Program-made: the position numbers and the translations under genes
Part shown: piece by piece, positions 1 through 64,000 of the stretch
Position numbering within the stretch: the stretch's first letter is position 1
Layout of the letters: each line of letters starts with the position of its first letter
The notes under the pieces: generated by a model
Told to the model about the DNA's origin: nothing
The model's database searches: none
The model's input: the letters and a program-made list of their open reading frames with translations, nothing else
NCBI RefSeq assembly: GCF_029626105.1
Contig: NZ_JARUBH010000009.1
Span: 2,046,001 to 2,110,000, forward strand
Source of the DNA: Solwaraspora sp. WMMD792
GTDB taxonomy: Bacteria; Actinomycetota; Actinomycetes; Mycobacteriales; Micromonosporaceae
Length of the DNA stretch: 64,000 nt
Direction of reading: 5' to 3'

Positions 1-1830
1 TGGGACAGCCGTACGCTGATCGCGCTCGCCGGCCGCCCCCGGGCCGCCCCCGGTCTCGTCGCGGTGCTGCGTGAGGTGGCCTTCCGGTACGGTGACCGGC
101 TCGGCGACGCCGAGCGTGCCGACCGCGACGGCGAACCGCAGTGGCACCACCGGGTCCGGCAGGCGTTGGACCGGCTGCGCGTCGCCAATCTGGTCACCGG
201 TGGCCGGACCTGGTCGTTGACCGACGCCGGTCGGGCGCGGGCTACGCTGCTCGCCGGCCATGGGCCGTCGTCCGTGCCGGCCGCCGACGGGTCGGCCGCC
301 ACCGGCGGCAACGACACCAACGGTGCGCCCGGTCCGGACCGTCCAGCGCCGCTCGCCGCGCCCGGGGTGATCACCGATCCGTTGCGGGCGGTCACCGGGC
401 GGCAGCGCCTCGGCTTCCCACTCGGTCCGGACGAGCCGGTGCCGGTGCTGGTCGCGGTCAACCTGCACTTCGCCGGTGGGCCGCAGCGCGCCACCGAGCA
501 GCTGGCCGGACTCTGGTTCCGGGTCACCGCGGGTCGGCACCCCCGGCCACTGGCCGGCGAGTACGTCGTCGGGGAACTCAGCGTCAACCAGATGAAGCGG
601 CTGGTAGCGGCGGACACCGTGGTCGGCGATCCGCATCAGCGCAGCGTGCACCGGATCTGGCCGGACTTCCCGGTCCGGCCGCAGATCGACGTCTCGGCGG
701 CCACCATCAAAGCGGACGCGGCCCGGCGGACCTTCAACGCCACCGGCGAACGGATCGTCTGGGCGGTGGTCGACTCGGGCATCGACGCCCGGCACCCGCA
801 CTTCGCCAGCTACGCGACGCTCAGCGCACCCGAGGTCCGCGACCTGCACCGCAGCTTCCCGCCCGGGGCGCGACCCCGGGCGGGCGACGCGCTGACCGAC
901 GACAGCGGCCACGGTACCCACGTCGCGGGGATCATCGCCGGCGGCGTGGACGACTGGGTGCGCCGGCATCCCCAGCGGACGGTACGGGTGATCGAGCACC
1001 GCTACGACATCGACGATCCGGCCGTTCCGGTCCCGGTGTCCCGCCCGGTGGTCGACCCGGCCACGATGGTCGGTGTCGCGCCGCTGACCAGGTTGGTCAG
1101 CCTGAAGGTGCTGCACGGTGGAGGTGATCTCACCGAACGGGTGTCCCGGGTGATCGCCGCGCTGGCCTACGTGCGCGAGGTCAACGCGCGCAGCGACCGG
1201 GTGATGCGCATCCACGGGGTCAACCTCAGCGTCGGGTACGAGTTCGATCCGGAGTGGTTCGCATGTGGCCAGTCCCCGCTCTGCCGGGAGGTGGACAAAC
1301 TGGTCCGGTCCGGGGTGGTCGTGGTGACCGCCGCCGGGAACTCCGGGTACGGCGCGGTGGGCGCGCCGTTCGGCGTACCGTCGCGGTTCGCGCTGGGTGC
1401 GACGATCAACGATCCGGGCAACGCCGAACGCGCGATCACGGTCGGGTCGACACACCGCGACATGCCGCACACCTACGGGGTGTCCTACTTCTCTTCGAAG
1501 GGGCCGACCGGCGACGGCCGCCGTAAGCCGGACCTGGTCGCTCCCGGCGAACGGATCGTTTCCTGCGCGGCGGGTGCCCGGCTGACCACGACCGAGGACG
1601 GCGGCCCGGACCCGCACACGGCGGTCTACCTGGAGGAGTCCGGTACGAGCGTGGCGGCGCCACATGTGTCCGGCGCGGTCGCTGCGTTCCTGTCGGTGCG
1701 TCGGGAGTTCATCGGTCAGCCGGAGCGGGTCAAGCAGATCCTGCTCGACACTGCCGTGCCGCTCGGCCGCGACCGGCACTTCCAGGGCCAGGGGCTGGTG
1801 GACCTGATGCGGGCACTGCAGTCGGTGTGA
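1..1830 (+). CDS. S8 (subtilisin-like) serine protease, 5' end outside window
   Basis: The reading frame is open from base 1, so the true start probably lies upstream; the first internal start is GTG at 64, and numbering here counts from it (588 residues). The N-terminal 75 residues look like a small winged-helix-like segment, followed by a Gly/Ala/Pro linker and an unassigned region up to about residue 215. The subtilase domain then carries the full triad: Asp237 in VVDSGID, His283 in HGTHVAG and Ser529 in SGTSVAAPH, with oxyanion Asn426 in AAGNSGYG. There is no signal peptide in the visible part, so the enzyme may act inside the cell. The next gene, an alpha/beta hydrolase, follows after 27 bases and is probably co-transcribed. 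The family is certain; the substrate and the purpose of the N-terminal region are unknown. Confidence 0.9.
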   Translation, partial: WDSRTLIALAGRPRAAPGLVAVLREVAFRYGDRLGDAERADRDGEPQWHHRVRQALDRLRVANLVTGGRTWSLTDAGRARATLLAGHGPSSVPAADGSAATGGNDTNGAPGPDRPAPLAAPGVITDPLRAVTGRQRLGFPLGPDEPVPVLVAVNLHFAGGPQRATEQLAGLWFRVTAGRHPRPLAGEYVVGELSVNQMKRLVAADTVVGDPHQRSVHRIWPDFPVRPQIDVSAATIKADAARRTFNATGERIVWAVVDSGIDARHPHFASYATLSAPEVRDLHRSFPPGARPRAGDALTDDSGHGTHVAGIIAGGVDDWVRRHPQRTVRVIEHRYDIDDPAVPVPVSRPVVDPATMVGVAPLTRLVSLKVLHGGGDLTERVSRVIAALAYVREVNARSDRVMRIHGVNLSVGYEFDPEWFACGQSPLCREVDKLVRSGVVVVTAAGNSGYGAVGAPFGVPSRFALGATINDPGNAERAITVGSTHRDMPHTYGVSYFSSKGPTGDGRRKPDLVAPGERIVSCAAGARLTTTEDGGPDPHTAVYLEESGTSVAAPHVSGAVAAFLSVRREFIGQPERVKQILLDTAVPLGRDRHFQGQGLVDLMRALQSV

Positions 1831-1857
1831 CCACCGGTGGCGGCGGAAAGGGGCCCG

Positions 1858-3342
1858 ATGACGGACCGACGGATCGGCGGTCTCCCGTGGTGGGAGTTGC
1901 GCTTCGACGCCGCAGGGGATCCGGACCCGGTGTCGGTGACCGGGCTGCTGTCCGGTGCCCGTGCCCGTGGCGTCACCGATCTGGTGGTGCTCGCGCACGG
2001 CTGGAACAACGATCGGGATGTCGCTGACGCGCTCTACGCCGCCTTCTTCAATCTGCTCGCCGGCCAGGCACGGCGGGCGGGACCATGGGCGGAGAGTCTC
2101 GGGCTGGTCGGCGTGCACTGGCCGGCACGCCGGTGGCCCGACGAGCCGGCACCGGACTTCGAGCCGGCCGGCGCGGCATCGCCCGGTCCCGGTCCGGCCG
2201 GGCTCGGCGGCGCAGCTGCCGGACCAGGTCCGGTCGGCCGGCGTCGCGGCCCGGGCCGTCCCCGATCGGCGGGTCTGGACGACGAGACGCTCAACGTGCT
2301 GCGGGCCAACTTCCCCGCTGGCGCGCCGGCCCTGGACCGGATGGCACACCTGCTCCGCACCTCGCCCACCCGGCCCCGGGTGCGGGCCTTCGCCAACGAG
2401 CTCCGCCAGTTCGCGATGGTGACCGCCGACGGTTGCGGCGACGAGGGCGACTCAGTACCGACCCGCCCGGAGCTGGCGGGGGCCGGCAGAGTTGTGGACA
2501 GTCCGGCTCCGGTCGGGCCCGCACCGACGCTGCCCGCGATGCTCGACGTGGACCCGGTCACGTTGTACGCCCGCTTCCTCGACGAGCTGCGGCGCTGCCA
2601 CACCCCACTGGACGCGGCGGCGGTCGGCGGCGCGGCCGGGCTGGCGGACCCGCTGCGCGGAATCTGGCACGGCGCCAAGGAGGCGTTGCGGCAACTGACC
2701 TACTGGCAGATGAAGGGCCGGGCCGGCCGGGTCGGGCGGGTCGGCCTGGGGCCGCTGCTGACCCGGCTCGCCACGGTGGCGCCGTCCGTGCGGATCCACC
2801 TGGTCGGGCACAGCTTCGGGGCCCGGCTGGTCAGCTTCGCCGCCGACGCGGCGCAGCCGGCGGTCGGCGGCGCGGTTCGCCCGGTACGGTCGTTGACCCT
2901 GCTGCAAGGGGCGTTCTCCCGGTTCGCCTTCGCCCCGGCGCTGCCGTTCGATCCGGTCCGGTCCGGTGCCCTGGCCGGCCTGCCGGCCCGGATCGACGGG
3001 CCGGTCTCGGTCTGCTTCTCGACCAACGACTCAGCCCTGGGCGTGTTCTATCCGCTCGCCTCGCTGGCCGCCGGGGATGACGCCGCAGCGGCCCCGGCGC
3101 TCGCCGAGCGGTGGGGGGCACTCGGCTTCCACGGTGCCACCGGCGTCGGTGCCCGGTCGTTGCCGCTGGCGGCGGCAGGCCATGGCGGCAACCGACTTGA
3201 GTACCGGCAGGTCCATAACGTGGACGCCACCGCCGTCGTGCGTCGCGGTGGGCCACCGGCCGGCGCGCACAGTGACATCGTCCATCCGGAACTCACCTGG
3301 CTGGTCCTGGCGGCCGGCGGGCTGGTGCCGCCACCGGGCTGA
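1858..3342 (+). CDS. alpha/beta hydrolase, cytoplasmic
   Basis: This 494-residue protein has the alpha/beta hydrolase signature: a strand and oxyanion loop LVVLAHGWNND near residue 45, and a nucleophile elbow GHSFG with Ser319. A low-complexity Gly/Pro/Arg insertion lies around residues 100-140. I chose ATG 1858 over the in-frame GTG at 1837 because AAAGGGG sits 7 bases before it. No signal peptide or membrane helix is visible. It lies directly behind the S8 protease, so the two may act on the same target or process. The His and Asp of the triad cannot be placed with confidence. A lipase, esterase or peptidase role is possible. Confidence 0.8.
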   Translation: MTDRRIGGLPWWELRFDAAGDPDPVSVTGLLSGARARGVTDLVVLAHGWNNDRDVADALYAAFFNLLAGQARRAGPWAESLGLVGVHWPARRWPDEPAPDFEPAGAASPGPGPAGLGGAAAGPGPVGRRRGPGRPRSAGLDDETLNVLRANFPAGAPALDRMAHLLRTSPTRPRVRAFANELRQFAMVTADGCGDEGDSVPTRPELAGAGRVVDSPAPVGPAPTLPAMLDVDPVTLYARFLDELRRCHTPLDAAAVGGAAGLADPLRGIWHGAKEALRQLTYWQMKGRAGRVGRVGLGPLLTRLATVAPSVRIHLVGHSFGARLVSFAADAAQPAVGGAVRPVRSLTLLQGAFSRFAFAPALPFDPVRSGALAGLPARIDGPVSVCFSTNDSALGVFYPLASLAAGDDAAAAPALAERWGALGFHGATGVGARSLPLAAAGHGGNRLEYRQVHNVDATAVVRRGGPPAGAHSDIVHPELTWLVLAAGGLVPPPG

Positions 3343-3562
3343 GTGAATGAGTGTCACGTACGCGGGTCATCGGCAACCACGTGCAGGGTCAGTTGTGATT
3401 CCGCTTCTACATAGCTATCCAGCTGGGTGGTGTCTATCGGCTGCGGGACTGACTCCAGGTAGTCATGTGGACACGTTCCGGTGCTGACTTTGTCCCGTAC
3501 GTGTTACATGCTGTGGGGGTATCGCATCGATTCAGATGCGCCCACCGACGAAAGGCCACCGC

Positions 3563-4651
3563 ATGTCCTCACCACACCTGCGCCGATCCGGGGTCGTCGC
3601 GCTCGCGACGCTGCTCGCCACGGTGGCGCTGGTCGCACCGCGACCAGCCGCCGCGGCACCACACAATGGTCTCGGCGCGGTCACCACCGCCGAGGCTCCG
3701 GTGTTCGACGGACGGCACAGCGGCAGCGCCGCCGATCCGCAGCGGGTCCGGGACTACTGGACCCCGCAGCGGATGCGCGACGCCCGGCCCGCCGACCAAC
3801 TGCTCCGTGACCTGTCGCCGCCGGCGCGCCGGGGCACCGCGCCGCAACCCGGGCGGCAACCGGCAGGCACCGTCGCTCCCATAGCCCCGCACCGGCCGGT
3901 CCCGGCGGCACCGGCCGCCGCGGGCCAGTCCACCGGCGCGGGCGAGTCCGCCAGCGACAGCGCGGCATCCGGCGGCGCGCTGGCCGTCAACACCTCGGCC
4001 AGCGTCGGCAAGGTCTTCTTCCGCAACCCGGTGAACGGCTACGACTACGTGTGCTCCGCGGCGACGGTCAACAGCGCCTCCCGGCTGCTGGTGATGACCG
4101 CCGGGCACTGCGTGCACGGCGGCAGCGGCGGCACCTGGATGCAGAACTGGACCTTCGTCCCACGCTACAACTATGGGGCCCGGCCGTACGGCACCTGGTC
4201 GGCGAAGTACCTGACCACCTTCACCGCCTGGGCGAACAACAGCAACCTGGACCGTGACGTCGGCTTTGTGACCGTCCGGCCCAGCGCGGCCGGCCAACGG
4301 ATCGTCAGCGTCGTCGGCGGCAACGGCCTGTCCTGGAACTACAACTACCAGCAGTACGTCACGATCCTGGCCTACCCGGCGGCGGCGCCGTACGACGGCG
4401 GCTGGCAGCAGTACTGCCGGGGAACCACCAGCCGGCCCGGATTCTGGCCGTTGCTGGAGAACCGCATCCAGTTGCGGTGCGGCTTCACCGGCGGGTCCAG
4501 CGGCGCGCCGTGGCTGCGCAACTACGACGGTAGCCTCGGTTATGTCAACGGCGTGATGAGTACGCTGAACCCGAGCACCGGGTGGAACAAGAGCCCGTAC
4601 TTCGACACCGCCGTCTACAACGCCTACGCGTCGGTCGCCGACCGGGTCTGA
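3563..4651 (+). CDS. secreted trypsin-like (S1/V8-type) serine protease
   Basis: The 362-residue protein starts at ATG 3563, eight bases after CGAAAGG. It begins with a typical actinobacterial signal peptide (two Arg, a hydrophobic run, then APRPAAAA near residue 30). A Pro/Ala-rich pro-region reaches about residue 135. The protease domain has His182 in TAGHC, Asp232 in LDRDVGF and Ser313 in GGSSGAP, a complete triad of the V8/glutamyl-endopeptidase type. Cysteines near the catalytic His (VCSAA, GHC) and further on (QYC, LRC) may form disulfides. It probably degrades extracellular protein. GGGTAT at 3517-3522 has no convincing -35 partner. Confidence 0.88.
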   Translation: MSSPHLRRSGVVALATLLATVALVAPRPAAAAPHNGLGAVTTAEAPVFDGRHSGSAADPQRVRDYWTPQRMRDARPADQLLRDLSPPARRGTAPQPGRQPAGTVAPIAPHRPVPAAPAAAGQSTGAGESASDSAASGGALAVNTSASVGKVFFRNPVNGYDYVCSAATVNSASRLLVMTAGHCVHGGSGGTWMQNWTFVPRYNYGARPYGTWSAKYLTTFTAWANNSNLDRDVGFVTVRPSAAGQRIVSVVGGNGLSWNYNYQQYVTILAYPAAAPYDGGWQQYCRGTTSRPGFWPLLENRIQLRCGFTGGSSGAPWLRNYDGSLGYVNGVMSTLNPSTGWNKSPYFDTAVYNAYASVADRV

Positions 4652-4726
4652 CCCGGCCGGGCCGCCGACAGCGTCTCCCGGCGGTCCGTCCGACGCGGCG
4701 GCCCTTCCCGTTCGACGCGCCGGACT

Positions 4727-4763
4727 TCCCGGCTGGAACGGGCACAGCCTGTTCCAGCCGGGA
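4727..4763. terminator. bidirectional hairpin terminator between convergent genes
   Basis: A perfect 13-base inverted repeat (TCCCGGCTGGAAC and its complement) has an 11-base loop. It lies between the stop of the secreted protease (+) and the stop of the methyltransferase (-), so it could serve both. There is no T-run, as is usual in such GC-rich genomes. Confidence 0.7.
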
Positions 4764-4784
4764 TCGACCGTGCCCCGCCGGCGA

Positions 4785-5498
4785 CTAGTCGAAGAACCGG
4801 GCGAGATGACCGGGTGACGGGTCGGGATCGTTCGCGCGGGCGGCGACCAGATCGGCGAAGACCGTGGCCCCGTCGCAGGAGGCGTGCTGGGGATACCAGC
4901 GTCCAGCGGTCCCCGGCTGCTGGCAGATGCCCTTGATCGTCTGCAGGTCGAAGAACCGCAGGTGGGTCGGATCCGCGACCGCGTTGACATGCCGCCACCA
5001 CGGCGAGAGCACATGCAGCACACCGCCGGGACGCAGTACCCGGTGGCACTCGTCGATCAGGCGCAGGTAGTCGGTCAGGTGCTCCAGCACGTGCACCGCG
5101 AAGATCTGATCCGCCGCGTCGTCGCGCACCGGCAGGCCGTCACGTAGATCGGCGACGACCGCCACCGCCTTGCCCGGTCGCTGGTCCAGGCCGATGTTGC
5201 CGGGGTACTGCGGGCCGTCGCCGCAGCCGATGTCCAGGATCACCGGCTCGGCACCGGCGACCCGGACGCGGTCCCAGACCCCGTGCACCCCCGCCAACCG
5301 TCCGATCGCCTCGCGGACCCGACGCAGCGCCGCCTCGTCGGCGACGTCGCCGGTCAGATGCGCGACGCCACCGTCGAACCGGACCTCGACGTCGAGGTCA
5401 CGCAGTCGGGGATCGGCGGCCAGCAGATCGATGGCGGTGGCGGTGAGGTAGCCGTCGTGCAACCGGTGCCGGGCGCTGGAGAATTCCGCGTAGAACAC
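4785..5498 (-). CDS. BON domain - SAM-dependent methyltransferase fusion
   Basis: About 237 residues from GTG 5498. Residues roughly 15-75 form a BON-like module: a helix, LRDLDVEVRFDGGVAHLTG, then a second helix ending in GVHGVWDRVRV. The rest is a class I methyltransferase with motif I ILDIGCGDG, an acidic motif VADLRDG, HVLEHL, and VLRPGGVLHVLSPWW, as in UbiE/Methyltransf_11 proteins. BON domains usually bind membranes or hydrophobic surfaces, so the fusion may bring the methyltransferase to a lipid or envelope substrate; that is inference. The frame extends to a TTG at 5612 inside the upstream DUF2795 gene. I prefer GTG 5498 because the protein family begins there, although its ribosome-binding site is weak. 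Confidence 0.78.
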   Translation of the reverse strand: MFYAEFSSARHRLHDGYLTATAIDLLAADPRLRDLDVEVRFDGGVAHLTGDVADEAALRRVREAIGRLAGVHGVWDRVRVAGAEPVILDIGCGDGPQYPGNIGLDQRPGKAVAVVADLRDGLPVRDDAADQIFAVHVLEHLTDYLRLIDECHRVLRPGGVLHVLSPWWRHVNAVADPTHLRFFDLQTIKGICQQPGTAGRWYPQHASCDGATVFADLVAARANDPDPSPGHLARFFD

Positions 5499-5568
5499 CC
5501 GACGCCGGTACCCGGCGTCGACCGGACGAAACGCGGTACGTCCGCACCGCCCGTCGTGCGTCGGAGGT

Positions 5569-5757
5569 TCAACCAGGTCGGCCGAGCTCGGCCAGCAACT
5601 GCTCGGCGTCAACGAACCGCTCGGCGGGCAGCGCCCGTAACGCCTGCAGCAACGCGGTGTCCGCGCCGAGTTCCTGGGCCCGCCGGAGCAGGTCCTCGCG
5701 GGAGAGCGGGAAGTCCAGGCCGTCGACGTAGTCGGGGAGCCGTGGTGCGTCGGTCAT
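5569..5757 (-). CDS. DUF2795 small protein
   Basis: A 62-residue acidic protein starting at ATG 5757 (TDAPRLPDYVDGLDFP). It matches the DUF2795 pattern, in which a short strand (LDFPLSREDLLRRAQELG) is followed by a helical repeat (LLQALRALPAERFVDAEQLLAELG). The family is common in actinobacteria and its function is unknown. It lies upstream of the BON-methyltransferase gene on the same strand, 70 bases from its chosen start, so the two are probably co-transcribed. Confidence 0.75.
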   Translation of the reverse strand: MTDAPRLPDYVDGLDFPLSREDLLRRAQELGADTALLQALRALPAERFVDAEQLLAELGRPG

Positions 5758-5953
5758 GGCGGCAGCGGTACCCGGCCCCGGGCCGGTCCACGCCTGCCCG
5801 CCGGACATCAGGTGACCGGAGCCCGGTCGCGCGCCCGGCCGTCACCGGGCCGAGCTCACTCCACCCGGGTGACGCGGCGTCATCCGGGCGGCTGCCACGA
5901 TCACTAACAGCTCAACCGGCCCGCGCCGGACGCCGGTACGAGGGGGGACGGTC

Positions 5954-7738
5954 ATGCCGCGCGCAGTGGGAATCGACCTGGGCACTACCAACTCGGTCAT
6001 CGCCGCGGTCTCGGGGGGCCGGCCCACGGTCGTACCGAACGCGACCGGGTCGCGGACCACTCCGTCGGTGGTGGCGTTCACCGAGGCCGGCGCCCTGCTG
6101 GTCGGTGACGCCGCCTGCCGGCAGGCGGTGCTCAACCCGCACGGGACCGTCCACTCCGCCAAACGTTTCGCCGGACGGCGTTACGACGAGGTCGGCCGGG
6201 AGGCCGCCGAGGTGGTGTTCGACGTGGTCGGTGACGGCGGTCTGGCCCGGTTCGACGTCAAGGGCCGCCGGTACGCCCCGGAGGAGATCAGCGCGCTGGT
6301 GCTGCGCAGCCTCATCGACGAGGCGGCCAGGACGCTCGGTGAACCGATCGACCGGGCGGTGGTCACCGTACCAGCGCATTTCGACGATGCCCAGCGCACC
6401 GCGACCCGTGAGGCCGGCCGACTCGCCGGCCTGGAGATCCTGCGGCTGATCAACGAACCGACGGCTGCCGCGCTGGCCTACGGGCTGCACCTGCGCCAGC
6501 GGCAGACGATCCTGGTGGTCGATCTCGGCGGCGGGACCTTCGACGTCAGCGTGCTGACCGCCGGTGACGGCACGGTCGAGGTCCGCGCCGCCGCTGGCGA
6601 CACCCACCTGGGCGGTGACGACTTCGACCACCGCCTGGTGGAGCACCTGGTCGCCGAGTTTCACCGGGACCACGGCATCGACCTGGCGGCGGATCCGCAG
6701 ACCCGGCGGCGGGTGCTCGAGGCGGCCCGGCGGGCCAAGGAGGAACTGTCCGCGGTCACCGAGGCGGAGGTCAACCTGCCGTTCGTCGCGTCCGACGCCG
6801 CGGGTCCCAAACACCTGCGGACCCTGATCGACCGGCCGTCGTTCGACGAACTCACCGGTGACCTGGTGGAACGCTGTCGCAATCCGGTGGAGCAGGCGAT
6901 GCGGGACGCGCGGGTCGCCCCGGCGGACCTCGACCAGGTGCTGATGGTCGGTGGTGCGACCCGGATTCCGGCGGTGCGCGACCTGCTGCGCCAGCTGGCC
7001 GACGGTCAGGAGCCGCAGTTGCTGATCAACGCCGACGAGGTGGTGGCGCTCGGCGCCGCAGTGCAGGCCGGGCTGCTCATCGGTACGGGCGGACCCGCCC
7101 GGTTGCGTGACGTCACGCCGCTCGCCCTCGGACTGCAGGCACACGACGGGACGATGGCGACGATCATCGAGCGCAACACCGCCATCCCGGTCCGCCGGAC
7201 CCAGGTCTTCTCCACCGCGGAGGACGGCCAGACCAGCGTCGACGTCGTCGTCCGGCAGGGCCAGCGCCGACGGGCAGCGGACAACCGGGTTCTCGGGCGG
7301 TTCCGGTTGTCCGGAATCCGGCCGGCGCCGCGTGGGGTGCCCCGGATCGAGGTCACCATCGACACGGACGCCGACGGAATGGTGACGATCTCAGCCCGCG
7401 ACGCCGACGGCGGTAGCCGTCAGTCGATCGTGGTGACCGAGATCGTCGAGCCGCGGTCGCCGGCGGGCGACGCCGGGCCGGTGGCCGCCGCCACCGACCC
7501 CGCCGGGGATCTGGAGTCACTGATCGAGCTGGTCGAGCAGGAACTGACCGGACCGGCCACCGGCGTACCCGCCCACGAGCGCACCCGGGCCCGGATGCTT
7601 CTCGACGACGCCGGGGGCGCGTTGCGCGAGCACGCTCCGGTGGAGCGGCTGCGGACCCTCGCCGCCGAGCTGCGCCAGGTCGCCCTCGTGTTCGTTCCGG
7701 CGATCCCCGATGCCGTTGGTCGCACCGAACGTGACTAA
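5954..7738 (+). CDS. Hsp70-family chaperone (DnaK paralogue)
   Basis: A 594-residue Hsp70. The ATPase domain begins [10 protein letters not shown] (residues 6-15), followed by [11 protein letters not shown], the second phosphate loop [13 protein letters not shown] and the adenosine motif [12 protein letters not shown]. The peptide-binding domain ([19 protein letters not shown]) is present. The C-terminal lid is short and divergent, ending without the acidic EEVD-like tail. An AGGGGGG ribosome site precedes ATG 5954. No grpE or dnaJ is nearby, so this is probably an accessory paralogue, not the housekeeping dnaK; it may work with a restricted set of clients. Its neighbours (MscS, BON proteins) suggest envelope or osmotic stress. 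Confidence 0.92.
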
Positions 7739-7783
7739 CTGATCAACCGGCCGGCCGCGTGTCCCGTTGCCGGGCCGGTGCGT

Positions 7784-9067
7784 TCAGTCACCGGGGCGCG
7801 GTGAGTCAGCCGCCGCCGAGTCGATCGTCCGTTGTCGGCGGTTCGCCGCAGCACTGCCAAACTGCCGGGTGCCGGCGGCGCGGGCCGCCCGCCCGCGCGG
7901 TCCGGTGCCGCGGCTGCTTCCCGGATCCGGTCCGCCGGCACCGGGTCGTCCCAAGCGGGTCGTGCCCGCCCGGCCGGTCGACGGGCCGGTGGCTGCGTGC
8001 CGGGCCGGCGGCAGTGCTTCCTCCTCTTCGACCGGAGCGGCCAGCTCACTGCGGGCCCTGGGCAGCCAGTCGGGATGGTGCCGGCGGAGGAACGTGAAGA
8101 GGCCCTCGCGTAGCTCGCACCGCAGGTCCCACGAGCTGGGCGCGTCGGCGGCCGAGGCGAGCAGCCGTATGCAGATGGTCGTCTCGGTCGCGTCGACCAC
8201 CTGCATCACCCACTCCCGACGGTCCCACAGCGCGGAGGCGTCGACGATGCGGTGCGCCTCCGCCCGCAGCACGTCGATGTCGGCGGTGAAGTCCAGGTGC
8301 AGGATCACGCTGCCCAGCACCTGCGCCTCGTTGCGGGTCCAGTTCTGGAACGGGGTGGTGGTGAAGTAGGACGTCGGCAGGATCAGCCGGCGCTGGTCCC
8401 AGACCCGTACCACGACATAGGTGAGCCGGATCTCCTCGACCCGCCCCCACTCCTCGTCGACCACCACGACGTCGTCGAGGCGCAGTTCGTCGCTGAAGGC
8501 GAGCTGCAGCCCGGCGAACACGTGGCCGAGCACCGACTGGGCCGCCAGGCCGGCCACCACCCCGGCCACGCCGGCCGAGGCGAGCAGAGACGCGCCCAAC
8601 GCCCGGAGCTGGGAGAACGTCATCAGCGTCGCCGCCAGCGCGACGATACTGATGATCACCGCGGTGAGCCGGCGGAGCAAACCGATCTGGGTACGGGCGC
8701 GTCGCCGCCGTCGGTTGTCCGCCATGTCCACCGGCAGCCGGCGGAACGCGGTGTCCTCGAAGACGAACAGGATCCGGATCACCAGCCAGGCGCCGGCGTA
8801 GATCAGCGCGAGCAGCAGGATGTGCAGTGCTTCGTCACGGACCTCGCCGGTGATCCCGCTGAACGGCACCGCGAGCAGCAATCCGGTGACCAGCAGCGTG
8901 GCGCTCCATGGCCGGTGGCATTCCCGGTGCAGGGTGTTGAGGAACGGTGCGACCCGGCCGCGCGCCGCGTGCCGGACCACCCTGCCGGATAGCCACGCCA
9001 GGGCCAGCGAGCCACCGACCGCGACGACCACCGTCGCCACTGCCCGACCCAACTGCTCGTCCCACAC
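7784..9067 (-). CDS. MscS-type mechanosensitive ion channel
   Basis: A 427-residue membrane protein starting at GTG 9067, with GGAGG ten bases upstream. Four or five hydrophobic segments are visible (near residues 8-28, 55-75, 82-102, 135-155 and 160-185). The last is the pore helix of MscS proteins, with the small-residue pattern LLASAGVAGVVAGLAAQSVLGH. The beta domain follows (LDDVVVVDEEWGRVEEIRLTYVVVRVWDQRRLILPTSYF is split across several strands). The last 80 residues are a disordered Pro/Gly/Arg tail. The channel should open on hypo-osmotic shock. It lies back to back with the Hsp70 gene and next to the BON protein, in line with an osmotic or envelope stress cluster. Confidence 0.92.
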   Translation of the reverse strand: MWDEQLGRAVATVVVAVGGSLALAWLSGRVVRHAARGRVAPFLNTLHRECHRPWSATLLVTGLLLAVPFSGITGEVRDEALHILLLALIYAGAWLVIRILFVFEDTAFRRLPVDMADNRRRRRARTQIGLLRRLTAVIISIVALAATLMTFSQLRALGASLLASAGVAGVVAGLAAQSVLGHVFAGLQLAFSDELRLDDVVVVDEEWGRVEEIRLTYVVVRVWDQRRLILPTSYFTTTPFQNWTRNEAQVLGSVILHLDFTADIDVLRAEAHRIVDASALWDRREWVMQVVDATETTICIRLLASAADAPSSWDLRCELREGLFTFLRRHHPDWLPRARSELAAPVEEEEALPPARHAATGPSTGRAGTTRLGRPGAGGPDPGSSRGTGPRGRAARAAGTRQFGSAAANRRQRTIDSAAADSPRPGD

Positions 9068-9096
9068 GGCCCGGTGACCTCCGTCCGCCGACCCGG

Positions 9097-9777
9097 TCAG
9101 CTACCGGGTTCCACGGTGATCCGGTTCTCCACGGCGGTGACTCCCGGCGCCGACCAGGCGATCCGCTCCGCCTCCTCGCGCTCCAGCCAGGAGCGGACCA
9201 CCCCCTTGACGATGACCCGGCCACCGTCGGTGTCGACGGTGACCTGCCGGGCGTCGGTGGCGGCGCTGCGCACCAGCGCGTCCTCGATGCTGCGTCGCAG
9301 TTCCGGTGCCGAAGGGTTGATCCGGGGACGGACGGCGATCAGATTCGTCACCCCGCGTACCCCGGAGAGCCGGCGTACCGCCCGCTCCGCCGCTCGGCGC
9401 TGGAACTCCCATTCGACCTCGCCCTTGAGCGTGACCCACCCGTGAGCGACGGTAACCTCGAGCCGTTCGATCGGAACGAACGCGTCCCACTCCAGCGCCC
9501 GGGTGGCGGCGCCAGCGACATCGGCGTCGGTCCGCTCCGCTGAGCTGGGCAGTCGTACCTCGATGTCGTTCGCGACCGCGGTCACCCCGCGCACCCGGTG
9601 GGTGGTGCGCTCCGCCGCCCACTTCTTGCCGTAGTTGTCGACCCAGCCCAGCAGTGTCACCACGCCCTCCAGCACGGTCACGCCGATCTCGTTGGGCTGG
9701 ACCCGGGCGTCCCATTTGAGTTCCTCGAGGACGTCACGCTGGATCTCCTCGTCCGTACGCACCGTCGCGGCGGTCAA
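9097..9777 (-). CDS. triple BON-domain protein
   Basis: A 226-residue protein made of three consecutive BON domains (about residues 5-72, 80-150 and 153-225). Each has a helix, the core VTVxxGxVTLxGxV and a second helix ending in GV.AVEN/NDI. There is no signal peptide, so unlike enterobacterial OsmY it is probably cytoplasmic or membrane-associated. The start is TTG 9777, supported by GGAGG four bases upstream. The gene lies 29 bases before the MscS gene on the same strand and is likely its operon partner. The family is linked to osmotic stress and membrane binding. Confidence 0.88.
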
Positions 9778-9819
9778 TTTTCCTCCAACGAATGTCGTCG
9801 TGCCGGGCTGCCGGTGGAC

Positions 9820-12555
9820 TCAGAGCAGACGTAGTTCACGTGCCCGGCGTACGGCCTCCCGGCGTCGGGGGGCACCGAGCTTCTGGTAGATGTTGCGGAC
9901 GTGGGTCTTGACTGTGTTCACCGACAGGAAAAGCTCGGCGGCGATCTCCCCGTTGGACAGCGTCCCCTGCAGGTACCGCAGTACGGTCAGTTCCCGGTCG
10001 GTGAGCGGTTCGGCCAGCGCCGGTGCCGGACGGTGCCGATCGGCGTGTCGCCGACCGGCACCATCGACGAGATCGTTGACAAAGTTCCGGTGCCGGGTCG
10101 GTGAGTCGAGGTGCTCGACCAGCAGATCCCGCGCGGGGGAGCCGGCGTGGTTGAACACCAGCCGGTGACCGTCCGGGGCGGCCAGGTCGAGCACCTGTTC
10201 GAGCAGCTCGCGGGCTTGACGTTGGTCACCCATCCGGTGGGTGGCGACGGCCGCGACCAGCCCGGCGGTCAACCGTTCCAGCAGGGTCACCGGCTGGCGT
10301 TCCGGCCGGATCACCAGCCGGTCCGCCGGTGATCCACCGTCCGGCGCCGACCACTGGGGAAGCACCGCCAGCGCATCGGCCGGTCCGTCGGCGAGCAGCT
10401 GCAGCCGGGCCAGTGCGATCGCCACCGCCGGTGCGCGATCGTCGTGGCTCCCGTCCAGCAGCAGTTCCCGGGCGCCGTCGAGGTCACCACAGGCCATTCG
10501 GGCCTCGGCTAGGGCCAGCCGGCGTAGCCGGCTGTACTGACCGTCGGGCGGCTCCCGGTCCACCGGCGCCGTCGTCAGCAGGTCGGCGACCGCGGCGAAG
10601 TCCCCCTCCGCCTGTCGAAGCGCCGCTTGGACCACCGGGATCAGCCCGGTGACCGTTCCCGGTGTCCCGGGCACGACCAGCGCTGCGGCCAGATCCAACT
10701 GCCGGGTCGCGTCGGGCAGTTCGTCGCGGTACAGGGCGACCAGGGCGAGCGCAAGATGAGCGGCGGCGGCGTGGCCGGCACACCGCCGCCCCGGGCAGGC
10801 CGTGGTGGCCAGGGCCTGCTGAGCGGTGCGGTCCGCGACTGTCAGCTCACCCCGCCAAGCGTGCAGCAGCGCCAGTTGACCGGCGGCGTATCGGGTCGGG
10901 CAGCCGTACCCGCCGGTTGCCGGAGCGGTGACCAGACCGGTCAGCACCGCCTCGGCGCCCGTCAGATCGCCGCGACCGAACCGGACGGTTCCGAGCATCG
11001 CCGTCGCCACCGCGCCTGCCCGCTCACCCCGGGTCTGCGTGCCCCCGGCCGGTGCACCTGCGGTTGTCGCGGCCAAGCCGGTGGTGGCCAGCAACTCGTC
11101 GGCGTAGCTCAGCGCCTCGTCGTACCGGCTCCCGTCGATCGCGACCACGATCCGGGTGGCGATGCTGGTCGGTTCCTGGCGGCAGACATCGGGCAGCGAC
11201 CCGGCCGCCGGCCGGCCAGCGGTCTCCAACCGGTCGACGGCGGCAGCCAACGCCAGGCCCGAATGGCCGGGGTCCAAGCCGGTGGGCAACGGGGTGTGCC
11301 GGGCGTCCTCATGACCGCAGAGCAGTAGTTCGGGCCAGTGCTCGTCGACCAGTCGGCCGGCACCGGACAGGTCACCGCAGGCCAGCCCGTGCCGGACCGC
11401 CGCCAGTGGCCGGCCGTGAGCGCGATGCCACCGGTACGCCCGCTCGTGCAGCCGCGGGATCTCGTCAGGGAACCGGCTGCTCAACTCGGCGTACAGCACG
11501 TCGCTGAGCATCCGGTGACAGCGGTACCAGGTCGGGTCGCCGCCTGCGGCGACGATGAAGCCGGCGGCGTCGCGGGCGGCTGCGGCCAGTTGCTCCTCGC
11601 CGTCGTCACGCCCGGTCAGTTCGTCGGCCAGGGACCCGCAGACCCGGTCCAGCACCGAGGCGCGGACCAGCGTCTGACGCGTCAGCTCGGCCTGCCCGGC
11701 GAGCACCTCGGCGGACAGGTAGTCGGCGGCCGGATCGGGATCGGCACCGACGTACTCCCGTACCGTCGTGGGTCCTTCGCCAGCCTGCAACACCAGACCG
11801 GCCAACCGGACCCCGGCCGGCCACCCCTCGGCCCGGTGGTGCAGTTCGCGGATCTGGTCGGTGGCCGGGCCGAGACCCTGCGCGTCGACCAGACGGGCAC
11901 TCTCGGTCAAGGTCAGCGCAAGCTCGGCGGCCCGGATCTCGGTCAGCTCACCGGTCAACCGGTACCGGTGCAGCGCGAGCGCCGGTTCGGTGCGGCCGGC
12001 CACCACCAGACGCAGCCGCCCCCGGCAGTGCCGCAGCAGGAATTCGATTCCCCGGACCACCTCGGTGTCCGTGATGGTGTGCGCGTCGTCCAGCACCAGC
12101 AGGACCGGCTCCGGCTGGGCGGAGATCACCGACGCGAACCGGGGCAGGAAGAGTTCGGGATCGGCACGGCCGGGAGCGGGCGGCGCGGGCCGGTCCGGGT
12201 CCCGGCGGGCCGTCTCGGCGGCGAGCGCCGCGTGCAGGTACGACCAGAACCGGTCGCCGCGATCGGTGGACTCCAGGGTCAGCCAGATCGCACTGCCCCT
12301 GGCCCGTCGGCCGACGAACCAGCCGGCCAGCAGCGCGGTCTTGCCCCACCCGGCCGGTGCGACCAGCAGCGTCAACGGGCCACGCGTACCGACCTCCAAC
12401 CGGGCGGTCAGTCGTGGCCGGTCCAGCAGACCAGCCGGTGGATCCGGCGGGGCGGTCTTCGATCCGAGCAGCGGCACCGGATCGAGGTTCGTCGGAGCGG
12501 TCGGCCGGAGCGGGCGATGGTGTCCCGCTACGGTTTCCTGTCCGGCTGTGCGCAT
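9820..12555 (-). CDS. LAL/MalT-type LuxR transcription regulator
   Basis: A 911-residue large ATP-binding regulator. Residues 66-73 form the Walker A motif (APAGWGKT), and VLLVLDDAHTI near residue 150 is the Walker B region. A long helical, TPR-like middle part follows (residues 300-830). The last 65 residues are a LuxR helix-turn-helix (LTDRELTVLRYLQG, then IAAELFLSVNTVKTHVRNIY). Proteins of this architecture (MalT, LAL) are switched by a small ligand with ATP and activate nearby or pathway genes. The gene diverges from the GT4 gene at 12900, which is a candidate target. ATG 12555 follows GGGAGTGG. Confidence 0.9.
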   Translation of the reverse strand: MRTAGQETVAGHHRPLRPTAPTNLDPVPLLGSKTAPPDPPAGLLDRPRLTARLEVGTRGPLTLLVAPAGWGKTALLAGWFVGRRARGSAIWLTLESTDRGDRFWSYLHAALAAETARRDPDRPAPPAPGRADPELFLPRFASVISAQPEPVLLVLDDAHTITDTEVVRGIEFLLRHCRGRLRLVVAGRTEPALALHRYRLTGELTEIRAAELALTLTESARLVDAQGLGPATDQIRELHHRAEGWPAGVRLAGLVLQAGEGPTTVREYVGADPDPAADYLSAEVLAGQAELTRQTLVRASVLDRVCGSLADELTGRDDGEEQLAAAARDAAGFIVAAGGDPTWYRCHRMLSDVLYAELSSRFPDEIPRLHERAYRWHRAHGRPLAAVRHGLACGDLSGAGRLVDEHWPELLLCGHEDARHTPLPTGLDPGHSGLALAAAVDRLETAGRPAAGSLPDVCRQEPTSIATRIVVAIDGSRYDEALSYADELLATTGLAATTAGAPAGGTQTRGERAGAVATAMLGTVRFGRGDLTGAEAVLTGLVTAPATGGYGCPTRYAAGQLALLHAWRGELTVADRTAQQALATTACPGRRCAGHAAAAHLALALVALYRDELPDATRQLDLAAALVVPGTPGTVTGLIPVVQAALRQAEGDFAAVADLLTTAPVDREPPDGQYSRLRRLALAEARMACGDLDGARELLLDGSHDDRAPAVAIALARLQLLADGPADALAVLPQWSAPDGGSPADRLVIRPERQPVTLLERLTAGLVAAVATHRMGDQRQARELLEQVLDLAAPDGHRLVFNHAGSPARDLLVEHLDSPTRHRNFVNDLVDGAGRRHADRHRPAPALAEPLTDRELTVLRYLQGTLSNGEIAAELFLSVNTVKTHVRNIYQKLGAPRRREAVRRARELRLL

Positions 12556-12899
12556 CCGCCACTCCCGTCGCTGTGCCGGCGGAGCTGCCTGCGCGCCCCG
12601 CCGGCCCTGACTGCGTTTCGCGGGTGGCGTTCCCCGACCTGTCCGGTTCTAACGCGCCATATACGCAGCGGACCATTCCGGTCGAGTGACCTCGGCTCAT
12701 CCGGGTCGGCACCGGCATCGGGCCACGGACCGGGGGAGAAACATGCTCGGTTGTCCGACTTCGTCGGCGAGGGACTCTGCCCGTTGGCGGGCTCCGGCCG
12801 GCAGGCCCGCTCCGCGCTGACATATCAGTTTTTGTCCCTCCCTACCGGGTACCCGGTGCACATCCGGCCGTAGTGTCGGCTCAGCGCAGGGGGTGCGCC
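12556..12899. other. divergent intergenic region with 14-bp palindrome
   Basis: A 344-base non-coding stretch between the LAL regulator (-) and the GT4 gene (+). It holds a perfect palindrome ACCGGGTACCCGGT at 12844-12857, 42 bases before the GT4 start, and a locally AT-rich piece (12820-12840, with a run of five T). The palindrome is a candidate operator. No confident -10/-35 pair was identified. Confidence 0.4.
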
Positions 12900-14048
12900 G
12901 TGAACGACGTTCCGTCCACGCACACCGAGCAGCACAAGCCGCTGCGGATTGCCATGATCGTGCCGCCCTACTACGAGCTACCTCCGCCCGGCTACGGCGG
13001 CGTCGAACAGGTCTGCGCCGCTCTGGTCGACGCGTTGGTCGCCCGGGGCAACGAGGTGACGCTGTTCGGAGCCGGCAGCCGGACCGGGACCGCCGCGAAC
13101 TTCGTCAGTACCGTCCGCGAGTTGCAGGCCGACCGGCTCGGTCACTCACTGCCGGAACTCGTGCACCTGGCCCGGGTGGACCGGCTCATCGAGGACGACA
13201 CCTTCGACGTGGTGCACGACCACACCACCGTCGGTCCGCTCGCCGCCGCCCGTCGGCGGGTACCGACGGTGGTCACCGTGCACAACTCGCCGGACGGCGA
13301 GCTGGGCGAGTATCTGCGCGGTATCGACCGGGCCGTCGCGTTGGTGGCGATCTCCTACGCGCAGCGCCGAGTGGGCAGTGGCCTGCCGTGGGCGGCGACC
13401 GTGCACAACGGGCTGGCCGCCGACGTTCGGCCCAAGCCGGTGCCGGCCGACGGCCCGGTGTTGTGGCTCGGGCGGTTCGCGGCGGACAAGGGCCCGGACC
13501 TGGCGATCGAGGCCTGCCGTACGGCCGGTGCGCCGCTTGTTCTTGCCGGCAAGGCGACCGAGCCGTCCGAGCGACGCTATCTCGAGGACGTCGTCCAGCC
13601 GATGCTCGGCCCCGACGTCGAGCTGCTGGTCAACCCCGACCGGCAGCGGTGCTGGCAACTGCTCACCGAGGCCCGGTGTCTGCTCATGCCGATCCGCTGG
13701 GAGGAACCGTTCGGGATGGTGATGCTGGAGGCGATGGCCTGCGGCACCCCGGTCGTCGCCCTCAACCGGGGTGCGGTACCGGAGGTGGTGCGACACGGCG
13801 AGACGGGGATGGTCTGCACCGACCCGGCCGAGCTGCCGGAGGCCATCGAGCGGGTCGGGCAACTGGACCCGCAGGTGTGCGCTGAGCACGTACGGTTGTC
13901 GTTCTCGCCGGATCTGATGGCGTCCCGGTACGAGCGGATCTACCACCGGTGGAAGTACGCGATGTCGCTCGCGGTGCCGACCGACGGCGAACCGGAGCCG
14001 GCGCAGCGACTGGAGCACGACCTGTTGCCGCTGGTGGTCGACGGCTGA
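12900..14048 (+). CDS. GT4-family glycosyltransferase
   Basis: A 382-residue GT-B glycosyltransferase. The N-terminal domain has the donor-independent loop PPGYGGVEQV (about residues 26-35), as in trehalose/sucrose synthase-like and mannosyl GT4 enzymes. The C-terminal domain has LWLGRFAADKGPDLAIEA and the donor-binding EPFGMVMLEAMACGTPVVAL with its conserved EX7E motif. I chose GTG 12900 because AGGGGG lies six bases upstream; an in-frame GTG at 12873 has no such site. No membrane segment is visible. The acceptor cannot be told from sequence. A terminator hairpin follows, so the gene is probably monocistronic. Confidence 0.87.
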   Translation: MNDVPSTHTEQHKPLRIAMIVPPYYELPPPGYGGVEQVCAALVDALVARGNEVTLFGAGSRTGTAANFVSTVRELQADRLGHSLPELVHLARVDRLIEDDTFDVVHDHTTVGPLAAARRRVPTVVTVHNSPDGELGEYLRGIDRAVALVAISYAQRRVGSGLPWAATVHNGLAADVRPKPVPADGPVLWLGRFAADKGPDLAIEACRTAGAPLVLAGKATEPSERRYLEDVVQPMLGPDVELLVNPDRQRCWQLLTEARCLLMPIRWEEPFGMVMLEAMACGTPVVALNRGAVPEVVRHGETGMVCTDPAELPEAIERVGQLDPQVCAEHVRLSFSPDLMASRYERIYHRWKYAMSLAVPTDGEPEPAQRLEHDLLPLVVDG

Positions 14049-14055
14049 TCCGGCC

Positions 14056-14085
14056 GGTGCGGGCGGCTGGGCCGCCGCCCGCACC
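14056..14085 (+). terminator. hairpin terminator after GT4 gene
   Basis: A perfect 12-base inverted repeat (GGTGCGGGCGGC and its complement) with a 6-base loop starts eight bases after the GT4 stop codon. Confidence 0.7.
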
Positions 14086-14140
14086 AACCCCCGACGTCGG
14101 GCGGTCCACGGCCGGCGACTGCACAACCGCCCGGGTGGCG

Positions 14141-14165
14141 GTTCGTGACCAGCCGCGTAGGGTGG
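14141..14165 (+). promoter_or_regulatory. weak SigB/SigF-type promoter candidate
   Basis: GTTC (14141-14144), a 15-base spacer and GGGTGG (14160-14165) resemble the GTTT-N15-GGGTAT promoters of SigB/SigF-type sigma factors. It lies about 70 bases before the SpoIIE-type phosphatase gene. Both elements deviate from consensus. Confidence 0.35.
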
Positions 14166-14234
14166 AGCACGAGCAACGGTCCCGGTGCGCCTGTCCGGGT
14201 CGGTCGACCGGAACAAGGGAGTGAGGCCTGGCTG

Positions 14235-16022
14235 GTGAGCACCGCCGAAGTCACGGACTGGGAACCGGGCGACGGGCGGGTCTGCACACCCGAGTCGACG
14301 GCGACGGCGGCTTCCGGAGCTGTCCCGTTCGGTGCCACGGCTGATCCCCGACTGCGGCACGGGGAGCCGACCATACCGCCCACCGCGGCCCCCGGCGGAC
14401 CGCCCGGTCAGGCCACCGTCGACAACTTCCGCGAAGGGCTGCTGATCTGCGACGGTGCCGGGGTGGTCCGGCAGCTGGACGCCACCGCCCGACGGCTGCT
14501 GCCGGAGCTGGTTCTCGGGCAGGTGGCCGCCGCCAGCGGCATCGCCGGGCTGGACCTGGCTACCTTCGACAGCTCCGCTACCGCTGAGCTGACCCACCAC
14601 GGGCATCGGCTGCGGTTGCGCCGGGTTCCCCTGGCGCACGACCGGATCGCCTGGTATGTCGACGATACGACCGAGCCCACCGCGCGCGCCGACGCCCTGC
14701 TCGCCGAGCGGGCCCGCTGGATGTTCCTGGCCAACGCCAGCCAGCAACTCGGCAACCCACTGCACGAGGACCGGGCGGCTCGGGCCGCCGTGCGGCTCGC
14801 GGTACCGACGCTGGGACAGTTCGCGGTGCTGGTGGTCGCACCCCGCCGTGGACGCGCCCACTGGTGGCGGGCCAGCGACCCGGGCACCGGTGGGAAACCA
14901 CCGGTCGACGGCGGCACGATCGCGGTGGACGAGTTGCCGCCGGCGTTCACCGAGGCGTTGCGTGGCGTCGAGGCGACGTCCCTGGACTGGCTTGCCGAGC
15001 AACTCGTCGACCTGGGTTGGCTGTTCCCGCCGCCGGGCCGGGACTTCGCCGTACGGGTCGCCGCCCTGCCGGGCAGCACGCATCCGACCGGTGTGCTGCT
15101 GGTCGCCCGACCCGGTCCGGTCGGGTACGACGACGCCGATCTGCACCTGTTGCGGGGGTTCGCCGCCCGCGCCGGCTCCGCGCTCGACGCCGCGGTGCTG
15201 TACCGCCACCAGTCGGAAATCGCGGAGACCCTGCAGGCTAGCCTGTTGCCGGCGGTGCCCCGACCGGTGCCGGGTGTGCAGTGGGGCACCGCGTACCGGC
15301 CGGCCCCGTCGTCGCTGCGTATCGGCGGCGACTTCTACGGCGCATTCGACCTGCCCGAGCGCGAGGTGCTGTTCTTTCTCGGCGACGTCTCCGGTAAGGG
15401 CGTTGAAGCGGCGGTGTTCACCGGCCAGGTACGCCAGGCGCTGCAGGCGCTGCGTAGTGTCGAGACCGATCCGAGACGACTGCTCCGGCTGCTCAACGAG
15501 TCGGTCCTGGAGACGACTCAGGCCCAGGGGCAGGGCCGGTTCGCGACGATGGTGCTCGGGTCGGCCCGTCCGGCCCGCGACGGTGGTCTGACGCTCACCC
15601 TGGCCGGTGGTGGTCACCTTCCGCCGTTGGTGCTGCGCGGCGACGCGACGGTGCAGACGGTGCCGCTCAGCGGCATGCTGATCGGCGTGGTCCCGCAACC
15701 GCGGATCGGTCAGTTGACCGTCGACCTCGCGCCCGGTGAGACGTGCCTGCTCTACAGCGACGGGGTCACCGAGGCCCGTGGCGGGCGGTACGGCATCGAG
15801 CAGTACGGTCTCGACCGGCTCACCCAGGCGCTGCAGGGGTGTCATCAGATGCCGGCGCCGGCACTCGCCGAACGGGTGGAGCAGTTGGCGGGGGACTGGC
15901 TGGCCGGCCGCGAGCACGACGACATCGCCGTGCTCGCGATTCGCGCTGAGCCGGCCGGCCACCAGCGGCGGGACCGGCGTCTGCCCGCCGTGCCCGACCC
16001 GGGACCGGAGAATAGACGGTAG
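14235..16022 (+). CDS. PAS/GAF - SpoIIE-type PP2C phosphatase
   Basis: A 595-residue signalling phosphatase. A PAS-like segment lies at about residues 55-140 (NFREGLLICDGAGVVRQLDA), a GAF-like domain at 160-320, and a PPM/SpoIIE domain at 350-575. All metal-binding aspartates of the family are present: GGDFYG, GDVSGKG, YSDGVTE and EHDDIAVLA. Such enzymes dephosphorylate STAS anti-anti-sigma proteins and so free SigB/SigF-type sigma factors. I chose GTG 14235, which follows AAGGGAGTGAGG, over GTG 14145. The gene overlaps the B12-sensor gene by one base (TAGTG), so the pair is translationally coupled. The inferred role is converting an environmental cue into sigma-factor release. Confidence 0.9.
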   Translation: MSTAEVTDWEPGDGRVCTPESTATAASGAVPFGATADPRLRHGEPTIPPTAAPGGPPGQATVDNFREGLLICDGAGVVRQLDATARRLLPELVLGQVAAASGIAGLDLATFDSSATAELTHHGHRLRLRRVPLAHDRIAWYVDDTTEPTARADALLAERARWMFLANASQQLGNPLHEDRAARAAVRLAVPTLGQFAVLVVAPRRGRAHWWRASDPGTGGKPPVDGGTIAVDELPPAFTEALRGVEATSLDWLAEQLVDLGWLFPPPGRDFAVRVAALPGSTHPTGVLLVARPGPVGYDDADLHLLRGFAARAGSALDAAVLYRHQSEIAETLQASLLPAVPRPVPGVQWGTAYRPAPSSLRIGGDFYGAFDLPEREVLFFLGDVSGKGVEAAVFTGQVRQALQALRSVETDPRRLLRLLNESVLETTQAQGQGRFATMVLGSARPARDGGLTLTLAGGGHLPPLVLRGDATVQTVPLSGMLIGVVPQPRIGQLTVDLAPGETCLLYSDGVTEARGGRYGIEQYGLDRLTQALQGCHQMPAPALAERVEQLAGDWLAGREHDDIAVLAIRAEPAGHQRRDRRLPAVPDPGPENRR

Positions 16023-17059
16023 TGGTCGCCCCGTCAGCGGTCGAGGTAGGTGGCGCGTACCCGGCCCTGCTGGCCTGCCTGGCGGCCGCAGACGAGGTCG
16101 CGGCGCTGGCGTTGGCCGACGAGTTGCTGGAGGCCGGGGTCCCGGCCGAGTCGGTACTGCTGGATCTGATCGCGCCGGCCCAGGTCCAGGTCGGTCGATG
16201 GTGGCAGCGCAACGAGTGGTCGGTGGCCCAGGAGCACGCGGCGACGCACATCAGTGAGTTGATGGTCGCGGCGGTCACTACCCGGGCCGCACCCCGGCCA
16301 CACCGCGGCAGGGTGATCGTGGCCTGCATGGACGGGGAGTGGCACGCGATGCCTCCCCGACTGGTCGCCGAGGTCCTGCGGCTGCGTGGCTGGCAGGTCA
16401 CTTTTCTGGGCGCCAGTGTGCCGGCCGTGCACCTGATGACCTATCTGCACCGGCACGACCCGGTGGCGGTGGCACTGGCCTGCGCGCTGCCGATGCGTCT
16501 GCCGCAGGCGCATCGCACCGTCCAGGCCTGCCAGCGGGCCGACGTGCCGGTCCTGGTCGGTGGCCGGGGCTTCGGACCCGACGGCCGATGGGCCCGGGCG
16601 ATGGGGGTGGCGTGGGCTCCGGACGCCCGGACCGCGGCGGACCTGCTCGCCGACACCGGCGGTGACCTGGCCCGGACGGTCGGGGCGACCAGCCGGCTCG
16701 GTGGCGAGGAGTACGCCGCGCTGGTGAGCAGGCGCGCGGAGATCATCGATGTCGCGCTGGACGATCTGCGGCACCGGGAACCGTCGACGGCCGGCTACAC
16801 CACCGGGCAGTGGGACGCGACGGTCGTCGATCTCGGTCACCTGGTGGACTTCCTTTCCGCTGCGGTCTACGTGGACGACTCCACGTTGTTCGTCGAGGCC
16901 GTCGACTGGACGGCGGAGGTACTCGGGTCCCGCGGCGTCCCGGTGACGGGCATGCGACGTACTCTGAGTGTATTTGCGGGCACATTGCGTGACTTTCCTC
17001 GGGCCTATCAATTTCTGCTCGACGGCCGGCGAGCCCTTGACCCCTGCGATCGAAGGTGA
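16022..17059 (+). CDS. B12-binding (CarH-like) sensor domain protein
   Basis: A 345-residue protein with the cobalamin-sensor architecture. A helical cap (residues 10-95) contains W in RWWQRNEW and the EH pair in AQEHAATH that touch adenosylcobalamin in CarH-type photosensors. A Rossmann B12-binding domain follows (residues 97-215). The family motif around the lower-ligand His reads DGEWHAMPP, so the His is kept while the usual ExHxxG glycine is Pro. Residues 235-345 are a helical domain of unknown type. There is no DNA-binding domain, so output is probably through the co-translated phosphatase. A light or cobalamin input is inferred. Confidence 0.82.
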   Translation: MVAPSAVEVGGAYPALLACLAAADEVAALALADELLEAGVPAESVLLDLIAPAQVQVGRWWQRNEWSVAQEHAATHISELMVAAVTTRAAPRPHRGRVIVACMDGEWHAMPPRLVAEVLRLRGWQVTFLGASVPAVHLMTYLHRHDPVAVALACALPMRLPQAHRTVQACQRADVPVLVGGRGFGPDGRWARAMGVAWAPDARTAADLLADTGGDLARTVGATSRLGGEEYAALVSRRAEIIDVALDDLRHREPSTAGYTTGQWDATVVDLGHLVDFLSAAVYVDDSTLFVEAVDWTAEVLGSRGVPVTGMRRTLSVFAGTLRDFPRAYQFLLDGRRALDPCDRR

Positions 17060-17357
17060 TTTCACTGGCGGGGCCGACGGATTCGATGGCTGGCGGTTGA
17101 GTGATCTGTCCCTTGTGTGGCACTAGTCGCGAACGTGTTCACCGACTGTTCCCAAAAACGGGCGCAAAGTAATTAACGCAATAATAATCGCGTACTGGCG
17201 CAAAAGACATTTAGCTATACCAAGCGCAACTTATCTTCCCTATCCTTCGGGTGTATCCCAGGGATTGAGGAGGTGGCGACATGCGTGACAACGATTGGCT
17301 GTGATCCCGGACCTGTTCGATGGACGGTGAGTTATGAGACGCTAACGCGAGGCTCAT
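17060..17357 (+). promoter_or_regulatory. AT-rich leader of the GGDEF gene
   Basis: This 298-base stretch includes the most AT-rich piece noticed in the window (about 17145-17250, with AATTAACGCAATAATAAT). GGCGCAAA occurs twice (17161 and 17198). A very short open frame with an excellent ribosome site follows at 17281. I see no match to a c-di-GMP (GEMM) riboswitch. It probably holds the promoter of the GGDEF gene. Confidence 0.5.
17281..17304 (+). CDS. possible 7-residue leader peptide
   Basis: ATG at 17281 opens a frame encoding MRDNDWL and a stop. GAGGAGG lies seven bases upstream at 17267-17273, a better ribosome site than that of the main gene, 54 bases downstream. It could be a leader peptide or a translation-coupling device. 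It could also be chance. Confidence 0.3.
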   Translation: MRDNDWL

Positions 17358-19892
17358 GTGGATGAAGCTGTCCAGACGAGAAGTGAGGCGACGACGACGG
17401 TGCGTGGCGACGGGGTGAATCGGCGACTGACGCCGCTCGTCGGGCTCATTGTCTGCTGTGGCCTGGTGGCGATGGCATGGGCGGTGTCCGGGATCGGCGC
17501 ACCGCCCAGCCTCCCCGCCCTCTACTACCCCCTGGTGCTCACCAGCCTCGTCGCCGTGGCGAGCGGCTGCACCGTACCGATCCGGATCCGGACCCCACAG
17601 GGCATCTCGCCGACCAGTGCCGCGGTGCTGGTGTCGGTCGCGGTGCTGCCGGTGCACTGGGTCGTCGTGTGTACGGCCGTAGGCGTGGCCGTCGGGCGTT
17701 CCGTCGCCCGGTCGGCGCCGGTCAAGGTGGCGTTTGCCACGGCCAAGGAATCGATCGGCGCGCTGGCTGCGGCGGCGGCCGCGACGTGGGCCGGTCTCGC
17801 GCCGGTGCTGGGCGGCACCAGCCACCTGACCCGGTCCTGGACCGTCACCGTCGTCTCGCTCTGCGTCGCGGCGCTGGCCTACGCGGCGGTCGACGAGACG
17901 TTGCCGGTGCCGGTGGTCGCGCTGGCGGATCGGACGTCCTGGCAGCGGGTCGTGCGCCGGGGCGCCCGGATGCGGGCCGGTGTGAAGGTCGCCACGTTGC
18001 TGCTCGCCCTGGCAACGGTGGTCGTGGTGGCGGTCGACGCCCGCCTGCTGGTGGCCACCCCGTTGGCGGTCCTGCTGTTGCACTCCAGCTTTCGACGGCG
18101 GCTGCATCTGGCCGAGGAACGGTCGGCCTGGCGGCAGCTGGCCGAGACCACCGACGCTCTCAACAACGTGGACCTCGATTCGGTACTGCGCACCGCGTCG
18201 TCCGGAGCCGCGCGGCTCTTCTCGGCCCGAATCGTCGAGATCGAGTTCCAGCACGGCCCGCAGCGACGCCTGGTGCGGGGCGATGAGCACGGCCTACGGT
18301 ACGACGGTCCGGTGGATCATGCGGGGCCCGGTGTCGGCGGTGACCTGGTGACAGTACCGCTCGGTGCCACCGGTGACGCCGAGCAGGCCGCCGGTGCGCT
18401 GCGGCTCGCTCTCGCCGGCGCGGGTCTGTCCGACCGCGAGCGCTACACGTTGCGTACCTTCGGTGCGGCGCTGACCACCGCGATCCGCAACGCCATCGCC
18501 TACGCACAGGTGATCGACCTTGCGTCCCGGCACGAGCACGACGCCACCCACGATCCGCTGACCGGCCTGGCGAACCGTCGACACCTGCGGGAACGACTCA
18601 CCGCAGCGTTGGCCGACCGGCGCAGCCTGCCGCGTACCGCCCTGGTATTGATCGATCTCGATCACTTCAAAGAGGTCAACGACACGCTCGGGCACTCCGC
18701 CGGTGACCAGGTACTGGTGGAGGTCGCCCGGCGGCTGGACCGGGCCGCCGCCGGTGACCTCGTCGCCCGACTGGGTGGCGACGAGTTCGCCATTGTGCTC
18801 ACCGGACACGCGGCACCGGCCCGCGCCGAGCACCAGGCGGCACGGATCCTGCAGGTGCTGCGTGACCCGATGGACCTCGACGGGATCCGGATCAGCCTGC
18901 GGGCCAGTGCCGGACTGGCCCCGGCGAACGGCAACGCCAGCACCGAGGAGCTGCTGCGGCGGGCGGACGTGGCGATGTACCAGGCCAAGGAGAGCGGCCG
19001 CGGGCTGACCAGGTACGACCGTAGCCGGGACACCGCCGACCCGGACCGGCTGGCCCTGCGCGGTGAGCTTCCCGCCGCACTGGCCGGTCACCACTACGCG
19101 GTCGGCTTCGACCCGATCGTCGATCTCGGCAGCGGATCGGCGGTCGCCGCCGAGGCGGTCGTGCGATGGGGCAACACCGACCTCGGTGACCAGCCGGCGG
19201 CCGGGATGCTCGCGCTGGTCGAGCGCTCCGGCTGGCTCGCCGAGTTCACCCGGGGGATGTTCGACCGGACACTCGCCGCTACCCGGCTGCTGCGGGACGC
19301 CGGCTTCGTGCTTCCCGTGTCCGTCGGCATTTCCGCGCGGAGCCTGCTGGATCCCGGATTCCCCGCCGACGTGCGAAACCGGCTGGACATGCACCGCGTG
19401 CCAGCCGACCAGTTGATCGTCGAACTCACCGAGACGACCGGGATCAGCTGCCCGGACATGGCGCTGAGCGCCCTGCACCAGTTGCACGACGACGGGGTGC
19501 GGATCGCGTTCGCCGGATTCGGCACCTCCGACGCGCCGCTGTCCGCGCTGCTACGCATTCCGGTGCACCTGGTGAAGGTCGACCATCGGCTGCTCGCGGT
19601 ACCGGAGAACTCGCCGGCGGCGCTGCGGTCGCTGGTCGGCCTGGGTCGCGACCTCGCACACACCGTGGTCGCCAACGGCGTGTCCACCCCCGGGCAGCGA
19701 CGGACGCTGTGGGAGCTGGGCTGCGCCGCCGGTCAGGGCAGTTTGTTCGGTCCGGCCGCCGCCGACGTTGACGAGTTGGTCTCGATGCTGCGTCGCGGCC
19801 GCGACGGGGTTGTCGGCGCGCTCGCCCCGAGCCTGCATCCGGGGGCGAACATCGTCCGGATGCCGCGGCTGCGTCGGGCCGGATCAGGGTGA
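17358..19892 (+). CDS. membrane GGDEF protein with degenerate EAL domain
   Basis: An 844-residue c-di-GMP-type protein. Residues 15-260 hold about eight hydrophobic helices (a MASE-like sensor), then a GAF-like segment (260-390) and a complete GGDEF domain with RLGGDEF at 473-477 and its metal Asp in LIDLDHFKEVND. The C-terminal EAL domain is decayed. The EAL motif reads EAV (599-601), the DDFG metal motif reads AGFG (719-722), and the EGVE motif near the end reads NGVS. It should therefore make c-di-GMP while the EAL part binds ligand or regulates. The start is GTG 17358 after GCGAGG. It is separated from the phosphatase/B12 operon by an AT-rich leader. Confidence 0.88.
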   Translation: MDEAVQTRSEATTTVRGDGVNRRLTPLVGLIVCCGLVAMAWAVSGIGAPPSLPALYYPLVLTSLVAVASGCTVPIRIRTPQGISPTSAAVLVSVAVLPVHWVVVCTAVGVAVGRSVARSAPVKVAFATAKESIGALAAAAAATWAGLAPVLGGTSHLTRSWTVTVVSLCVAALAYAAVDETLPVPVVALADRTSWQRVVRRGARMRAGVKVATLLLALATVVVVAVDARLLVATPLAVLLLHSSFRRRLHLAEERSAWRQLAETTDALNNVDLDSVLRTASSGAARLFSARIVEIEFQHGPQRRLVRGDEHGLRYDGPVDHAGPGVGGDLVTVPLGATGDAEQAAGALRLALAGAGLSDRERYTLRTFGAALTTAIRNAIAYAQVIDLASRHEHDATHDPLTGLANRRHLRERLTAALADRRSLPRTALVLIDLDHFKEVNDTLGHSAGDQVLVEVARRLDRAAAGDLVARLGGDEFAIVLTGHAAPARAEHQAARILQVLRDPMDLDGIRISLRASAGLAPANGNASTEELLRRADVAMYQAKESGRGLTRYDRSRDTADPDRLALRGELPAALAGHHYAVGFDPIVDLGSGSAVAAEAVVRWGNTDLGDQPAAGMLALVERSGWLAEFTRGMFDRTLAATRLLRDAGFVLPVSVGISARSLLDPGFPADVRNRLDMHRVPADQLIVELTETTGISCPDMALSALHQLHDDGVRIAFAGFGTSDAPLSALLRIPVHLVKVDHRLLAVPENSPAALRSLVGLGRDLAHTVVANGVSTPGQRRTLWELGCAAGQGSLFGPAAADVDELVSMLRRGRDGVVGALAPSLHPGANIVRMPRLRRAGSG

Positions 19893-19909
19893 CGGCGAGC
19901 CGGACCGGG

Positions 19910-20401
19910 TCATCGTGGCGGCATCCGGACCGGGGCACCGTCACTACCGACCGGATGGCGGTGCTCCGTCGCGGTGCGGTCGTCGTCCGCTCTGGCGGCG
20001 ACGACGTCGACGGTGTGCCGCGCACTGTCCTGTCCGGAGAACGGCCAGAGCAGGTCGGCCCGTCGGGCCAACGCGGAAAGCTGGTCGACGGTCAGCCCGC
20101 AGGAGGCGACGCTGGCCCGCACGTCGGCGCGGTACCGGCCGTCGGGGTCGCGTTGTAGCCGGGTCTCGGCGTGCACCTCGACGGTGTGCGACTCGTCGGT
20201 GATCTCGGAGGCCGCCTCGACCGCCGCGTGGTGCAGGCAGGACGCGAACGCCGCGGCCAGCAACTGCTCCGGGGTGAGGCCGCCGCCGTGCGGGGCCAAC
20301 GGGGAGGCGAGCCGGCTGGAGAACTCACCGTCGTCGGTACGGACCCGACCCGCTTCGGCGGTTGCCGAAGCCTGGTGGACCCAGGGTTCCGAAGCACCCA
20401 T
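19910..20401 (-). CDS. Ohr/OsmC-family organic hydroperoxide reductase
   Basis: A 163-residue protein with the two family cysteines, in TPEQLLAAAFASCLHHA (about residue 59) and VASCGLTVDQL (about residue 115). These form the peroxide-reducing pair of Ohr/OsmC dimers. The start is ATG 20401, preceded by GGAGGAGG. The last 25 residues are a polar tail beyond the usual 140-residue length. The enzyme should reduce organic peroxides using a lipoyl or mycothiol-linked donor. It diverges from the helR-like gene, and its promoter looks SigB/SigF-type. The 17-bp palindrome at 20560 could be a regulator site shared by both genes. Confidence 0.88.
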   Translation of the reverse strand: MGASEPWVHQASATAEAGRVRTDDGEFSSRLASPLAPHGGGLTPEQLLAAAFASCLHHAAVEAASEITDESHTVEVHAETRLQRDPDGRYRADVRASVASCGLTVDQLSALARRADLLWPFSGQDSARHTVDVVAARADDDRTATEHRHPVGSDGAPVRMPPR

Positions 20402-20433
20402 CACGCCTCCTCCGCGTCCTGCCCGGCGGCTGC

Positions 20434-20458
20434 GTACCCGTGGGTGACCCGGCGAAAC
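20434..20458 (-). promoter_or_regulatory. SigB/SigF-type promoter of the ohr-like gene
   Basis: On the minus strand GTTT (20458-20455), a 15-base spacer and GGGTAC (20439-20434) match the GTTT-N15-GGGTAN promoter class. The -10 lies about 33 bases before the start codon. Confidence 0.6.
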
Positions 20459-20559
20459 GCGGGGTGACCTGGCTGGTCGGTCGGCGACACCGAGATCGGG
20501 CCGGTGGCGAGGCGGGGCCGGGCAAGCGAGGAAGGCGGTGGTGACCACCAGCGGCTATC

Positions 20560-20576
20560 GTTGACGTTTCGTCAAC
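20560..20576. promoter_or_regulatory. 17-bp palindromic operator candidate
   Basis: GTTGACGTTTCGTCAAC is a perfect 7-base inverted repeat around TTT. It lies midway between the divergent ohr-like and helR-like genes. The size fits a MarR/TetR-type dimer site. The regulator is not identifiable here. Confidence 0.5.
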
Positions 20577-20605
20577 GGAGATGTTCTCGTCACCGAGGTT
20601 TTCGT

Positions 20606-20638
20606 CGACGGATCACCACTTCGGCGACGGATCACCAC
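20606..20638 (+). repeat. 14-bp direct repeat, period 19
   Basis: CGACGGATCACCAC occurs at 20606-20619 and again at 20625-20638. The period of 19 bases is close to two helical turns, so two regulator molecules could bind side by side in the helR-like promoter region. Confidence 0.55.
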
Positions 20639-20646
20639 AAGAAGAA

Positions 20647-20665
20647 AGACGCCTTTGCGGCGTCT
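20647..20665 (+). promoter_or_regulatory. 19-bp inverted repeat before helR-like gene
   Basis: AGACGCCTTTGCGGCGTCT is a perfect 7-base inverted repeat around TTTGC, 31 bases before the start codon. It could form an RNA hairpin in the leader or be a DNA-binding site. Its length and position recall the 19-bp rifamycin-associated element described upstream of helR genes, but I cannot confirm the consensus. Confidence 0.45.
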
Positions 20666-20696
20666 GTCTCTGACAGCTAACAGCAAGGGGGCACAC

Positions 20697-23135
20697 TTGT
20701 CAAGTGCGGTGCAGGCACCTGGGCGTGACAACATCAACGGTGTGGACCAGACCGTCACGGACACCGACCGGCCCGAGGACCTGGACCGGGCCGCCGACCT
20801 CGCCGCAGAGCAGCAGTACGTCACCATGCTGCACGAACAACTGGACGCCCTGCGGGGGATGGCGCAGCAGCGGCTCGTGGCCGCGCTGCGGCAGACCGGT
20901 GGCACGCCGCAGGCGCGCTCCGAACGCGAGGCCACGGTGGCGCTGCACACCGAACGGATAGCGCAGTACAGCGCGGTGGAGAACGGACTGTGTTTCGGTC
21001 GGCTCGATCTGACCGACGAGGGACACCGCTACATCGGCCGGATCGGACTCTTCGACGAACAGGGCGACTACGAGCCGTTGCTGATCGACTGGCGGGCCCC
21101 GGCCGCCCGTCCCTTCTACCTGGCGACCGCGGCGGCGCCGGACGGCGTCCGCCGCCGCCGGCACATCCGTAGCCGGCTGCGGACCGTCACCGCGATCGAC
21201 GACGAGCTGCTCGATCTGGAACTCGCCCGGGACCACCGGACGAGCACGCTGACCGGTGAGGCGGCGCTGTTCGCCGCGATCACCGCCGGTCGTACCGGGC
21301 GGATGAAGGACATCGTCCAGACCATCCAGGCCGAACAGGATGAGATCATCCGGGCACCGGTGGACGGGGCGCTGGTGGTCCAGGGTGGTCCGGGTACCGG
21401 TAAGACCGCCGTCGCGCTGCACCGTGCCGCCTACCTTCTCTATACCCACCGCCGGGAGCTGTCCAGCCGAGGCGTGCTGGTGGTCGGGCCGAACGCGACC
21501 TTCCTGCGGTACATCGCTCAGGTGCTGCCGTCGTTGGCCGAGACCGGGGTGCTGTTGCGTACCCCTGGGGAGCTGTATCCCGGGGTGCGCGCGACCCGGA
21601 CCGAACCGGACCGGGTCGCGGAGATCAAGGGCCGGGCGGCGATGGCCGAGGTGGTGGCGGCCGCGATCCGGGACCGGCAGGAGGTGCCGGACGAGCCGGT
21701 GCTGGTCGAGGTGGACGGCCACCAGTTGCGGATCACCGCGCAGATCTGCGCCGAGGCCCGCGAACGTACCCGCCGGTCGGGACGGCTGCACAACCTGGCC
21801 CGCCCATTGTTCGACACCGAGATCGTGCACGCGTTGGCCGATCAGATCGCCGACGAGATCGGCATCGATCCGTACGCGGACGATCCGCTCGGTGGCGACG
21901 ACGCCCCCGGTGACCCGCAGGTGCTGGCCGAGGCCGACCTCGCGGAGATCCGACGGGAGCTGCGCGCCGATGCGGCGCTGCGGTCGGTCCTGGACCGGTT
22001 CTGGCCGGTGCTGACTCCGCAGCGGCTGCTCACCGAACTCTTCGCTTCGCCCGAGCGGCTCGCGGCCGCCGCCCCCGACCTCGATCCCGCCGAACGCGAC
22101 GCGCTGCGCCGCCCCCCAGGCGGTGGCTGGTCCTCGGCGGACGTACCGTTGCTCGACGAGGCGGCCGAGTTGCTCGGTGTCGACGACAGCGCGCAGCAGG
22201 CACTCGCCGAGGCTCAGCGCCGCCAGCGGCTCGAGTACGCCGAGGGAGCGTTGGACGTGCTGCGCGGGTCGGAGTCCATCGACGTGGAGGACGAGGCGGA
22301 GCCGGAGATTCTCGGCGCCACCGACCTGCTCGACGCCGAGGCGCTGGCGACCCGGCAGGTGGCCGGTGACCACCGGACGGCTGCCGAACGGGCGGCGGCG
22401 GACCGTACCTGGACCTTCGGGCACGTCGTCGTCGACGAGGCCCAGGAACTGTCCGCGATGGCGTGGCGCCTGCTGATGCGCCGCTGCCCGAACCGGTCGA
22501 TGACGATCGTCGGGGATGTGGCCCAGACCGGGGCGTTGGCCGGCGCGGCCTCCTGGGCGCAACTGCTGCGGCCGTACGTGGCGGACCGCTGGAGGCTGGC
22601 CGAGCTGACGGTGAGCTACCGCACTCCGGCCGAGATCCTGGCGGTGGCAGGTCGGGTGCTCGGCGCCATCGATCCCGCCGCCTCGGTACCCCGGGCGGTC
22701 CGTGAGTCGGGCGTGCCGGTTCGGTGGGAGCGGGTGCCCCAAGCCGGCCAGCTCGTCGACCGGCTGGTCGAGCTGATCCGGGCGGAACTGCCCGCGGTCG
22801 GCGACGGCCGGCTCGGGGTGATCGTCCCGGTTGGCCGGTACGACGGGTTGGTGGAGCCGGTACGGTCGGCGGTCGACCGGGTCGCGTCCGGCGAGCAGCC
22901 CGATCTCGAGTCGCCGGTGGTGGTGCTGACGGTCGCGCAGGTCAAGGGGTTGGAGTTCGACTCGGTCGTGGTGGTGGACCCCGCCGCGATCCTCGCTGAC
23001 TCGCCACGGGGCCGTAACGATCTGTACGTGGCGCTGACCCGGGCCACCGCGCGGCTGGCGGTGCTGTACCCCGGGGACCTCCCGTCGATTCTCGGCTCGG
23101 CCGGCTCCGGTGACGCTGGCCGGCGGGTCGGCTAG
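20697..23135 (+). CDS. helR: HelD/HelR-like UvrD-type ATPase acting on RNA polymerase
   Basis: An 812-residue superfamily-1 ATPase. A helical N-terminal arm (residues 15-80) precedes a HelD-type insertion (LCFGRLDLTDEG, YIGRIGLFD, WRAPAARPFY), Walker A GGPGTGKT at 230-237, Walker B VVVDEAQELS, the GDVAQT motif and the C-terminal VKGLEFDSVVVVDP and YVALTRA motifs. This pattern is that of HelD/HelR, which removes stalled or rifamycin-bound RNA polymerase. I chose TTG 20697, six bases after AAGGGGG, over an in-frame start at 20655 with no such site. HelR and other HelD members cannot be separated with certainty by eye. A strong terminator follows. Confidence 0.85.
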   Translation: MSSAVQAPGRDNINGVDQTVTDTDRPEDLDRAADLAAEQQYVTMLHEQLDALRGMAQQRLVAALRQTGGTPQARSEREATVALHTERIAQYSAVENGLCFGRLDLTDEGHRYIGRIGLFDEQGDYEPLLIDWRAPAARPFYLATAAAPDGVRRRRHIRSRLRTVTAIDDELLDLELARDHRTSTLTGEAALFAAITAGRTGRMKDIVQTIQAEQDEIIRAPVDGALVVQGGPGTGKTAVALHRAAYLLYTHRRELSSRGVLVVGPNATFLRYIAQVLPSLAETGVLLRTPGELYPGVRATRTEPDRVAEIKGRAAMAEVVAAAIRDRQEVPDEPVLVEVDGHQLRITAQICAEARERTRRSGRLHNLARPLFDTEIVHALADQIADEIGIDPYADDPLGGDDAPGDPQVLAEADLAEIRRELRADAALRSVLDRFWPVLTPQRLLTELFASPERLAAAAPDLDPAERDALRRPPGGGWSSADVPLLDEAAELLGVDDSAQQALAEAQRRQRLEYAEGALDVLRGSESIDVEDEAEPEILGATDLLDAEALATRQVAGDHRTAAERAAADRTWTFGHVVVDEAQELSAMAWRLLMRRCPNRSMTIVGDVAQTGALAGAASWAQLLRPYVADRWRLAELTVSYRTPAEILAVAGRVLGAIDPAASVPRAVRESGVPVRWERVPQAGQLVDRLVELIRAELPAVGDGRLGVIVPVGRYDGLVEPVRSAVDRVASGEQPDLESPVVVLTVAQVKGLEFDSVVVVDPAAILADSPRGRNDLYVALTRATARLAVLYPGDLPSILGSAGSGDAGRRVG

Positions 23136-23502
23136 CAGGTCGGGTGGGGTGGCCGTCCGGCTCCGTGCGGCGGAGCGGGGGAGCCCTCGTGCCGTTGCCG
23201 AACCGTTATCTGACCCGGTCGGTGCACCCGGCTCGTCCACCAGTTGTGGACGAGCCGGGCGCACCGCTGGCAGAAAAGGTGACAAATGCCGCCAAAACCG
23301 CGCAAGCTCGGGTCCGTTTCCGATCGTCGGGAAACGGCGGTGCCGGTGGGGCTGGCGGTGTCCAGAGGGTCGGCCGCGTAGGGTGGTGTACGGCAGCTGT
23401 CCGTAAGATGGCGGGCCGGACAACCCTCGGTGGCGTCGGCCCTCCCGGGCCGCAGTTGACGGACGTACCGCACGAACTCGACACAGTTGGGAGGTGGCCG
23501 GC
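23136..23502. other. intergenic region after helR-like gene
   Basis: A 367-base gap. It holds the helR-like terminator (23221-23265). Beyond it, a slightly AT-richer stretch (23270-23330) and TAAGAT at 23404-23409 could be part of a promoter for the following three-gene cluster. No coding frame of quality was seen. Confidence 0.45.
23221..23265 (+). terminator. strong hairpin terminator of helR-like gene
   Basis: A 20-base inverted repeat with one mismatch (GGTGCxCCCGGCTCGTCCAC and its complement) and a 5-base loop CAGTT. Confidence 0.75.
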
Positions 23503-23652
23503 GTGGAGAACCTGGCCTACCTGGATGCCGGATCTGGCAGCCTGATCGTCCAAGCGGTGGTGGCTGGCGCCGCCGGCATGGTCGTCGCGACCAAGCTCTA
23601 CTGGCGCCGGCTGGTCAGCCGGTTCCGTAAGCAGCCCACCAAGAAGGACTGA
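23503..23652 (+). CDS. YLDxGSGS-type membrane micro-protein
   Basis: A 49-residue protein from GTG 23503, with GGGAGG upstream. It starts ENLAYLDAGSGSLIVQAV, continues as one hydrophobic helix (VVAGAAGMVVATKLYW) and ends in a basic tail (RRLVSRFRKQPTKKD). I recognise the YLDPGSGS pattern of small bacterial membrane proteins found beside sulfatase-like transferases and methyltransferases. That is exactly its setting here, 14 bases before the methyltransferase gene. The function is unknown; it may be a subunit or anchor for the sulfatase-like enzyme. Confidence 0.72.
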   Translation: MENLAYLDAGSGSLIVQAVVAGAAGMVVATKLYWRRLVSRFRKQPTKKD

Positions 23653-23666
23653 GCGGCCCGGCACCG

Positions 23667-25109
23667 ATGATCTCCGAATCGACCACCTCGACCCCCCGTG
23701 ACGAGCCCGGCTCGTTCCGGGACCCGGACAACCAGATCTTCTACGCCGACGGCGCGGTGCTCCGCGGCCTGGGACCCCAGGCCGCGAGGGACTGGGCGGC
23801 GGTCCGGGACAGCGCCTTCCTGGCGCCGCTGATGGCCGCCGGTAAGGTCGTCGCCACCGAGACCGTCGAGCCGGGGGACCTGCCCGCGGTGGTCGCCGAC
23901 CGGTGGACGACGGTGCTGCGACACGAGCGGGTGCCGTTCGTGTCCTACCCCTACGAGTGGTCCTTCGCCCAACTGCGCGACGCCGCCCGCCTGCACCTGG
24001 AGGTGCTGGAGGCGGCGCTCGCCGACGGGGTCACCATGACCGACGGCTCGGCGTACAACCTGCAGTGGCGCGGGGTCGACCCGGTCTTCATCGACGTGGG
24101 CTCGTTCCAGCCGGCCGCTGCCGGTGAACCATGGGCCGGCTACCGGCAGTTCTGTCAGACCATGCTCTATCCGTTGATGCTGCAGGCGCATCTGGGCCTG
24201 GACTTCCAGCCGTTGCTGCGGGCGCGCATCGACGGCATCGAGTCGGGTCAGATGCGGCGGCTGTTCCGCGGTGCCCGGCGGTGGCGGGCCGGTGTGTTCA
24301 AGCACATCCACCTGCACGACGCGATGCAGACCCGGCACGCCTCGGCCAGTACCGGATCGGTGCGGGCGGAGATCCGCGACGCCGGGTTCTCCACCGAACT
24401 CGTCCGGGCCACGGTTCGGGCCGTCGCCAAGCTGGTGGACCGCCTGGACTGGGCTCCGCCGGGCAGCCACTGGGTCGACTACCAGCAGACCTGTACGTAC
24501 TCCGATGCTGACCGGACGGCGAAGACCGCCTTCGTCGACGCCGAACTCGCCGCACACCGCCCGGGGACGGTGTTCGACCTCGGTGCCAACGACGGCACGT
24601 ACTCCCGGATCGCCGCCGCCCACGCCGAGCAGGTGGTGGCCGTGGAGAGCGACCCGGCGGTCGTCGACCACCTGTACCGGCGGCTGCGCGCTGACGGGCA
24701 GCGGCGGATCCTGCCGATCCTGATGGACCTCGCCGACCCGTCGCCCGGCGGTGGCTGGGCCGGTGACGAGCGTACGTCGTTCACCGCCCGGGCCCGGGCG
24801 GACACGGTGCTGGCCCTGGCGGTCATCCACCACCTGGCGATCGGGCGCAACGTGCCGCTGCCACGGGTCCTGGACTGGCTGACCGGCCTGCTTCCGGCCG
24901 GCGGCGGCACCGGCCAGATGATCATCGAGTTTGTCCACCCGGACGATCCGATGGCCCGGCAACTGCTCGCGAACAAGCCCGCCGGGCTCTTCCCCGACTA
25001 CCACCGGGCGGAGTTCGAGCGGCTGCTCGCCGAACGGTACGAGATCACCCGGCGGGAGGAACTCCCGTCCGGCACCCGGACGTTGTACGCCGGGGTCCCG
25101 CGTGGCTGA
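23667..25109 (+). CDS. class I SAM-dependent methyltransferase (NoeA-like)
   Basis: A 480-residue cytoplasmic protein. The N-terminal 280 residues have conserved-looking blocks (FRDPDNQIFYADGAVLRGL, YPYEWSFAQLRDAA, GVDPVFIDVGSF) that I do not recognise as a named domain. The SAM-binding fold starts at VFDLGANDGTYSRIAA (about residue 305), followed by VVAVESDP and LALAVIHHLAIG. The architecture is that of NoeA-like methyltransferases found in surface-polysaccharide clusters. It ends eight bases inside the sulfatase-like gene, so the two are translationally coupled. The likely role is methylation of a glycan or its carrier. Confidence 0.8.
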   Translation: MISESTTSTPRDEPGSFRDPDNQIFYADGAVLRGLGPQAARDWAAVRDSAFLAPLMAAGKVVATETVEPGDLPAVVADRWTTVLRHERVPFVSYPYEWSFAQLRDAARLHLEVLEAALADGVTMTDGSAYNLQWRGVDPVFIDVGSFQPAAAGEPWAGYRQFCQTMLYPLMLQAHLGLDFQPLLRARIDGIESGQMRRLFRGARRWRAGVFKHIHLHDAMQTRHASASTGSVRAEIRDAGFSTELVRATVRAVAKLVDRLDWAPPGSHWVDYQQTCTYSDADRTAKTAFVDAELAAHRPGTVFDLGANDGTYSRIAAAHAEQVVAVESDPAVVDHLYRRLRADGQRRILPILMDLADPSPGGGWAGDERTSFTARARADTVLALAVIHHLAIGRNVPLPRVLDWLTGLLPAGGGTGQMIIEFVHPDDPMARQLLANKPAGLFPDYHRAEFERLLAERYEITRREELPSGTRTLYAGVPRG

Positions 25110-27171
25110 CGCGGAACCCGGTACCGCCGCGGCGGTACCGGCCCCGCCTACCCGCCGGGCGACGGAGCTGCGTCGGCTGCTGGAGATCGTCGCACTGTGC
25201 GGCCTGGTCGTTGCGCAGCCGTTGCTGGACGTCGTCGGGCGCAGCCCGGACTTCTTCCTCTTCCACGGTGCCGGAACGGCCGAGATCCTGCTGCTGGTGG
25301 CGTTCTACGTGGTCGTACCGCCCCTGGTCTGCTGGCTGCCCGGCGCGCTGATCGGACTGGCCGGTCCGCCGGTCCGCCGGACCGCCCACCTGGTGACGGT
25401 CGGGCTGCTGCTGGTCGCCCTGGCGGTACAGGTCGGCAAGCATCTGCTGCCGATCCGAGGTATGTCGCTGCTGGCCGCCGCGCTGCTGGCCGGTGCCGCC
25501 GTGACCTGGGCCTACCGGCGCTGGGGTGGGCTGGGGCAGCTGCTGCGGCTGGCCGCCGTCGGACCAGCGGTCTTCGTGGTGCTGTTCGTGTTCACCTCGC
25601 CGGCCTCGGCGGTGGTGCTCGGCAGCGAGCGGACCAGCGCCGGGCCCGGCACGGCTACCGGCGACGGCGAGCATCCACCGGTGGTGGTGCTGATCCTCGA
25701 CGAGCTGCCGCTGTTGTCGCTGCTCGGCCCGGACGGGCGGATCGACGCCGAACGCTACCCCAACTTCGCCGAGCTGGCCGCCGGCTCGACCTGGTACCGC
25801 AACGCCACCGCGGTCAGCGGCTGGACCCCGTACGCGTTGCCGGCGATGCTGTCCGGCCGGTATCCCGAACGCGAGGTGGCACCCCACTACTCCCAGCACC
25901 CGGACAACCTGTTCAGCGCGCTCGGCGGCACCTACCAGATCCGGGCGCAGGAGAGCATCACCGAGCTCTGCGCGCCGAGTCGCTGCGAGGCGGAGTCCGC
26001 CACGGCGGCCCTGCCGGTGCTGTTCCAGGAGACGGCCGCACTGCTCGGCCAGATCCTGTCGCCGGTGGAAAGTCACGACGACCCGACGGCGAGTTTCCGC
26101 GAGCCGACCCGTCGCGACGCCGGCCTCGCCGGTGGCGACGTCCCGACCGACCCCAGGTTCCGGTTCGACGCACTCGACGACAACCAGCCAGCCCGGTTCA
26201 CCACGTTCATCGACGGGCTGGCAACCCCGGACCAGGGGCCAACGCTGCATTTTCTCCACCTGCTGATGCCGCACGCGCCGTGGAGCTACCTGCCGTCCGG
26301 TGTCCGCTACGAGGCTCCCGAGGACTTCCCGAACGAAGGTGCCGGCTGGGTGGAGCTGGCCCGTCAGCGGCACCTGGCCCAGCTCGGCTACACCGACGGA
26401 CTGATCGGACAGACCCTGGCGGCGCTGCGGTCCAGCGGCCGCTACGACGACGCGCTGCTCGTCGTCACCGCCGACCACGGGGTGAGCTTCACCCTCGGGG
26501 AGCAGGGACGGGGCATGGGTGCGGTGCGGGCCGCGCCGGCCGAGGTGCTGTGGGTGCCGACCTTCGTCAAGGAGCCGGGCCAGCAGGCCGGTCGGGTCGA
26601 CGACCGTAACTGGGAGCATGTCGACCTGCTGCCGACCATCGCGGCGCACGCGGGCATCGACCTGCCGTTCGAGGTCGACGGCCGATGTGGCAGCTGCCCG
26701 CCCCGAGAACGGGCGGACAAGCAGTTCCGGGACGTTCCGGGTCAGCCGGTGACGGTGCCGGGCCCGGCGACGTTCGCCGCCCTGACCACCGGGCAGGCCG
26801 GTCCGCCGTTACCCGCGCCGCTGGTGCCGGAGCTGGTCGGTCGCGCGGTCGCCGAACTGCCGGTCACCGACGACGGTGTTCGCGCCACCATCAGCAACGC
26901 CGACAGCTACACCGACGTCGACCCGGCAAGCGGTAACCTGCCCGCGCTGGCGTACGGCGAACTGCCCGACCGGGTGAGGACCGGTGCTCCGCTCGCGGTG
27001 GCGGTGAACGGGCGGATCGCCACCGTGGTGCCGGCGCTGGCCCCGGACGCTGAGGGGCGGCGATTCGCCGCACTGATCACCGACGAGTCGCTGTGGCGCT
27101 CCGGTGACAACCGGGTGGAGATCTTCGAGGTGGTCGGTGACGGTACCGAGCTGCGGCGGCGCACCGACTGA
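25102..27171 (+). CDS. membrane sulfatase-like phosphotransferase/hydrolase
   Basis: A 689-residue protein starting at GTG 25102, overlapping the methyltransferase gene by eight bases. Five hydrophobic helices occupy about residues 22-180. The extracytoplasmic alkaline-phosphatase fold follows, with metal-binding Asp-Glu in VLILDELP, a probable Thr nucleophile in SGWTPYALPAMLSG, and ADHG in VVTADHGVSF. LTA-synthase and phosphoethanolamine-transferase-like proteins share this layout. The mature domain therefore probably moves or removes a phosphate-linked group on a cell-surface polymer. The substrate is unknown. The last 130 residues are a beta-rich tail. Confidence 0.82.
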   Translation: MADAEPGTAAAVPAPPTRRATELRRLLEIVALCGLVVAQPLLDVVGRSPDFFLFHGAGTAEILLLVAFYVVVPPLVCWLPGALIGLAGPPVRRTAHLVTVGLLLVALAVQVGKHLLPIRGMSLLAAALLAGAAVTWAYRRWGGLGQLLRLAAVGPAVFVVLFVFTSPASAVVLGSERTSAGPGTATGDGEHPPVVVLILDELPLLSLLGPDGRIDAERYPNFAELAAGSTWYRNATAVSGWTPYALPAMLSGRYPEREVAPHYSQHPDNLFSALGGTYQIRAQESITELCAPSRCEAESATAALPVLFQETAALLGQILSPVESHDDPTASFREPTRRDAGLAGGDVPTDPRFRFDALDDNQPARFTTFIDGLATPDQGPTLHFLHLLMPHAPWSYLPSGVRYEAPEDFPNEGAGWVELARQRHLAQLGYTDGLIGQTLAALRSSGRYDDALLVVTADHGVSFTLGEQGRGMGAVRAAPAEVLWVPTFVKEPGQQAGRVDDRNWEHVDLLPTIAAHAGIDLPFEVDGRCGSCPPRERADKQFRDVPGQPVTVPGPATFAALTTGQAGPPLPAPLVPELVGRAVAELPVTDDGVRATISNADSYTDVDPASGNLPALAYGELPDRVRTGAPLAVAVNGRIATVVPALAPDAEGRRFAALITDESLWRSGDNRVEIFEVVGDGTELRRRTD

Positions 27172-27333
27172 CTAGTGCTTTCATCCGTTTCTGGGGTGTT
27201 TCGTGGTGTCCGGCCACCGGATCGGGTGACGCATCCCTCACCCTCACCTGCTCGCTGCGGCAGCGCACCACCGCAGGATTACGGTAAGAAATGAGGCACT
27301 CGACGAAGATCTGCCGGCGAAGTGAGGGACCAT

Positions 27334-28617
27334 ATGACGGATGTGAAGCTGGACCATCCCGGTGGCCAACTGTCGATGCCGGTGCAGCCGGCTATCGAAG
27401 GTCCGCCCGGGATCGAGGTCGGGGCGCTGCTGAAGGAGACCGGTCACGTCACGTTCGACCCGGGCTACGTCAACACCGCCTCCTGCGCGTCGGCGATCAC
27501 CTACATCGACGGCGATGCCGGGATCCTGCGTTATCGGGGCTACCCCATCGACCAACTGGCCGGCAAGGCGTCCTTCCTTGAGGTCAGCTACCTGCTCATC
27601 TACGGCGAGCTGCCGACCAGTGACGAGTTGGCCGCTTTCAGTGAGCGGATTCGGCTGCACACGTTGCTGCACGAGGAGATGCGCCGGTTCTTCGACGGCT
27701 TTCCCCGGGACGCGCACCCGATGGCGGTGCTCTCCTCCGCAGTGAGCGCGCTGTCGACCTTCTACCAGGACAGCCTGGATCCGTTCGACACCGACCACGT
27801 CGAAATCTCCACCGTGCGGCTGATGGCCAAGGTGCCGACCATCGCCTCGTACGCGTACAAGAAGTCGATCGGCCAGCCGCTGCTCTACCCGGACAACGCG
27901 CTCGGCTACGTGGAGAACTTCCTGCGGATGACGTTCGGCGTGCCGGCCACCGAGTACCAGGCCGACCCGGTCATCGCGCAGGTGCTGGACATGCTGTTCG
28001 TGCTGCACGCCGATCACGAGCAGAACTGCTCGACGTCGACGGTGCGGCTGGTCGGCTCCAGCAACGCCAACCTGTTCGCCTCGGTCTCGGCCGGGGTCAA
28101 CGCGTTGTTCGGGCCGCTGCACGGCGGTGCCAACCAGGCGGTGCTGGAGATGCTGCAGGAGATTCACGCTTCCGGCGGCGACGTCCAGAACTTCGTCCGG
28201 CGGGTGAAGAACAAGGAGGCCGGGGTCAAGCTGATGGGCTTCGGCCATCGGGTCTACAAGAACTACGACCCGCGGGCGGCCATCGTCAAGCAGGCGGCGC
28301 AGGACGTGCTGGGCCGGCTGGACAAGCCAGACCCGTTGCTGGACATCGCGATGCAGCTGGAGGAGATCGCGCTCGCCGACGACTTCTTCGTCTCCCGCAA
28401 GCTCTACCCGAACGTGGACTTCTACACCGGGCTGATCTACAAGGCGATGGGCTTCCCGCCGAAAATGTTCACCGTGCTGTTCGCCCTGGGCCGACTGCCC
28501 GGTTGGATCGCGCAGTGGCGGGAGATGATCGCCGACCCGACCAACAAGATCGGCCGGCCCCGGCAGCTCTACGTCGGTCCGCAGGAGCGTCAGTTCGTCC
28601 CGGTCGACCAGCGCTGA
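27334..28617 (+). CDS. gltA: citrate synthase
   Basis: A 427-residue type II (hexameric) citrate synthase that condenses acetyl-CoA and oxaloacetate. Diagnostic blocks are present: the substrate His in LHADHEQNCSTSTVRL, GPLHGGANQAV, and MGFGHRVYKNYDPRA with the CoA/oxaloacetate-binding His and Arg. The start is ATG 27334 in GGACCATATGACGGAT, after AGTGAGGG. Length and motifs are normal. A perfect 19-base hairpin follows, so transcription stops before the convergent glycogen genes. Confidence 0.97.
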   Translation: MTDVKLDHPGGQLSMPVQPAIEGPPGIEVGALLKETGHVTFDPGYVNTASCASAITYIDGDAGILRYRGYPIDQLAGKASFLEVSYLLIYGELPTSDELAAFSERIRLHTLLHEEMRRFFDGFPRDAHPMAVLSSAVSALSTFYQDSLDPFDTDHVEISTVRLMAKVPTIASYAYKKSIGQPLLYPDNALGYVENFLRMTFGVPATEYQADPVIAQVLDMLFVLHADHEQNCSTSTVRLVGSSNANLFASVSAGVNALFGPLHGGANQAVLEMLQEIHASGGDVQNFVRRVKNKEAGVKLMGFGHRVYKNYDPRAAIVKQAAQDVLGRLDKPDPLLDIAMQLEEIALADDFFVSRKLYPNVDFYTGLIYKAMGFPPKMFTVLFALGRLPGWIAQWREMIADPTNKIGRPRQLYVGPQERQFVPVDQR

Positions 28618-28621
28618 ACCA

Positions 28622-28663
28622 CATCGGCGGGGTCGCCTGCGACCGCAGGCGACCCCGCCGATG
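28622..28663. terminator. very strong hairpin terminator after citrate synthase
   Basis: A perfect 19-base inverted repeat (CATCGGCGGGGTCGCCTGC and its complement) with loop GACC. It starts five bases after the gltA stop and lies between convergent genes, so it may also stop glgB transcripts. Confidence 0.85.
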
Positions 28664-28675
28664 GCGTCGGACGGG

Positions 28676-30622
28676 TCAGTCGGTGCGCGGGTCGGACGTG
28701 TGGTCGGCCGCCGGTCGGCCACCAGCGTCGTTGGTCCGCCTCACCGGGTCCGGGCGCAGCCAGACCGCGGCGAAGGGCCCGACCTGCACGACGGCGGACG
28801 CCGGCTGACCGTGCAGTGGCGCACCGTCCGCCGTGACGGCCCCGAGGTTGCCGACGTTCGACCCGCCGTACCACTCGGCGTCGGTGTTGATCGTCTCCTG
28901 CCAGCGGCCGGGCTGCGGCAGTCCGATCCGGTATCCGTGCCGGGGCACCCCGGAAAAGTTGACCACGCAGGCCAGGACGCTACCGTCGCGGGCGTGCCGG
29001 AGGAACGAGACGACGTTGGCCGCCCGGTCGGTGTGGTCGATCCACCCGAACCCGTCCGGTGTCACGTCCAGCTCCCACAACGCCGGGCACTGCCGGTAGA
29101 CCGCGTTCAGGTCCCGGAGCAGGTTGCGTACCCCGCCGACCGCCGGATCGGCGGCCAGCGACCAGTCGAGCCCGCGCTGTTCGCTCCATTCCTGCTCGTC
29201 GGCGAGTTCACTGCCCATGAACAGCAGTTGCTTGCCGGGGAACGCCCACATGTAGGCCAGCAGCCCACGCAGTCCGGCCAGCCGCTGCCACCGGTCGCCG
29301 GGCAGCTTCGCGGTCAGCGAGCCCTTGCCGTGCACCACCTCGTCGTGGCTGATCGGCAGCAGGAACTGCTCAGTGTGCGCGTACGCCGCCGGCCAGGTCA
29401 TCTCGTCGTGGTGGTGGCTGCGGTGCACCGGGTCGCGGGCCAGGTAGCTCAGCGTGTCGTGCATCCAGCCCATGTTCCACTTGAGCCCGAAGCCGAGCCC
29501 GCCCCAGTCGGTGGGTCTGGTGACCCCCGGCCAGGCGGTGGACTCCTCAGCGATCATCACGACGCCCGGATTGAGCCGGTACGCGGTGGCGTTGAGCTCC
29601 TTGAGCAACTCGATCGCCTCGGTGTGGGCGTTGCCGCCGGAGTCGTTGGGCAGCCACTGACCCGGCCCACGCGAGTAGTCCAGGTAGAGCATCGAGGCGA
29701 CCGCGTCGACCCGTAGCCCGTCGACGTGGAACTCCTCCAGCCAGTACAGGGCGTTGGCGACGAGGAAGTTGCGTACCTCCCGCCGGCCGTAGTCGAAGAT
29801 CAGGCTGCCCCAGTCGGGGTGCTCGCCACGGCGCGGATCCGGATGTTCGTACAGTGCGGTGCCGTCGAACCGGGCCAGGGCCCAGGCGTCGCGGGGGAAG
29901 TGCGCCGGCACCCAGTCCAGCAGGACCCCGATACCCGCGCCGTGCAGCCGGTCGACCAGGTACCGGAAGTCGTCCGGGGTGCCGAACCGGGAGGTCGGCG
30001 CGTAGTAGCCGGTCACCTGGTACCCCCAGGAGCCGCCGAACGGATGCTCCATCACCGGCATCAACTCGACGTGGGTGAAGCCCAGGTCCGACACGTAGGA
30101 GACCAGTTGGTCGGCCAGTTCCCGGTAGCTGAGCCCGGGGCGCCACGAGCCGAGGTGCACCTCGTAGACGGACATCGGCCGGGCGTGGTGGTCACCGCGC
30201 CGGTTGCGCAACCAGTCCGCGTCCTGCCAGACGTACCCGGACTGGTACACCACCGAGGCCGTCCGGGGCGGCACCTCGGTGGCCTGCGCCATCGGGTCGG
30301 CCCGGTCCGCCCAGGAGCCGTCGGCACCCTGGACACGGTACTTGTACCGCTGTCCGGCGACGACGCCCGGCACGAAGCCGGCCCACACGCCACCGGATCC
30401 GAGCCGGTCCAACTCCTGGCCTTCGTACGGGCCCCAGCCGGGGCCGTCGCCGATCACCCGGACCCGGCGGGCGTTCGGCGCCCACACCGCGAACCGGCAT
30501 CCGCCGGGCAGCGGGTGGGCACCGAGCATCCGCCACAGTTGTTCGTGGCGTCCTTCGGCGAACAGGTGCAGGTCGATGTCGCCGATCGTCTCGGTCAGGG
30601 CAGCCTCCCGGGTAGCGGTCAT
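28676..30622 (-). CDS. glgB: 1,4-alpha-glucan branching enzyme
   Basis: A 648-residue GH13 branching enzyme. An N-terminal CBM48-like domain (residues 20-115) precedes the catalytic barrel. The nucleophile is Asp306 in VDGLRVDAV, the acid/base Glu359 in VMIAEEST, and the third acid lies in [33 protein letters not shown] is a typical GlgB block. It lacks the extra N1 domain of longer actinobacterial GlgB. ATG 30622 follows GGGGAG and overlaps the upstream glycosyltransferase stop by four bases, so the pair is coupled. Together they build and branch glycogen or a related glucan. Confidence 0.94.
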
Positions 30623-32031
30623 CTGCTCCCCGCGCCGGCGAGGAGGTTTCCGTCCGGGATGACGATAGTGGCCTTTCCGTGCGCCATTCGGGCGGCCGCC
30701 CGTTCGGTGGCGAACGCCGAGGACTGGACGATCGCGGCGGAGTAGGTCGCCGCGGTGCGGTGCGCGATCGCCGCCCAGCCGTACTGGTCGTGGACCATCC
30801 GGCGGGCCTGCCGGGCCACCTGCCGGGCCAGCGTCGTGTCGGCCAGCAAGGTGCCGACCGCGTTGGCCAGTCCGTCCGGATCCTTGGGTTGGAAGGTCAT
30901 TCCGGTGACCCCGGGTTCGACGATCTCGGCGAGTCCGCCGGTGGCCGACACGGCCAGCGGCGCGCCGGCCGCGGCGCCCTCCAACGCCACCATGCCGAAC
31001 GGCTCGTAGACGCTGGGCACCGCGAAGCAGTCCGACGCCGCCATCAACGCCGGCAGGTCGGTGCCGCCGAGGAAGCCGGGCAGCGTGACCGCGTCGCGTA
31101 GCCCGAGCCGGTCGATGTCGGCCTCCAGTTCGGCGCGGTACGGACCGTCGCCAGCGATCACCAGCCGGACGTTCGGGTGCTGGCGGCGCAGCCGGGGCAG
31201 CGCGGCGATCAGGTGCTGTACGCCCTTCTCGTAGACCAGCCGGCCGACGAACGACACCAGCGGCCCGTCGCCGGCGAACCGTGCCCGGGCGGCGGTGACC
31301 GCGTCCGTCGGCACCTGCCAGCGGCGGGCGTCCACCCCGTTGGCCACCACGTCGACCCGGTCCGGGCGCACCCCGAACAGGCTCAGCACCTCGTCGCGCA
31401 TGTACGCCGAGCAGGTGATCACCCGGCCGGACTCGTGGCCGAGCCAGTGTTCGATGGAGTGGATGGACTTGTTCATCTCGTCGGGCAGCCAGCCCTGGTG
31501 GCGGCCGGCCTCGGTGGCGTGGATGGTGGCGACGAGGGGGATGTCGAGGTGTTCCTTGAGGGTGATGGCGGTGTGGGTGACGAGCCAGTCGTGGGCGTGG
31601 ATGACGTCGTATTCGGCGGTCTGGGTGGCGCGCAGGGCGGCGCGGGTGAGGGTGTGGTTGAAGGCCATGGTCCAGGCGAGGAGGCTGGGGGTGGCCAGGG
31701 GGAACAGGGGTGGGTCCTCGGCGGCGCGGATGATGCGGACGCCGTCGGCGTATTCCTCGAGGGGGGCGCCGGGGGCGTGGCGGGTGACGACGGTGACCTC
31801 GTGGCCGGCGTTGGCCAGGGCGACGGAGAGGGCGTGTACGTGTCGGCCCAGTCCGCCGACCAGCACCGGTGGGTACTCCCAGGACAGCATCAGGATCCGG
31901 CGGCGTCCGTCGGCGGCGGCGTCGCCGGCGGCCGGCAGCGGCGGGTGCGGTCGGGACGTCGGGACCGGACGGCACAGGCCGTCCTGAGTGACCAGTGCGT
32001 TGGCGAACTGGTCGCCGACCCGCAGGGGCAT
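30619..32031 (-). CDS. GlgA/GlgM-like GT4 glycosyltransferase
   Basis: A 470-residue GT-B enzyme with the bacterial glycogen-synthase-like opening [20 protein letters not shown], donor-site blocks [17 protein letters not shown] and [17 protein letters not shown]. Coupling with glgB supports a role as glycogen synthase or as the maltose-1-phosphate synthase GlgM known from mycobacteria; the two cannot be told apart here. I chose ATG 32031, preceded by GGAGAAG at six bases, over ATG 32046 and longer frames. This leaves a 48-residue non-homologous N-terminal tail. Roughly 31480-31850 shows nearly exclusive C-ending codons, unlike the rest of the gene. Confidence 0.88.
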
Positions 32032-32343
32032 CGCGATCTTCTCCATCCATTCGAACAGGTGCGGGTGCGCCGGCGCCGGTGACGGCAGGACAGGCGGTGA
32101 GAGGGTGTTGCGGCGGTGATCTGGTGCTGCGCGACGAGGTCGAGCGGTGGCCGATGGCCGTGGCGCGAGTGAGGAGAGGTGGCCGACGGCCGGTGGCGGG
32201 CGGGCTGCCACGCTGCGGTGCGTGGTGCCGCCGTACTCAAGGAAACGACATCCGGACCGGATCCGCATCCCGTAGGTACCGGAGGTGACCGAAGACACTC
32301 GGCCCCGGGTCGCCGGTGCCCCTGATGCCCGGCCGGCCGGCGG
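32032..32343. other. upstream region of the glg operon
   Basis: A 312-base gap between two minus-strand genes. It must hold the promoter of the glycosyltransferase-glgB operon. I see no clear -10/-35 pair, terminator or coding frame. Confidence 0.4.
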
Positions 32344-33273
32344 TCAGCGGCGGCAGAGTGCCAGCGGACCCGGCCGGTCGGGGGCCGGGTCCACCGGGTC
32401 GGCGGTGTCGGTCACCGCCGCCGGCGGTGCCAGCAGCAGGATCCCGACACCGGCGGTGCCGCAGGCGCACACCAGCAGCACCATCGCGAGCGGTCCGTCG
32501 GCGAAGCGTTCCCCGAACAGGGCCACCCCGATCACCGCCGACGCGACCGGGTTGGCCAGCGTGACCGTGGCCAGCGGCGCGCCGAGGCCGCCGCCGCGGT
32601 AGGCGAGCTGTGACAGCAGCACCCCGGCGATGGCCATCGCGGCGACGGCCGGCACGGTCGGGCCGATCAGGGCGGCCGCTGCGTGTTCGGCGTACTCGCG
32701 GGTCACCGCGTGGGTCAGCGCGGATGCGACGGCGAACGCGATGCCGGCGCCGGTGGCGTACAGCAGGCTCCGGGGCACCGGGCGGCGCAGTGCCGCGGTG
32801 CCGGCGATCATCGCGGTGAGCACGACGGCGCTGGCCACGATCAGGACAGTGCCGTCCGCTGCGGTCATCCCGTCGCCGCTGCCCGGCACCGTCAGGCTGA
32901 GCAGCAGGAGCAGACCGAGTACGGTCGCCGCGGCACCGACCCACTGCCGGGCGGCGACCCGCCGGGCGGTGAACGCGGCGCCGATCGGCAGGGCCAGCAC
33001 GAGCGTCAGGACGCCGAGCGGCTGTACCACCGACAGGGGGCCGTACGCGAGCGCCGCCACGTGCAGTAGCGCGCCGGCGGCGTTCAGCGCCACCGACAGC
33101 CACCAGCGCCGCGCCCTTAGCAGCGCCCGGACGATCGCCCGCCAGGGGGTCTGGGCCCCGAGCCGGACGGCGAGCCGTTCCTGGACCACGGCGCCGAGGG
33201 CGTACGCGAGGGCCGAGGCGACAGCGAAGGCCACGGAGATCAGTAAGTCGGTCACGACCGGGCCCGTCGGCAC
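32344..33273 (-). CDS. DMT/EamA-like membrane transporter
   Basis: A 309-residue protein with nine or ten hydrophobic helices arranged as two EamA-like halves. Typical features are ALAYALGAVVQERLA in the first helix, PLSVVQPLGVLTLVLALPIG, and the second-half counterpart ATVTLANPVASAVIGVALFGERF. The family exports small metabolites or amino-acid-like compounds across the inner membrane; the substrate is not predictable. The start is GTG 33273, or possibly GTG 33255; neither has a strong ribosome site. The gene is separate from the glg operon. Confidence 0.8.
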   Translation of the reverse strand: MPTGPVVTDLLISVAFAVASALAYALGAVVQERLAVRLGAQTPWRAIVRALLRARRWWLSVALNAAGALLHVAALAYGPLSVVQPLGVLTLVLALPIGAAFTARRVAARQWVGAAATVLGLLLLLSLTVPGSGDGMTAADGTVLIVASAVVLTAMIAGTAALRRPVPRSLLYATGAGIAFAVASALTHAVTREYAEHAAAALIGPTVPAVAAMAIAGVLLSQLAYRGGGLGAPLATVTLANPVASAVIGVALFGERFADGPLAMVLLVCACGTAGVGILLLAPPAAVTDTADPVDPAPDRPGPLALCRR

Positions 33274-33423
33274 CCTTGGCGCGTCATCGTCCCATGATCC
33301 CTCACCCGACGCCGGTCACCCTCACCCCGTCGGGGGGCAGTTGTCTCCGTCTCACGAAGTACCTCGTTGTCGGGGGTTCCTCCGTCTGGCGGAGGACGGA
33401 ACCGGAGTGGATCTCCGGGTGGT

Positions 33424-33486
33424 GGCCAGAACGCTCAGGCCAGAACGCTCAGGCCAGAACCTCAGGCCAGAACCTCAGGCCAGAAC
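33424..33486. repeat. 13/14-bp tandem repeat, five copies
   Basis: GGCCAGAAC recurs at 33424, 33438, 33452, 33465 and 33478, joined by GCTCA or CTCA. The last copy contains the end of the minus-strand membrane-protein gene, whose stop is at 33475-33477. The array probably arose by slippage duplication of the gene's 3' end. Confidence 0.85.
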
Positions 33487-34023
33487 GACGACCAGCCCGG
33501 CGAGTGCGACCAGGAAGAGGAGTCCGAGGACCGCCTGGAACAGCAGCGCCGGACCGAGGTGCGACCAGACGGTCGGGGTCCGTGGGGTGAGGAACTGGCC
33601 GGTGGTGAGGTTGACGATGCGTTCCACCCGGGGCGGCAGTTCGGGATCCTTCTGCCGGCGTACCGTCACCTGCACGTGGTCGGCCGGGTCGAGGGCGCTC
33701 TGCGGCACATGTCCGTGGATCTCCATCTCGCACAGCACCCCGGCGGTGTCCCGGATGTGCAGGGGGGTCACCAGGAACTCGGGCCCGTTGCGCAGCTCCT
33801 TCCACTTGCGGCGAGCGGCGGTGGAGCCGCTTCCGGCCAGGCGGATCGAGGCGAGCACCGCGCCGAGCGCTCGGATCACCCCGGCCGCCGCGAGGACCCC
33901 GATCAGGATGGGCTGACCGACTTTGATCGGCCGGGAGTAGCCGCCGACCAGACGGACCACGTGTCCGGTGATGATCGGCCCGGGCCGGTGGACGGCTCGC
34001 TCGGGGAAAAGTTCGGGATCCAT
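33475..34023 (-). CDS. hypothetical membrane protein
   Basis: A 182-residue protein from ATG 34023. One hydrophobic helix lies near residues 38-60 (ILIGVLAAAGVIRALGAVLA) and a second at the C-terminus (LLFQAVLGLLFLVALAGLVVVLA). Between them is a soluble beta-rich segment of about 95 residues. I do not recognise the family. The gene stands alone, and its last codons are embedded in the tandem repeat array. Confidence 0.65.
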   Translation of the reverse strand: MDPELFPERAVHRPGPIITGHVVRLVGGYSRPIKVGQPILIGVLAAAGVIRALGAVLASIRLAGSGSTAARRKWKELRNGPEFLVTPLHIRDTAGVLCEMEIHGHVPQSALDPADHVQVTVRRQKDPELPPRVERIVNLTTGQFLTPRTPTVWSHLGPALLFQAVLGLLFLVALAGLVVVLA

Positions 34024-34126
34024 CCATCACCACCCAATGTTTGCGTTTGTTCACTCATTGTATCGAGGTGGTCGAGTGAATGCTGTGAATGAATGGGTTC
34101 ATGGGGGAGGTGGTGGTTGATTTGAG

Positions 34127-34151
34127 GTGATTAGTCGAGCTGTCCGGGTAT
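34127..34151 (+). promoter_or_regulatory. partial SigB/SigF-type promoter candidate
   Basis: GTGA (34127-34130), a 15-base spacer and a perfect GGGTAT (34146-34151) lie 28 bases before the start codon. The -10 is ideal but the -35 matches only two of four bases of GTTT. Confidence 0.4.
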
Positions 34152-34178
34152 GCCGGCGGAGAGAGGAGGGGGTACGTC

Positions 34179-35285
34179 ATGGATCTGTCCTTCCTGCGGC
34201 CGCTCTACGCCCGGCCCGGACCGTGGGCGTCGGTTTACCTGGACGCCTCACACGACACCGAGGACGCGGTGGACGCGCTCGAACTGCGCTGGCGGGCGCT
34301 GCGTGATCAGCTGAACCAGCAGGGCGCCGATCCGGCGACGGTCGCGGCGCTGGGCGCGGCGGTGACCCGGCATGTGCCCCGCGCCGGTGAGTACGGCCTC
34401 GCGCTCAGCGCCGCCAGCGGCGACGTGGTGCTGCACAATTACCTGCCGGCACCGCCCCCGCATGACCTCGCCACGGTCGGCCCGCTGCCGCACGCGATGC
34501 CGCTGGTCGCCCAGCGGGGCGAGGAGATCAGCTGGCTGCGGGTCCTGGTCAGTCGCACCGGGGCCGAGATCGACGCGGTCAGCGCCGGCGGGTTGCCCCG
34601 GCAGGCCGGCGTCGACGGTCCGGCCGCCCACCCGATCCGCAAGGTCAAACCGGGGGCCTGGTCCCAGGCCCGGTTCCAGCGGGCGGCCGAGGTGTCGTGG
34701 CGGCGCAACGCCGGTGCCAGCGCCGCGGCGACGGCGGCATTGGCCGACCAGATCGGGGCCGAGGTGCTGGTGGTCGCCGGCGACCCGGACGCACGCCAGC
34801 TTCTGGTCGGCCAGCTGCCGAGGCGCTGGCAGTCGCGTACGGTGCAGACCGATGCCGGGTCGCGGGCGGTGGGTGCCGACCCCGAGCCGTTGACCGAGGC
34901 CACCATCCAGGCCATCGCCGCGGTGGCCGCCGAGCACACCGACCGGGCACTTGACCGCTACGGCGCGCAACAGGGTCGGGGCGATGGGCTGCCCGCCGTG
35001 GTCGACGCGCTGCAGCGGGCTCAGGTCGACACGCTGCTGCTGGTCGACGACCCCTCCTCGACCCAGCGGGTCTGGATCGGTCCGGAGCCGACCCAGATCG
35101 CCCTGGATCCGGGCGACCTGGCCGTCATGGCGGTGGACGAGCCCTGCGAGGTCCGCGCCGACGCGGCGCTGCTGCGCGCGCTGGCGGCCACCGACGCCGA
35201 TCTGGTGCTGGTCGGTCCCGGCGATGCGGATCTGGCCGGCGGGGTCGGCGCCGTGCTGCGGTATTCCGATCCGGTCACCAGCTGA
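34179..35285 (+). CDS. baeRF/Rv2629-like eRF1-fold protein
   Basis: A 368-residue protein of the bacterial/archaeal eRF1-like family, as in mycobacterial Rv2629. It starts MDLSFLRPLYARPGPWASVYLDAS. A middle domain ends in WRRNAGASAAATAALADQIGAEVLVVAGD, and the C-terminal domain (VVDALQRAQVDTLLLVDDP) resembles the L7Ae/pelota-like C-domain of release factors. The family is associated with ribosome hibernation or dormancy stress, so a role at stalled ribosomes is plausible but unproved. AGGAGGGGG precedes ATG 34179. A GGGTAT element upstream suggests stress-sigma control. Confidence 0.82.
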   Translation: MDLSFLRPLYARPGPWASVYLDASHDTEDAVDALELRWRALRDQLNQQGADPATVAALGAAVTRHVPRAGEYGLALSAASGDVVLHNYLPAPPPHDLATVGPLPHAMPLVAQRGEEISWLRVLVSRTGAEIDAVSAGGLPRQAGVDGPAAHPIRKVKPGAWSQARFQRAAEVSWRRNAGASAAATAALADQIGAEVLVVAGDPDARQLLVGQLPRRWQSRTVQTDAGSRAVGADPEPLTEATIQAIAAVAAEHTDRALDRYGAQQGRGDGLPAVVDALQRAQVDTLLLVDDPSSTQRVWIGPEPTQIALDPGDLAVMAVDEPCEVRADAALLRALAATDADLVLVGPGDADLAGGVGAVLRYSDPVTS

Positions 35286-35472
35286 GCGCACTGCCGGTGC
35301 GTCGGCCGCCGTCCTCGGCGTGGAATTTTCATGGCATTCGGATCGGGTGGCGTCGTCACTGCCAGTAGGGTCCGGCTTAGTGAGGGCGTCCGTCCGGTGC
35401 TGGACCGGACTCGCGACCCGATCAATGTGCCGGAATGCGGAGCTCAGGGCCGGATCACCGGGGAGGGGCGAA

Positions 35473-36621
35473 ATGTCCGGACAAAGGCGTACGGTAACTC
35501 GTTCGGAACACGCGCTGGAGGACCTCGACGGAGCAGCTCTGTCCTACGCGGCCCGATTCGCCGACCAGGCTGAGAGCCGGCGCCGGGATCTGCGGGAGGA
35601 GCTCGTCCAGCTGGCCCTGCCGTTCGCCGGTCGGCTGGCCCGGCGTTACCGCGGTCGCGGCGAGCCGCTGGAGGATCTCGAGCAGGTCGCCCGGCTCGGG
35701 CTGGTCAAGGCGGTGGACCGCTACGACCCAGACCGTGGCTCGTTCACCGCCTACGCGGCGGTGACCATCACTGGAGAGATCAAACGCCACTTCCGGGACC
35801 GGACCTGGGGCGTGCACGTGCCCCGCCGGCTGCAGGATCTCACCATCGAGGTGAGCCAGGCGACCGCGGTGCTGACCAGCGAGCTGTCCCGGTCGCCGAC
35901 CGTCGCCGAACTCGCCGCGCGGCTGGACACCTCCGAAGAGGACATCCTCGCGGCCCTGGAATCCGCCGCCGGCTACACACCCGCGTCGCTGAACGGGCCG
36001 GTCGGCGACGACGGACCCGCCGAGCTGGGCGACATGTTCGGCGCGCTCGACGCCGACCTGGAGTCCGTCGACGACCGGCTCACGGTCAGCGGGCTGCTCT
36101 ACCGGCTGCCGGCCCGGGAACGCCGGATCCTCGCCATGCGCTTCTACGGCAACTACACCCAGTCGGACATCGCCGCCGAGTTCGGCATCTCCCAGATGCA
36201 TGTCTCCCGGCTGCTGTCCCGGACCCTGACCTGGCTGCGCCAGGCGATGCTGACCGACGCCCCGCCCCGGTGGGAGTCCGGGATCGCCCAGCCGGAGCCG
36301 GCCGACGTCGCGCTGACCGTCTCCGTGCGGCGCGTCGACGGCCGGACCGAGATCGGCCTGACCGGCGAACTCGACCGGGAGGCGGCCGAACGGGTCCGCG
36401 CCGGACTGGTCGACGCGGTCCGGGCCGCCGGCCCCGACGCCGAGGTCCTGGTCGACCTGGACGGCGTCGGCTTCGTCGACGCCGCCGGCATCGCCGCGTT
36501 GCTGGCCAGCCACGAGGCCGCCCGCCGGGCGGCGGTACGGCTACGGTTCGCCCGGCCCCAGCCCTATGTGCGACGCAGCCTGACCGTGGCCGGCCTGGCA
36601 CCGCTGTTCGCCGTGGTCTGA
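35473..36621 (+). CDS. SigB/SigF-type sigma factor fused to a STAS domain
   Basis: A 382-residue protein from ATG 35473, preceded by GGGAGGGG. Residues 25-265 are a SigB/SigF/SigG-type sigma factor: region 2 (PLEDLEQVARLGLVKAVDRYD), region 3 with SPTVAELAARLDTSEEDIL, and region 4 (LPARERRILAMRFYG, then QSDIAAEFGISQMHVSRLLSR). A linker leads to a STAS domain at 280-382 (LTGELDREAAERV, VLVDLDGVGFVDAAGIAALL). STAS proteins are normally separate anti-anti-sigma factors whose Ser in the DSxG loop is phosphorylated; here the loop is DAAG. The fusion may block or self-regulate anti-sigma binding. No anti-sigma kinase gene is adjacent. Confidence 0.9.
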   Translation: MSGQRRTVTRSEHALEDLDGAALSYAARFADQAESRRRDLREELVQLALPFAGRLARRYRGRGEPLEDLEQVARLGLVKAVDRYDPDRGSFTAYAAVTITGEIKRHFRDRTWGVHVPRRLQDLTIEVSQATAVLTSELSRSPTVAELAARLDTSEEDILAALESAAGYTPASLNGPVGDDGPAELGDMFGALDADLESVDDRLTVSGLLYRLPARERRILAMRFYGNYTQSDIAAEFGISQMHVSRLLSRTLTWLRQAMLTDAPPRWESGIAQPEPADVALTVSVRRVDGRTEIGLTGELDREAAERVRAGLVDAVRAAGPDAEVLVDLDGVGFVDAAGIAALLASHEAARRAAVRLRFARPQPYVRRSLTVAGLAPLFAVV

Positions 36622-36704
36622 GCCGGTCCCGCCCGCTACCTCGATCGGGGGAACCGGTGCCGGCTGGCGCTGACGGCGTTACCGGCGCCGATAGCGTGCC
36701 GACC

Positions 36705-36881
36705 GTGAAACAACGTGGAAACCGCCTGGTCGCGGCAATCGTCGCAGGCGCGGGCACGTTCGCCTTCGGCATCTCCGGAGCTGGGGACGACACGTCGAAC
36801 TCCGGTGCCATCGCACTGGTCGGGTTGGTGGTCGGTTTGATCGTGTTCCACGCCACCAAGCCGAGTGCGGGAAGCAAATAG
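36705..36881 (+). CDS. small hypothetical membrane protein
   Basis: A 58-residue frame from GTG 36705. It predicts two short hydrophobic helices (LVAAIVAGAGTFAFGISG and AIALVGLVVGLIVFHAT) with a polar loop GDDTSNSG between. A hairpin terminator begins at its stop codon, which supports it as a real gene. The ribosome site is weak. The family is unknown. Confidence 0.55.
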   Translation: MKQRGNRLVAAIVAGAGTFAFGISGAGDDTSNSGAIALVGLVVGLIVFHATKPSAGSK

Positions 36882-36906
36882 CCCGGTCGGCGGTTCCGGC
36901 CGGGCT
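36880..36906. terminator. hairpin between convergent small gene and gpgS
   Basis: An 11-base inverted repeat with one G-U-type mismatch (AGCCCGGTCGG against CCGGCCGGGCT) has a 5-base loop. It overlaps the stop of the small membrane-protein gene and ends six bases before the gpgS stop. Confidence 0.65.
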
Positions 36907-36911
36907 CGGCG

Positions 36912-37931
36912 TCAGCCGGCGGCCGCGGTGGTCGCCAGCGCCCGCCGGTGCTGGCCCAACGGGGGCCGTTCCTGGACCGACACGTCGCTGACGACGATCT
37001 CGCGTTCCAGATTGCTCAGCGCCGCGGCCTCGCCGCGCCGGAACTGGGTGAGCAGGCCGCCGGGCGGACGCTCCGAGATCACCCAGCCCTTTCGGTAGAG
37101 CCGCGACCAGGCGGTCAACAGGATCTGGGCGGACATCCGCCCCAACGCCTCGGTGCTCTGGTGCCGGTGCCGCCGCTCGCCGAGATCGACCTGAGCCAGG
37201 GAGTCCAGCCCGCAGACGTCGAGCAGGTCGATCAGCATCGCGGTCTCCACCCCGTAGCCGGAGACGAACGGGATCTGTTCCAGCACATCGCGTCGGCCGG
37301 CGTACTCGCCGGCCAACGGCTGGACGAATCCCGACAGGTCCGGCCAGAAGAGGTTGAACAGCGGTCGAGCCATGATCTCCGTGACCCGGCCACCGGCATC
37401 CGCCTCGACGTCACTCGACCGCACCAGCGGCCGATGGTAGAAGCCCTTGACAAAGCTGACCGACTCGTCGGTGAGCAGCGGGCCGAGCAGCCCGGTCACG
37501 AAGGCCGGCTGGAACTCCCGCAGGTCGGCGTCGACGAAGGCGATCAGATCCCCGTCGGTGGCGGCCAGGCCGGCCCAGAGCGCGTCACCCTTGCCCTCCA
37601 GTCGCGGCAGCCCTCGGGTCATCTCGTCCTGGCCGACGACCCGGGCGCCGGCGGCGGCGGCCACGGCCGCCGTGCTGTCGTCGGACCGGGAGTCGACCAC
37701 CACCACGTCGTCGACCAGCGGCACCCGGTCCACCAGGTTCCCGACGATCGACTCGACGATGGCGCCGACAGTGGCCTCCTCGTTGCGGGCCGGCAGTACG
37801 ACGCTCACCCGCCGACCGGTCCTGGCCTTGGCCATGGCCAGTTCCCAGGGCGTCCACCGGCCCGCCGTCCCGGTGCGCCGGGCGGTCCAGTCCGCAACCG
37901 TGGGAGCGACGGCCGTTCGCGCGTACCCCAT
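36912..37931 (-). CDS. gpgS: glucosyl-3-phosphoglycerate synthase
   Basis: A 339-residue GT81 enzyme that transfers glucose from a nucleotide sugar to 3-phosphoglycerate, the first step to glucosylglycerate and methylglucose lipopolysaccharides. The GT-A fold starts VSVVLPARNEEATVGAIV. The metal-binding motif is DAD in IAFVDADLREF, and PFVSGYGVETAMLIDLL is a signature block. ATG 37931 follows GGGGGTGG. Length is close to that of mycobacterial GpgS. No gpgP phosphatase gene is nearby. Confidence 0.9.
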   Translation of the reverse strand: MGYARTAVAPTVADWTARRTGTAGRWTPWELAMAKARTGRRVSVVLPARNEEATVGAIVESIVGNLVDRVPLVDDVVVVDSRSDDSTAAVAAAAGARVVGQDEMTRGLPRLEGKGDALWAGLAATDGDLIAFVDADLREFQPAFVTGLLGPLLTDESVSFVKGFYHRPLVRSSDVEADAGGRVTEIMARPLFNLFWPDLSGFVQPLAGEYAGRRDVLEQIPFVSGYGVETAMLIDLLDVCGLDSLAQVDLGERRHRHQSTEALGRMSAQILLTAWSRLYRKGWVISERPPGGLLTQFRRGEAAALSNLEREIVVSDVSVQERPPLGQHRRALATTAAAG

Positions 37932-38082
37932 GATCCACCCCCGTGATGACACTCGATCAGCTGCTGGCTACCCCGCCCAGCGGGCGGTATGCGTCGTCCG
38001 ATCGGGGTTCGGCCGCCACGGCCGAGCGTCCTGGGGCGGGTGGGGCACCGCGAGCCGGACGCGTCGCGTAGCGTTGACGGTC

Positions 38083-40380
38083 ATGGGTGTGTCGCAGCGT
38101 CTGAAGAGTCGGTTCCGGCGTTTCCTCCAGCGGCCGGGCAGCACGGTCGACCTCGCTCCGTTGGCGAAACTGCTCCCCGACATCGCCGGCCGGGAGGACG
38201 ACCTGCGGGCGCTCGACGACGCCGAGTTGACCGCCGAGGCCGGCCGGGCCAACGAGTTCGTCGACCTCTGCGCGGTCGGCCGGGAGGCTGCCCGGCGGGC
38301 GATCGACGAGCGGCCGTTCGACGAGCAACTGCTCGGCGCAATGTCCCTGCTGGCCGGCAAGGTCGCGGAGATGGCCACCGGTGAGGGCAAGACCCTGACC
38401 GCCACGATCGCCGCCTACGGGCACGTGCGGCGGGGCAACGGCCCGGTGCATGTGCTGACGGTCAACGACTACCTCGCCCGCCGAGACGCCGAGTGGATGG
38501 CGCCGGTCTACCAGTTGCTCGGGCTGACCGTCGGCTGGGTCACCGAGAGCAGCAGCCCCGAGCAGCGGCGGACCGCGTACCAGCGGGATGTCACCTACGT
38601 GTCGGTGAGCGAGGCCGGCTTCGACTTCCTGCGTGACCAGTTGGTCACCGATATCGCCGACCGGGTCCAGCCACCGCTGTCCACGGCGATCGTCGACGAG
38701 GCCGACTCGATCCTCATCGACGAGGCCCGGGTGCCGATGGTGCTGGCCGGGGCGGTCGTCGGTGAGCAGGACCCGGTGCACGCCGCCGCCACACTGGTAC
38801 GCGGGCTGCGCGCCGGCCGGGACTACGAGGTCGCCGACGACGGCCGCAGCGTCGCGTTCACCTCCGCCGGGCTGGCCGCGGTCGAGGCCAAGCTGGACGG
38901 CGTCGACCTGTACGCCGACGACAACGTCGGGCAGCTGTCCGCGATCCACGTCGCCCTGCACGCCCACGCGTTGCTGCACCGCGACGTCGACTACATCGTC
39001 CGCGACGGGGCCGTGGAGCTGGTGGACGAGATGCGCGGCCGGGTGGCGCAGCGCCGCCGGTGGCCGGACGGGCTGCAGGCGGCGGTCGAGGCCAAGGAAG
39101 GCCTGAACGCCACGGCCGAGGGTGAGGTGCTCGGCACCATCACCGTGCAGGCGTTCGTCGCGGCGTACCGCACCCTGTGCGGGATGACCGCGACGGCGGT
39201 CCTCGTCGGCGACCAGCTCCGCGAGTTCTTCAAGCTGGAGGTGGCGGTGATCCCGCCACACACCCCGTGCGTACGGACCGACGAGCCGGACCGGATCTAT
39301 GCCACCCGCGCCGAGAAGGACGAGGCGCTGGTCGCCGAGATCAGCTCGGCCCACGCCACCGGGCGTCCGGTGCTGATCGGCACCCTCGACGTCAAGGAGT
39401 CGGAGAGCCTCGCGGCCTCGCTGGGCGAGGCCGGCGTTGCCTGCGTGGTACTCAACGCCAAGAACGACGACGAGGAAGCCGCGATCATCGCCGAAGCCGG
39501 TGCGCTGGGGGCGGTGACGGTCTCCACCCAGATGGCCGGGCGCGGCGTGGACATCCGCCTCGGCGGCAGCGACCAGTCCGACCGGGACCAGGTCGCCGAG
39601 CTGGGCGGGCTGTACGTGATCGGCAGCGGCCGGCACGACAGCCGGCGGGTGGACAACCAGTTGCGCGGCCGGGCCGGTCGCCAGGGCGACCCGGGTGGCT
39701 CGGTGTTCTTCGTCAGCCTGGAGGACGACCTGGTCGTCCGGCACGCCCCGGACGCGATCCCACCCTCGCCCCGGATGACGCCCGACGGCATCGTCCAGGA
39801 CGAGCAGGTGGACTTCGCCATCGAACACGCCCAGCGGATCGCCGAGGGTGTCGACTACGAGATCCACCGGAACACCTGGCGCTACAGCGTGGTGATCGAA
39901 CAGCAGCGCAAGGCGCTCGCGGAGCGGCGTGAGCGGCTGCTGACCACCGAGGTCGCCGCGCTGATGCTGATGGACCGGTTCCCGCAGCGGTGCGCCGAGA
40001 TGGACGAGGATCTGCTGTCGCGGGCCGCCCGTTCGATCGCCCTCTACCACCTGGACCGGCTCTGGACCGAACACCTCGCCGAACTGTCCGAGGTGCGCGA
40101 GGGCGTGCATCTGCGGGCACTCGGCCGGCTCGATCCACTCGACGAGTTCCACCGGGCGGCCGTGCCCGCGTTCAACCAGCTGATTCCGGAGATCGAGGCC
40201 CGCACCGTCGCGACTTTCGAACAGACCGAGTTCGACGAGGACTGGCAGCCCGACGAGGCCCAACTGGTACGGCCCAGTGCGACCTGGACCTACCTGGTGC
40301 ACGACAACCCGTTCGGCTCCGAGCTGGACCGGCTGATCTCGTCCGTTGGCCGCCGGCTCAGTGGCAGCGGCCGCCGCTGA
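38083..40380 (+). CDS. secA2: accessory preprotein translocase ATPase SecA2
   Basis: A 765-residue SecA-type motor. Residues 97-105 form Walker A (ATGEGKTLT), and the DEAD-like box is VDEADSILIDEARVP. The helicase C half has VSTQMAGRGVDIRLGG and QLRGRAGRQGDPGGS. The zinc-binding C-terminal tail of housekeeping SecA is missing and the overall length fits actinobacterial SecA2. It should export a small set of proteins with SecYEG. The start is ATG 38083; the frame is open far upstream without a good start. The last 20 bases overlap the GAF-ANTAR gene. Confidence 0.92.
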   Translation: MGVSQRLKSRFRRFLQRPGSTVDLAPLAKLLPDIAGREDDLRALDDAELTAEAGRANEFVDLCAVGREAARRAIDERPFDEQLLGAMSLLAGKVAEMATGEGKTLTATIAAYGHVRRGNGPVHVLTVNDYLARRDAEWMAPVYQLLGLTVGWVTESSSPEQRRTAYQRDVTYVSVSEAGFDFLRDQLVTDIADRVQPPLSTAIVDEADSILIDEARVPMVLAGAVVGEQDPVHAAATLVRGLRAGRDYEVADDGRSVAFTSAGLAAVEAKLDGVDLYADDNVGQLSAIHVALHAHALLHRDVDYIVRDGAVELVDEMRGRVAQRRRWPDGLQAAVEAKEGLNATAEGEVLGTITVQAFVAAYRTLCGMTATAVLVGDQLREFFKLEVAVIPPHTPCVRTDEPDRIYATRAEKDEALVAEISSAHATGRPVLIGTLDVKESESLAASLGEAGVACVVLNAKNDDEEAAIIAEAGALGAVTVSTQMAGRGVDIRLGGSDQSDRDQVAELGGLYVIGSGRHDSRRVDNQLRGRAGRQGDPGGSVFFVSLEDDLVVRHAPDAIPPSPRMTPDGIVQDEQVDFAIEHAQRIAEGVDYEIHRNTWRYSVVIEQQRKALAERRERLLTTEVAALMLMDRFPQRCAEMDEDLLSRAARSIALYHLDRLWTEHLAELSEVREGVHLRALGRLDPLDEFHRAAVPAFNQLIPEIEARTVATFEQTEFDEDWQPDEAQLVRPSATWTYLVHDNPFGSELDRLISSVGRRLSGSGRR

Positions 40381-41143
40381 GCCCGGCCCGGGTGCGATCG
40401 CGTTGACACCTGCCGACCCGGCGGACAGCAGGCTGGCCGTACTGGAGACCGCCGCCCTGCTACGGGAGTTGACCGCCGGCATGATCCGGTGCACCGATTT
40501 CGATCAGGCGGCGGAGCATCTCGCCCGCACCACCCGGTCCGCGCTGCCCGGGGTGACGTACGCGAGCGTCTGCTTTCTCCGGGCCGGCCGGCCTGCCTCG
40601 GTGGCGGCGTCCGATCCACTGGTCAAGGACCTGGATGAGCTTCAGTACGCCTCCGACGGGCCGGCGATGACCGCGATCCGGGACCGCGAGATCGTGCTGG
40701 CCGCGCCGGGTGCCGACCCGTCGCGCTGGCCGCAGTGGAGTCGGGCGGCGGTCGACCGGGGGATCCGTTCCGTGCTCAGCGCGCCGGTGGACGTCGACGA
40801 CGAGTCGATCGGTGCGGTCAACCTGTACGCGGACCGGGACGGAGCGCTCGGTGCCGGCGAGCAGCTGACCGCCCTGCTCCTCGCCGAGCACGCCGGACTG
40901 CTCCTCGCCGCGGTCCGGGACCGGCGTCGCGACGCGGCGGCGGGCGGGGCCGACGGCGATCGGCCGGAGTACGGCGACGTGATCGGCCCGGCGATCGGCA
41001 TCGTGATGACCCAGCGGCGGTGCCCGGCCGGGGAGGCGCTCGCGGTGCTGCGCGAAGCGGCCGAGGCGACCGCGATGCCGTTGCCGGAGGTCGCCGAGCG
41101 GTTGGTGGCGTCGGTGCTGCGGACCGACAGCCAGCAGCGGTGA
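40361..41143 (+). CDS. GAF-ANTAR RNA-binding antiterminator-type regulator
   Basis: A 260-residue protein from GTG 40361, inside the end of secA2 (TTG 40346 is an alternative). Residues 30-185 form a GAF sensor domain (VTYASVCFL, SVLSAPVDVDDESIGAVNLYA). The last 60 residues form an ANTAR domain (VIGPAIGIVMTQRRC, ALAVLREAAEATAM, EVAERLVASV), which binds paired RNA hairpins to prevent termination. The overlap suggests coupled expression with secA2. Its RNA targets are not visible here. Confidence 0.85.
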   Translation: MAAAAAEPGPGAIALTPADPADSRLAVLETAALLRELTAGMIRCTDFDQAAEHLARTTRSALPGVTYASVCFLRAGRPASVAASDPLVKDLDELQYASDGPAMTAIRDREIVLAAPGADPSRWPQWSRAAVDRGIRSVLSAPVDVDDESIGAVNLYADRDGALGAGEQLTALLLAEHAGLLLAAVRDRRRDAAAGGADGDRPEYGDVIGPAIGIVMTQRRCPAGEALAVLREAAEATAMPLPEVAERLVASVLRTDSQQR

Positions 41144-41153
41144 TGGCGGGTGG

Positions 41154-41179
41154 GTTCGCGGCGGGAGATAATCGGGTAG
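41154..41179 (+). promoter_or_regulatory. SigB/SigF-type promoter candidate
   Basis: GTTC (41154-41157), a 16-base spacer and GGGTAG (41174-41179) lie 46 bases before the DUF2231 start codon. Confidence 0.45.
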
Positions 41180-41225
41180 CACCGGTGGTGTGACCGGTGT
41201 GACCAGTGGGAAGGGCGTGAGGGCG

Positions 41226-41708
41226 ATGCAGGCGCAACTCCGCGTGCCCGGCCAGCCGATCCAGCCGATGCTGGTGACCCTGCCGTTCGGACTCTTCGTC
41301 TGTGCGGCCCTGTTCGACATCTCGGTGCTGGCCGGGGCACCCGACCTGTTTGGTGAGGTCGGCTACTGGACGTTGGTCGCCGGGCTGGCCGCGATGGCGC
41401 TGACCGTGGCGGTGGGTCTGGTCGATCTCTGGGACGAACCGCCCGGTCCGGTCCGCTCCTCGCTGGTCCGGTTCAACCTGATCAGTACGGCGATGGGCGG
41501 GCTGTTCCTGCTCGCCGGCCTGATCCGTACCTCCGGTCCGACGTCGTTGGCCGGTGTCCCGTTGTTGATCGTGGAGCTGGTCGGCCTCGGCGTGGGGGTG
41601 GCGGGGCTGCGCCACGGTACGGCTCTGCTGCGCCACGTCGGGGAGGTAGCGGCCGCCGACGAGCGCGGCCGCCGGTCGGACGGGTTGGACGCGTTGGCCC
41701 GCCGGTAG
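41226..41708 (+). CDS. DUF2231 membrane protein
   Basis: A 160-residue protein with four hydrophobic helices. It opens MQAQLRVPGQPIQPMLVTLPFGLFVCAALFD, the H/QP-type signature of DUF2231 proteins, and has VGYWTLVAGLAAMALTVAVGLVDLWD as the second unit. The function is unknown; related proteins carry haem or metal-binding His in redox settings, but few His are seen here. ATG 41226 follows a GA-rich site. A terminator follows. Confidence 0.8.
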   Translation: MQAQLRVPGQPIQPMLVTLPFGLFVCAALFDISVLAGAPDLFGEVGYWTLVAGLAAMALTVAVGLVDLWDEPPGPVRSSLVRFNLISTAMGGLFLLAGLIRTSGPTSLAGVPLLIVELVGLGVGVAGLRHGTALLRHVGEVAAADERGRRSDGLDALARR

Positions 41709-41716
41709 CTGACTCC

Positions 41717-41741
41717 TCGTGCGCGACCGGTTCGCGCACGA
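41717..41741. terminator. bidirectional hairpin terminator
   Basis: A perfect 10-base inverted repeat (TCGTGCGCGA and its complement) with loop CCGGT lies between the convergent DUF2231 and DUF305 genes. Confidence 0.7.
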
Positions 41742-41756
41742 CCGTTGGGTGCCGGC

Positions 41757-42464
41757 TCAGCTGTCCAGCAGGTCCCGCATCCGGTTGATCTCGACGGCCT
41801 GCTCGGCGGCGATCGAGGTGGCGAGTTCCTCGATGGTCACGTCGCTGCCGCCGGTGAGCACCCGGTCGGACATTTCGACGGCGCCTTGGTGGTGGTCGAT
41901 CATCATCGCCACGAAGAGCCGGTCGAACTCGGCCCCCCGGGCGGCCGCTAGCTCCCGGACGGCCTGCTCGGTCTGCATCCCGGGCATCGTGTCGTGGTCG
42001 TGTCCACCGGCCGGTAACCGCCGGTCCCGCAGCCACTGCCGGAGTACGGCGATCTCGGCGGTCTGTCCTGCCCGGATGCGGTCGGCGAAGGCCCGTACCC
42101 CTGGGTCGGCACTGCGGTCGGCGGCGAGCGCTGCCATCTGCACGGCCTGGGTGTGGTGCGGGATCATCATCTGGACGTACCAGGTGTCCAGTGCGTTGTA
42201 CTGCGGTGGATCGATGGTCACGTCCGTTGCGGGGCGCAGCTCGGCCGGCTCGCCGGGCCGGCCGGGCAGGATCACCGGCGGTGCGTTCGTGGTCCCGTCG
42301 GCGCCGGTGGATGTTCCCACCGGCTCGGTCGCTGCGTCGCCGGTGGTGGTCGTGGCCGAGGTCGTTGCGGTGGTCCGCAGCACGACCACCGCGACGACGA
42401 CCACGGCCGGTATCAGGGCGAGTGCCAGTAGCCGTCGGTGCCGGCCGAGTGACAGTCGGGACAT
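41757..42464 (-). CDS. DUF305 secreted/anchored protein
   Basis: A 235-residue protein starting at ATG 42464 after GGGAGG. An N-terminal hydrophobic anchor (residues 10-30) is followed by a Thr-rich linker and two DUF305 repeats. These carry the family's metal-binding-like motifs MMIPHHTQAVQMA and MMIDHHQGAVEMS. DUF305 proteins are ferritin-like, extracytoplasmic and often linked to copper. The M/H-rich C-terminal part of the first repeat (GGHDHDTMPGM) fits metal binding. It diverges from the LVIVD gene across a perfect CRP-type site, so the two are probably co-regulated. Confidence 0.85.
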   Translation of the reverse strand: MSRLSLGRHRRLLALALIPAVVVVAVVVLRTTATTSATTTTGDAATEPVGTSTGADGTTNAPPVILPGRPGEPAELRPATDVTIDPPQYNALDTWYVQMMIPHHTQAVQMAALAADRSADPGVRAFADRIRAGQTAEIAVLRQWLRDRRLPAGGHDHDTMPGMQTEQAVRELAAARGAEFDRLFVAMMIDHHQGAVEMSDRVLTGGSDVTIEELATSIAAEQAVEINRMRDLLDS

Positions 42465-42513
42465 CGGGCCTCCCGAGGTGGACGGTCGCGATGCTATCCG
42501 GCTAACTCCATGT

Positions 42514-42539
42514 ATCGATGTGATCACTGTCACATCGAT
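42514..42539. promoter_or_regulatory. perfect CRP/GlxR-type binding site
   Basis: TGTGA-N6-TCACA at 42519-42534 is the full CRP-family consensus. The symmetry extends to 10-base arms (ATCGATGTGA and its complement). It lies 55 bases from the DUF305 start and 63 from the LVIVD start, so one regulator could control both genes. Confidence 0.65.
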
Positions 42540-42597
42540 GTTGGCAACTCGGCGGTATCGTCGCAGCATCATCAATCCCTTTCGAAGGGTGCCGCAC

Positions 42598-44103
42598 ATG
42601 ATCAGACGTTCCCCACGAGGGCCGCGGCAGCTCCGGACCGTGGCAGTGGCGGCGATCGCCGTCCTGTTCGGCAGCACCGCGTTGGCGACACCTAGTCATG
42701 CAGGGACCCCGTTCGACGTCGACTGCGCCGACGCCACCGACGCGCTGGCGGTCGAGTTGTGCCTGGCCCAGGCATCGGCGGCGGGGGCCGACGACCCCGG
42801 ACTCGGCGTCGACGAGATCGACAGCAGTCGGAACCTGCGCCAGATCGCCAGCCTGCCCAAGCCCGCGCCGTTCGACACCGAGTCCTCGTTGAACTCGGAC
42901 CTCGCCTTCCAGGGCAGGTACGCCTTCGTCGGCAACTACAACGGCTTCGTGATCTACGACATCGCCAACCCACGGCGGCCGCGGCTGGTGTCGCAGGTGG
43001 TCTGCCCGGGTGGGCAGAACGACGTGTCGGTCCACGGTGACCTGCTGTTCCTGTCCACAGACTCGTCGCGCAGTGACGACTCCTGTGCCAGCACCTCCCA
43101 GTCCGCGTCGGTGAAGGAGTCCTGGGAGGGCATCAAGATCTTCGACATCCGGGACAAGAGCAACCCTCGGTACGTCAAGTCCGTCGAGACGAACTGCGGC
43201 TCACACACCCACACCCTGGTGCCGGCGAAGAGCCGCAATTTCGTCTATCTCTACGTCTCGTCGTACAACCCGTCAACGAACTTCCCGGACTGCCAGCCAC
43301 CGCACGACCTGATCTCGATCGTCAAGGTGCCGTTGAAGAAGCCGACCGACGCGGCCGTGGTGGCCACTCCGGCGATCTTCCCGGACGGCGGCAACCCGGG
43401 CGGCAACGGCAGCGCCACCACCACCGGCTGCCACGACATCACCGCGTACCCGCAGAAGGATCTCGCGGCGGGCGCCTGCATGGGCGACGGCGTGCTGTTG
43501 GACATCTCCGACCGGGAGGCACCCCGGGTCGTCCACCAGGTCCGGGACACCACCAACTTCGCCTTCTGGCACTCGGCGACGTTCAACAACTCGGGTACCA
43601 AGGTGGTCTTCACCGACGAACTCGGCGGCGGCGGGGCGGCGACCTGCAACCCGACCATCGGTCCCGAGCGGGGGGCGAGCGCGATCTATGACATCACCGG
43701 TACGGGTGACGCTCGGACGCTGGTGTTTCGCAGCTACTTCAAGATTCCACGGACCAACGGGTCGACCGAGAACTGTGTGGCCCACAACGGTTCGCTGATT
43801 CCGGTGCTGGGCCGCGACATCATGGTCCAGGCCTGGTACCAGGGCGGTATCTCGGTCTGGGACTTCACCAACTCGGCTAGGCCGCAGGAGATCGCCTACT
43901 GGGAGCGGGGACCGTACTCGGACACCCGGATGGTCACCGGCGGACCATGGTCGGCGTACTACTACAACGGCTACATCTACTCCAGCGACATCCAGAAGGG
44001 TCTGGATGTGCTGGACCTCAAGGACTGGCGTACGGCGAGCGCCAAGCTGGTCCGGTTCCCGGAGCTGAACGTGCAGACCCAGCCCTGGTACCTCAGCTGG
44101 TGA
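42598..44103 (+). CDS. secreted LVIVD-repeat protein
   Basis: A 501-residue protein from ATG 42598, after GAAGGG. The signal peptide (RRSPRGPRQLRTVAVAAIAVLFG, cleavage near SHA) precedes a beta-propeller of LVIVD-type repeats: YAFVGNYNGFVIYDIANP, LLFLSTDSSRSDD, GIKIFDIRDKSNP, GVLLDISDREAP and GISVWDFTNSARP. Cys pairs suggest extracellular disulfides. The repeat family is a surface or secreted propeller of unknown ligand. Its gene is a divergent partner of the DUF305 gene, an arrangement I believe recurs in actinobacteria, and the two may serve one extracytoplasmic metal or redox function. Confidence 0.85.
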   Translation: MIRRSPRGPRQLRTVAVAAIAVLFGSTALATPSHAGTPFDVDCADATDALAVELCLAQASAAGADDPGLGVDEIDSSRNLRQIASLPKPAPFDTESSLNSDLAFQGRYAFVGNYNGFVIYDIANPRRPRLVSQVVCPGGQNDVSVHGDLLFLSTDSSRSDDSCASTSQSASVKESWEGIKIFDIRDKSNPRYVKSVETNCGSHTHTLVPAKSRNFVYLYVSSYNPSTNFPDCQPPHDLISIVKVPLKKPTDAAVVATPAIFPDGGNPGGNGSATTTGCHDITAYPQKDLAAGACMGDGVLLDISDREAPRVVHQVRDTTNFAFWHSATFNNSGTKVVFTDELGGGGAATCNPTIGPERGASAIYDITGTGDARTLVFRSYFKIPRTNGSTENCVAHNGSLIPVLGRDIMVQAWYQGGISVWDFTNSARPQEIAYWERGPYSDTRMVTGGPWSAYYYNGYIYSSDIQKGLDVLDLKDWRTASAKLVRFPELNVQTQPWYLSW

Positions 44104-44130
44104 CACCGCGCCGGTGAGACGGAGGCAGCT

Positions 44131-44164
44131 GGCGGGTGGTCGGACCGCGGTCCGACCACCCGCC
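44131..44164 (+). terminator. 34-bp perfect palindrome terminator
   Basis: A 34-base perfect palindrome (17-base half GGCGGGTGGTCGGACCG) lies 28 bases after the LVIVD gene stop. It is the strongest hairpin by symmetry in this part of the window. Confidence 0.75.
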
Positions 44165-44315
44165 GCCGCCTGACTAGTTGGCCGGATGTTCATCCATAGG
44201 TCGCTGAACGTTCGGCTTCGGCGCGTTGTGCTCGATGGCGGTGCCGCCGGCAGGACCGTAGTGGTTGGAACGCAACGGCGGTCCCGTCGTCGAGGTCGAC
44301 GCGTCGGAGGTGGCG

Positions 44316-45281
44316 GTGACGGGACGAGCCGTGGTGCTCGGTGCTGGCGGGGACGGTTGGGCCGGCTGGCAGTTGGGGATGCTCGTCGGACTCGACCGGG
44401 CGGGCGCCGGACTGCGCACCCCGGATCTGGTGGTGGGGACGGCGACCGGTGCCCTGGTGGCGGCGCTGGTCTACGGCGCCGCTGGCCCTGCCGCGGCCGT
44501 GCGCACCGTACGGCGGGCCGGGACCTGGCCGGTGGCGGCCCGGCAGACCGACTACGAACTGGTTGACGAGACCCGCCGGAGCCTGCGCGCCGGCGGTGCC
44601 ACGTCGTCGCAGGCCCGGGTACAGCTCGGTCGGCTGGCGCTCGCCGCCGACCCGTCGGACGCCACCGTCTGCGCCACGGCGGACCTGCTGCGCGACCACC
44701 GCTGGCCCAGCGCACCCCGGCTGCTGGTCACCGCGGTCGACGCGGACAGCGGTCAGCTGGTGGCGTGGGACTCGACGGCCGGCATCGCCCTGCCGCGGGC
44801 GGTCGCGGCCAGTTGCGCGCTGCCGGGGGTGACCGGGCCGGTGGCGGTGGACGGCCGCCGGTACATCAGCGGCGCGGTCCGTTCGACGAGCAACCCGGAC
44901 CTGGCGGCCAGCGCGGCGACGGTGATGGTTCTGGCCGGCGGGCCGGCAAAGGTCGAGGCGGCGGCCTGGCGGGGTCGTCCCGCCGCCGGTCGTCCCGCCG
45001 CGCTCGTGTTCCTGACGCCGGACGCGACCTCGCGAGCGGCGCTCGCCGGCGACCCGGGTGATCCGGTCGTGTTCGCGGCGGCGCTCGCCGCAGGTGAGCG
45101 TCAGTCGTCGGGGTACGCCGGCCAGGTTCGCGCCCGCTGGGGTACGTCAGCCGAGCACGGCGGCGATCAGCAGCAGCGTGACGGCGGTGGCGACCGTGGA
45201 GAGCACCACCGAGTCCCGGGCGAGGCGTTGACCGCGCTGGTACCTAGTGGCGAAGATGAAGACGTTCTGCGCCGTCGGTAG
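44316..45281 (+). CDS. patatin-like protein lacking the catalytic serine
   Basis: A 321-residue protein from GTG 44316, which has GGAGG five bases upstream; earlier in-frame starts lack this. The patatin layout is clear: oxyanion loop VLGAGGDGWAGWQLGML, elbow LVVGTATGALVAAL, then SCALPGVTGPVAVDGRRYISGA. In active patatins the elbow is GxSxG; here residue 43 is Ala. The DGG/DGA motif reads DGR. The protein is therefore probably not a phospholipase. The last 45 codons run antisense through the end of the AEC transporter gene and have an unusual Gln/Gly/Glu-rich composition, suggesting a lost stop codon or a frameshift near 45147. Confidence 0.7.
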   Translation: MTGRAVVLGAGGDGWAGWQLGMLVGLDRAGAGLRTPDLVVGTATGALVAALVYGAAGPAAAVRTVRRAGTWPVAARQTDYELVDETRRSLRAGGATSSQARVQLGRLALAADPSDATVCATADLLRDHRWPSAPRLLVTAVDADSGQLVAWDSTAGIALPRAVAASCALPGVTGPVAVDGRRYISGAVRSTSNPDLAASAATVMVLAGGPAKVEAAAWRGRPAAGRPAALVFLTPDATSRAALAGDPGDPVVFAAALAAGERQSSGYAGQVRARWGTSAEHGGDQQQRDGGGDRGEHHRVPGEALTALVPSGEDEDVLRRR

Positions 45282-46070
45282 CGCGGCGGTGACAACTGCG
45301 GCGAGCAACGCGGTGCCGCTGAGGCCGAGACCGTGTCGGGCGATCAGGTAGGCCACCGCTGGCTGGCCGAGCACCTTGAGGGCGACAGCGGTGTAGCGTT
45401 CCCGGGCCTGCGGGTCGGCTGCCAGCGGTCGGCTTCCGGGCAGGGACATTCCGAGGGCCAGCAGGGCCAGCGGTACGGCGGCCGCACCGAGCAACTCGAA
45501 GGGCCGCAGCAGCTCGGCGGGTGGCTGCCAGCGGCTGACCGCCAGCGCCAGGCCCGCCGCCGAGGCGATCATGATCGGGTTGCGGGCCGGCAGGGACAGC
45601 AGCCGACGGACGGACGGACGGCGGTCGCCGGCGGTGAGGTCCAGGACGGCGAAGGCCACCGGTGCCGCGACGAGTACCTGGAACAGCAGCACCGGCGCGA
45701 CGACCGAGACGTCGTCGAGCACGTACGCCGCTACCGGGATGCCGAGGTTGGCTGCGTTCACATAGGACGCGCCGAGCGTGCCGATGGTGACGTCGCCGGC
45801 CGGCCGGTGCCACAGCCAACCGGCTAGTGCCAGGTAGCCGGCCGCCACCACCACGGTGCTCGCCAGGTAGGCGAGGAACGCGGGGGTGAACACCTCGGTC
45901 GGGGACGTGCCGGCCAGGGTGGTGAACAACAGCGCCGGTGTCGCGATGAAGAAGGTCAGCCGGGCCAGGACGGCGGTGCCGTCCGGGCCGAGCAGCTCGA
46001 AACGGCCGATCAGGTACCCGATCAGGGTGACCGACCAGATCGCGGCGAACCCGGCGACGATGGCGCGCAT
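45147..46070 (-). CDS. AEC-family (auxin-efflux-carrier-like) transporter
   Basis: A 307-residue membrane protein with ten hydrophobic helices in two inverted halves. Signature blocks are LIGYLIGRFELLG, LARLTFFIATPALLFTTLAG, ASYVNAANLGIPVAAYVLDD and ALPTAQNVFIFATRYQRG. The family exports organic acids, malonate or auxin-like anions. I chose ATG 46070 over an in-frame start ten codons earlier because an AGGA site precedes it. The 3' end overlaps the convergent pseudo-patatin gene by 135 bases, which is unusual. Confidence 0.87.
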   Translation of the reverse strand: MRAIVAGFAAIWSVTLIGYLIGRFELLGPDGTAVLARLTFFIATPALLFTTLAGTSPTEVFTPAFLAYLASTVVVAAGYLALAGWLWHRPAGDVTIGTLGASYVNAANLGIPVAAYVLDDVSVVAPVLLFQVLVAAPVAFAVLDLTAGDRRPSVRRLLSLPARNPIMIASAAGLALAVSRWQPPAELLRPFELLGAAAVPLALLALGMSLPGSRPLAADPQARERYTAVALKVLGQPAVAYLIARHGLGLSGTALLAAVVTAALPTAQNVFIFATRYQRGQRLARDSVVLSTVATAVTLLLIAAVLG

Positions 46071-46348
46071 GTGATCATCCTGCCGGTTCGCCAATAGCAC
46101 CGAGGTCGGGTATCCAGAGCGAGCAATCGATTACGGTGCGCTTGTCAATCATCACATTCCTGCAACGCAGTCCGGTATTGACCCGGGAGCGTGCGAACGG
46201 CAGCATCGGTTCGTGCGCAGCCGCCGGCACACCGGGTCGTCCCCTGTGTCCGGTGCCGGCTGCCGCGTCCCACCCGGCTACCGTTGCGTACGGACACCGG
46301 CCGGCGGCCGGGGATGCACGCTTCCGGCCGGAACTGTCTAGGAGGACC

Positions 46349-47026
46349 ATGTCGGTCAGCCCCGCCTCGTCGCGCGCCGGCTGGTCCGGTTTGCCACCGT
46401 CTGGTGCGGCCCGTCCGCCCGCCGCGCCCCGGCGGGGGACCGGCCCGGCGATGGCGACCGTGACCGTCACCGTGTCGATTCCGCTCACCGCCGGTGAGGA
46501 AGCGCTCTCGTCGTCCGCCCGTCAGTTGTTGGAGGCCGCCCGGGAGTTGGTGGAACGGGGTGAGGCGACGGTGGAGATGCCGGCGGCCGACGCGGCCCGG
46601 GCGCAGCCAGGCGCGGTGCTCGACCAGATCGTCGCCGGCCGCGACGGGTCCGGTCCGACGCCGGCGGCCGGCGGGGTGTTCACCGAATCCGCCACCCGGT
46701 CAGGGCGGACCGCAACGGTCACCGTGCCGGCACTGCACGTCATGGTCGCGTCGCGGACCGTTCTGTTGGACGGCGAGCCGCTGCTGTTGACCCGACTCGA
46801 GTTCGATCTCCTGCTGCACCTGGTGGAGAACCCTCGCCGGGTCTTCACCCGGCTGCAGCTGCTCGCCGCGGTGTGGGGCTACGAGCACACCGGGGTGCGT
46901 ACCGTGGACGTGCACATCCGCCGGCTCCGCGGCAAGGTGGGCAACTCGCCTCTGATCACCACCGTGTACGGCGTCGGCTACCGGCTCGCCGACGACGTCC
47001 GGGTCAGCATCGACACCGCCGGCTGA
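46349..47026 (+). CDS. OmpR-type winged-helix transcription regulator without receiver
   Basis: A 225-residue protein from ATG 46349, after AGGAGG. The last 95 residues are an OmpR/PhoB winged helix (LLLTRLEFDLLLHLVENPRRVFTRLQLL is split over helices, then HTGVRTVDVHIRRLRGKVG and TTVYGVGYRL). There is no phospho-receiver domain; residues 1-35 are a Pro/Ala-rich tail, and 36-120 is an unassigned segment with TVTVTVSIPLTAGEEALSS. It may act as a constitutive or ligand-modulated DNA-binding protein. No sensor kinase is nearby. Confidence 0.82.
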   Translation: MSVSPASSRAGWSGLPPSGAARPPAAPRRGTGPAMATVTVTVSIPLTAGEEALSSSARQLLEAARELVERGEATVEMPAADAARAQPGAVLDQIVAGRDGSGPTPAAGGVFTESATRSGRTATVTVPALHVMVASRTVLLDGEPLLLTRLEFDLLLHLVENPRRVFTRLQLLAAVWGYEHTGVRTVDVHIRRLRGKVGNSPLITTVYGVGYRLADDVRVSIDTAG

Positions 47027-47098
47027 TCACACCGCCGGCGAACACCGGTCGGCGTCGGCGAGGCCCGAAGGCGCGTGGCTGGTCAAGGGCCGGACGGG

Positions 47099-47124
47099 GT
47101 TTGCCGGCCGTCGGCGACGGGTAA
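47099..47124 (+). promoter_or_regulatory. SigB/SigF-type promoter of the dksA-like operon
   Basis: GTTT (47099-47102), a 16-base spacer and GGGTAA (47119-47124) match the stress-sigma promoter class, 84 bases before the dksA-like start. Confidence 0.55.
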
Positions 47125-47208
47125 GTGGCGGATCTCGCGGCGACCCGGGTGTGCCGGAGTCCGATCCGGTCGTGGCTCGCCGTACTCGATCTGAAGGGGG
47201 ATGGGCGC

Positions 47209-47637
47209 ATGCTGACGCATGACGTGAACCGGCGACCGGGTCTCGGCGCGCCGGGAACCGTAGGTGCACCGGGAACCATCGACAGTGATCGGATCCGCAC
47301 CGCGCTGACCAGTCGGTACCAGGAGCTGACGGCTGAGTACGAGCAGGCGATGACGCAGAGCCAGGTGCTCCGGCTGGTCGAAGGGGGCGACACCGCCGGC
47401 GACGACCAGGCCGACAGTGGTACGAAGACCGCCGAGCGGGACGCGGCCCAGTCCCTGATCCGGACCATCCTGGAGCGTCGTACCCAGTTCGAGCATGCCC
47501 TGGCCCGGCTCGCCGCCGGCGACTACGGGCGTTGCGAGGGCTGTGCCGCAGCCATTCCGGTGGAGCGGCTGGAGATCTATCCCTCGGCCACCACCTGCGT
47601 CACCTGCAAGCAGTCCCGCGAGCGGCGGGCAGCCTGA
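47209..47637 (+). CDS. TraR/DksA-type C4 zinc-finger protein
   Basis: A 142-residue protein starting at ATG 47209, eight bases after AAGGGGG. A helical coiled-coil part (residues 28-105, IRTALTSRYQELTAEYEQA, TILERRTQFEHALARLAAG) is followed by the zinc finger YGRCEGCAAAIPVERLEI and TCVTCKQS, with four Cys. DksA/TraR proteins enter the RNA-polymerase secondary channel; actinobacterial members such as these are linked to stress. The loop-tip acidic residues of true DksA are not clearly present. It is followed after 68 bases by the DUF2267 gene. Confidence 0.88.
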   Translation: MLTHDVNRRPGLGAPGTVGAPGTIDSDRIRTALTSRYQELTAEYEQAMTQSQVLRLVEGGDTAGDDQADSGTKTAERDAAQSLIRTILERRTQFEHALARLAAGDYGRCEGCAAAIPVERLEIYPSATTCVTCKQSRERRAA

Positions 47638-47705
47638 CCGAGGCCGCGCGGAATCGCCAGCGCCCCCCGGATCACCGGCACCACGAACCGACGAGGGAGC
47701 ACGAG

Positions 47706-48137
47706 ATGACGACTGCCCAGTTGACTGCCATTGACGCCACGGTGGACAAGACCAACCGGCTGCTCAGCGAGATCGAACACGAACTCGGCTGGCCGGCCCA
47801 GCGCCGCCAGCAGTCCTACTCGGCGCTCACCGCCGTGCTGCACACGTTGCGCGACCGGCTACCCCTGGCCGAGGTGGTGCAGTTCGCGGCGCAACTGCCG
47901 CTGCTGGTCCGCGGGCTGTACTACGAGGGCTGGGACGCCACATCGGCGCCGGCGAAGCTGGACCGTGCCGAGTTTCTCGCCCGGGTGCGACGGGACTTCC
48001 CGTTCGACGTCGAGGGCGGCACCGAACAGGTCATCCGGACGGTAAGCCGGGTGCTGCGGCGGCACGTCAGCTCCGGCGAGTGGGACGACGTGCTGGCCAC
48101 TTTGCCGGTCGAACTGCGCGACCTGTTGAGCGACTGA
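47706..48137 (+). CDS. DUF2267 protein
   Basis: A 143-residue helical protein from ATG 47706, after GAGGGAG. The DUF2267 pattern is visible: SALTAVLHTLRDRLPLAEVVQFAAQLPLLVRGLYYEGW, then EFLARVRRDFPFDVEGGTEQVIRTVSRVLRRHVSSGEWDDVLATLPVELRDLL in segments. The function is unknown; genes of this family often accompany stress proteins in actinobacteria. It is probably co-transcribed with the dksA-like gene and ends at a bidirectional terminator. Confidence 0.85.
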   Translation: MTTAQLTAIDATVDKTNRLLSEIEHELGWPAQRRQQSYSALTAVLHTLRDRLPLAEVVQFAAQLPLLVRGLYYEGWDATSAPAKLDRAEFLARVRRDFPFDVEGGTEQVIRTVSRVLRRHVSSGEWDDVLATLPVELRDLLSD

Positions 48138-48138
48138 C

Positions 48139-48168
48139 GCCGCTGCCCGCGCCATCGCGGGCAGCGGC
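48139..48168. terminator. bidirectional hairpin terminator
   Basis: A perfect 13-base inverted repeat (GCCGCTGCCCGCG and its complement) with loop CCAT lies between the convergent DUF2267 and GH3 genes. Confidence 0.8.
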
Positions 48169-48173
48169 CCCCG

Positions 48174-50675
48174 TCACCGTACGGTCACCTCGGTGGCCAG
48201 TCGGCGTCGGTGGTCGACTTGCCGCTGGCTGCCGACCAGCCGGACCGCGACCCGGTGACGGACGTCGATGCTCGACGCGGCCAGCCGCAGTTCCAGGTCG
48301 CCGGGCTCGACGACCCGCCGCCCGTCCCGCCCGGTGAAACACGACAGGTCGGCGGAGAAGTCGAACTCGACCCAGCGCGCCTGGCCAGCCTGCAACGGCA
48401 CCCGGGCGTACCCGACCAGCCGGATCACCGGTCGGGTGACTTGCGCCACCGGGTCGTGCAGGTACAGCTGGACGATCTCGCTGCCTGCCCGGTCACCGGT
48501 GTTGCGTACCCGCAGCCGAATTCGCAACGTGCCGTCGGTGCCGATCTGCGCAGGGGTCGCACCCCAGCCGTGCTCGACCCCGTCGACCAGCGGCGTCGAC
48601 CACTCGAACGAGGTGTACGACAGGCCGTGGCCGAACGGGTACAGCGGACCGGGATCCACATTGCTCACCTCGGTCCGGTGTCCCAGCAGCGGGCTGAGGT
48701 AGCTGGTCGGCTGGCCGCCGGCCAGCCGGGGAACCCCGATCGGCAACCTGCCGGACGGGCAGACCCGGCCGCTGAGCACACCGGCGACCGCACCGCCTCC
48801 CTCGGCGCCGGGGAAGAACGCCTGCACCACCCCGGCCAGCCGGTCGGCGTACCGGCCGAGCGCGTACGGGCGTCCGGTCAGCAGTACCAGCACCACCGGA
48901 GTGCCGGTGGCCACCAACGCCTCGATCAACTCACCCTGCCGTCCGGGCAGTTCCAGGTCGGTGGCGTCGCAACCCTCGCCGGAGGTCCCGGCGCCGAACA
49001 GCCCGGCCCGGTCCCCGACCACCGCGACGCAGACGTCGGCCCGTGCCGCGGCGTCCGCGGCCACCACGATGCCCGGGGTGTCCTGCCCGTCCACCGGGCC
49101 GGTGACGACGTGCTCGATGGCCGCCGCGGGCAGCTCGGCCCGCAGCGCGGCCAGGACGGTCCCCATCTGGGGTTGGTCCCCGACACCGGCTGGAACGGTA
49201 CCGACGTGACTGGGGAACGTGTAGCAGCCCAACAGCCCGGTGACCGAGTCGGCCAGCGGCCCGACAACCGCGATACGGCCCCGCTCGGGCAACGGAAGGA
49301 CGGCGTCGTTGGCCAGCAGCACCACCGATTCCTCGGCCAGCCGCCGGGCCAGGTCCCGGTTCGCCGGCGAATCCAGGTCGATCCCCGGACCAGCGGACGG
49401 CCCGCCCGCCTCGCCCGTGCGGTACCCACCGGCCAGCGCCGGTGGCACCGGATCCCAGTCCGGGTCGAGCAACCCCAACTCACACTTCTGCCGCAGGACG
49501 CGGGTGACGGCCCGGTCGACCACCGACTCCGGTACGGCGCCCTGCCGGACCGCCTCGACGAGCGGGGGACCGTAGCACCGTACCGCCGGCAGTTCGACAT
49601 CGACCCCGGCGTTGAGCGCCAGGGCGGCGGCGGTGGTGGGACCGTCGGCCACCCGGTGCAGCAGCTCCAGGAACGACACGCCGAAGTAGTCCGCGACCAC
49701 GGTGCCGGTGAACCCCCAGCGGCCACGGAGCAGATCGGTGAGCAGACCGCCGTCTGCCGCCGCCGGGACGCCGTCCACCTCCGCGTACGAGTGCATCACC
49801 GACCGGGCGCCGCCGTCCCGGACGGCCATCTCGAACGGTGGGAGCAGGACGTCGGCGAACTCTCGCGGGCCGACCGACACCGGCCCGAAGTTGCGCCCCG
49901 CCCGGGAGGCCGAGTAACCGGCGAAGTGCTTGAGGGTGGCCACCACCCCGGCCGATTCCAGCCCGCGTACGTACGCCGTGCCGATCGTGGCGACCAGGTA
50001 CGGATCCTCGCCGATGGTCTCCTCGGTGCGACCCCAACGGGGGTCCCTGGCCACGTCGAGCACCGGTGCGAGTCCCTGGTGCACCCCGACCGACCGCATG
50101 TCCTGCCCGATCCGTCCGGCCATCTGCGCCACCAGGTCGGGGTCGAAGCTGGCACCCCAGGCCAGCGGGGTCGGGTACACGGTGGCGCCCCAGGTCATGA
50201 ACCCGGTCAGGCACTCCTCGTGGATCAGCGCGGGAATACCGAACCGGTTACCGGCGACGATCTCGGTCTGCAGCCGGAGCAGCGCCCCGGCGCCGTCGGC
50301 CGGAGTCACCGCCGCGGTGCCGAACGGCCGGGTCAACTGCCCCAGGCCGGTGTGCAGCAGGCCGGCCCAGTCGACCGACTCGTCGACCAGGTCATGCTGC
50401 AACGGGGCCATGTCGTCGATCGAGGCATTGGCGCCCCGCCAATAGCTGTACAGCTGTGCGACCTTCTCCGTCAGCGACATCCGACTGAGCAGGTCGAACA
50501 CCCGTTCCTCCACCGCCAGGGTGGGATCGCGCCACGGTGCTGACCGGTCGGGGGTGTCGTCGGCGGGCGGCCCGGCCGCCCGCCCGGTGGCCGCGGTGGC
50601 GGCGTGATCGTCCGGTTGCCCGGCCGGACCGGGCTGGGCCGGCCCCTCGTCCAGGGCGTAGTCCTTGCCGCTCAC
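48174..50675 (-). CDS. GH3 beta-glycosidase, cytoplasmic
   Basis: An 833-residue GH3 enzyme from GTG 50675, which follows AGGAGG. The N-terminal barrel has GLAPVLDVARDPRWGRTEETIGEDPYL in blocks, KHFAGYSASRAGRN, and the nucleophile Asp329 in VVADYFGV. The second domain (VVGPLADSVTGLLGCYTF, VAVVGDRAG) carries the probable acid/base Glu in TSGEGCDATDLELPG. A fibronectin-III-like domain closes the protein (GHGLSYTSFEW, RNTGDRAGSEIVQLYL). No signal peptide is seen, so it should cleave imported oligosaccharides, with beta-glucosidase or beta-xylosidase activity. It diverges from the LacI regulator. Confidence 0.92.
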   Translation of the reverse strand: MSGKDYALDEGPAQPGPAGQPDDHAATAATGRAAGPPADDTPDRSAPWRDPTLAVEERVFDLLSRMSLTEKVAQLYSYWRGANASIDDMAPLQHDLVDESVDWAGLLHTGLGQLTRPFGTAAVTPADGAGALLRLQTEIVAGNRFGIPALIHEECLTGFMTWGATVYPTPLAWGASFDPDLVAQMAGRIGQDMRSVGVHQGLAPVLDVARDPRWGRTEETIGEDPYLVATIGTAYVRGLESAGVVATLKHFAGYSASRAGRNFGPVSVGPREFADVLLPPFEMAVRDGGARSVMHSYAEVDGVPAAADGGLLTDLLRGRWGFTGTVVADYFGVSFLELLHRVADGPTTAAALALNAGVDVELPAVRCYGPPLVEAVRQGAVPESVVDRAVTRVLRQKCELGLLDPDWDPVPPALAGGYRTGEAGGPSAGPGIDLDSPANRDLARRLAEESVVLLANDAVLPLPERGRIAVVGPLADSVTGLLGCYTFPSHVGTVPAGVGDQPQMGTVLAALRAELPAAAIEHVVTGPVDGQDTPGIVVAADAAARADVCVAVVGDRAGLFGAGTSGEGCDATDLELPGRQGELIEALVATGTPVVLVLLTGRPYALGRYADRLAGVVQAFFPGAEGGGAVAGVLSGRVCPSGRLPIGVPRLAGGQPTSYLSPLLGHRTEVSNVDPGPLYPFGHGLSYTSFEWSTPLVDGVEHGWGATPAQIGTDGTLRIRLRVRNTGDRAGSEIVQLYLHDPVAQVTRPVIRLVGYARVPLQAGQARWVEFDFSADLSCFTGRDGRRVVEPGDLELRLAASSIDVRHRVAVRLVGSQRQVDHRRRLATEVTVR

Positions 50676-50753
50676 CGGCAGCCTCCTGTCGATCGTCGCC
50701 GCGCCAGTCCGATCCCGGCGCCGCCGGACCGTCGCGCCCTGTTTTCCGACATG

Positions 50754-50763
50754 TTTCCGGAAA
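50754..50763. promoter_or_regulatory. operator candidate 1 (TTTCCGGAAA)
   Basis: GTTTCCGGAAAC (50753-50764) is a perfect palindrome, followed by TTACAACC. It lies 79 bases upstream of the GH3 start, where a repressor could block transcription. Confidence 0.55.
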
Positions 50764-50882
50764 CTTACAACCCCGTCGAGATCCAGCGCCCCACAGTTTG
50801 CTGGCAGTGTCCGGGTATGCTCCCGCATCGTGGGCGCCGCAAGCGCCCCGTCCGGCTGCCGTTTGGGCCACCGCCGCAAGAT

Positions 50883-50892
50883 TTTCCGGAAA
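50883..50892. promoter_or_regulatory. operator candidate 2 (TTTCCGGAAA)
   Basis: A second TTTCCGGAAA is followed by GTTCCAACC. With flanks the two sites agree in 17 of 19 bases. The centre-to-centre distance is 129 bases, which would allow looping by a LacI-type tetramer. Confidence 0.55.
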
Positions 50893-51069
50893 GTTCCAAC
50901 CGGTGGTGTGGTCGACCCGGTCGCCGGTATCGGCGACACACTGCCGGCCGGGTCGATGCCAAGCGTTTTCCAACTGCGGCAAGATAGGGCCCGGACTCGG
51001 CGTACGGAGCCGGACCGGCTGGCGGAAGGTTCGGTCGTACGCTGAAGCCTCGACGAAGGAGCTGCTGCC

Positions 51070-52092
51070 GTGACGGTCGATGAAGGACGCAGGATCACGA
51101 TCACCGCGATCGCCCAGGAAGCCGGTGTCTCCGTGCCGACCGTGTCACGGGTGCTGAACGGTCGCAACGATGTCGCCCCGCAGACCCGTGAGCGGGTCGA
51201 GGAGCTGCTGCGTCGGCACGGCTACCGGCGGCGGGCGACCCGGTCCCGCGCCGGTGCCAGCCTGATCGACCTGGTCTTCAACGACCTGGACAGCCCGTGG
51301 GCAGTGGAGATAATCCGCGGCGTGGAGGACGTCGCGCACGCCGCCGGGGTCGGTACCGTCGTCTCCGCCATCCACCGCCGGTCCGCGTCGACCCGGCAGT
51401 GGCTGCAGAACCTGCGTACCCGGGCCACCGACGGTGTCATCCTGGTCACCAGCGAACTCGCTCCGCCGCTGCACACCGAACTGCGGCGGCTCAACGTTCC
51501 GATGGTGCTGGTCGACCCGGCCGGCGTCCCGAGCCTGGACATTCCCACCATCGGGGCGACCAACTGGGCCGGCGGACTGCGGGCGACGGAACACCTCATC
51601 TCCCTGGGACACCGCAGGATCGGCTTCATCGCCGGTCCGCCCCGGCTGCTGTGCAGCCGGGCCCGGCTCGACGGCTACCGGGCCGCGCTGGAGGCGGCCG
51701 AAATACCGCTGCGCCCCGAGTACGTCGTCCCCGGCGACTTCTACCATGAGTCCGGCTTCGCCGGCGCGGCCGCGCTGTTCGACCTCGACGAACCACCCAG
51801 CGCGATCTTCGCGTCCAGCGACCAGATGGCCCTCGGTGCCTACGAGGCCCTGCGGCAACGCGGTTTGCGGGTCCCGGACGACGTCAGCGTGGTCGGCTTT
51901 GACGACCTGCCCGAGGTGCAGTGGTCGTCGCCGCCGCTGACCACGGTGCGCCAGCCGCTGGCCGAGATGGGGCTGCTCGCAGCGCGGACGGTGCTGCGTC
52001 TGGCGCAGGGGGAACCGCTGGAGACACCGCGGGTGGAGCTCGCCACCGAGCTGGTCGTGCGGGACAGCTGCGCGCCGTACCAGGAGCTGTGA
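51070..52092 (+). CDS. LacI-family transcription regulator
   Basis: A 340-residue LacI/GalR regulator. The helix-turn-helix is ITITAIAQEAGVSVPTVSRVLNGRNDVAPQTRERV (residues 8-42, in two blocks). The periplasmic-binding-like sensor domain has SLIDLVFNDLDSPWAVEIIRG, HLISLGHRRIGFIAG, PPSAIFASSDQMALGAYEA and VSVVGFDDLPEVQWSSPPLTTVRQP. The start is GTG 51070, after AAGGAG. It diverges from the GH3 gene and probably represses it until a sugar inducer binds; the TTTCCGGAAA sites are its likely operators. It has the same layout as sugar-utilisation regulators of actinomycetes. Confidence 0.93.
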   Translation: MTVDEGRRITITAIAQEAGVSVPTVSRVLNGRNDVAPQTRERVEELLRRHGYRRRATRSRAGASLIDLVFNDLDSPWAVEIIRGVEDVAHAAGVGTVVSAIHRRSASTRQWLQNLRTRATDGVILVTSELAPPLHTELRRLNVPMVLVDPAGVPSLDIPTIGATNWAGGLRATEHLISLGHRRIGFIAGPPRLLCSRARLDGYRAALEAAEIPLRPEYVVPGDFYHESGFAGAAALFDLDEPPSAIFASSDQMALGAYEALRQRGLRVPDDVSVVGFDDLPEVQWSSPPLTTVRQPLAEMGLLAARTVLRLAQGEPLETPRVELATELVVRDSCAPYQEL

Positions 52093-52209
52093 TCCTCAGC
52101 CGGTCCGGGTGCCCGCGAGGTTAGTGACGATCCGCCCCGGGTACCACCCGCAGGCAGGACCGTGCCGGCGCGGAACCGGCGCGTGTCGACCGACCCGCAG
52201 GGGGCAGCC

Positions 52210-52488
52210 ATGACACTCGACGACGACGACATCCGTAGCACCGGGCCCGCAGCGGGTCACGGACCCGCCGACGGTGGGGCGAATCCGGCTGGGCGGGACG
52301 GTGGTGCCGATGGTGGCGCTGGTCCGAAGGCGCAGGAAGGCCCGGCTGATGGTGGGGCGAATCCGGCCGGCCGGGACGGTGGTGCCGACGGTGGCGCTGG
52401 TCCGAAGGCGCAGGAGGGCCTGGCCGACGGTGGGGCGAATCCGGCCGGCCGGGACGGTGGTGCCGACGGTGGGGCGAACCGGCGTTGA
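52210..52488 (+). CDS. tandem-repeat peptide, possible hydroxylase substrate
   Basis: A 92-residue peptide from ATG 52210, after AGGGGGC. A short acidic head (TLDDDDIRSTGPAAGHGP) is followed by 2.8 copies of a 26-residue unit that reads ADGGANPAGRDGGADGGAGP and then KAQEGP. The unit is rich in Gly, Ala, Asp, Asn and Pro and lacks Cys, Ser, Thr and aromatic residues. No signal peptide is seen. Its stop codon overlaps the start of the JmjC/cupin gene (TTGA), so the pair is translationally coupled. This makes the peptide a candidate substrate of that oxygenase. It could also be a non-functional repeat expansion. Confidence 0.6.
   Translation: MTLDDDDIRSTGPAAGHGPADGGANPAGRDGGADGGAGPKAQEGPADGGANPAGRDGGADGGAGPKAQEGLADGGANPAGRDGGADGGANRR
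52267..52488 (+). repeat. 78-bp in-frame tandem repeat, 2.8 copies
   Basis: Units start at 52267, 52345 and 52423, exactly 78 bases (26 codons) apart; the third is cut to 66 bases by the stop codon. Copies differ at a few third positions and in one codon (Pro to Leu), so the reading frame looks kept. Confidence 0.85.
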
Positions 52489-53819
52489 CCCAGTTGCCCA
52501 CCGCGTCACGCGGTGCCGGCACCGGCGGACCTGGACTCCCCGACCGGCTGCGGATCGCCGCGACGTCACCGGGCCCGCCGGGCGGTGCGGACCCGTCCCG
52601 CCGCCCGGCGGCGCTGACCCGGTGTGTTGCCGTGGACCCGGCGACCTTCGCGGATGTCTACTGGGGGCGTAGACCGCTGCTGTCCCGCGCCGGCGACCTG
52701 GCCGGCCCCGCCGGATTCACCGATCTGCTCGATCGCCCCGCGGCCGACCAACTGCTGAGCCGGCACGGCCTGCGTACCCCGTTTCTCCGGGTGGCCCGGG
52801 ACGGCGAGGTGTTCGCGGAACCGACCTACACCGGCGGTGCCGGCGCCGGTGCCGAGATCGACGACCAGGTGCTCGACGAGCGGGTGTTGGGCCTGTACGC
52901 GGACGGCGCCACCCTGGTTCTGCAGGGCCTGCACCGGCTCTGGCCACCGATCATCTCGTTCGTCGGCGAGTTGTCCACCACGCTGGGCCAGCCGTTGCAG
53001 GCCAACGCCTACCTCACCCCGGCCGGCAGCCGTGGGTTCGCCACCCACTACGACACCCACGACGTGTTCGTCCTGCAGACCGAGGGCCGCAAGCGGTGGC
53101 GGGTGCACGATCCGGTACTGATCGATCCGCTGCCCCAGCAGACCTGGTCGGGCCGGGCCGACGAGGTAGCCGCCCGGTCCGAGGCCGCACCTGCGCTGGA
53201 CGTCGTGCTCGGCCCTGGCGACGCCCTCTACCTGCCCCGAGGCTGGCTGCACAGCGCCACCGCGCAGCAGGAGAGCTCGATCCACCTCACCGTCGGGGTC
53301 CGCGCGTTCACCCGCTATTCGCTGGTCGAGGCGCTGCTCGAGCTCGCCGTCACCGAGCCCCGGCTGCGCACCTCGCTGCCGTTCGGCGCCGACCCGGGCG
53401 AACCGGCCGGGATCACCTCGGAGCTGACCGCAACGGTGGCGGTACTGCGTGACTGGTTGGCCTCCGTTGAGCCCGGCCAGGTCGCGGCGCGGATGCGCCG
53501 TCGGGCCTGGTCGGCGGCCCGCCCGGCCCCACTGCCCCCACTGCAGCAGGCGGACCGGATCCGGACGCTGACCGTCGACGACGTCATCCGCCGCCGCCCG
53601 GGGTTGCGCTGGCGGCTCACCTCGCAGTCGGACGACCGGGTCACCCTGCAGATCTTCGACCGTACGGTGGAGTTTCCGGGTAGGTGCGCCCCGGCCCTGC
53701 GGACGGTGCTGGACACCGCCGGTGTCCGGGTCGGTGATCTGCCCGGGCTGGACACCACCGCCGACCAGCTGGTGCTGGCCCGCCGTCTGCTGCGCGAAGC
53801 GGTCGCGGTCGCCGGCTGA
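52485..53819 (+). CDS. JmjC/cupin_4 Fe(II)/2-oxoglutarate hydroxylase
   Basis: A 444-residue protein of the ribosomal-oxygenase (YcfD/MINA53-like) type. After a loose N-terminus the family begins at VDPATFADVYWGRRPLLSRAG (from about residue 50). The iron ligands are His188 and Asp190 in THYDTHDVFVLQ and His256 in LPRGWLHSAT. GRKRWRVHDP follows the first pair as in YcfD. A helical and winged-helix-like C-terminal half completes the fold. Relatives hydroxylate Arg or His of ribosomal proteins, and some JmjC enzymes act on peptides. The start is TTG 52485, overlapping the repeat-peptide stop; the exact start is uncertain because the first 45 residues look non-conserved. Confidence 0.85.
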   Translation: MTQLPTASRGAGTGGPGLPDRLRIAATSPGPPGGADPSRRPAALTRCVAVDPATFADVYWGRRPLLSRAGDLAGPAGFTDLLDRPAADQLLSRHGLRTPFLRVARDGEVFAEPTYTGGAGAGAEIDDQVLDERVLGLYADGATLVLQGLHRLWPPIISFVGELSTTLGQPLQANAYLTPAGSRGFATHYDTHDVFVLQTEGRKRWRVHDPVLIDPLPQQTWSGRADEVAARSEAAPALDVVLGPGDALYLPRGWLHSATAQQESSIHLTVGVRAFTRYSLVEALLELAVTEPRLRTSLPFGADPGEPAGITSELTATVAVLRDWLASVEPGQVAARMRRRAWSAARPAPLPPLQQADRIRTLTVDDVIRRRPGLRWRLTSQSDDRVTLQIFDRTVEFPGRCAPALRTVLDTAGVRVGDLPGLDTTADQLVLARRLLREAVAVAG

Positions 53820-53905
53820 TCCACCGGGGCCGGGCGTCGTTCCGCCGGCTGATCCACCGGGGCCGGGCGTCGTTCCGCCGGCTGATCCACCGGGGCCGGG
53901 CGTCG
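53811..53905. repeat. 33-bp tandem repeat over the hydroxylase stop codon
   Basis: Units start at 53811, 53844 and 53877; the third is 29 bases. Each carries the last codons and stop of the hydroxylase (GCCGGCTGA) plus GATCCACCGGGGCC-like sequence. The array fills the gap to the convergent operon. Confidence 0.85.
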
Positions 53906-53910
53906 GCGGG

Positions 53911-54576
53911 TCAGCCCAGCCCGGTCAGCAGGGCGGCGGTCGCCGCCAGGCCGGCGACCAGGACGATCGACACGGTACGCAGGTCGAGCACCGCGTGCCG
54001 GCGGTCGGCCAGCGCCTTCGCCGGACCCAGCCCGAGTAGCGGACCGACCAAGGTGACCACGAGCGCGATCACCGGCATCCCGACCGCCAGGTCGCCGCCG
54101 TAGCGCTGGCCAGCCCACCGCGCGGCGGTGGACAGCCCGAACGCGGCGGCGGCTCCGGCGGCGCCGAACACCGCCAGCACCGGATACGCCGACCGGGGCA
54201 GGGGGCCCACGTCGTTGGACCGCTCGACCAAAGCACGGGCGGCCGCGAGCCAGTGCTCCGGATCGTCGTCGACGGCGGTACCCGGGGGCGTCGGCAGTGG
54301 CGGCGGGAGGCCGCCGAGCCGTCCGGCCACCGGCCCGAACCGGTGACCGACCTCGGTCCAGATGTCGGCGGCCGCCCGGTCGACGTCCGCCAGCTCCCGG
54401 CTTGCCTGATCGTGGAGCTGGTGCAGCTCCGCCAGGTCGGCCTCCACCTCGGCCACCGCGGTCTGCGCGCCGTCGCACCGTTGCGCGTACCACTGCTGCG
54501 CTTCGTCCCGACGGTTCTGCAGCGCGGCGGCGAGCTCGGCGAGCCGGCGCATCAGCTCGGGATAGGAGGCGTCCAT
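53911..54576 (-). CDS. coiled-coil membrane protein of the FtsK-type operon
   Basis: A 221-residue protein from ATG 54576; the start overlaps the FtsK-type gene's stop by one base (TGATG). Residues 5-75 are helical and likely a coiled coil (LMRRLAELAAALQNRRDEAQQWYAQ, AVAEVEADLAELHQLHDQA). Three hydrophobic helices lie in the C-terminal half (AYPVLAVFGAAGAAAAFGL, VGMPVIALVVTLVGPLLGLG, VSIVLVAGLAATAALLTG). I do not recognise the family. Position suggests it anchors the ATPase system to the membrane. Confidence 0.75.
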   Translation of the reverse strand: MDASYPELMRRLAELAAALQNRRDEAQQWYAQRCDGAQTAVAEVEADLAELHQLHDQASRELADVDRAAADIWTEVGHRFGPVAGRLGGLPPPLPTPPGTAVDDDPEHWLAAARALVERSNDVGPLPRSAYPVLAVFGAAGAAAAFGLSTAARWAGQRYGGDLAVGMPVIALVVTLVGPLLGLGPAKALADRRHAVLDLRTVSIVLVAGLAATAALLTGLG

Positions 54577-57257
54577 CAGGTCAGCCCGTACGGGATGATG
54601 ACCTCGGCGCTGCGGTGCACCGTCCGGTCGAAGAACAGTGCCCGCCACGGCCGGGGATACCAGGCCGGGCCGCCGGCCCGGGGGTACAGCGGCGGTCCGA
54701 GGTCGGAGCCGTGCACGTCCAACGCCACCCAGGCACCAATCTGGTCGGTCCGTGAGCCGACCCCGCCGAGATCGTCGCGCATCCGGGCCACCCCGCGCCA
54801 CCAGCCCAGCACGTGGGTGTGCCGCTCCGGCCCGAGGTGCAGCACCCGGCGGAGCCGGTCCAGGCCGGAGCGGCCGGCGAACTTCGCCGCCAGCCGTCCG
54901 GCGGCGGCGTCGACCGCGTACAGCACCAGGAAGTGTGGGCGGACCGGACCGTCCAGCACGTCACCGGAGAGCCGGTCGGCGGTGTCCGCGAGCAGCCCGC
55001 CGACGGTATCCAGGTCGTACAGTCCGGTGCCGGCCGGCAACGCCGCGTGTAGCCGGTGGGCGGCTGCCTCCGCGTCCGGGTCCAGACAGGCGACGTCGAA
55101 CCGCGCCGCGCCGGGCGGGTACTGCCGGGCCAGCGACCGGGCACCGGCGTCGAGCAGGGCGCACGCCTCGTCCACCCGGGTGCCCAGTACCGCGAGATTG
55201 CGTCCGGGTGCCCGGGCCAGGCTGAGCCGGGCGGAGCGGGCCAGTACGTCGATCGTCTCGCCGAGCAACGCCACCGGTATGCGCGGTCCGTCGCCGTCGG
55301 CGACCAGCGCCTGGTAGTCCGGTGCCTCAACCAGCCGGGGCACCACGTCGCCATCGAACAGCCGCGGCGTGGGCAGGTCGGCGGGCCGCCGTCGCCACAG
55401 CCGGTGTTGCAGCTCTTGCCAGGTGTCCCGGTCGCTGGCCGGCGGAACCCGGACGATCTGGTTGGCCTCCGTTGCCCCGGACTCGGCGTTGACCACGGCG
55501 TGATGGCGGGGCAGTGACTCCGCTGCGGTGTTGGTCTCCGGCAGGACGCGGCGCGCCTTCGGTAGCGCGATCCGTAGTGCGAACTGGGCGATCAGCGCGG
55601 TACGCCCCCACAGCGCCTGGATACCGGAGACGTCCTGGGACGCCAGGATCAGGTGGATGCCCTGTGACCGGCCCCGCCGGGCCAGGTCCTCCAGCAACGT
55701 CGCGGCCTCGGTGGCCAGCGCGTCGTTGCCGGCGAGCAGCACCTGGAACTCGTCGATCACCGCCACGATGCGCGGCCACCGGCCCTGTGGGTCCTCCGCG
55801 CGCAGCTCCGCCAGCTTCGTCACCTCGTGGCGTTTGGCGGCGTCGGCCCGCTGCCGCAGTTGCGCACCGAGGAAGTGCAGCATCGCCAGGCCGAACTCCC
55901 GGTCGGTGTTGACGTTCACCCCGACCAGCCGGACATGCGGCAGGAAGCTGGGGTCCCGCCGGCCCGGCGCGAACCGGGCAAAGGACACCCCCTCCTTGAA
56001 GTCCAGCAGATAGAACTCCAGCTCGGTGGGGGAGTAGCGGGCGGCCAGGGCACCGATCCAGGCGTAGATCAGGTTGGTCTTTCCGGTGCCGGACGGCCCA
56101 CCGATCAGCGCGTGCGGCGGATAGTCGCTCAACGTCACCGTCACCGGCCGGCCCCGTGGGCTGTCGCCGACCGGCGCGGTCAGCCCGGCGGTGGCGTCCT
56201 CGGTCCATTCCTGTTCGGGCAGCAGATCGCTGAATACCGCCGGAACCGGGCCGGCGGCGACTGCGGCGGCGATCTCCCGGCAGGTACGAGTGACCAGCTC
56301 GGCCGGCGGCGGCGGGTCGATCCGCACCGGTAGCTGCGGATAGCCGCTGACCCGAGCCGTGCTGCCGGAGACCGACACGGTGGTCACGGTGGGCGTGGCG
56401 CTGAGCCCGACACCGCGGACGATCAGATGGACGCCGCAGGCAGCCCCGGCGCGGGTGATCCGGTCCAGCTGAGCCCGTTCGTGCCGGGAGAGCTCCTCCC
56501 CGGGCCCGCCGAGCAGGACGGCGATCCGCCACGGCTCGGGCCGTCGGCCGGTGGCCGTCGCCAGTTCGCTCAGCGATCGGAACTCCCCGGCCAGCACCGT
56601 CTCGTTGATCCGGCGGATGTGGTCGACCAGCTCGTCCAGGTGCCGGCTCAACCCACCGGGGCCGGCGAAGGTGAGCAGGCCGGGTCCGGCCAGCGGGGCG
56701 AAACCGGCGAGGCCGCCACCGAGCTGTTCCGGGTCGTAGCCGGTCAGCCGGACGGTGCCGGGCGCGGTACGGCCGAGGATCCGCAGCAGCAGCGCGGACA
56801 GCACGGCGTCACACCCCGCTCGGTCGGCGCCGTCCAGCGCCACGTGGCCGTGGTCCAGGACCGCGACGAGCGCGGGTACGGCGGGACCTCCGGCCAGCCC
56901 GGTCAGGCCGATCCGGGCAGCTCCTGGCGCTTCCGTGCGCGTCGCCGGAGCAGGATGCCACCGAGCCCAGTCAGCGGCGGCGGCTCCCGGTGCCGCCCGG
57001 TCAACCGCCGCGACGGCTCGCCGGGCGGTCACCGCTATCTGATCGCGGTACTGCTCGGCGAGGTCGGCTAGCCGGCGGTCGCGGTGCACCGCGGCTCGGT
57101 GCGGCACCTGCTCGGCTGCCATGCGTACCCGTTTGAGCTGCTGTTCCGCAGCGGCGATGTCCTGTTCGACGTCGTCGAGTCGGTTGCGGGCCGCCGCCCG
57201 GGCATGACCGAGCGCCCGGCGGACCGCGGCTACCAGCTCGGCCCGCGCGTCAGGCAT
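54576..57257 (-). CDS. FtsK/SpoIIIE/EssC-type ATPase
   Basis: An 893-residue protein. Residues 10-100 form a helical coil (ARAAARNRLDDVEQDIAAAEQQ), followed by an unassigned region to about 300. The ATPase has Walker A GGPSGTGKTN at about 386-395 and Walker B AVIDEFQ with Asp502/Glu503, then SQGIHLILASQD and ALRIALPKARRVL as in FtsK, EssC and TcpA motors. No transmembrane segment is visible, unlike FtsK and EssC. The last 250 residues form an additional, degenerate domain. The start is ATG 57257, eight bases inside the upstream gene. It probably moves a protein or DNA chain together with the small partner proteins of this operon. Confidence 0.82.
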   Translation of the reverse strand: MPDARAELVAAVRRALGHARAAARNRLDDVEQDIAAAEQQLKRVRMAAEQVPHRAAVHRDRRLADLAEQYRDQIAVTARRAVAAVDRAAPGAAAADWARWHPAPATRTEAPGAARIGLTGLAGGPAVPALVAVLDHGHVALDGADRAGCDAVLSALLLRILGRTAPGTVRLTGYDPEQLGGGLAGFAPLAGPGLLTFAGPGGLSRHLDELVDHIRRINETVLAGEFRSLSELATATGRRPEPWRIAVLLGGPGEELSRHERAQLDRITRAGAACGVHLIVRGVGLSATPTVTTVSVSGSTARVSGYPQLPVRIDPPPPAELVTRTCREIAAAVAAGPVPAVFSDLLPEQEWTEDATAGLTAPVGDSPRGRPVTVTLSDYPPHALIGGPSGTGKTNLIYAWIGALAARYSPTELEFYLLDFKEGVSFARFAPGRRDPSFLPHVRLVGVNVNTDREFGLAMLHFLGAQLRQRADAAKRHEVTKLAELRAEDPQGRWPRIVAVIDEFQVLLAGNDALATEAATLLEDLARRGRSQGIHLILASQDVSGIQALWGRTALIAQFALRIALPKARRVLPETNTAAESLPRHHAVVNAESGATEANQIVRVPPASDRDTWQELQHRLWRRRPADLPTPRLFDGDVVPRLVEAPDYQALVADGDGPRIPVALLGETIDVLARSARLSLARAPGRNLAVLGTRVDEACALLDAGARSLARQYPPGAARFDVACLDPDAEAAAHRLHAALPAGTGLYDLDTVGGLLADTADRLSGDVLDGPVRPHFLVLYAVDAAAGRLAAKFAGRSGLDRLRRVLHLGPERHTHVLGWWRGVARMRDDLGGVGSRTDQIGAWVALDVHGSDLGPPLYPRAGGPAWYPRPWRALFFDRTVHRSAEVIIPYGLT

Positions 57258-58200
57258 CGCGCCCCCGCAGCGGTCGGGGCTGCTCCGGGCGCAGCGTCTG
57301 CGGCTCGCGGTCGAGCAGCCGTAGCAGTACGCCGGTGAGTACCGCACCGGCGACCGCCGAGTCGGCCGGGTGCGGCGGAGCCGGAGGCTGCCCGGCCTGT
57401 TCACCGTCGGCCCGGTGAACGTCGCCGCGCCGATCGTCGGCCGGCACCCGGCAGATCCGGGCGAGCAGGGTCGACAGCACCGAATCCGGCATGCCGGGTA
57501 GCAGCTCGCGTACCTGTCGGGTGGTGGCGGAGGCGAGCCGACGCAGGTCCTCGGCCTGCGGCTCGTGGTCCAGCAGGTCCCCGGCGAGGCGGTGCAGCAG
57601 CGGTGGGGTGACCGCGGCGAGGTTCAGGCCGGTCGGCGCGGCCGCCGCGGCGAGGTCGCGGTGCAGTCCGGCCCGGTCCTCCTGACGGACCGCCGTCGCG
57701 ACCCTGCGCAGCAGTTCGGCGGTGTCTGTGGCGGCGTCCGGCCCGGGCGTGTCGGTCGCGGCGTCCGGCCCTGGCCCGACCCCGGACTCCCGGTCGGTCA
57801 GCTCCGCGACCCGGGCGGCCCACCAGTTGCCGAGCTCGGGTGCGGCGGGCGCGCTCGCCCGTCCGGTGCCGCCCGGTGCCGCCGTCGGGTCCCGGTCGCT
57901 GTCCAGCGCCGCCCGCCACCCGCCGTCGCCCCCCGGCGCCGGGCCGGCACCGAAGCCGATCGCCGCCAGGTAGTCGTCCACTGACTGCGCAGCGACCCGC
58001 ATCGCGTGGCCGGCCTGCTCCGCGTGTTCGGTGGCGCCGGCGAGCTGTGGCACCGCCAGCGGGTCCGCCGATTCCTGGCGGACCCAGATGAGCAGCTCGG
58101 TCGCGGCACGCAGCCGCTGCACCGCGACCGCGAGCTGGCCCACCGGCAGGTCGTCGGTGGCCGCCCGGACCCGGGCGGCGAGATTCTCGGCGAGCGACAT
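57250..58200 (-). CDS. hypothetical helical protein of the FtsK-type operon
   Basis: A 316-residue protein from ATG 58200. The N-terminal 80 residues are helical (LAENLAARVRAATDDLPVGQLAVAV). A disordered segment at 90-165 contains a short duplication (GPDAATDT twice), and a second helical part follows (ELLRRVATAVRQEDRAGLHRDLA). The family is unknown. It lies six bases after the small helical gene and overlaps the ATPase gene by eight bases, so all four genes form one operon. Confidence 0.7.
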   Translation of the reverse strand: MSLAENLAARVRAATDDLPVGQLAVAVQRLRAATELLIWVRQESADPLAVPQLAGATEHAEQAGHAMRVAAQSVDDYLAAIGFGAGPAPGGDGGWRAALDSDRDPTAAPGGTGRASAPAAPELGNWWAARVAELTDRESGVGPGPDAATDTPGPDAATDTAELLRRVATAVRQEDRAGLHRDLAAAAAPTGLNLAAVTPPLLHRLAGDLLDHEPQAEDLRRLASATTRQVRELLPGMPDSVLSTLLARICRVPADDRRGDVHRADGEQAGQPPAPPHPADSAVAGAVLTGVLLRLLDREPQTLRPEQPRPLRGRDA

Positions 58201-58206
58201 TGGTGA

Positions 58207-58467
58207 CTACAGCGTCGCGGAGTACGTCTGCGCCTGTTCGACGGCGGCGAGTGTGGCGGCGAGGCACTCCTCGAGCTCGGAGCTGGCCTGGAACAGGGCG
58301 GCCTGGGCCGCTCCGACCGCCTCGTGGCCGCTGCCCTCAAAGGCGGCCGCCAGGCTCTGCTGCGCCTCGGCGATCTTCTCGCTGGCGGCTTGGACGGCAG
58401 CCTGGCCCTCCGACACCTGCATGATCGCGGCTTCGATGGCGGACTTGACCTCGGCGACACTCGCCAC
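58207..58467 (-). CDS. small helical-hairpin protein, first gene of the FtsK-type operon
   Basis: An 86-residue protein from GTG 58467, nine bases after GAGGAGG. It is almost entirely helical, as two Ala/Glu-rich helices (SVAEVKSAIEAAIMQVSEGQ and ALFQASSELEECLAATLAAV) joined by AAFEGSGHEAV. Size and helix-turn-helix shape resemble WXG100 secretion substrates, but no Trp-x-Gly is present. Being encoded beside an EssC-like ATPase, it could be a secreted or structural partner. Confidence 0.75.
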   Translation of the reverse strand: MASVAEVKSAIEAAIMQVSEGQAAVQAASEKIAEAQQSLAAAFEGSGHEAVGAAQAALFQASSELEECLAATLAAVEQAQTYSATL

Positions 58468-58495
58468 GGGCGAAACCTCCTCAAGGGGCTGGAAG

Positions 58496-58508
58496 GCTCT
58501 ATTAGAGC
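58496..58508. promoter_or_regulatory. 13-bp palindrome before the FtsK-type operon
   Basis: GCTCTATTAGAGC is a perfect 6-base inverted repeat around T, 29 bases before the start codon of the first gene. It lies in a short AT-rich stretch, so it may be an operator or overlap the -10 region. Confidence 0.45.
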
Positions 58509-58649
58509 TTACCGCTGGTGGGTGATTGCTGCCCGGCTGTCTGATCCCGCAGATAGGCTGGTCCGCAGCGACCGTCCGGCCGTCGGCGCTCGGCCTGCGT
58601 GAGCTGGGCAACTGCCGGTGGCGGATCAGGTATTCAGGCTGAATACCGG

Positions 58650-59048
58650 TCAGAAGTCCGACACCGGACCGGTCAGCTGCCTGGTCAACCATCGGGGTCC
58701 GTGGATCTGCGCGCCCACTTCGGTGACCCGGTCCCGCAACCGGCGGTCGGCCGTGACGACTACCACCCGCCGGTCCGGTCCGCCCTCGGCGGCGATCTCG
58801 ACGATCAGATCGTCTCCTGACCCGGGAGCCACGCCGATCCGTACCCCGTCGGTCGGCGGCAGACCACGGGCCGCCCCCTCGACCACCAGGACCACCTCCA
58901 GCGGGCCGGTCAGCTCGGGGAGTCCCCGGTCGGCGACGCCGACCAGTTGATCACGCAGCCGGGCGGCCGCCGCCATCCGGTCGCGCCACCAACCGTCGGG
59001 TCGGGAGCCGACCACGTTCGCGCCGTCCACGATCAGCAGAGTCCGCAT
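58650..59048 (-). CDS. NYN/PIN-like ribonuclease domain protein
   Basis: A 132-residue protein from ATG 59048. It starts RTLLIVDGANVVGSRPDGWW, the NYN-domain opening with metal-binding Asp, and continues with GSGDDLIVEIAAE and VVVTADRRLRDRV, which supply the other acidic residues. NYN proteins are Mg-dependent RNases related to YacP/Rae1. It is divergent from the clpC-like gene and lies downstream of nothing on its strand, so it is probably monocistronic. Its target RNA is unknown. Confidence 0.85.
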   Translation of the reverse strand: MRTLLIVDGANVVGSRPDGWWRDRMAAAARLRDQLVGVADRGLPELTGPLEVVLVVEGAARGLPPTDGVRIGVAPGSGDDLIVEIAAEGGPDRRVVVVTADRRLRDRVTEVGAQIHGPRWLTRQLTGPVSDF

Positions 59049-59174
59049 CCGGCAAGCCTGCCAGCATGCGCGGCCGTGGACCCGGCGCCCCGGCCGGCCG
59101 CACCAATCCCGACCCACGTGCCGGTACCTCGACGGCATGCGGGGTGGTTTCGGACGTCGCTCGTCGACCGGGAC

Positions 59175-59199
59175 GTTTGGCCCGGGACGGCCCGGGTAG
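59175..59199 (+). promoter_or_regulatory. SigB/SigF-type promoter of the clpC-like operon
   Basis: GTTT (59175-59178), a 15-base spacer and GGGTAG (59194-59199) match the stress-sigma promoter class. It lies 51 bases before the start codon. Confidence 0.6.
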
Positions 59200-59250
59200 C
59201 CACGGTCCGGTTCACAGCCGGCGGGGGCGAAACGGCGAGGGGGCGCGCAG

Positions 59251-61779
59251 ATGAGTGACGGACCGTACGGCCCGGGAGGGCTCGGCACCGATCCCTGGGA
59301 GGACCTGCTGGCCCGGTTTCTCACCGGCGGCGAGCCCCGGTTGCCGGTGCACCGGGTCGACATCACCCGGCTGATGAGTGGCGATGCCCGTGACCTGCTC
59401 ACCGCCGCCGCCCGGCGGGCGGCCCAGGCCGGCACCAGCGACCTGGACACCGATCACCTGCTCTGGGCGGCGTTGCAGCGTCAACCGCTGCGGGAGCTGG
59501 TCCGCCGGGCCGGGGCCGACCCGAACGGGCTGCTCGCCGAGTTGGGCGGACCGGCGGCCGGCCGGGGCGAGGTACCGGCCAACCTCTCGCTGACCCCGGC
59601 GGCGAAACGTGCCCTACTGGACGCGCACCAGCTCTCCCGGGCCACCGGCGCGACCTACATCGGGCCCGAGCACGTGCTGATGGCGCTGGCGGTCAACCCG
59701 GAGTCGGCCGCCGGGCGGATGCTCGCGGCCGGCCACGTCGAACCCCGGTCGCTGCAGAACGCCAGCGCCGAACGCGGCGGTGCGGCCAAGCCGCGGACGG
59801 CCCGCGGGACCCCGACCCTCGACCAGTACGGTCAGGATCTGACCGAACTCGCCGCCCAGGGTGCGATCGACCCGGTCGTCGGCCGGGGTGAGGAGATCGA
59901 GCAGGCGGTGGAGATCCTGTCCCGGCGGACCAAGAACAACCCGGTGCTGATCGGGGAGGCCGGGGTCGGCAAGACCGCGATTGTGGAAGGACTGGCACAG
60001 CGCATCGTCGACGGGGACGTCCCTCAGACGCTGATCGGCAAGCGGGTGGTGCAACTGGATCTCGCCGGGCTGGTCGCCGGTACCCGGTACCGCGGCGACT
60101 TCGAGGAACGGCTGAAGAAGGTCATCGACGAGATCCGTAGCCACGGCGACGACCTCATCGTCTTCCTCGACGAGCTGCACACCCTGGTCGGGGCGGGCGG
60201 CGGCGGCACCGAAGGGTCGATGGACGCCAGCAACATGCTGAAACCTGCGTTGTCCCGAGGCCAACTGCGGGTGGTCGGCGCGACCACGCTGGACGAGTAC
60301 CGGCGCAACATCGAAAAGGACGCCGCGTTGGCCCGGCGGTTCCAGCCGGTCCTGGTGCCCGAGCCGACCGTGGCGGACACCATCGCGATCCTGCACGGTC
60401 TGCGGGACCGCTATGAGGCGCATCACCAGGTGCGGTTCACTGACGACGCGCTGCTGTCGGCGGCGGAACTCGCCGACCGCTACATCAGCGACCGGTTCCT
60501 GCCGGACAAGGCGATCGACCTGATCGACCAGGCCGGCGCCCGGGTCAGGCTGCGCACCCGCACACCGGCCGCCGACGTACGGGACCTGGAACGGCAGCTC
60601 GAGCAGTTGCACCGGGACAAGGCCCAGGCAGTCGCCGACGAACAGTACGAACGGGCGTCCGGCCTGCGGGACCAGTTGACGCAGGTGCAACAGCGGATCG
60701 AGACGGCCCGCAGCCCGGACAGCGCCGGGGTGCCCCAGGTCAGCATCGAGGAGATCGCCGAGGTGGTATCCCGGGCCACCGGCATTCCGGTCAGCCAGCT
60801 CACCGAGGAGGAGCGGGACCGGTTGCTACGGCTGGAGGGCGAACTGCACCAACGGGTGGTCGGCCAGGACGACGCGGTGACCGCGGTCGCCGAGGCCGTC
60901 CGTCGCTCGCGGGCCGGGCTGGGAGACCCGGACCGGCCGGTCGGCAGTTTCCTGTTCCTCGGACCCACCGGCGTCGGCAAGACGGAGCTGGCCCGGGCCC
61001 TCGCGGCGGCCCTGTTCGGTGACGCCGACCGGATGGTCCGACTCGACATGAGCGAGTTCCAGGAACGGCACACGGTGAGTCGGCTGGTCGGGGCACCGCC
61101 CGGGTACGTCGGCTACGAGGAGGCCGGCCAGCTGACCGAGGCGGTTCGCCGACGACCGTACGCGGTGGTGCTGCTCGACGAGATCGAGAAGGCGCACGTC
61201 GACGTGTTCAACGTATTGCTGCAGCTGATCGACGACGGCCGGCTGACCGACAGCCAGGGCCGGACGGTCAACTTCCGTAACGTGGTTCTGATCATGACGA
61301 GCAACCTCGGCTCGGAGCTGATCACCGGCGGCGGCCGCAGTGTCGGCTTTGGTGGGACGGACGGCGACAGCCCTGACGACGACCTGCGCGAGCGCCTGCT
61401 GCGCCGGCTGCAGGAGGACTTCCGGCCGGAGTTCCTCAACCGGATCGACGAGATCATCATCTTCCGGCAACTGGCCCAGCAGCAGCTGCGCCAGATCACC
61501 GACCTGCTGCTGGAGGAGACCCGCCGGCGGCTGCACGCCCAGGACATCGCCGTGGAGGTCACCGATGCGGCGGCCGACTGGATAGCCGAAGCCGGATACC
61601 AGCCGGAGTTCGGCGCGCGGCCGATGCGTCGGACGATCCAGCGGGAGGTCGACAACCAACTGTCCCGGTTGCTGCTCGACGGCACGTTGGCGGCGGGGCA
61701 ACGGGTCACCGTCGACGCGCGGGACGGTGGTCTGCGGTTCGACGTCGACAGTGCGGCCGAAAGGAGGATACGACCATGA
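59251..61779 (+). CDS. ClpC-like AAA+ unfoldase
   Basis: An 842-residue Hsp100. A Clp_N domain spans about 50-175 ([49 protein letters not shown]). AAA-1 has GEAGVGKTA and [11 protein letters not shown] short UVR-type middle part follows ([14 protein letters not shown]). AAA-2 has GPTGVGKTE and [11 protein letters not shown] at 698-700 matches the ClpP-contact loop, so it should feed a ClpP protease and not act as ClpB. The N-terminal 45 residues differ from housekeeping ClpC, so this is likely a stress paralogue. GAGGGGGC precedes ATG 59251. It overlaps the next small gene by four bases. Confidence 0.92.
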
Positions 61780-61967
61780 GTCAACCGGAGGAACAACGTG
61801 AGAAGTCCGCGAAGACCGACGAGGTGCTGGCCCGGAACAGCCCGCTGGACACCGGGACCGGACCCGGCGCCGTCCTGGCGGACACCGATGTGCGCCCGGA
61901 ACCGGCCGGTACCCAGACCCGGGCCGACTCCGACGATCCGGTGAGCAGCACCGAGCCCCCCGACTGA
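61776..61967 (+). CDS. small acidic disordered protein
   Basis: A 63-residue polar protein whose ATG overlaps the clpC-like stop (ATGA). AAAGGAGG lies nine bases upstream. It has no hydrophobic core and is rich in Asp, Glu, Thr and Pro. The family is unknown. Its position suggests an adaptor or a substrate tag for the unfoldase, but that is speculation. Confidence 0.6.
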   Translation: MSQPEEQREKSAKTDEVLARNSPLDTGTGPGAVLADTDVRPEPAGTQTRADSDDPVSSTEPPD

Positions 61968-61990
61968 CCGTCAAAGTGAGGAGGTTGTCG

Positions 61991-62353
61991 ATGGCGGCGC
62001 ACCGGCGTACCGACACCGACACTGACCAGTTGTGGAACGAGTTCCACGCGTACGTGAACATCAGTTCGGAACAGCTGCGTGACTGGCTGCTGACCGAGGC
62101 GTCCGGCGAACAAGCGTTCGTCGGACCCGGCGTCGACCTGCCGCAGCCGGGTGGCGCCGTACTGGCGGTGCTGGGCAAACGGCGGGTGGATCTGACCGAA
62201 CCGGACCGGCAGGTGATGGCGCGGGTCGTCGAGGAGATCCGGGACCTGCTCGCCCGCCGCCCGGCGGCGGGCGCTGCGGACGACCGGTGGCGGCGGGCGC
62301 TGCTGGACCTGGGGCACGATCCGCTGCGCGTCGACGCAGACACGGCGGGCTGA
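61991..62353 (+). CDS. DUF3140 protein
   Basis: A 120-residue protein from ATG 61991, after GAGGAGG. The DUF3140 pattern is visible: DQLWNEFHAYVNISSEQLRDWLLTEASGE in two blocks, then KRRVDLTEPDRQVMARVVEEIRDLLA. The family is common in actinobacteria, of unknown function and helical. It is the third gene of the clpC-like operon. Confidence 0.78.
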   Translation: MAAHRRTDTDTDQLWNEFHAYVNISSEQLRDWLLTEASGEQAFVGPGVDLPQPGGAVLAVLGKRRVDLTEPDRQVMARVVEEIRDLLARRPAAGAADDRWRRALLDLGHDPLRVDADTAG

Positions 62354-62377
62354 CCAGTCACTTCCACCTGGCGCACG

Positions 62378-62413
62378 CCGACGGCGGGTCCCGTTCCCGG
62401 TACCCGCCGTCGG
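62378..62413 (+). terminator. hairpin terminator of the clpC-like operon
   Basis: A perfect 12-base inverted repeat (CCGACGGCGGGT and its complement) with a 12-base loop lies 24 bases after the DUF3140 stop. Confidence 0.65.
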
Positions 62414-62428
62414 GGCGTGGCTCTGCCG

Positions 62429-62468
62429 GTTCGTCTCCCGGCCCGACCGGCTCGGCCGGGAGACGAAC
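62429..62468. terminator. hairpin terminator of the streptogrisin-like gene
   Basis: A perfect 15-base inverted repeat (GTTCGTCTCCCGGCC and its complement) with a 10-base loop ends two bases before the stop of the minus-strand protease gene. Confidence 0.75.
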
Positions 62469-62470
62469 GG

Positions 62471-64000
<1,530 letters not shown>

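Follow-up and report, generated by a model that had tools for sequence, protein, structure and literature searches.

JmjC or cupin-type hydroxylases that act on ribosomal precursor peptides have precedents in biphenomycin biosynthesis, where BipG and PbsQ act on Orn within multi-enzyme clusters (MNIO, arginase, B12-radical SAM, protease), according to the sections of the two accounts that deal with them (PMC12707348, PMC12257519). The locus described here also joins such an enzyme to a ribosomal peptide, but differs from what those sections describe in having one oxygenase and an Asp-rich repeat peptide, accompanied in most lineages by a Suc_Fer-like gene. MNIO, arginase and radical SAM partners of the biphenomycin type are not among the neighbours in the window (the whole 64,000-nucleotide stretch of Solwaraspora sp. 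WMMD792 DNA that was analysed), and elsewhere Suc_Fer is the sole widely recurring neighbour. Beta-hydroxylation of Asp in ribosomal peptides has also been described: the relevant sections credit the MNIO PesHI with hydroxylating one Asp in a RiPP (PMC13060819) and SmaO with hydroxylating Asp at the N-terminus of a graspetide precursor (PMC13097080). The same residue, beta-hydroxyaspartate, is the product proposed here, but compared with what those sections report, it would arise at many positions of a repeat core and through a ROX-type JmjC enzyme.

By structure, the closest described proteins are the ribosomal oxygenases NO66, MINA53 and YcfD, with which the enzyme shares its fold, iron triad, a lysine at the 2-oxoglutarate position and a C-terminal region. 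Since NO66 and MINA53 have His residues of ribosomal proteins as their hydroxylation targets, the fold does not reveal the type of substrate. The enzyme is only 25% identical to NO66, its Arg151, His192 and Asp193 face other residues in the alignment with NO66, and a further difference is the peptide gene that accompanies its own gene. Bregman et al. (2025; PMC12710340) report PF08007 proteins of fish and algae that carry a fused RRE-like fold, and place bacterial homologues at about 30% identity in RiPP-like contexts. The sections of that paper on these JmjC proteins present the same combination of PF08007 with a three-strand, three-helix domain, and do not describe a JmjC peptide family, repeats, a ferredoxin or a target residue; the RiPP-like contexts in them hint at independent support for the pair. 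Among the literature matches listed, no description of this peptide-oxygenase pair was found.

A repeat peptide gene and its adjoining oxygenase

The two genes and their parts are listed in Table 1. The initial annotation had read a 92-residue peptide with a 26-residue repeat, and this is borne out by a self-identity of 74% at a shift of 26 residues, against at most 36% in shuffles (n=2000). Tandem Repeats Finder reports 78 bp x 2.6 copies with a 92% match, and over their first 63 bases units 1 and 2 differ by 5 synonymous and 0 non-synonymous changes. Peptide stop and enzyme start share TTGA at 52485-52488, giving the four-base overlap already annotated. The supposed lack of Cys, Ser and Thr is true of the repeats but not of the N-terminal head, which has 1 Ser and 2 Thr. 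Seven peptides (the window's, and six others at E up to 1) had no Pfam or NCBIfam match. Second copies of the peptide were sought with the GADGGA DNA pattern and rejected: it gave 3 neighbouring matches at the peptide and 20 scattered ones, and the reversed control 13 in total. The peptide of Micromonospora pattaloongensis (L012, 5316-5984) is enlarged to 222 aa, because an additional repeat that contains Arg, DRGVERGADAGADVGA, is inserted among the standard units.

Table 1. Features of the peptide-oxygenase locus, in window coordinates.
Feature	Position	Strand	Remark
Putative promoter GGTTA ... GGGTAC	52119..52144	+	Lies 91 to 66 bases upstream of the ATG of the peptide
Repeat peptide, proposed RiPP-type precursor, 92 aa	52210..52488	+	ATG 52210 to TGA 52488
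Conserved head/leader MTLDDDDIRSTG	52210..52245	+	Head pattern in 87 own-family peptides
Repeat core with about 2.6 copies of a 26-aa unit of PADGGANPAGRDGGADGGAGPKAQEG type	52264..52485	+	
ROX/NO66-type JmjC Fe(II)/2-oxoglutarate oxygenase, 444 aa	52485..53819	+	TTG 52485 to TGA 53819; PF08007 9.5e-30
His188-to-His256 stretch with iron ligands His188, Asp190, His256, plus Lys203	53046..53252	+	Invariant, 93 aligned sequences
C-terminal domain, residues 377-437	53613..53795	+	DSSP of AlphaFold2 model

The enzyme falls in Pfam family JmjC_2 (PF08007, 9.5e-30), and an NCBIfam search at E up to 0.001 returned nothing. Its best solved relatives are NO66 (4y33, 4.7e-23), MINA53, YcfD-like proteins and YxbC. 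In the AlphaFold2 model (mean pLDDT 91, pTM 0.86; residues 1-38 below 50) Foldseek recovers the NO66/MINA53/YcfD fold, with NO66 4ccn at E 6.1e-27, TM 0.65 and 25% identity over 465 columns, a similarity that spans most of the chain. The annotated JmjC iron site is indeed complete, since His188, Asp190 and His256 are invariant in 93 aligned sequences; so are Arg151, His192, Asp193 and Lys203, the last of which we take to be the likely 2-oxoglutarate ligand. Many relatives begin M-T-x-(L/I)-D-P-P a few codons past the peptide stop, and the resemblance of the window's MTQLPT to this start supports initiation at TTG.

Spread of the pair and its neighbourhood

How regularly does a peptide gene precede this hydroxylase? 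A search of the kind that the initial annotation had proposed finds one directly upstream in most homologues. It used 208 loci, from which 12 repeats of other loci and the window's first copy (L001) had been dropped and its second copy (L082) kept, and among which some species, fetched from two collections, count twice. An upstream ORF passed if its last 45 residues held at least 11% Asp and at least 80% D, G, A, S, T, P, E, N and Q. This was so in 197/208 loci, and in 4/337 control genes from the same loci, 3 of the 4 being the same peptides reached through a neighbouring or identical ORF. Asp content was the selection criterion, so the Asp richness of the 197 ORFs is not in itself independent evidence; the control rate and the column conservation described below are. 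Some of the 197, such as that of L187, are acidic and lack clear repeats. Repeat number varies as had been anticipated, from 2 to 6 units in 87 own-family peptides.

The 11 misses comprise four contig edges, three of which show the end of a peptide, one masked locus (L042) with part of a repeat visible, and six divergent homologues (L150, L193, L195-L198) at 31-36% identity. A homologue without such a peptide, named at the outset as the refuting case, is found in these six, although further homologues at similar identity carry the peptide. Upstream of L196, which belongs to the six, a short acidic peptide of another kind, whose head begins MDPIEVEVEDLAEV, lies at about 320 to 216 bases from the enzyme match. 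A further cupin/JmjC relative (35% identity) on plasmid pSCL4 of Streptomyces clavuligerus (L243, 7772-9167) is preceded by a 48-aa peptide with a head L-x-x-D-E-I and Asp-Pro repeats, and is followed by S9 peptidase and ABC transporter genes. To judge from this pair, the association of JmjC enzymes with peptides may extend past the group counted here.

Of 334 stretches from named genomes, the best 80 all come from Micromonosporaceae, where we place Verrucosispora and Amorphoplanes, and in 80/80 the peptide is present, whole or as far as the DNA extends: 71 (L042 being partly masked) and nine more, four of these nine cut by a contig end. Within this family the enzyme occurs in 16/19 listed genomes, and the three without it belong to one genus. 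At wider ranks the enzyme was found in 88/150 genomes of the order (E up to 1e-20), 53/246 of the class and 38/296 of the phylum (both at E up to 1e-30), genome sets that overlap in part.

Neighbourhoods were compared in 36 loci with genes called by a simple script, which called the enzyme in 33. The one widely recurring downstream neighbour, a cluster present in 15 loci, is Suc_Fer-like, and all four members tested match PF06999 (4/4). Outside the window's family a Suc_Fer gene lies behind the oxygenase in 94/111 evaluable loci; the 17/111 without it include the six divergent peptide-less homologues. Inside the family the count is 0/87, and the window's genome has no Suc_Fer gene at E up to 0.001. 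The description of the locus as a two-gene unit therefore does not hold strictly, since outside the window's family this ferredoxin-like third gene is usual. Yeast Apd1 and PF06999 presumably belong together. The sections on Apd1 in PMC11126956 give it a [2Fe-2S] thioredoxin-like ferredoxin domain and call the function of Apd1 itself unknown.

Other shared neighbour clusters outside the window's family join 2 to 4 loci each, and these aside no recurring protease, exporter or other oxidative enzyme was seen beside the pair in the 33 loci, which counts against the RiPP-type reading proposed below. Genes for a leader protease or an exporter are missing from some RiPP loci. Among the window's own neighbours a LacI-type regulator and an FtsK-type ATPase match Pfam, and three others have no match. 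The ATPase, which adjoins the pair, is a 942-aa protein of the FtsK/SpoIIIE family (PF01580; 54576-57404, minus strand), and its cluster recurs in 12/36 loci in the window's family. A perfect 33-bp tandem repeat (2.9 copies, 53810-53905) begins in the last codons of the oxygenase and extends past its stop.

Promoters and regulatory boxes were sought in 156 regions upstream of peptides, each of which showed a head pattern together with four or more DG. The pattern GTT-N13..19-GGGTA(C/T) is present in 75/90 regions of the window's family, in which the window counts twice (WIN, L082) and 78/90 are distinct in their last 100 bases, and in 3/66 others; over ten rounds of dinucleotide shuffling it turns up in 0.4 of 156 regions on average and in 2 at most. 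In the window it lies 90 bases ahead of the ATG. Its conservation is partly shared descent. The pattern resembles SigB/SigF-type stress promoters. Iron regulation was considered and set aside, as an IdeR-like box is not enriched (best match 8-12 of 19 positions, against 8-13 with one shuffle per region), a result that mildly weakens the iron idea. No Rfam element reached its gathering threshold at 51500-54500.

Selection, probable target residue and predicted head binding

Twenty-eight peptides of 101 aa, compared in 336 pairs that differ by 2-20%, give pS 0.386, pN 0.045 and pN/pS 0.116 in frame, against ratios of 4.5 and 8.1 when the frame is shifted by one or two bases. These substitutions show purifying selection on the own-family peptides, confined to a single reading frame. 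The head M-x-L-(N/D/S)-(D/E)-(D/N/E)-D-(I/M) occurs in 87 own-family peptides, themselves picked by that pattern. Among the 21 distinct peptides of 101 aa, invariant columns number 15/15 for Asp, 4/4 for Glu, 7/8 for Pro, 14/17 for Ala and 24/35 for Gly, and 0/2 for His and 0/7 for Gln; the single Asn and Arg columns vary. Asp columns are likewise invariant in eight 80-aa peptides (12/12). In the 100-aa peptides (8 distinct) the figure is 3/15 only, and this set is probably out of register. A table of 21-residue repeats was not used for conservation, because its search pattern fixes E, G, D and A.

Distant genomes reword the repeat, from DGGADGG to GDATDGTDGDASD or DADQGDS...VDPAGSDPAG. In a set of 198 peptides picked by 13% Asp, which includes L187 (also among the 197), L195 and L196, the last 45 residues lack Pro in 36 and Glu in 47. 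Where Asp, Asn, Arg or Pro had been proposed as targets, Asp fits best, and Asn and Arg fall away, together with His, as main targets with unconserved columns. Since Pro and Glu are absent from the last 45 residues of some peptides, and the His, Gln, Asn and Arg columns vary, the alignments point to Asp as the likeliest target residue.

Could the conserved head be what the enzyme recognizes? Peptide and enzyme share a frame, with one or two stops between them, in 62 relatives; for 22 of these a residue took the place of the stop, and the joined chains were aligned with 53 plain enzymes for an AlphaFold2 read-through model. In the resulting single-chain model of L010 (Micromonospora andamanensis) the first ten residues average pLDDT 95 and a strand spans 9-12; pLDDT stays below 50 at residues 19-46 and 48-83, and the enzyme is well formed. 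From this confident strand the head seems, as a prediction of the model, to be bound by the enzyme as an added strand; the model came without PAE or coordinates, and the head site is therefore not located in it.

In the model of the window's enzyme, DSSP gives the C-terminal domain (377-437) the order beta-beta-beta-alpha-(short 3-residue alpha)-alpha. Its last helix, RRLLRE, is basic and conserved (Arg433 0.89, Arg434 0.95, Arg437 0.81) and would suit an acidic head. Membership of the RRE/PqqD group by sequence was rejected: PF05402 (RRE, PqqD-like) is absent among 25 listed of the 41 families matching the 93 enzyme members, and hhalign of the domain against 19 PqqD-like domains gave E 0.23, whereas three blocks taken from elsewhere in this enzyme as controls scored equally well or better (0.094, 0.011 and 0.31).

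A proposed substrate-enzyme pair and its rivals

At the level of sequence, the comparisons establish a real gene, a conserved pairing, conserved Asp residues, an intact iron site and a third gene. As in RiPP precursor/enzyme pairs, a ribosomally encoded peptide under selection lies beside a putative modifying enzyme (197/208 pairing; pN/pS 0.116). The best explanation is a substrate-enzyme pair of RiPP type, in which the head of the peptide would be bound and its repeat Asp residues beta-hydroxylated by a ROX/NO66-type JmjC enzyme, and to which we give a probability of about 0.6. We infer the target (Asp), the reaction (hydroxylation) and the function of the product as follows. The first 12 or so residues (M-x-L-D-D-D-D-I) would serve as a recognition head for the JmjC oxygenase, possibly at its C-terminal winged-helix-like domain, and the disordered repeats would then pass through the active site with its Fe(II) and 2-oxoglutarate, where Asp after Asp would be beta-hydroxylated. 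This would yield a polyanionic peptide with much beta-hydroxyaspartate, a residue that is a good metal ligand, and our best guess for the role of the peptide is intracellular binding of a metal (iron or calcium) under stress. The Suc_Fer protein of most lineages would act as redox partner.

The same pair might carry out another oxidation, with Pro or Asn as the target, or a cross-link, desaturation or cleavage at Asp-Gly. Seven of eight Pro columns are invariant in the 101-aa set, a 2025 title cited in PMC12710340 speaks of macrocyclization by a 2-oxoglutarate dioxygenase in RiPPs, and no evidence here opposes a different reaction at Asp; the peptides without Pro in their last 45 residues and the varying Asn column tell against those two residues, and overall we consider another oxidation unlikely. 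That the enzyme is a ribosomal oxygenase like YcfD or NO66, with the peptide as its regulator, inhibitor or decoy, would agree with its closest folds and with its being the sole PF08007 protein found in the window's genome. A variable repeat number with Asp kept looks instead like a multi-site substrate, and we know of no ribosomal oxygenase that needs a partner peptide, which makes such a role very improbable.

Slightly more improbable still is an unmodified, hydrophilin-like stress protectant whose oxygenase gene is merely co-transcribed: the Gly-rich peptide, disordered in the model, and the likeness of the promoter to stress-sigma promoters suit it, but a phylum-wide linkage to this one enzyme and a conserved head, docked in the model, do not. 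A chance repeat ORF without a product, for which it can be said that GC-rich genomes yield many long ORFs (in 13 kb, 88 that reach 60 aa or more), is contradicted by pN/pS, conservation and the control genes and has next to no probability.

Four aspects of the proposed RiPP-type pair look new: that a single ROX-type enzyme is coupled to a peptide of Asp repeats, how far this pairing has spread, the presence of the Suc_Fer gene, and the binding predicted for the head. A wider conjecture would make this a RiPP family across Actinomycetota, perhaps ancestral, in which a single ROX-type JmjC enzyme works with a thioredoxin-like ferredoxin to produce a metal ligand of poly-beta-hydroxyaspartate, and would also make the C-terminal domain of ribosomal oxygenases, NO66 and MINA53 included, kin to a leader-peptide-binding domain; taken as a whole it is tentative and rather doubtful. 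If the pair is what we propose, a peptide family of which seven tested members match neither Pfam nor NCBIfam would lie within a widespread, conserved actinobacterial operon, as a minimal one-enzyme system that installs many hydroxylated Asp residues, and would offer a route to asking about the relationship between ribosomal oxygenases and the modifying enzymes of small peptides.
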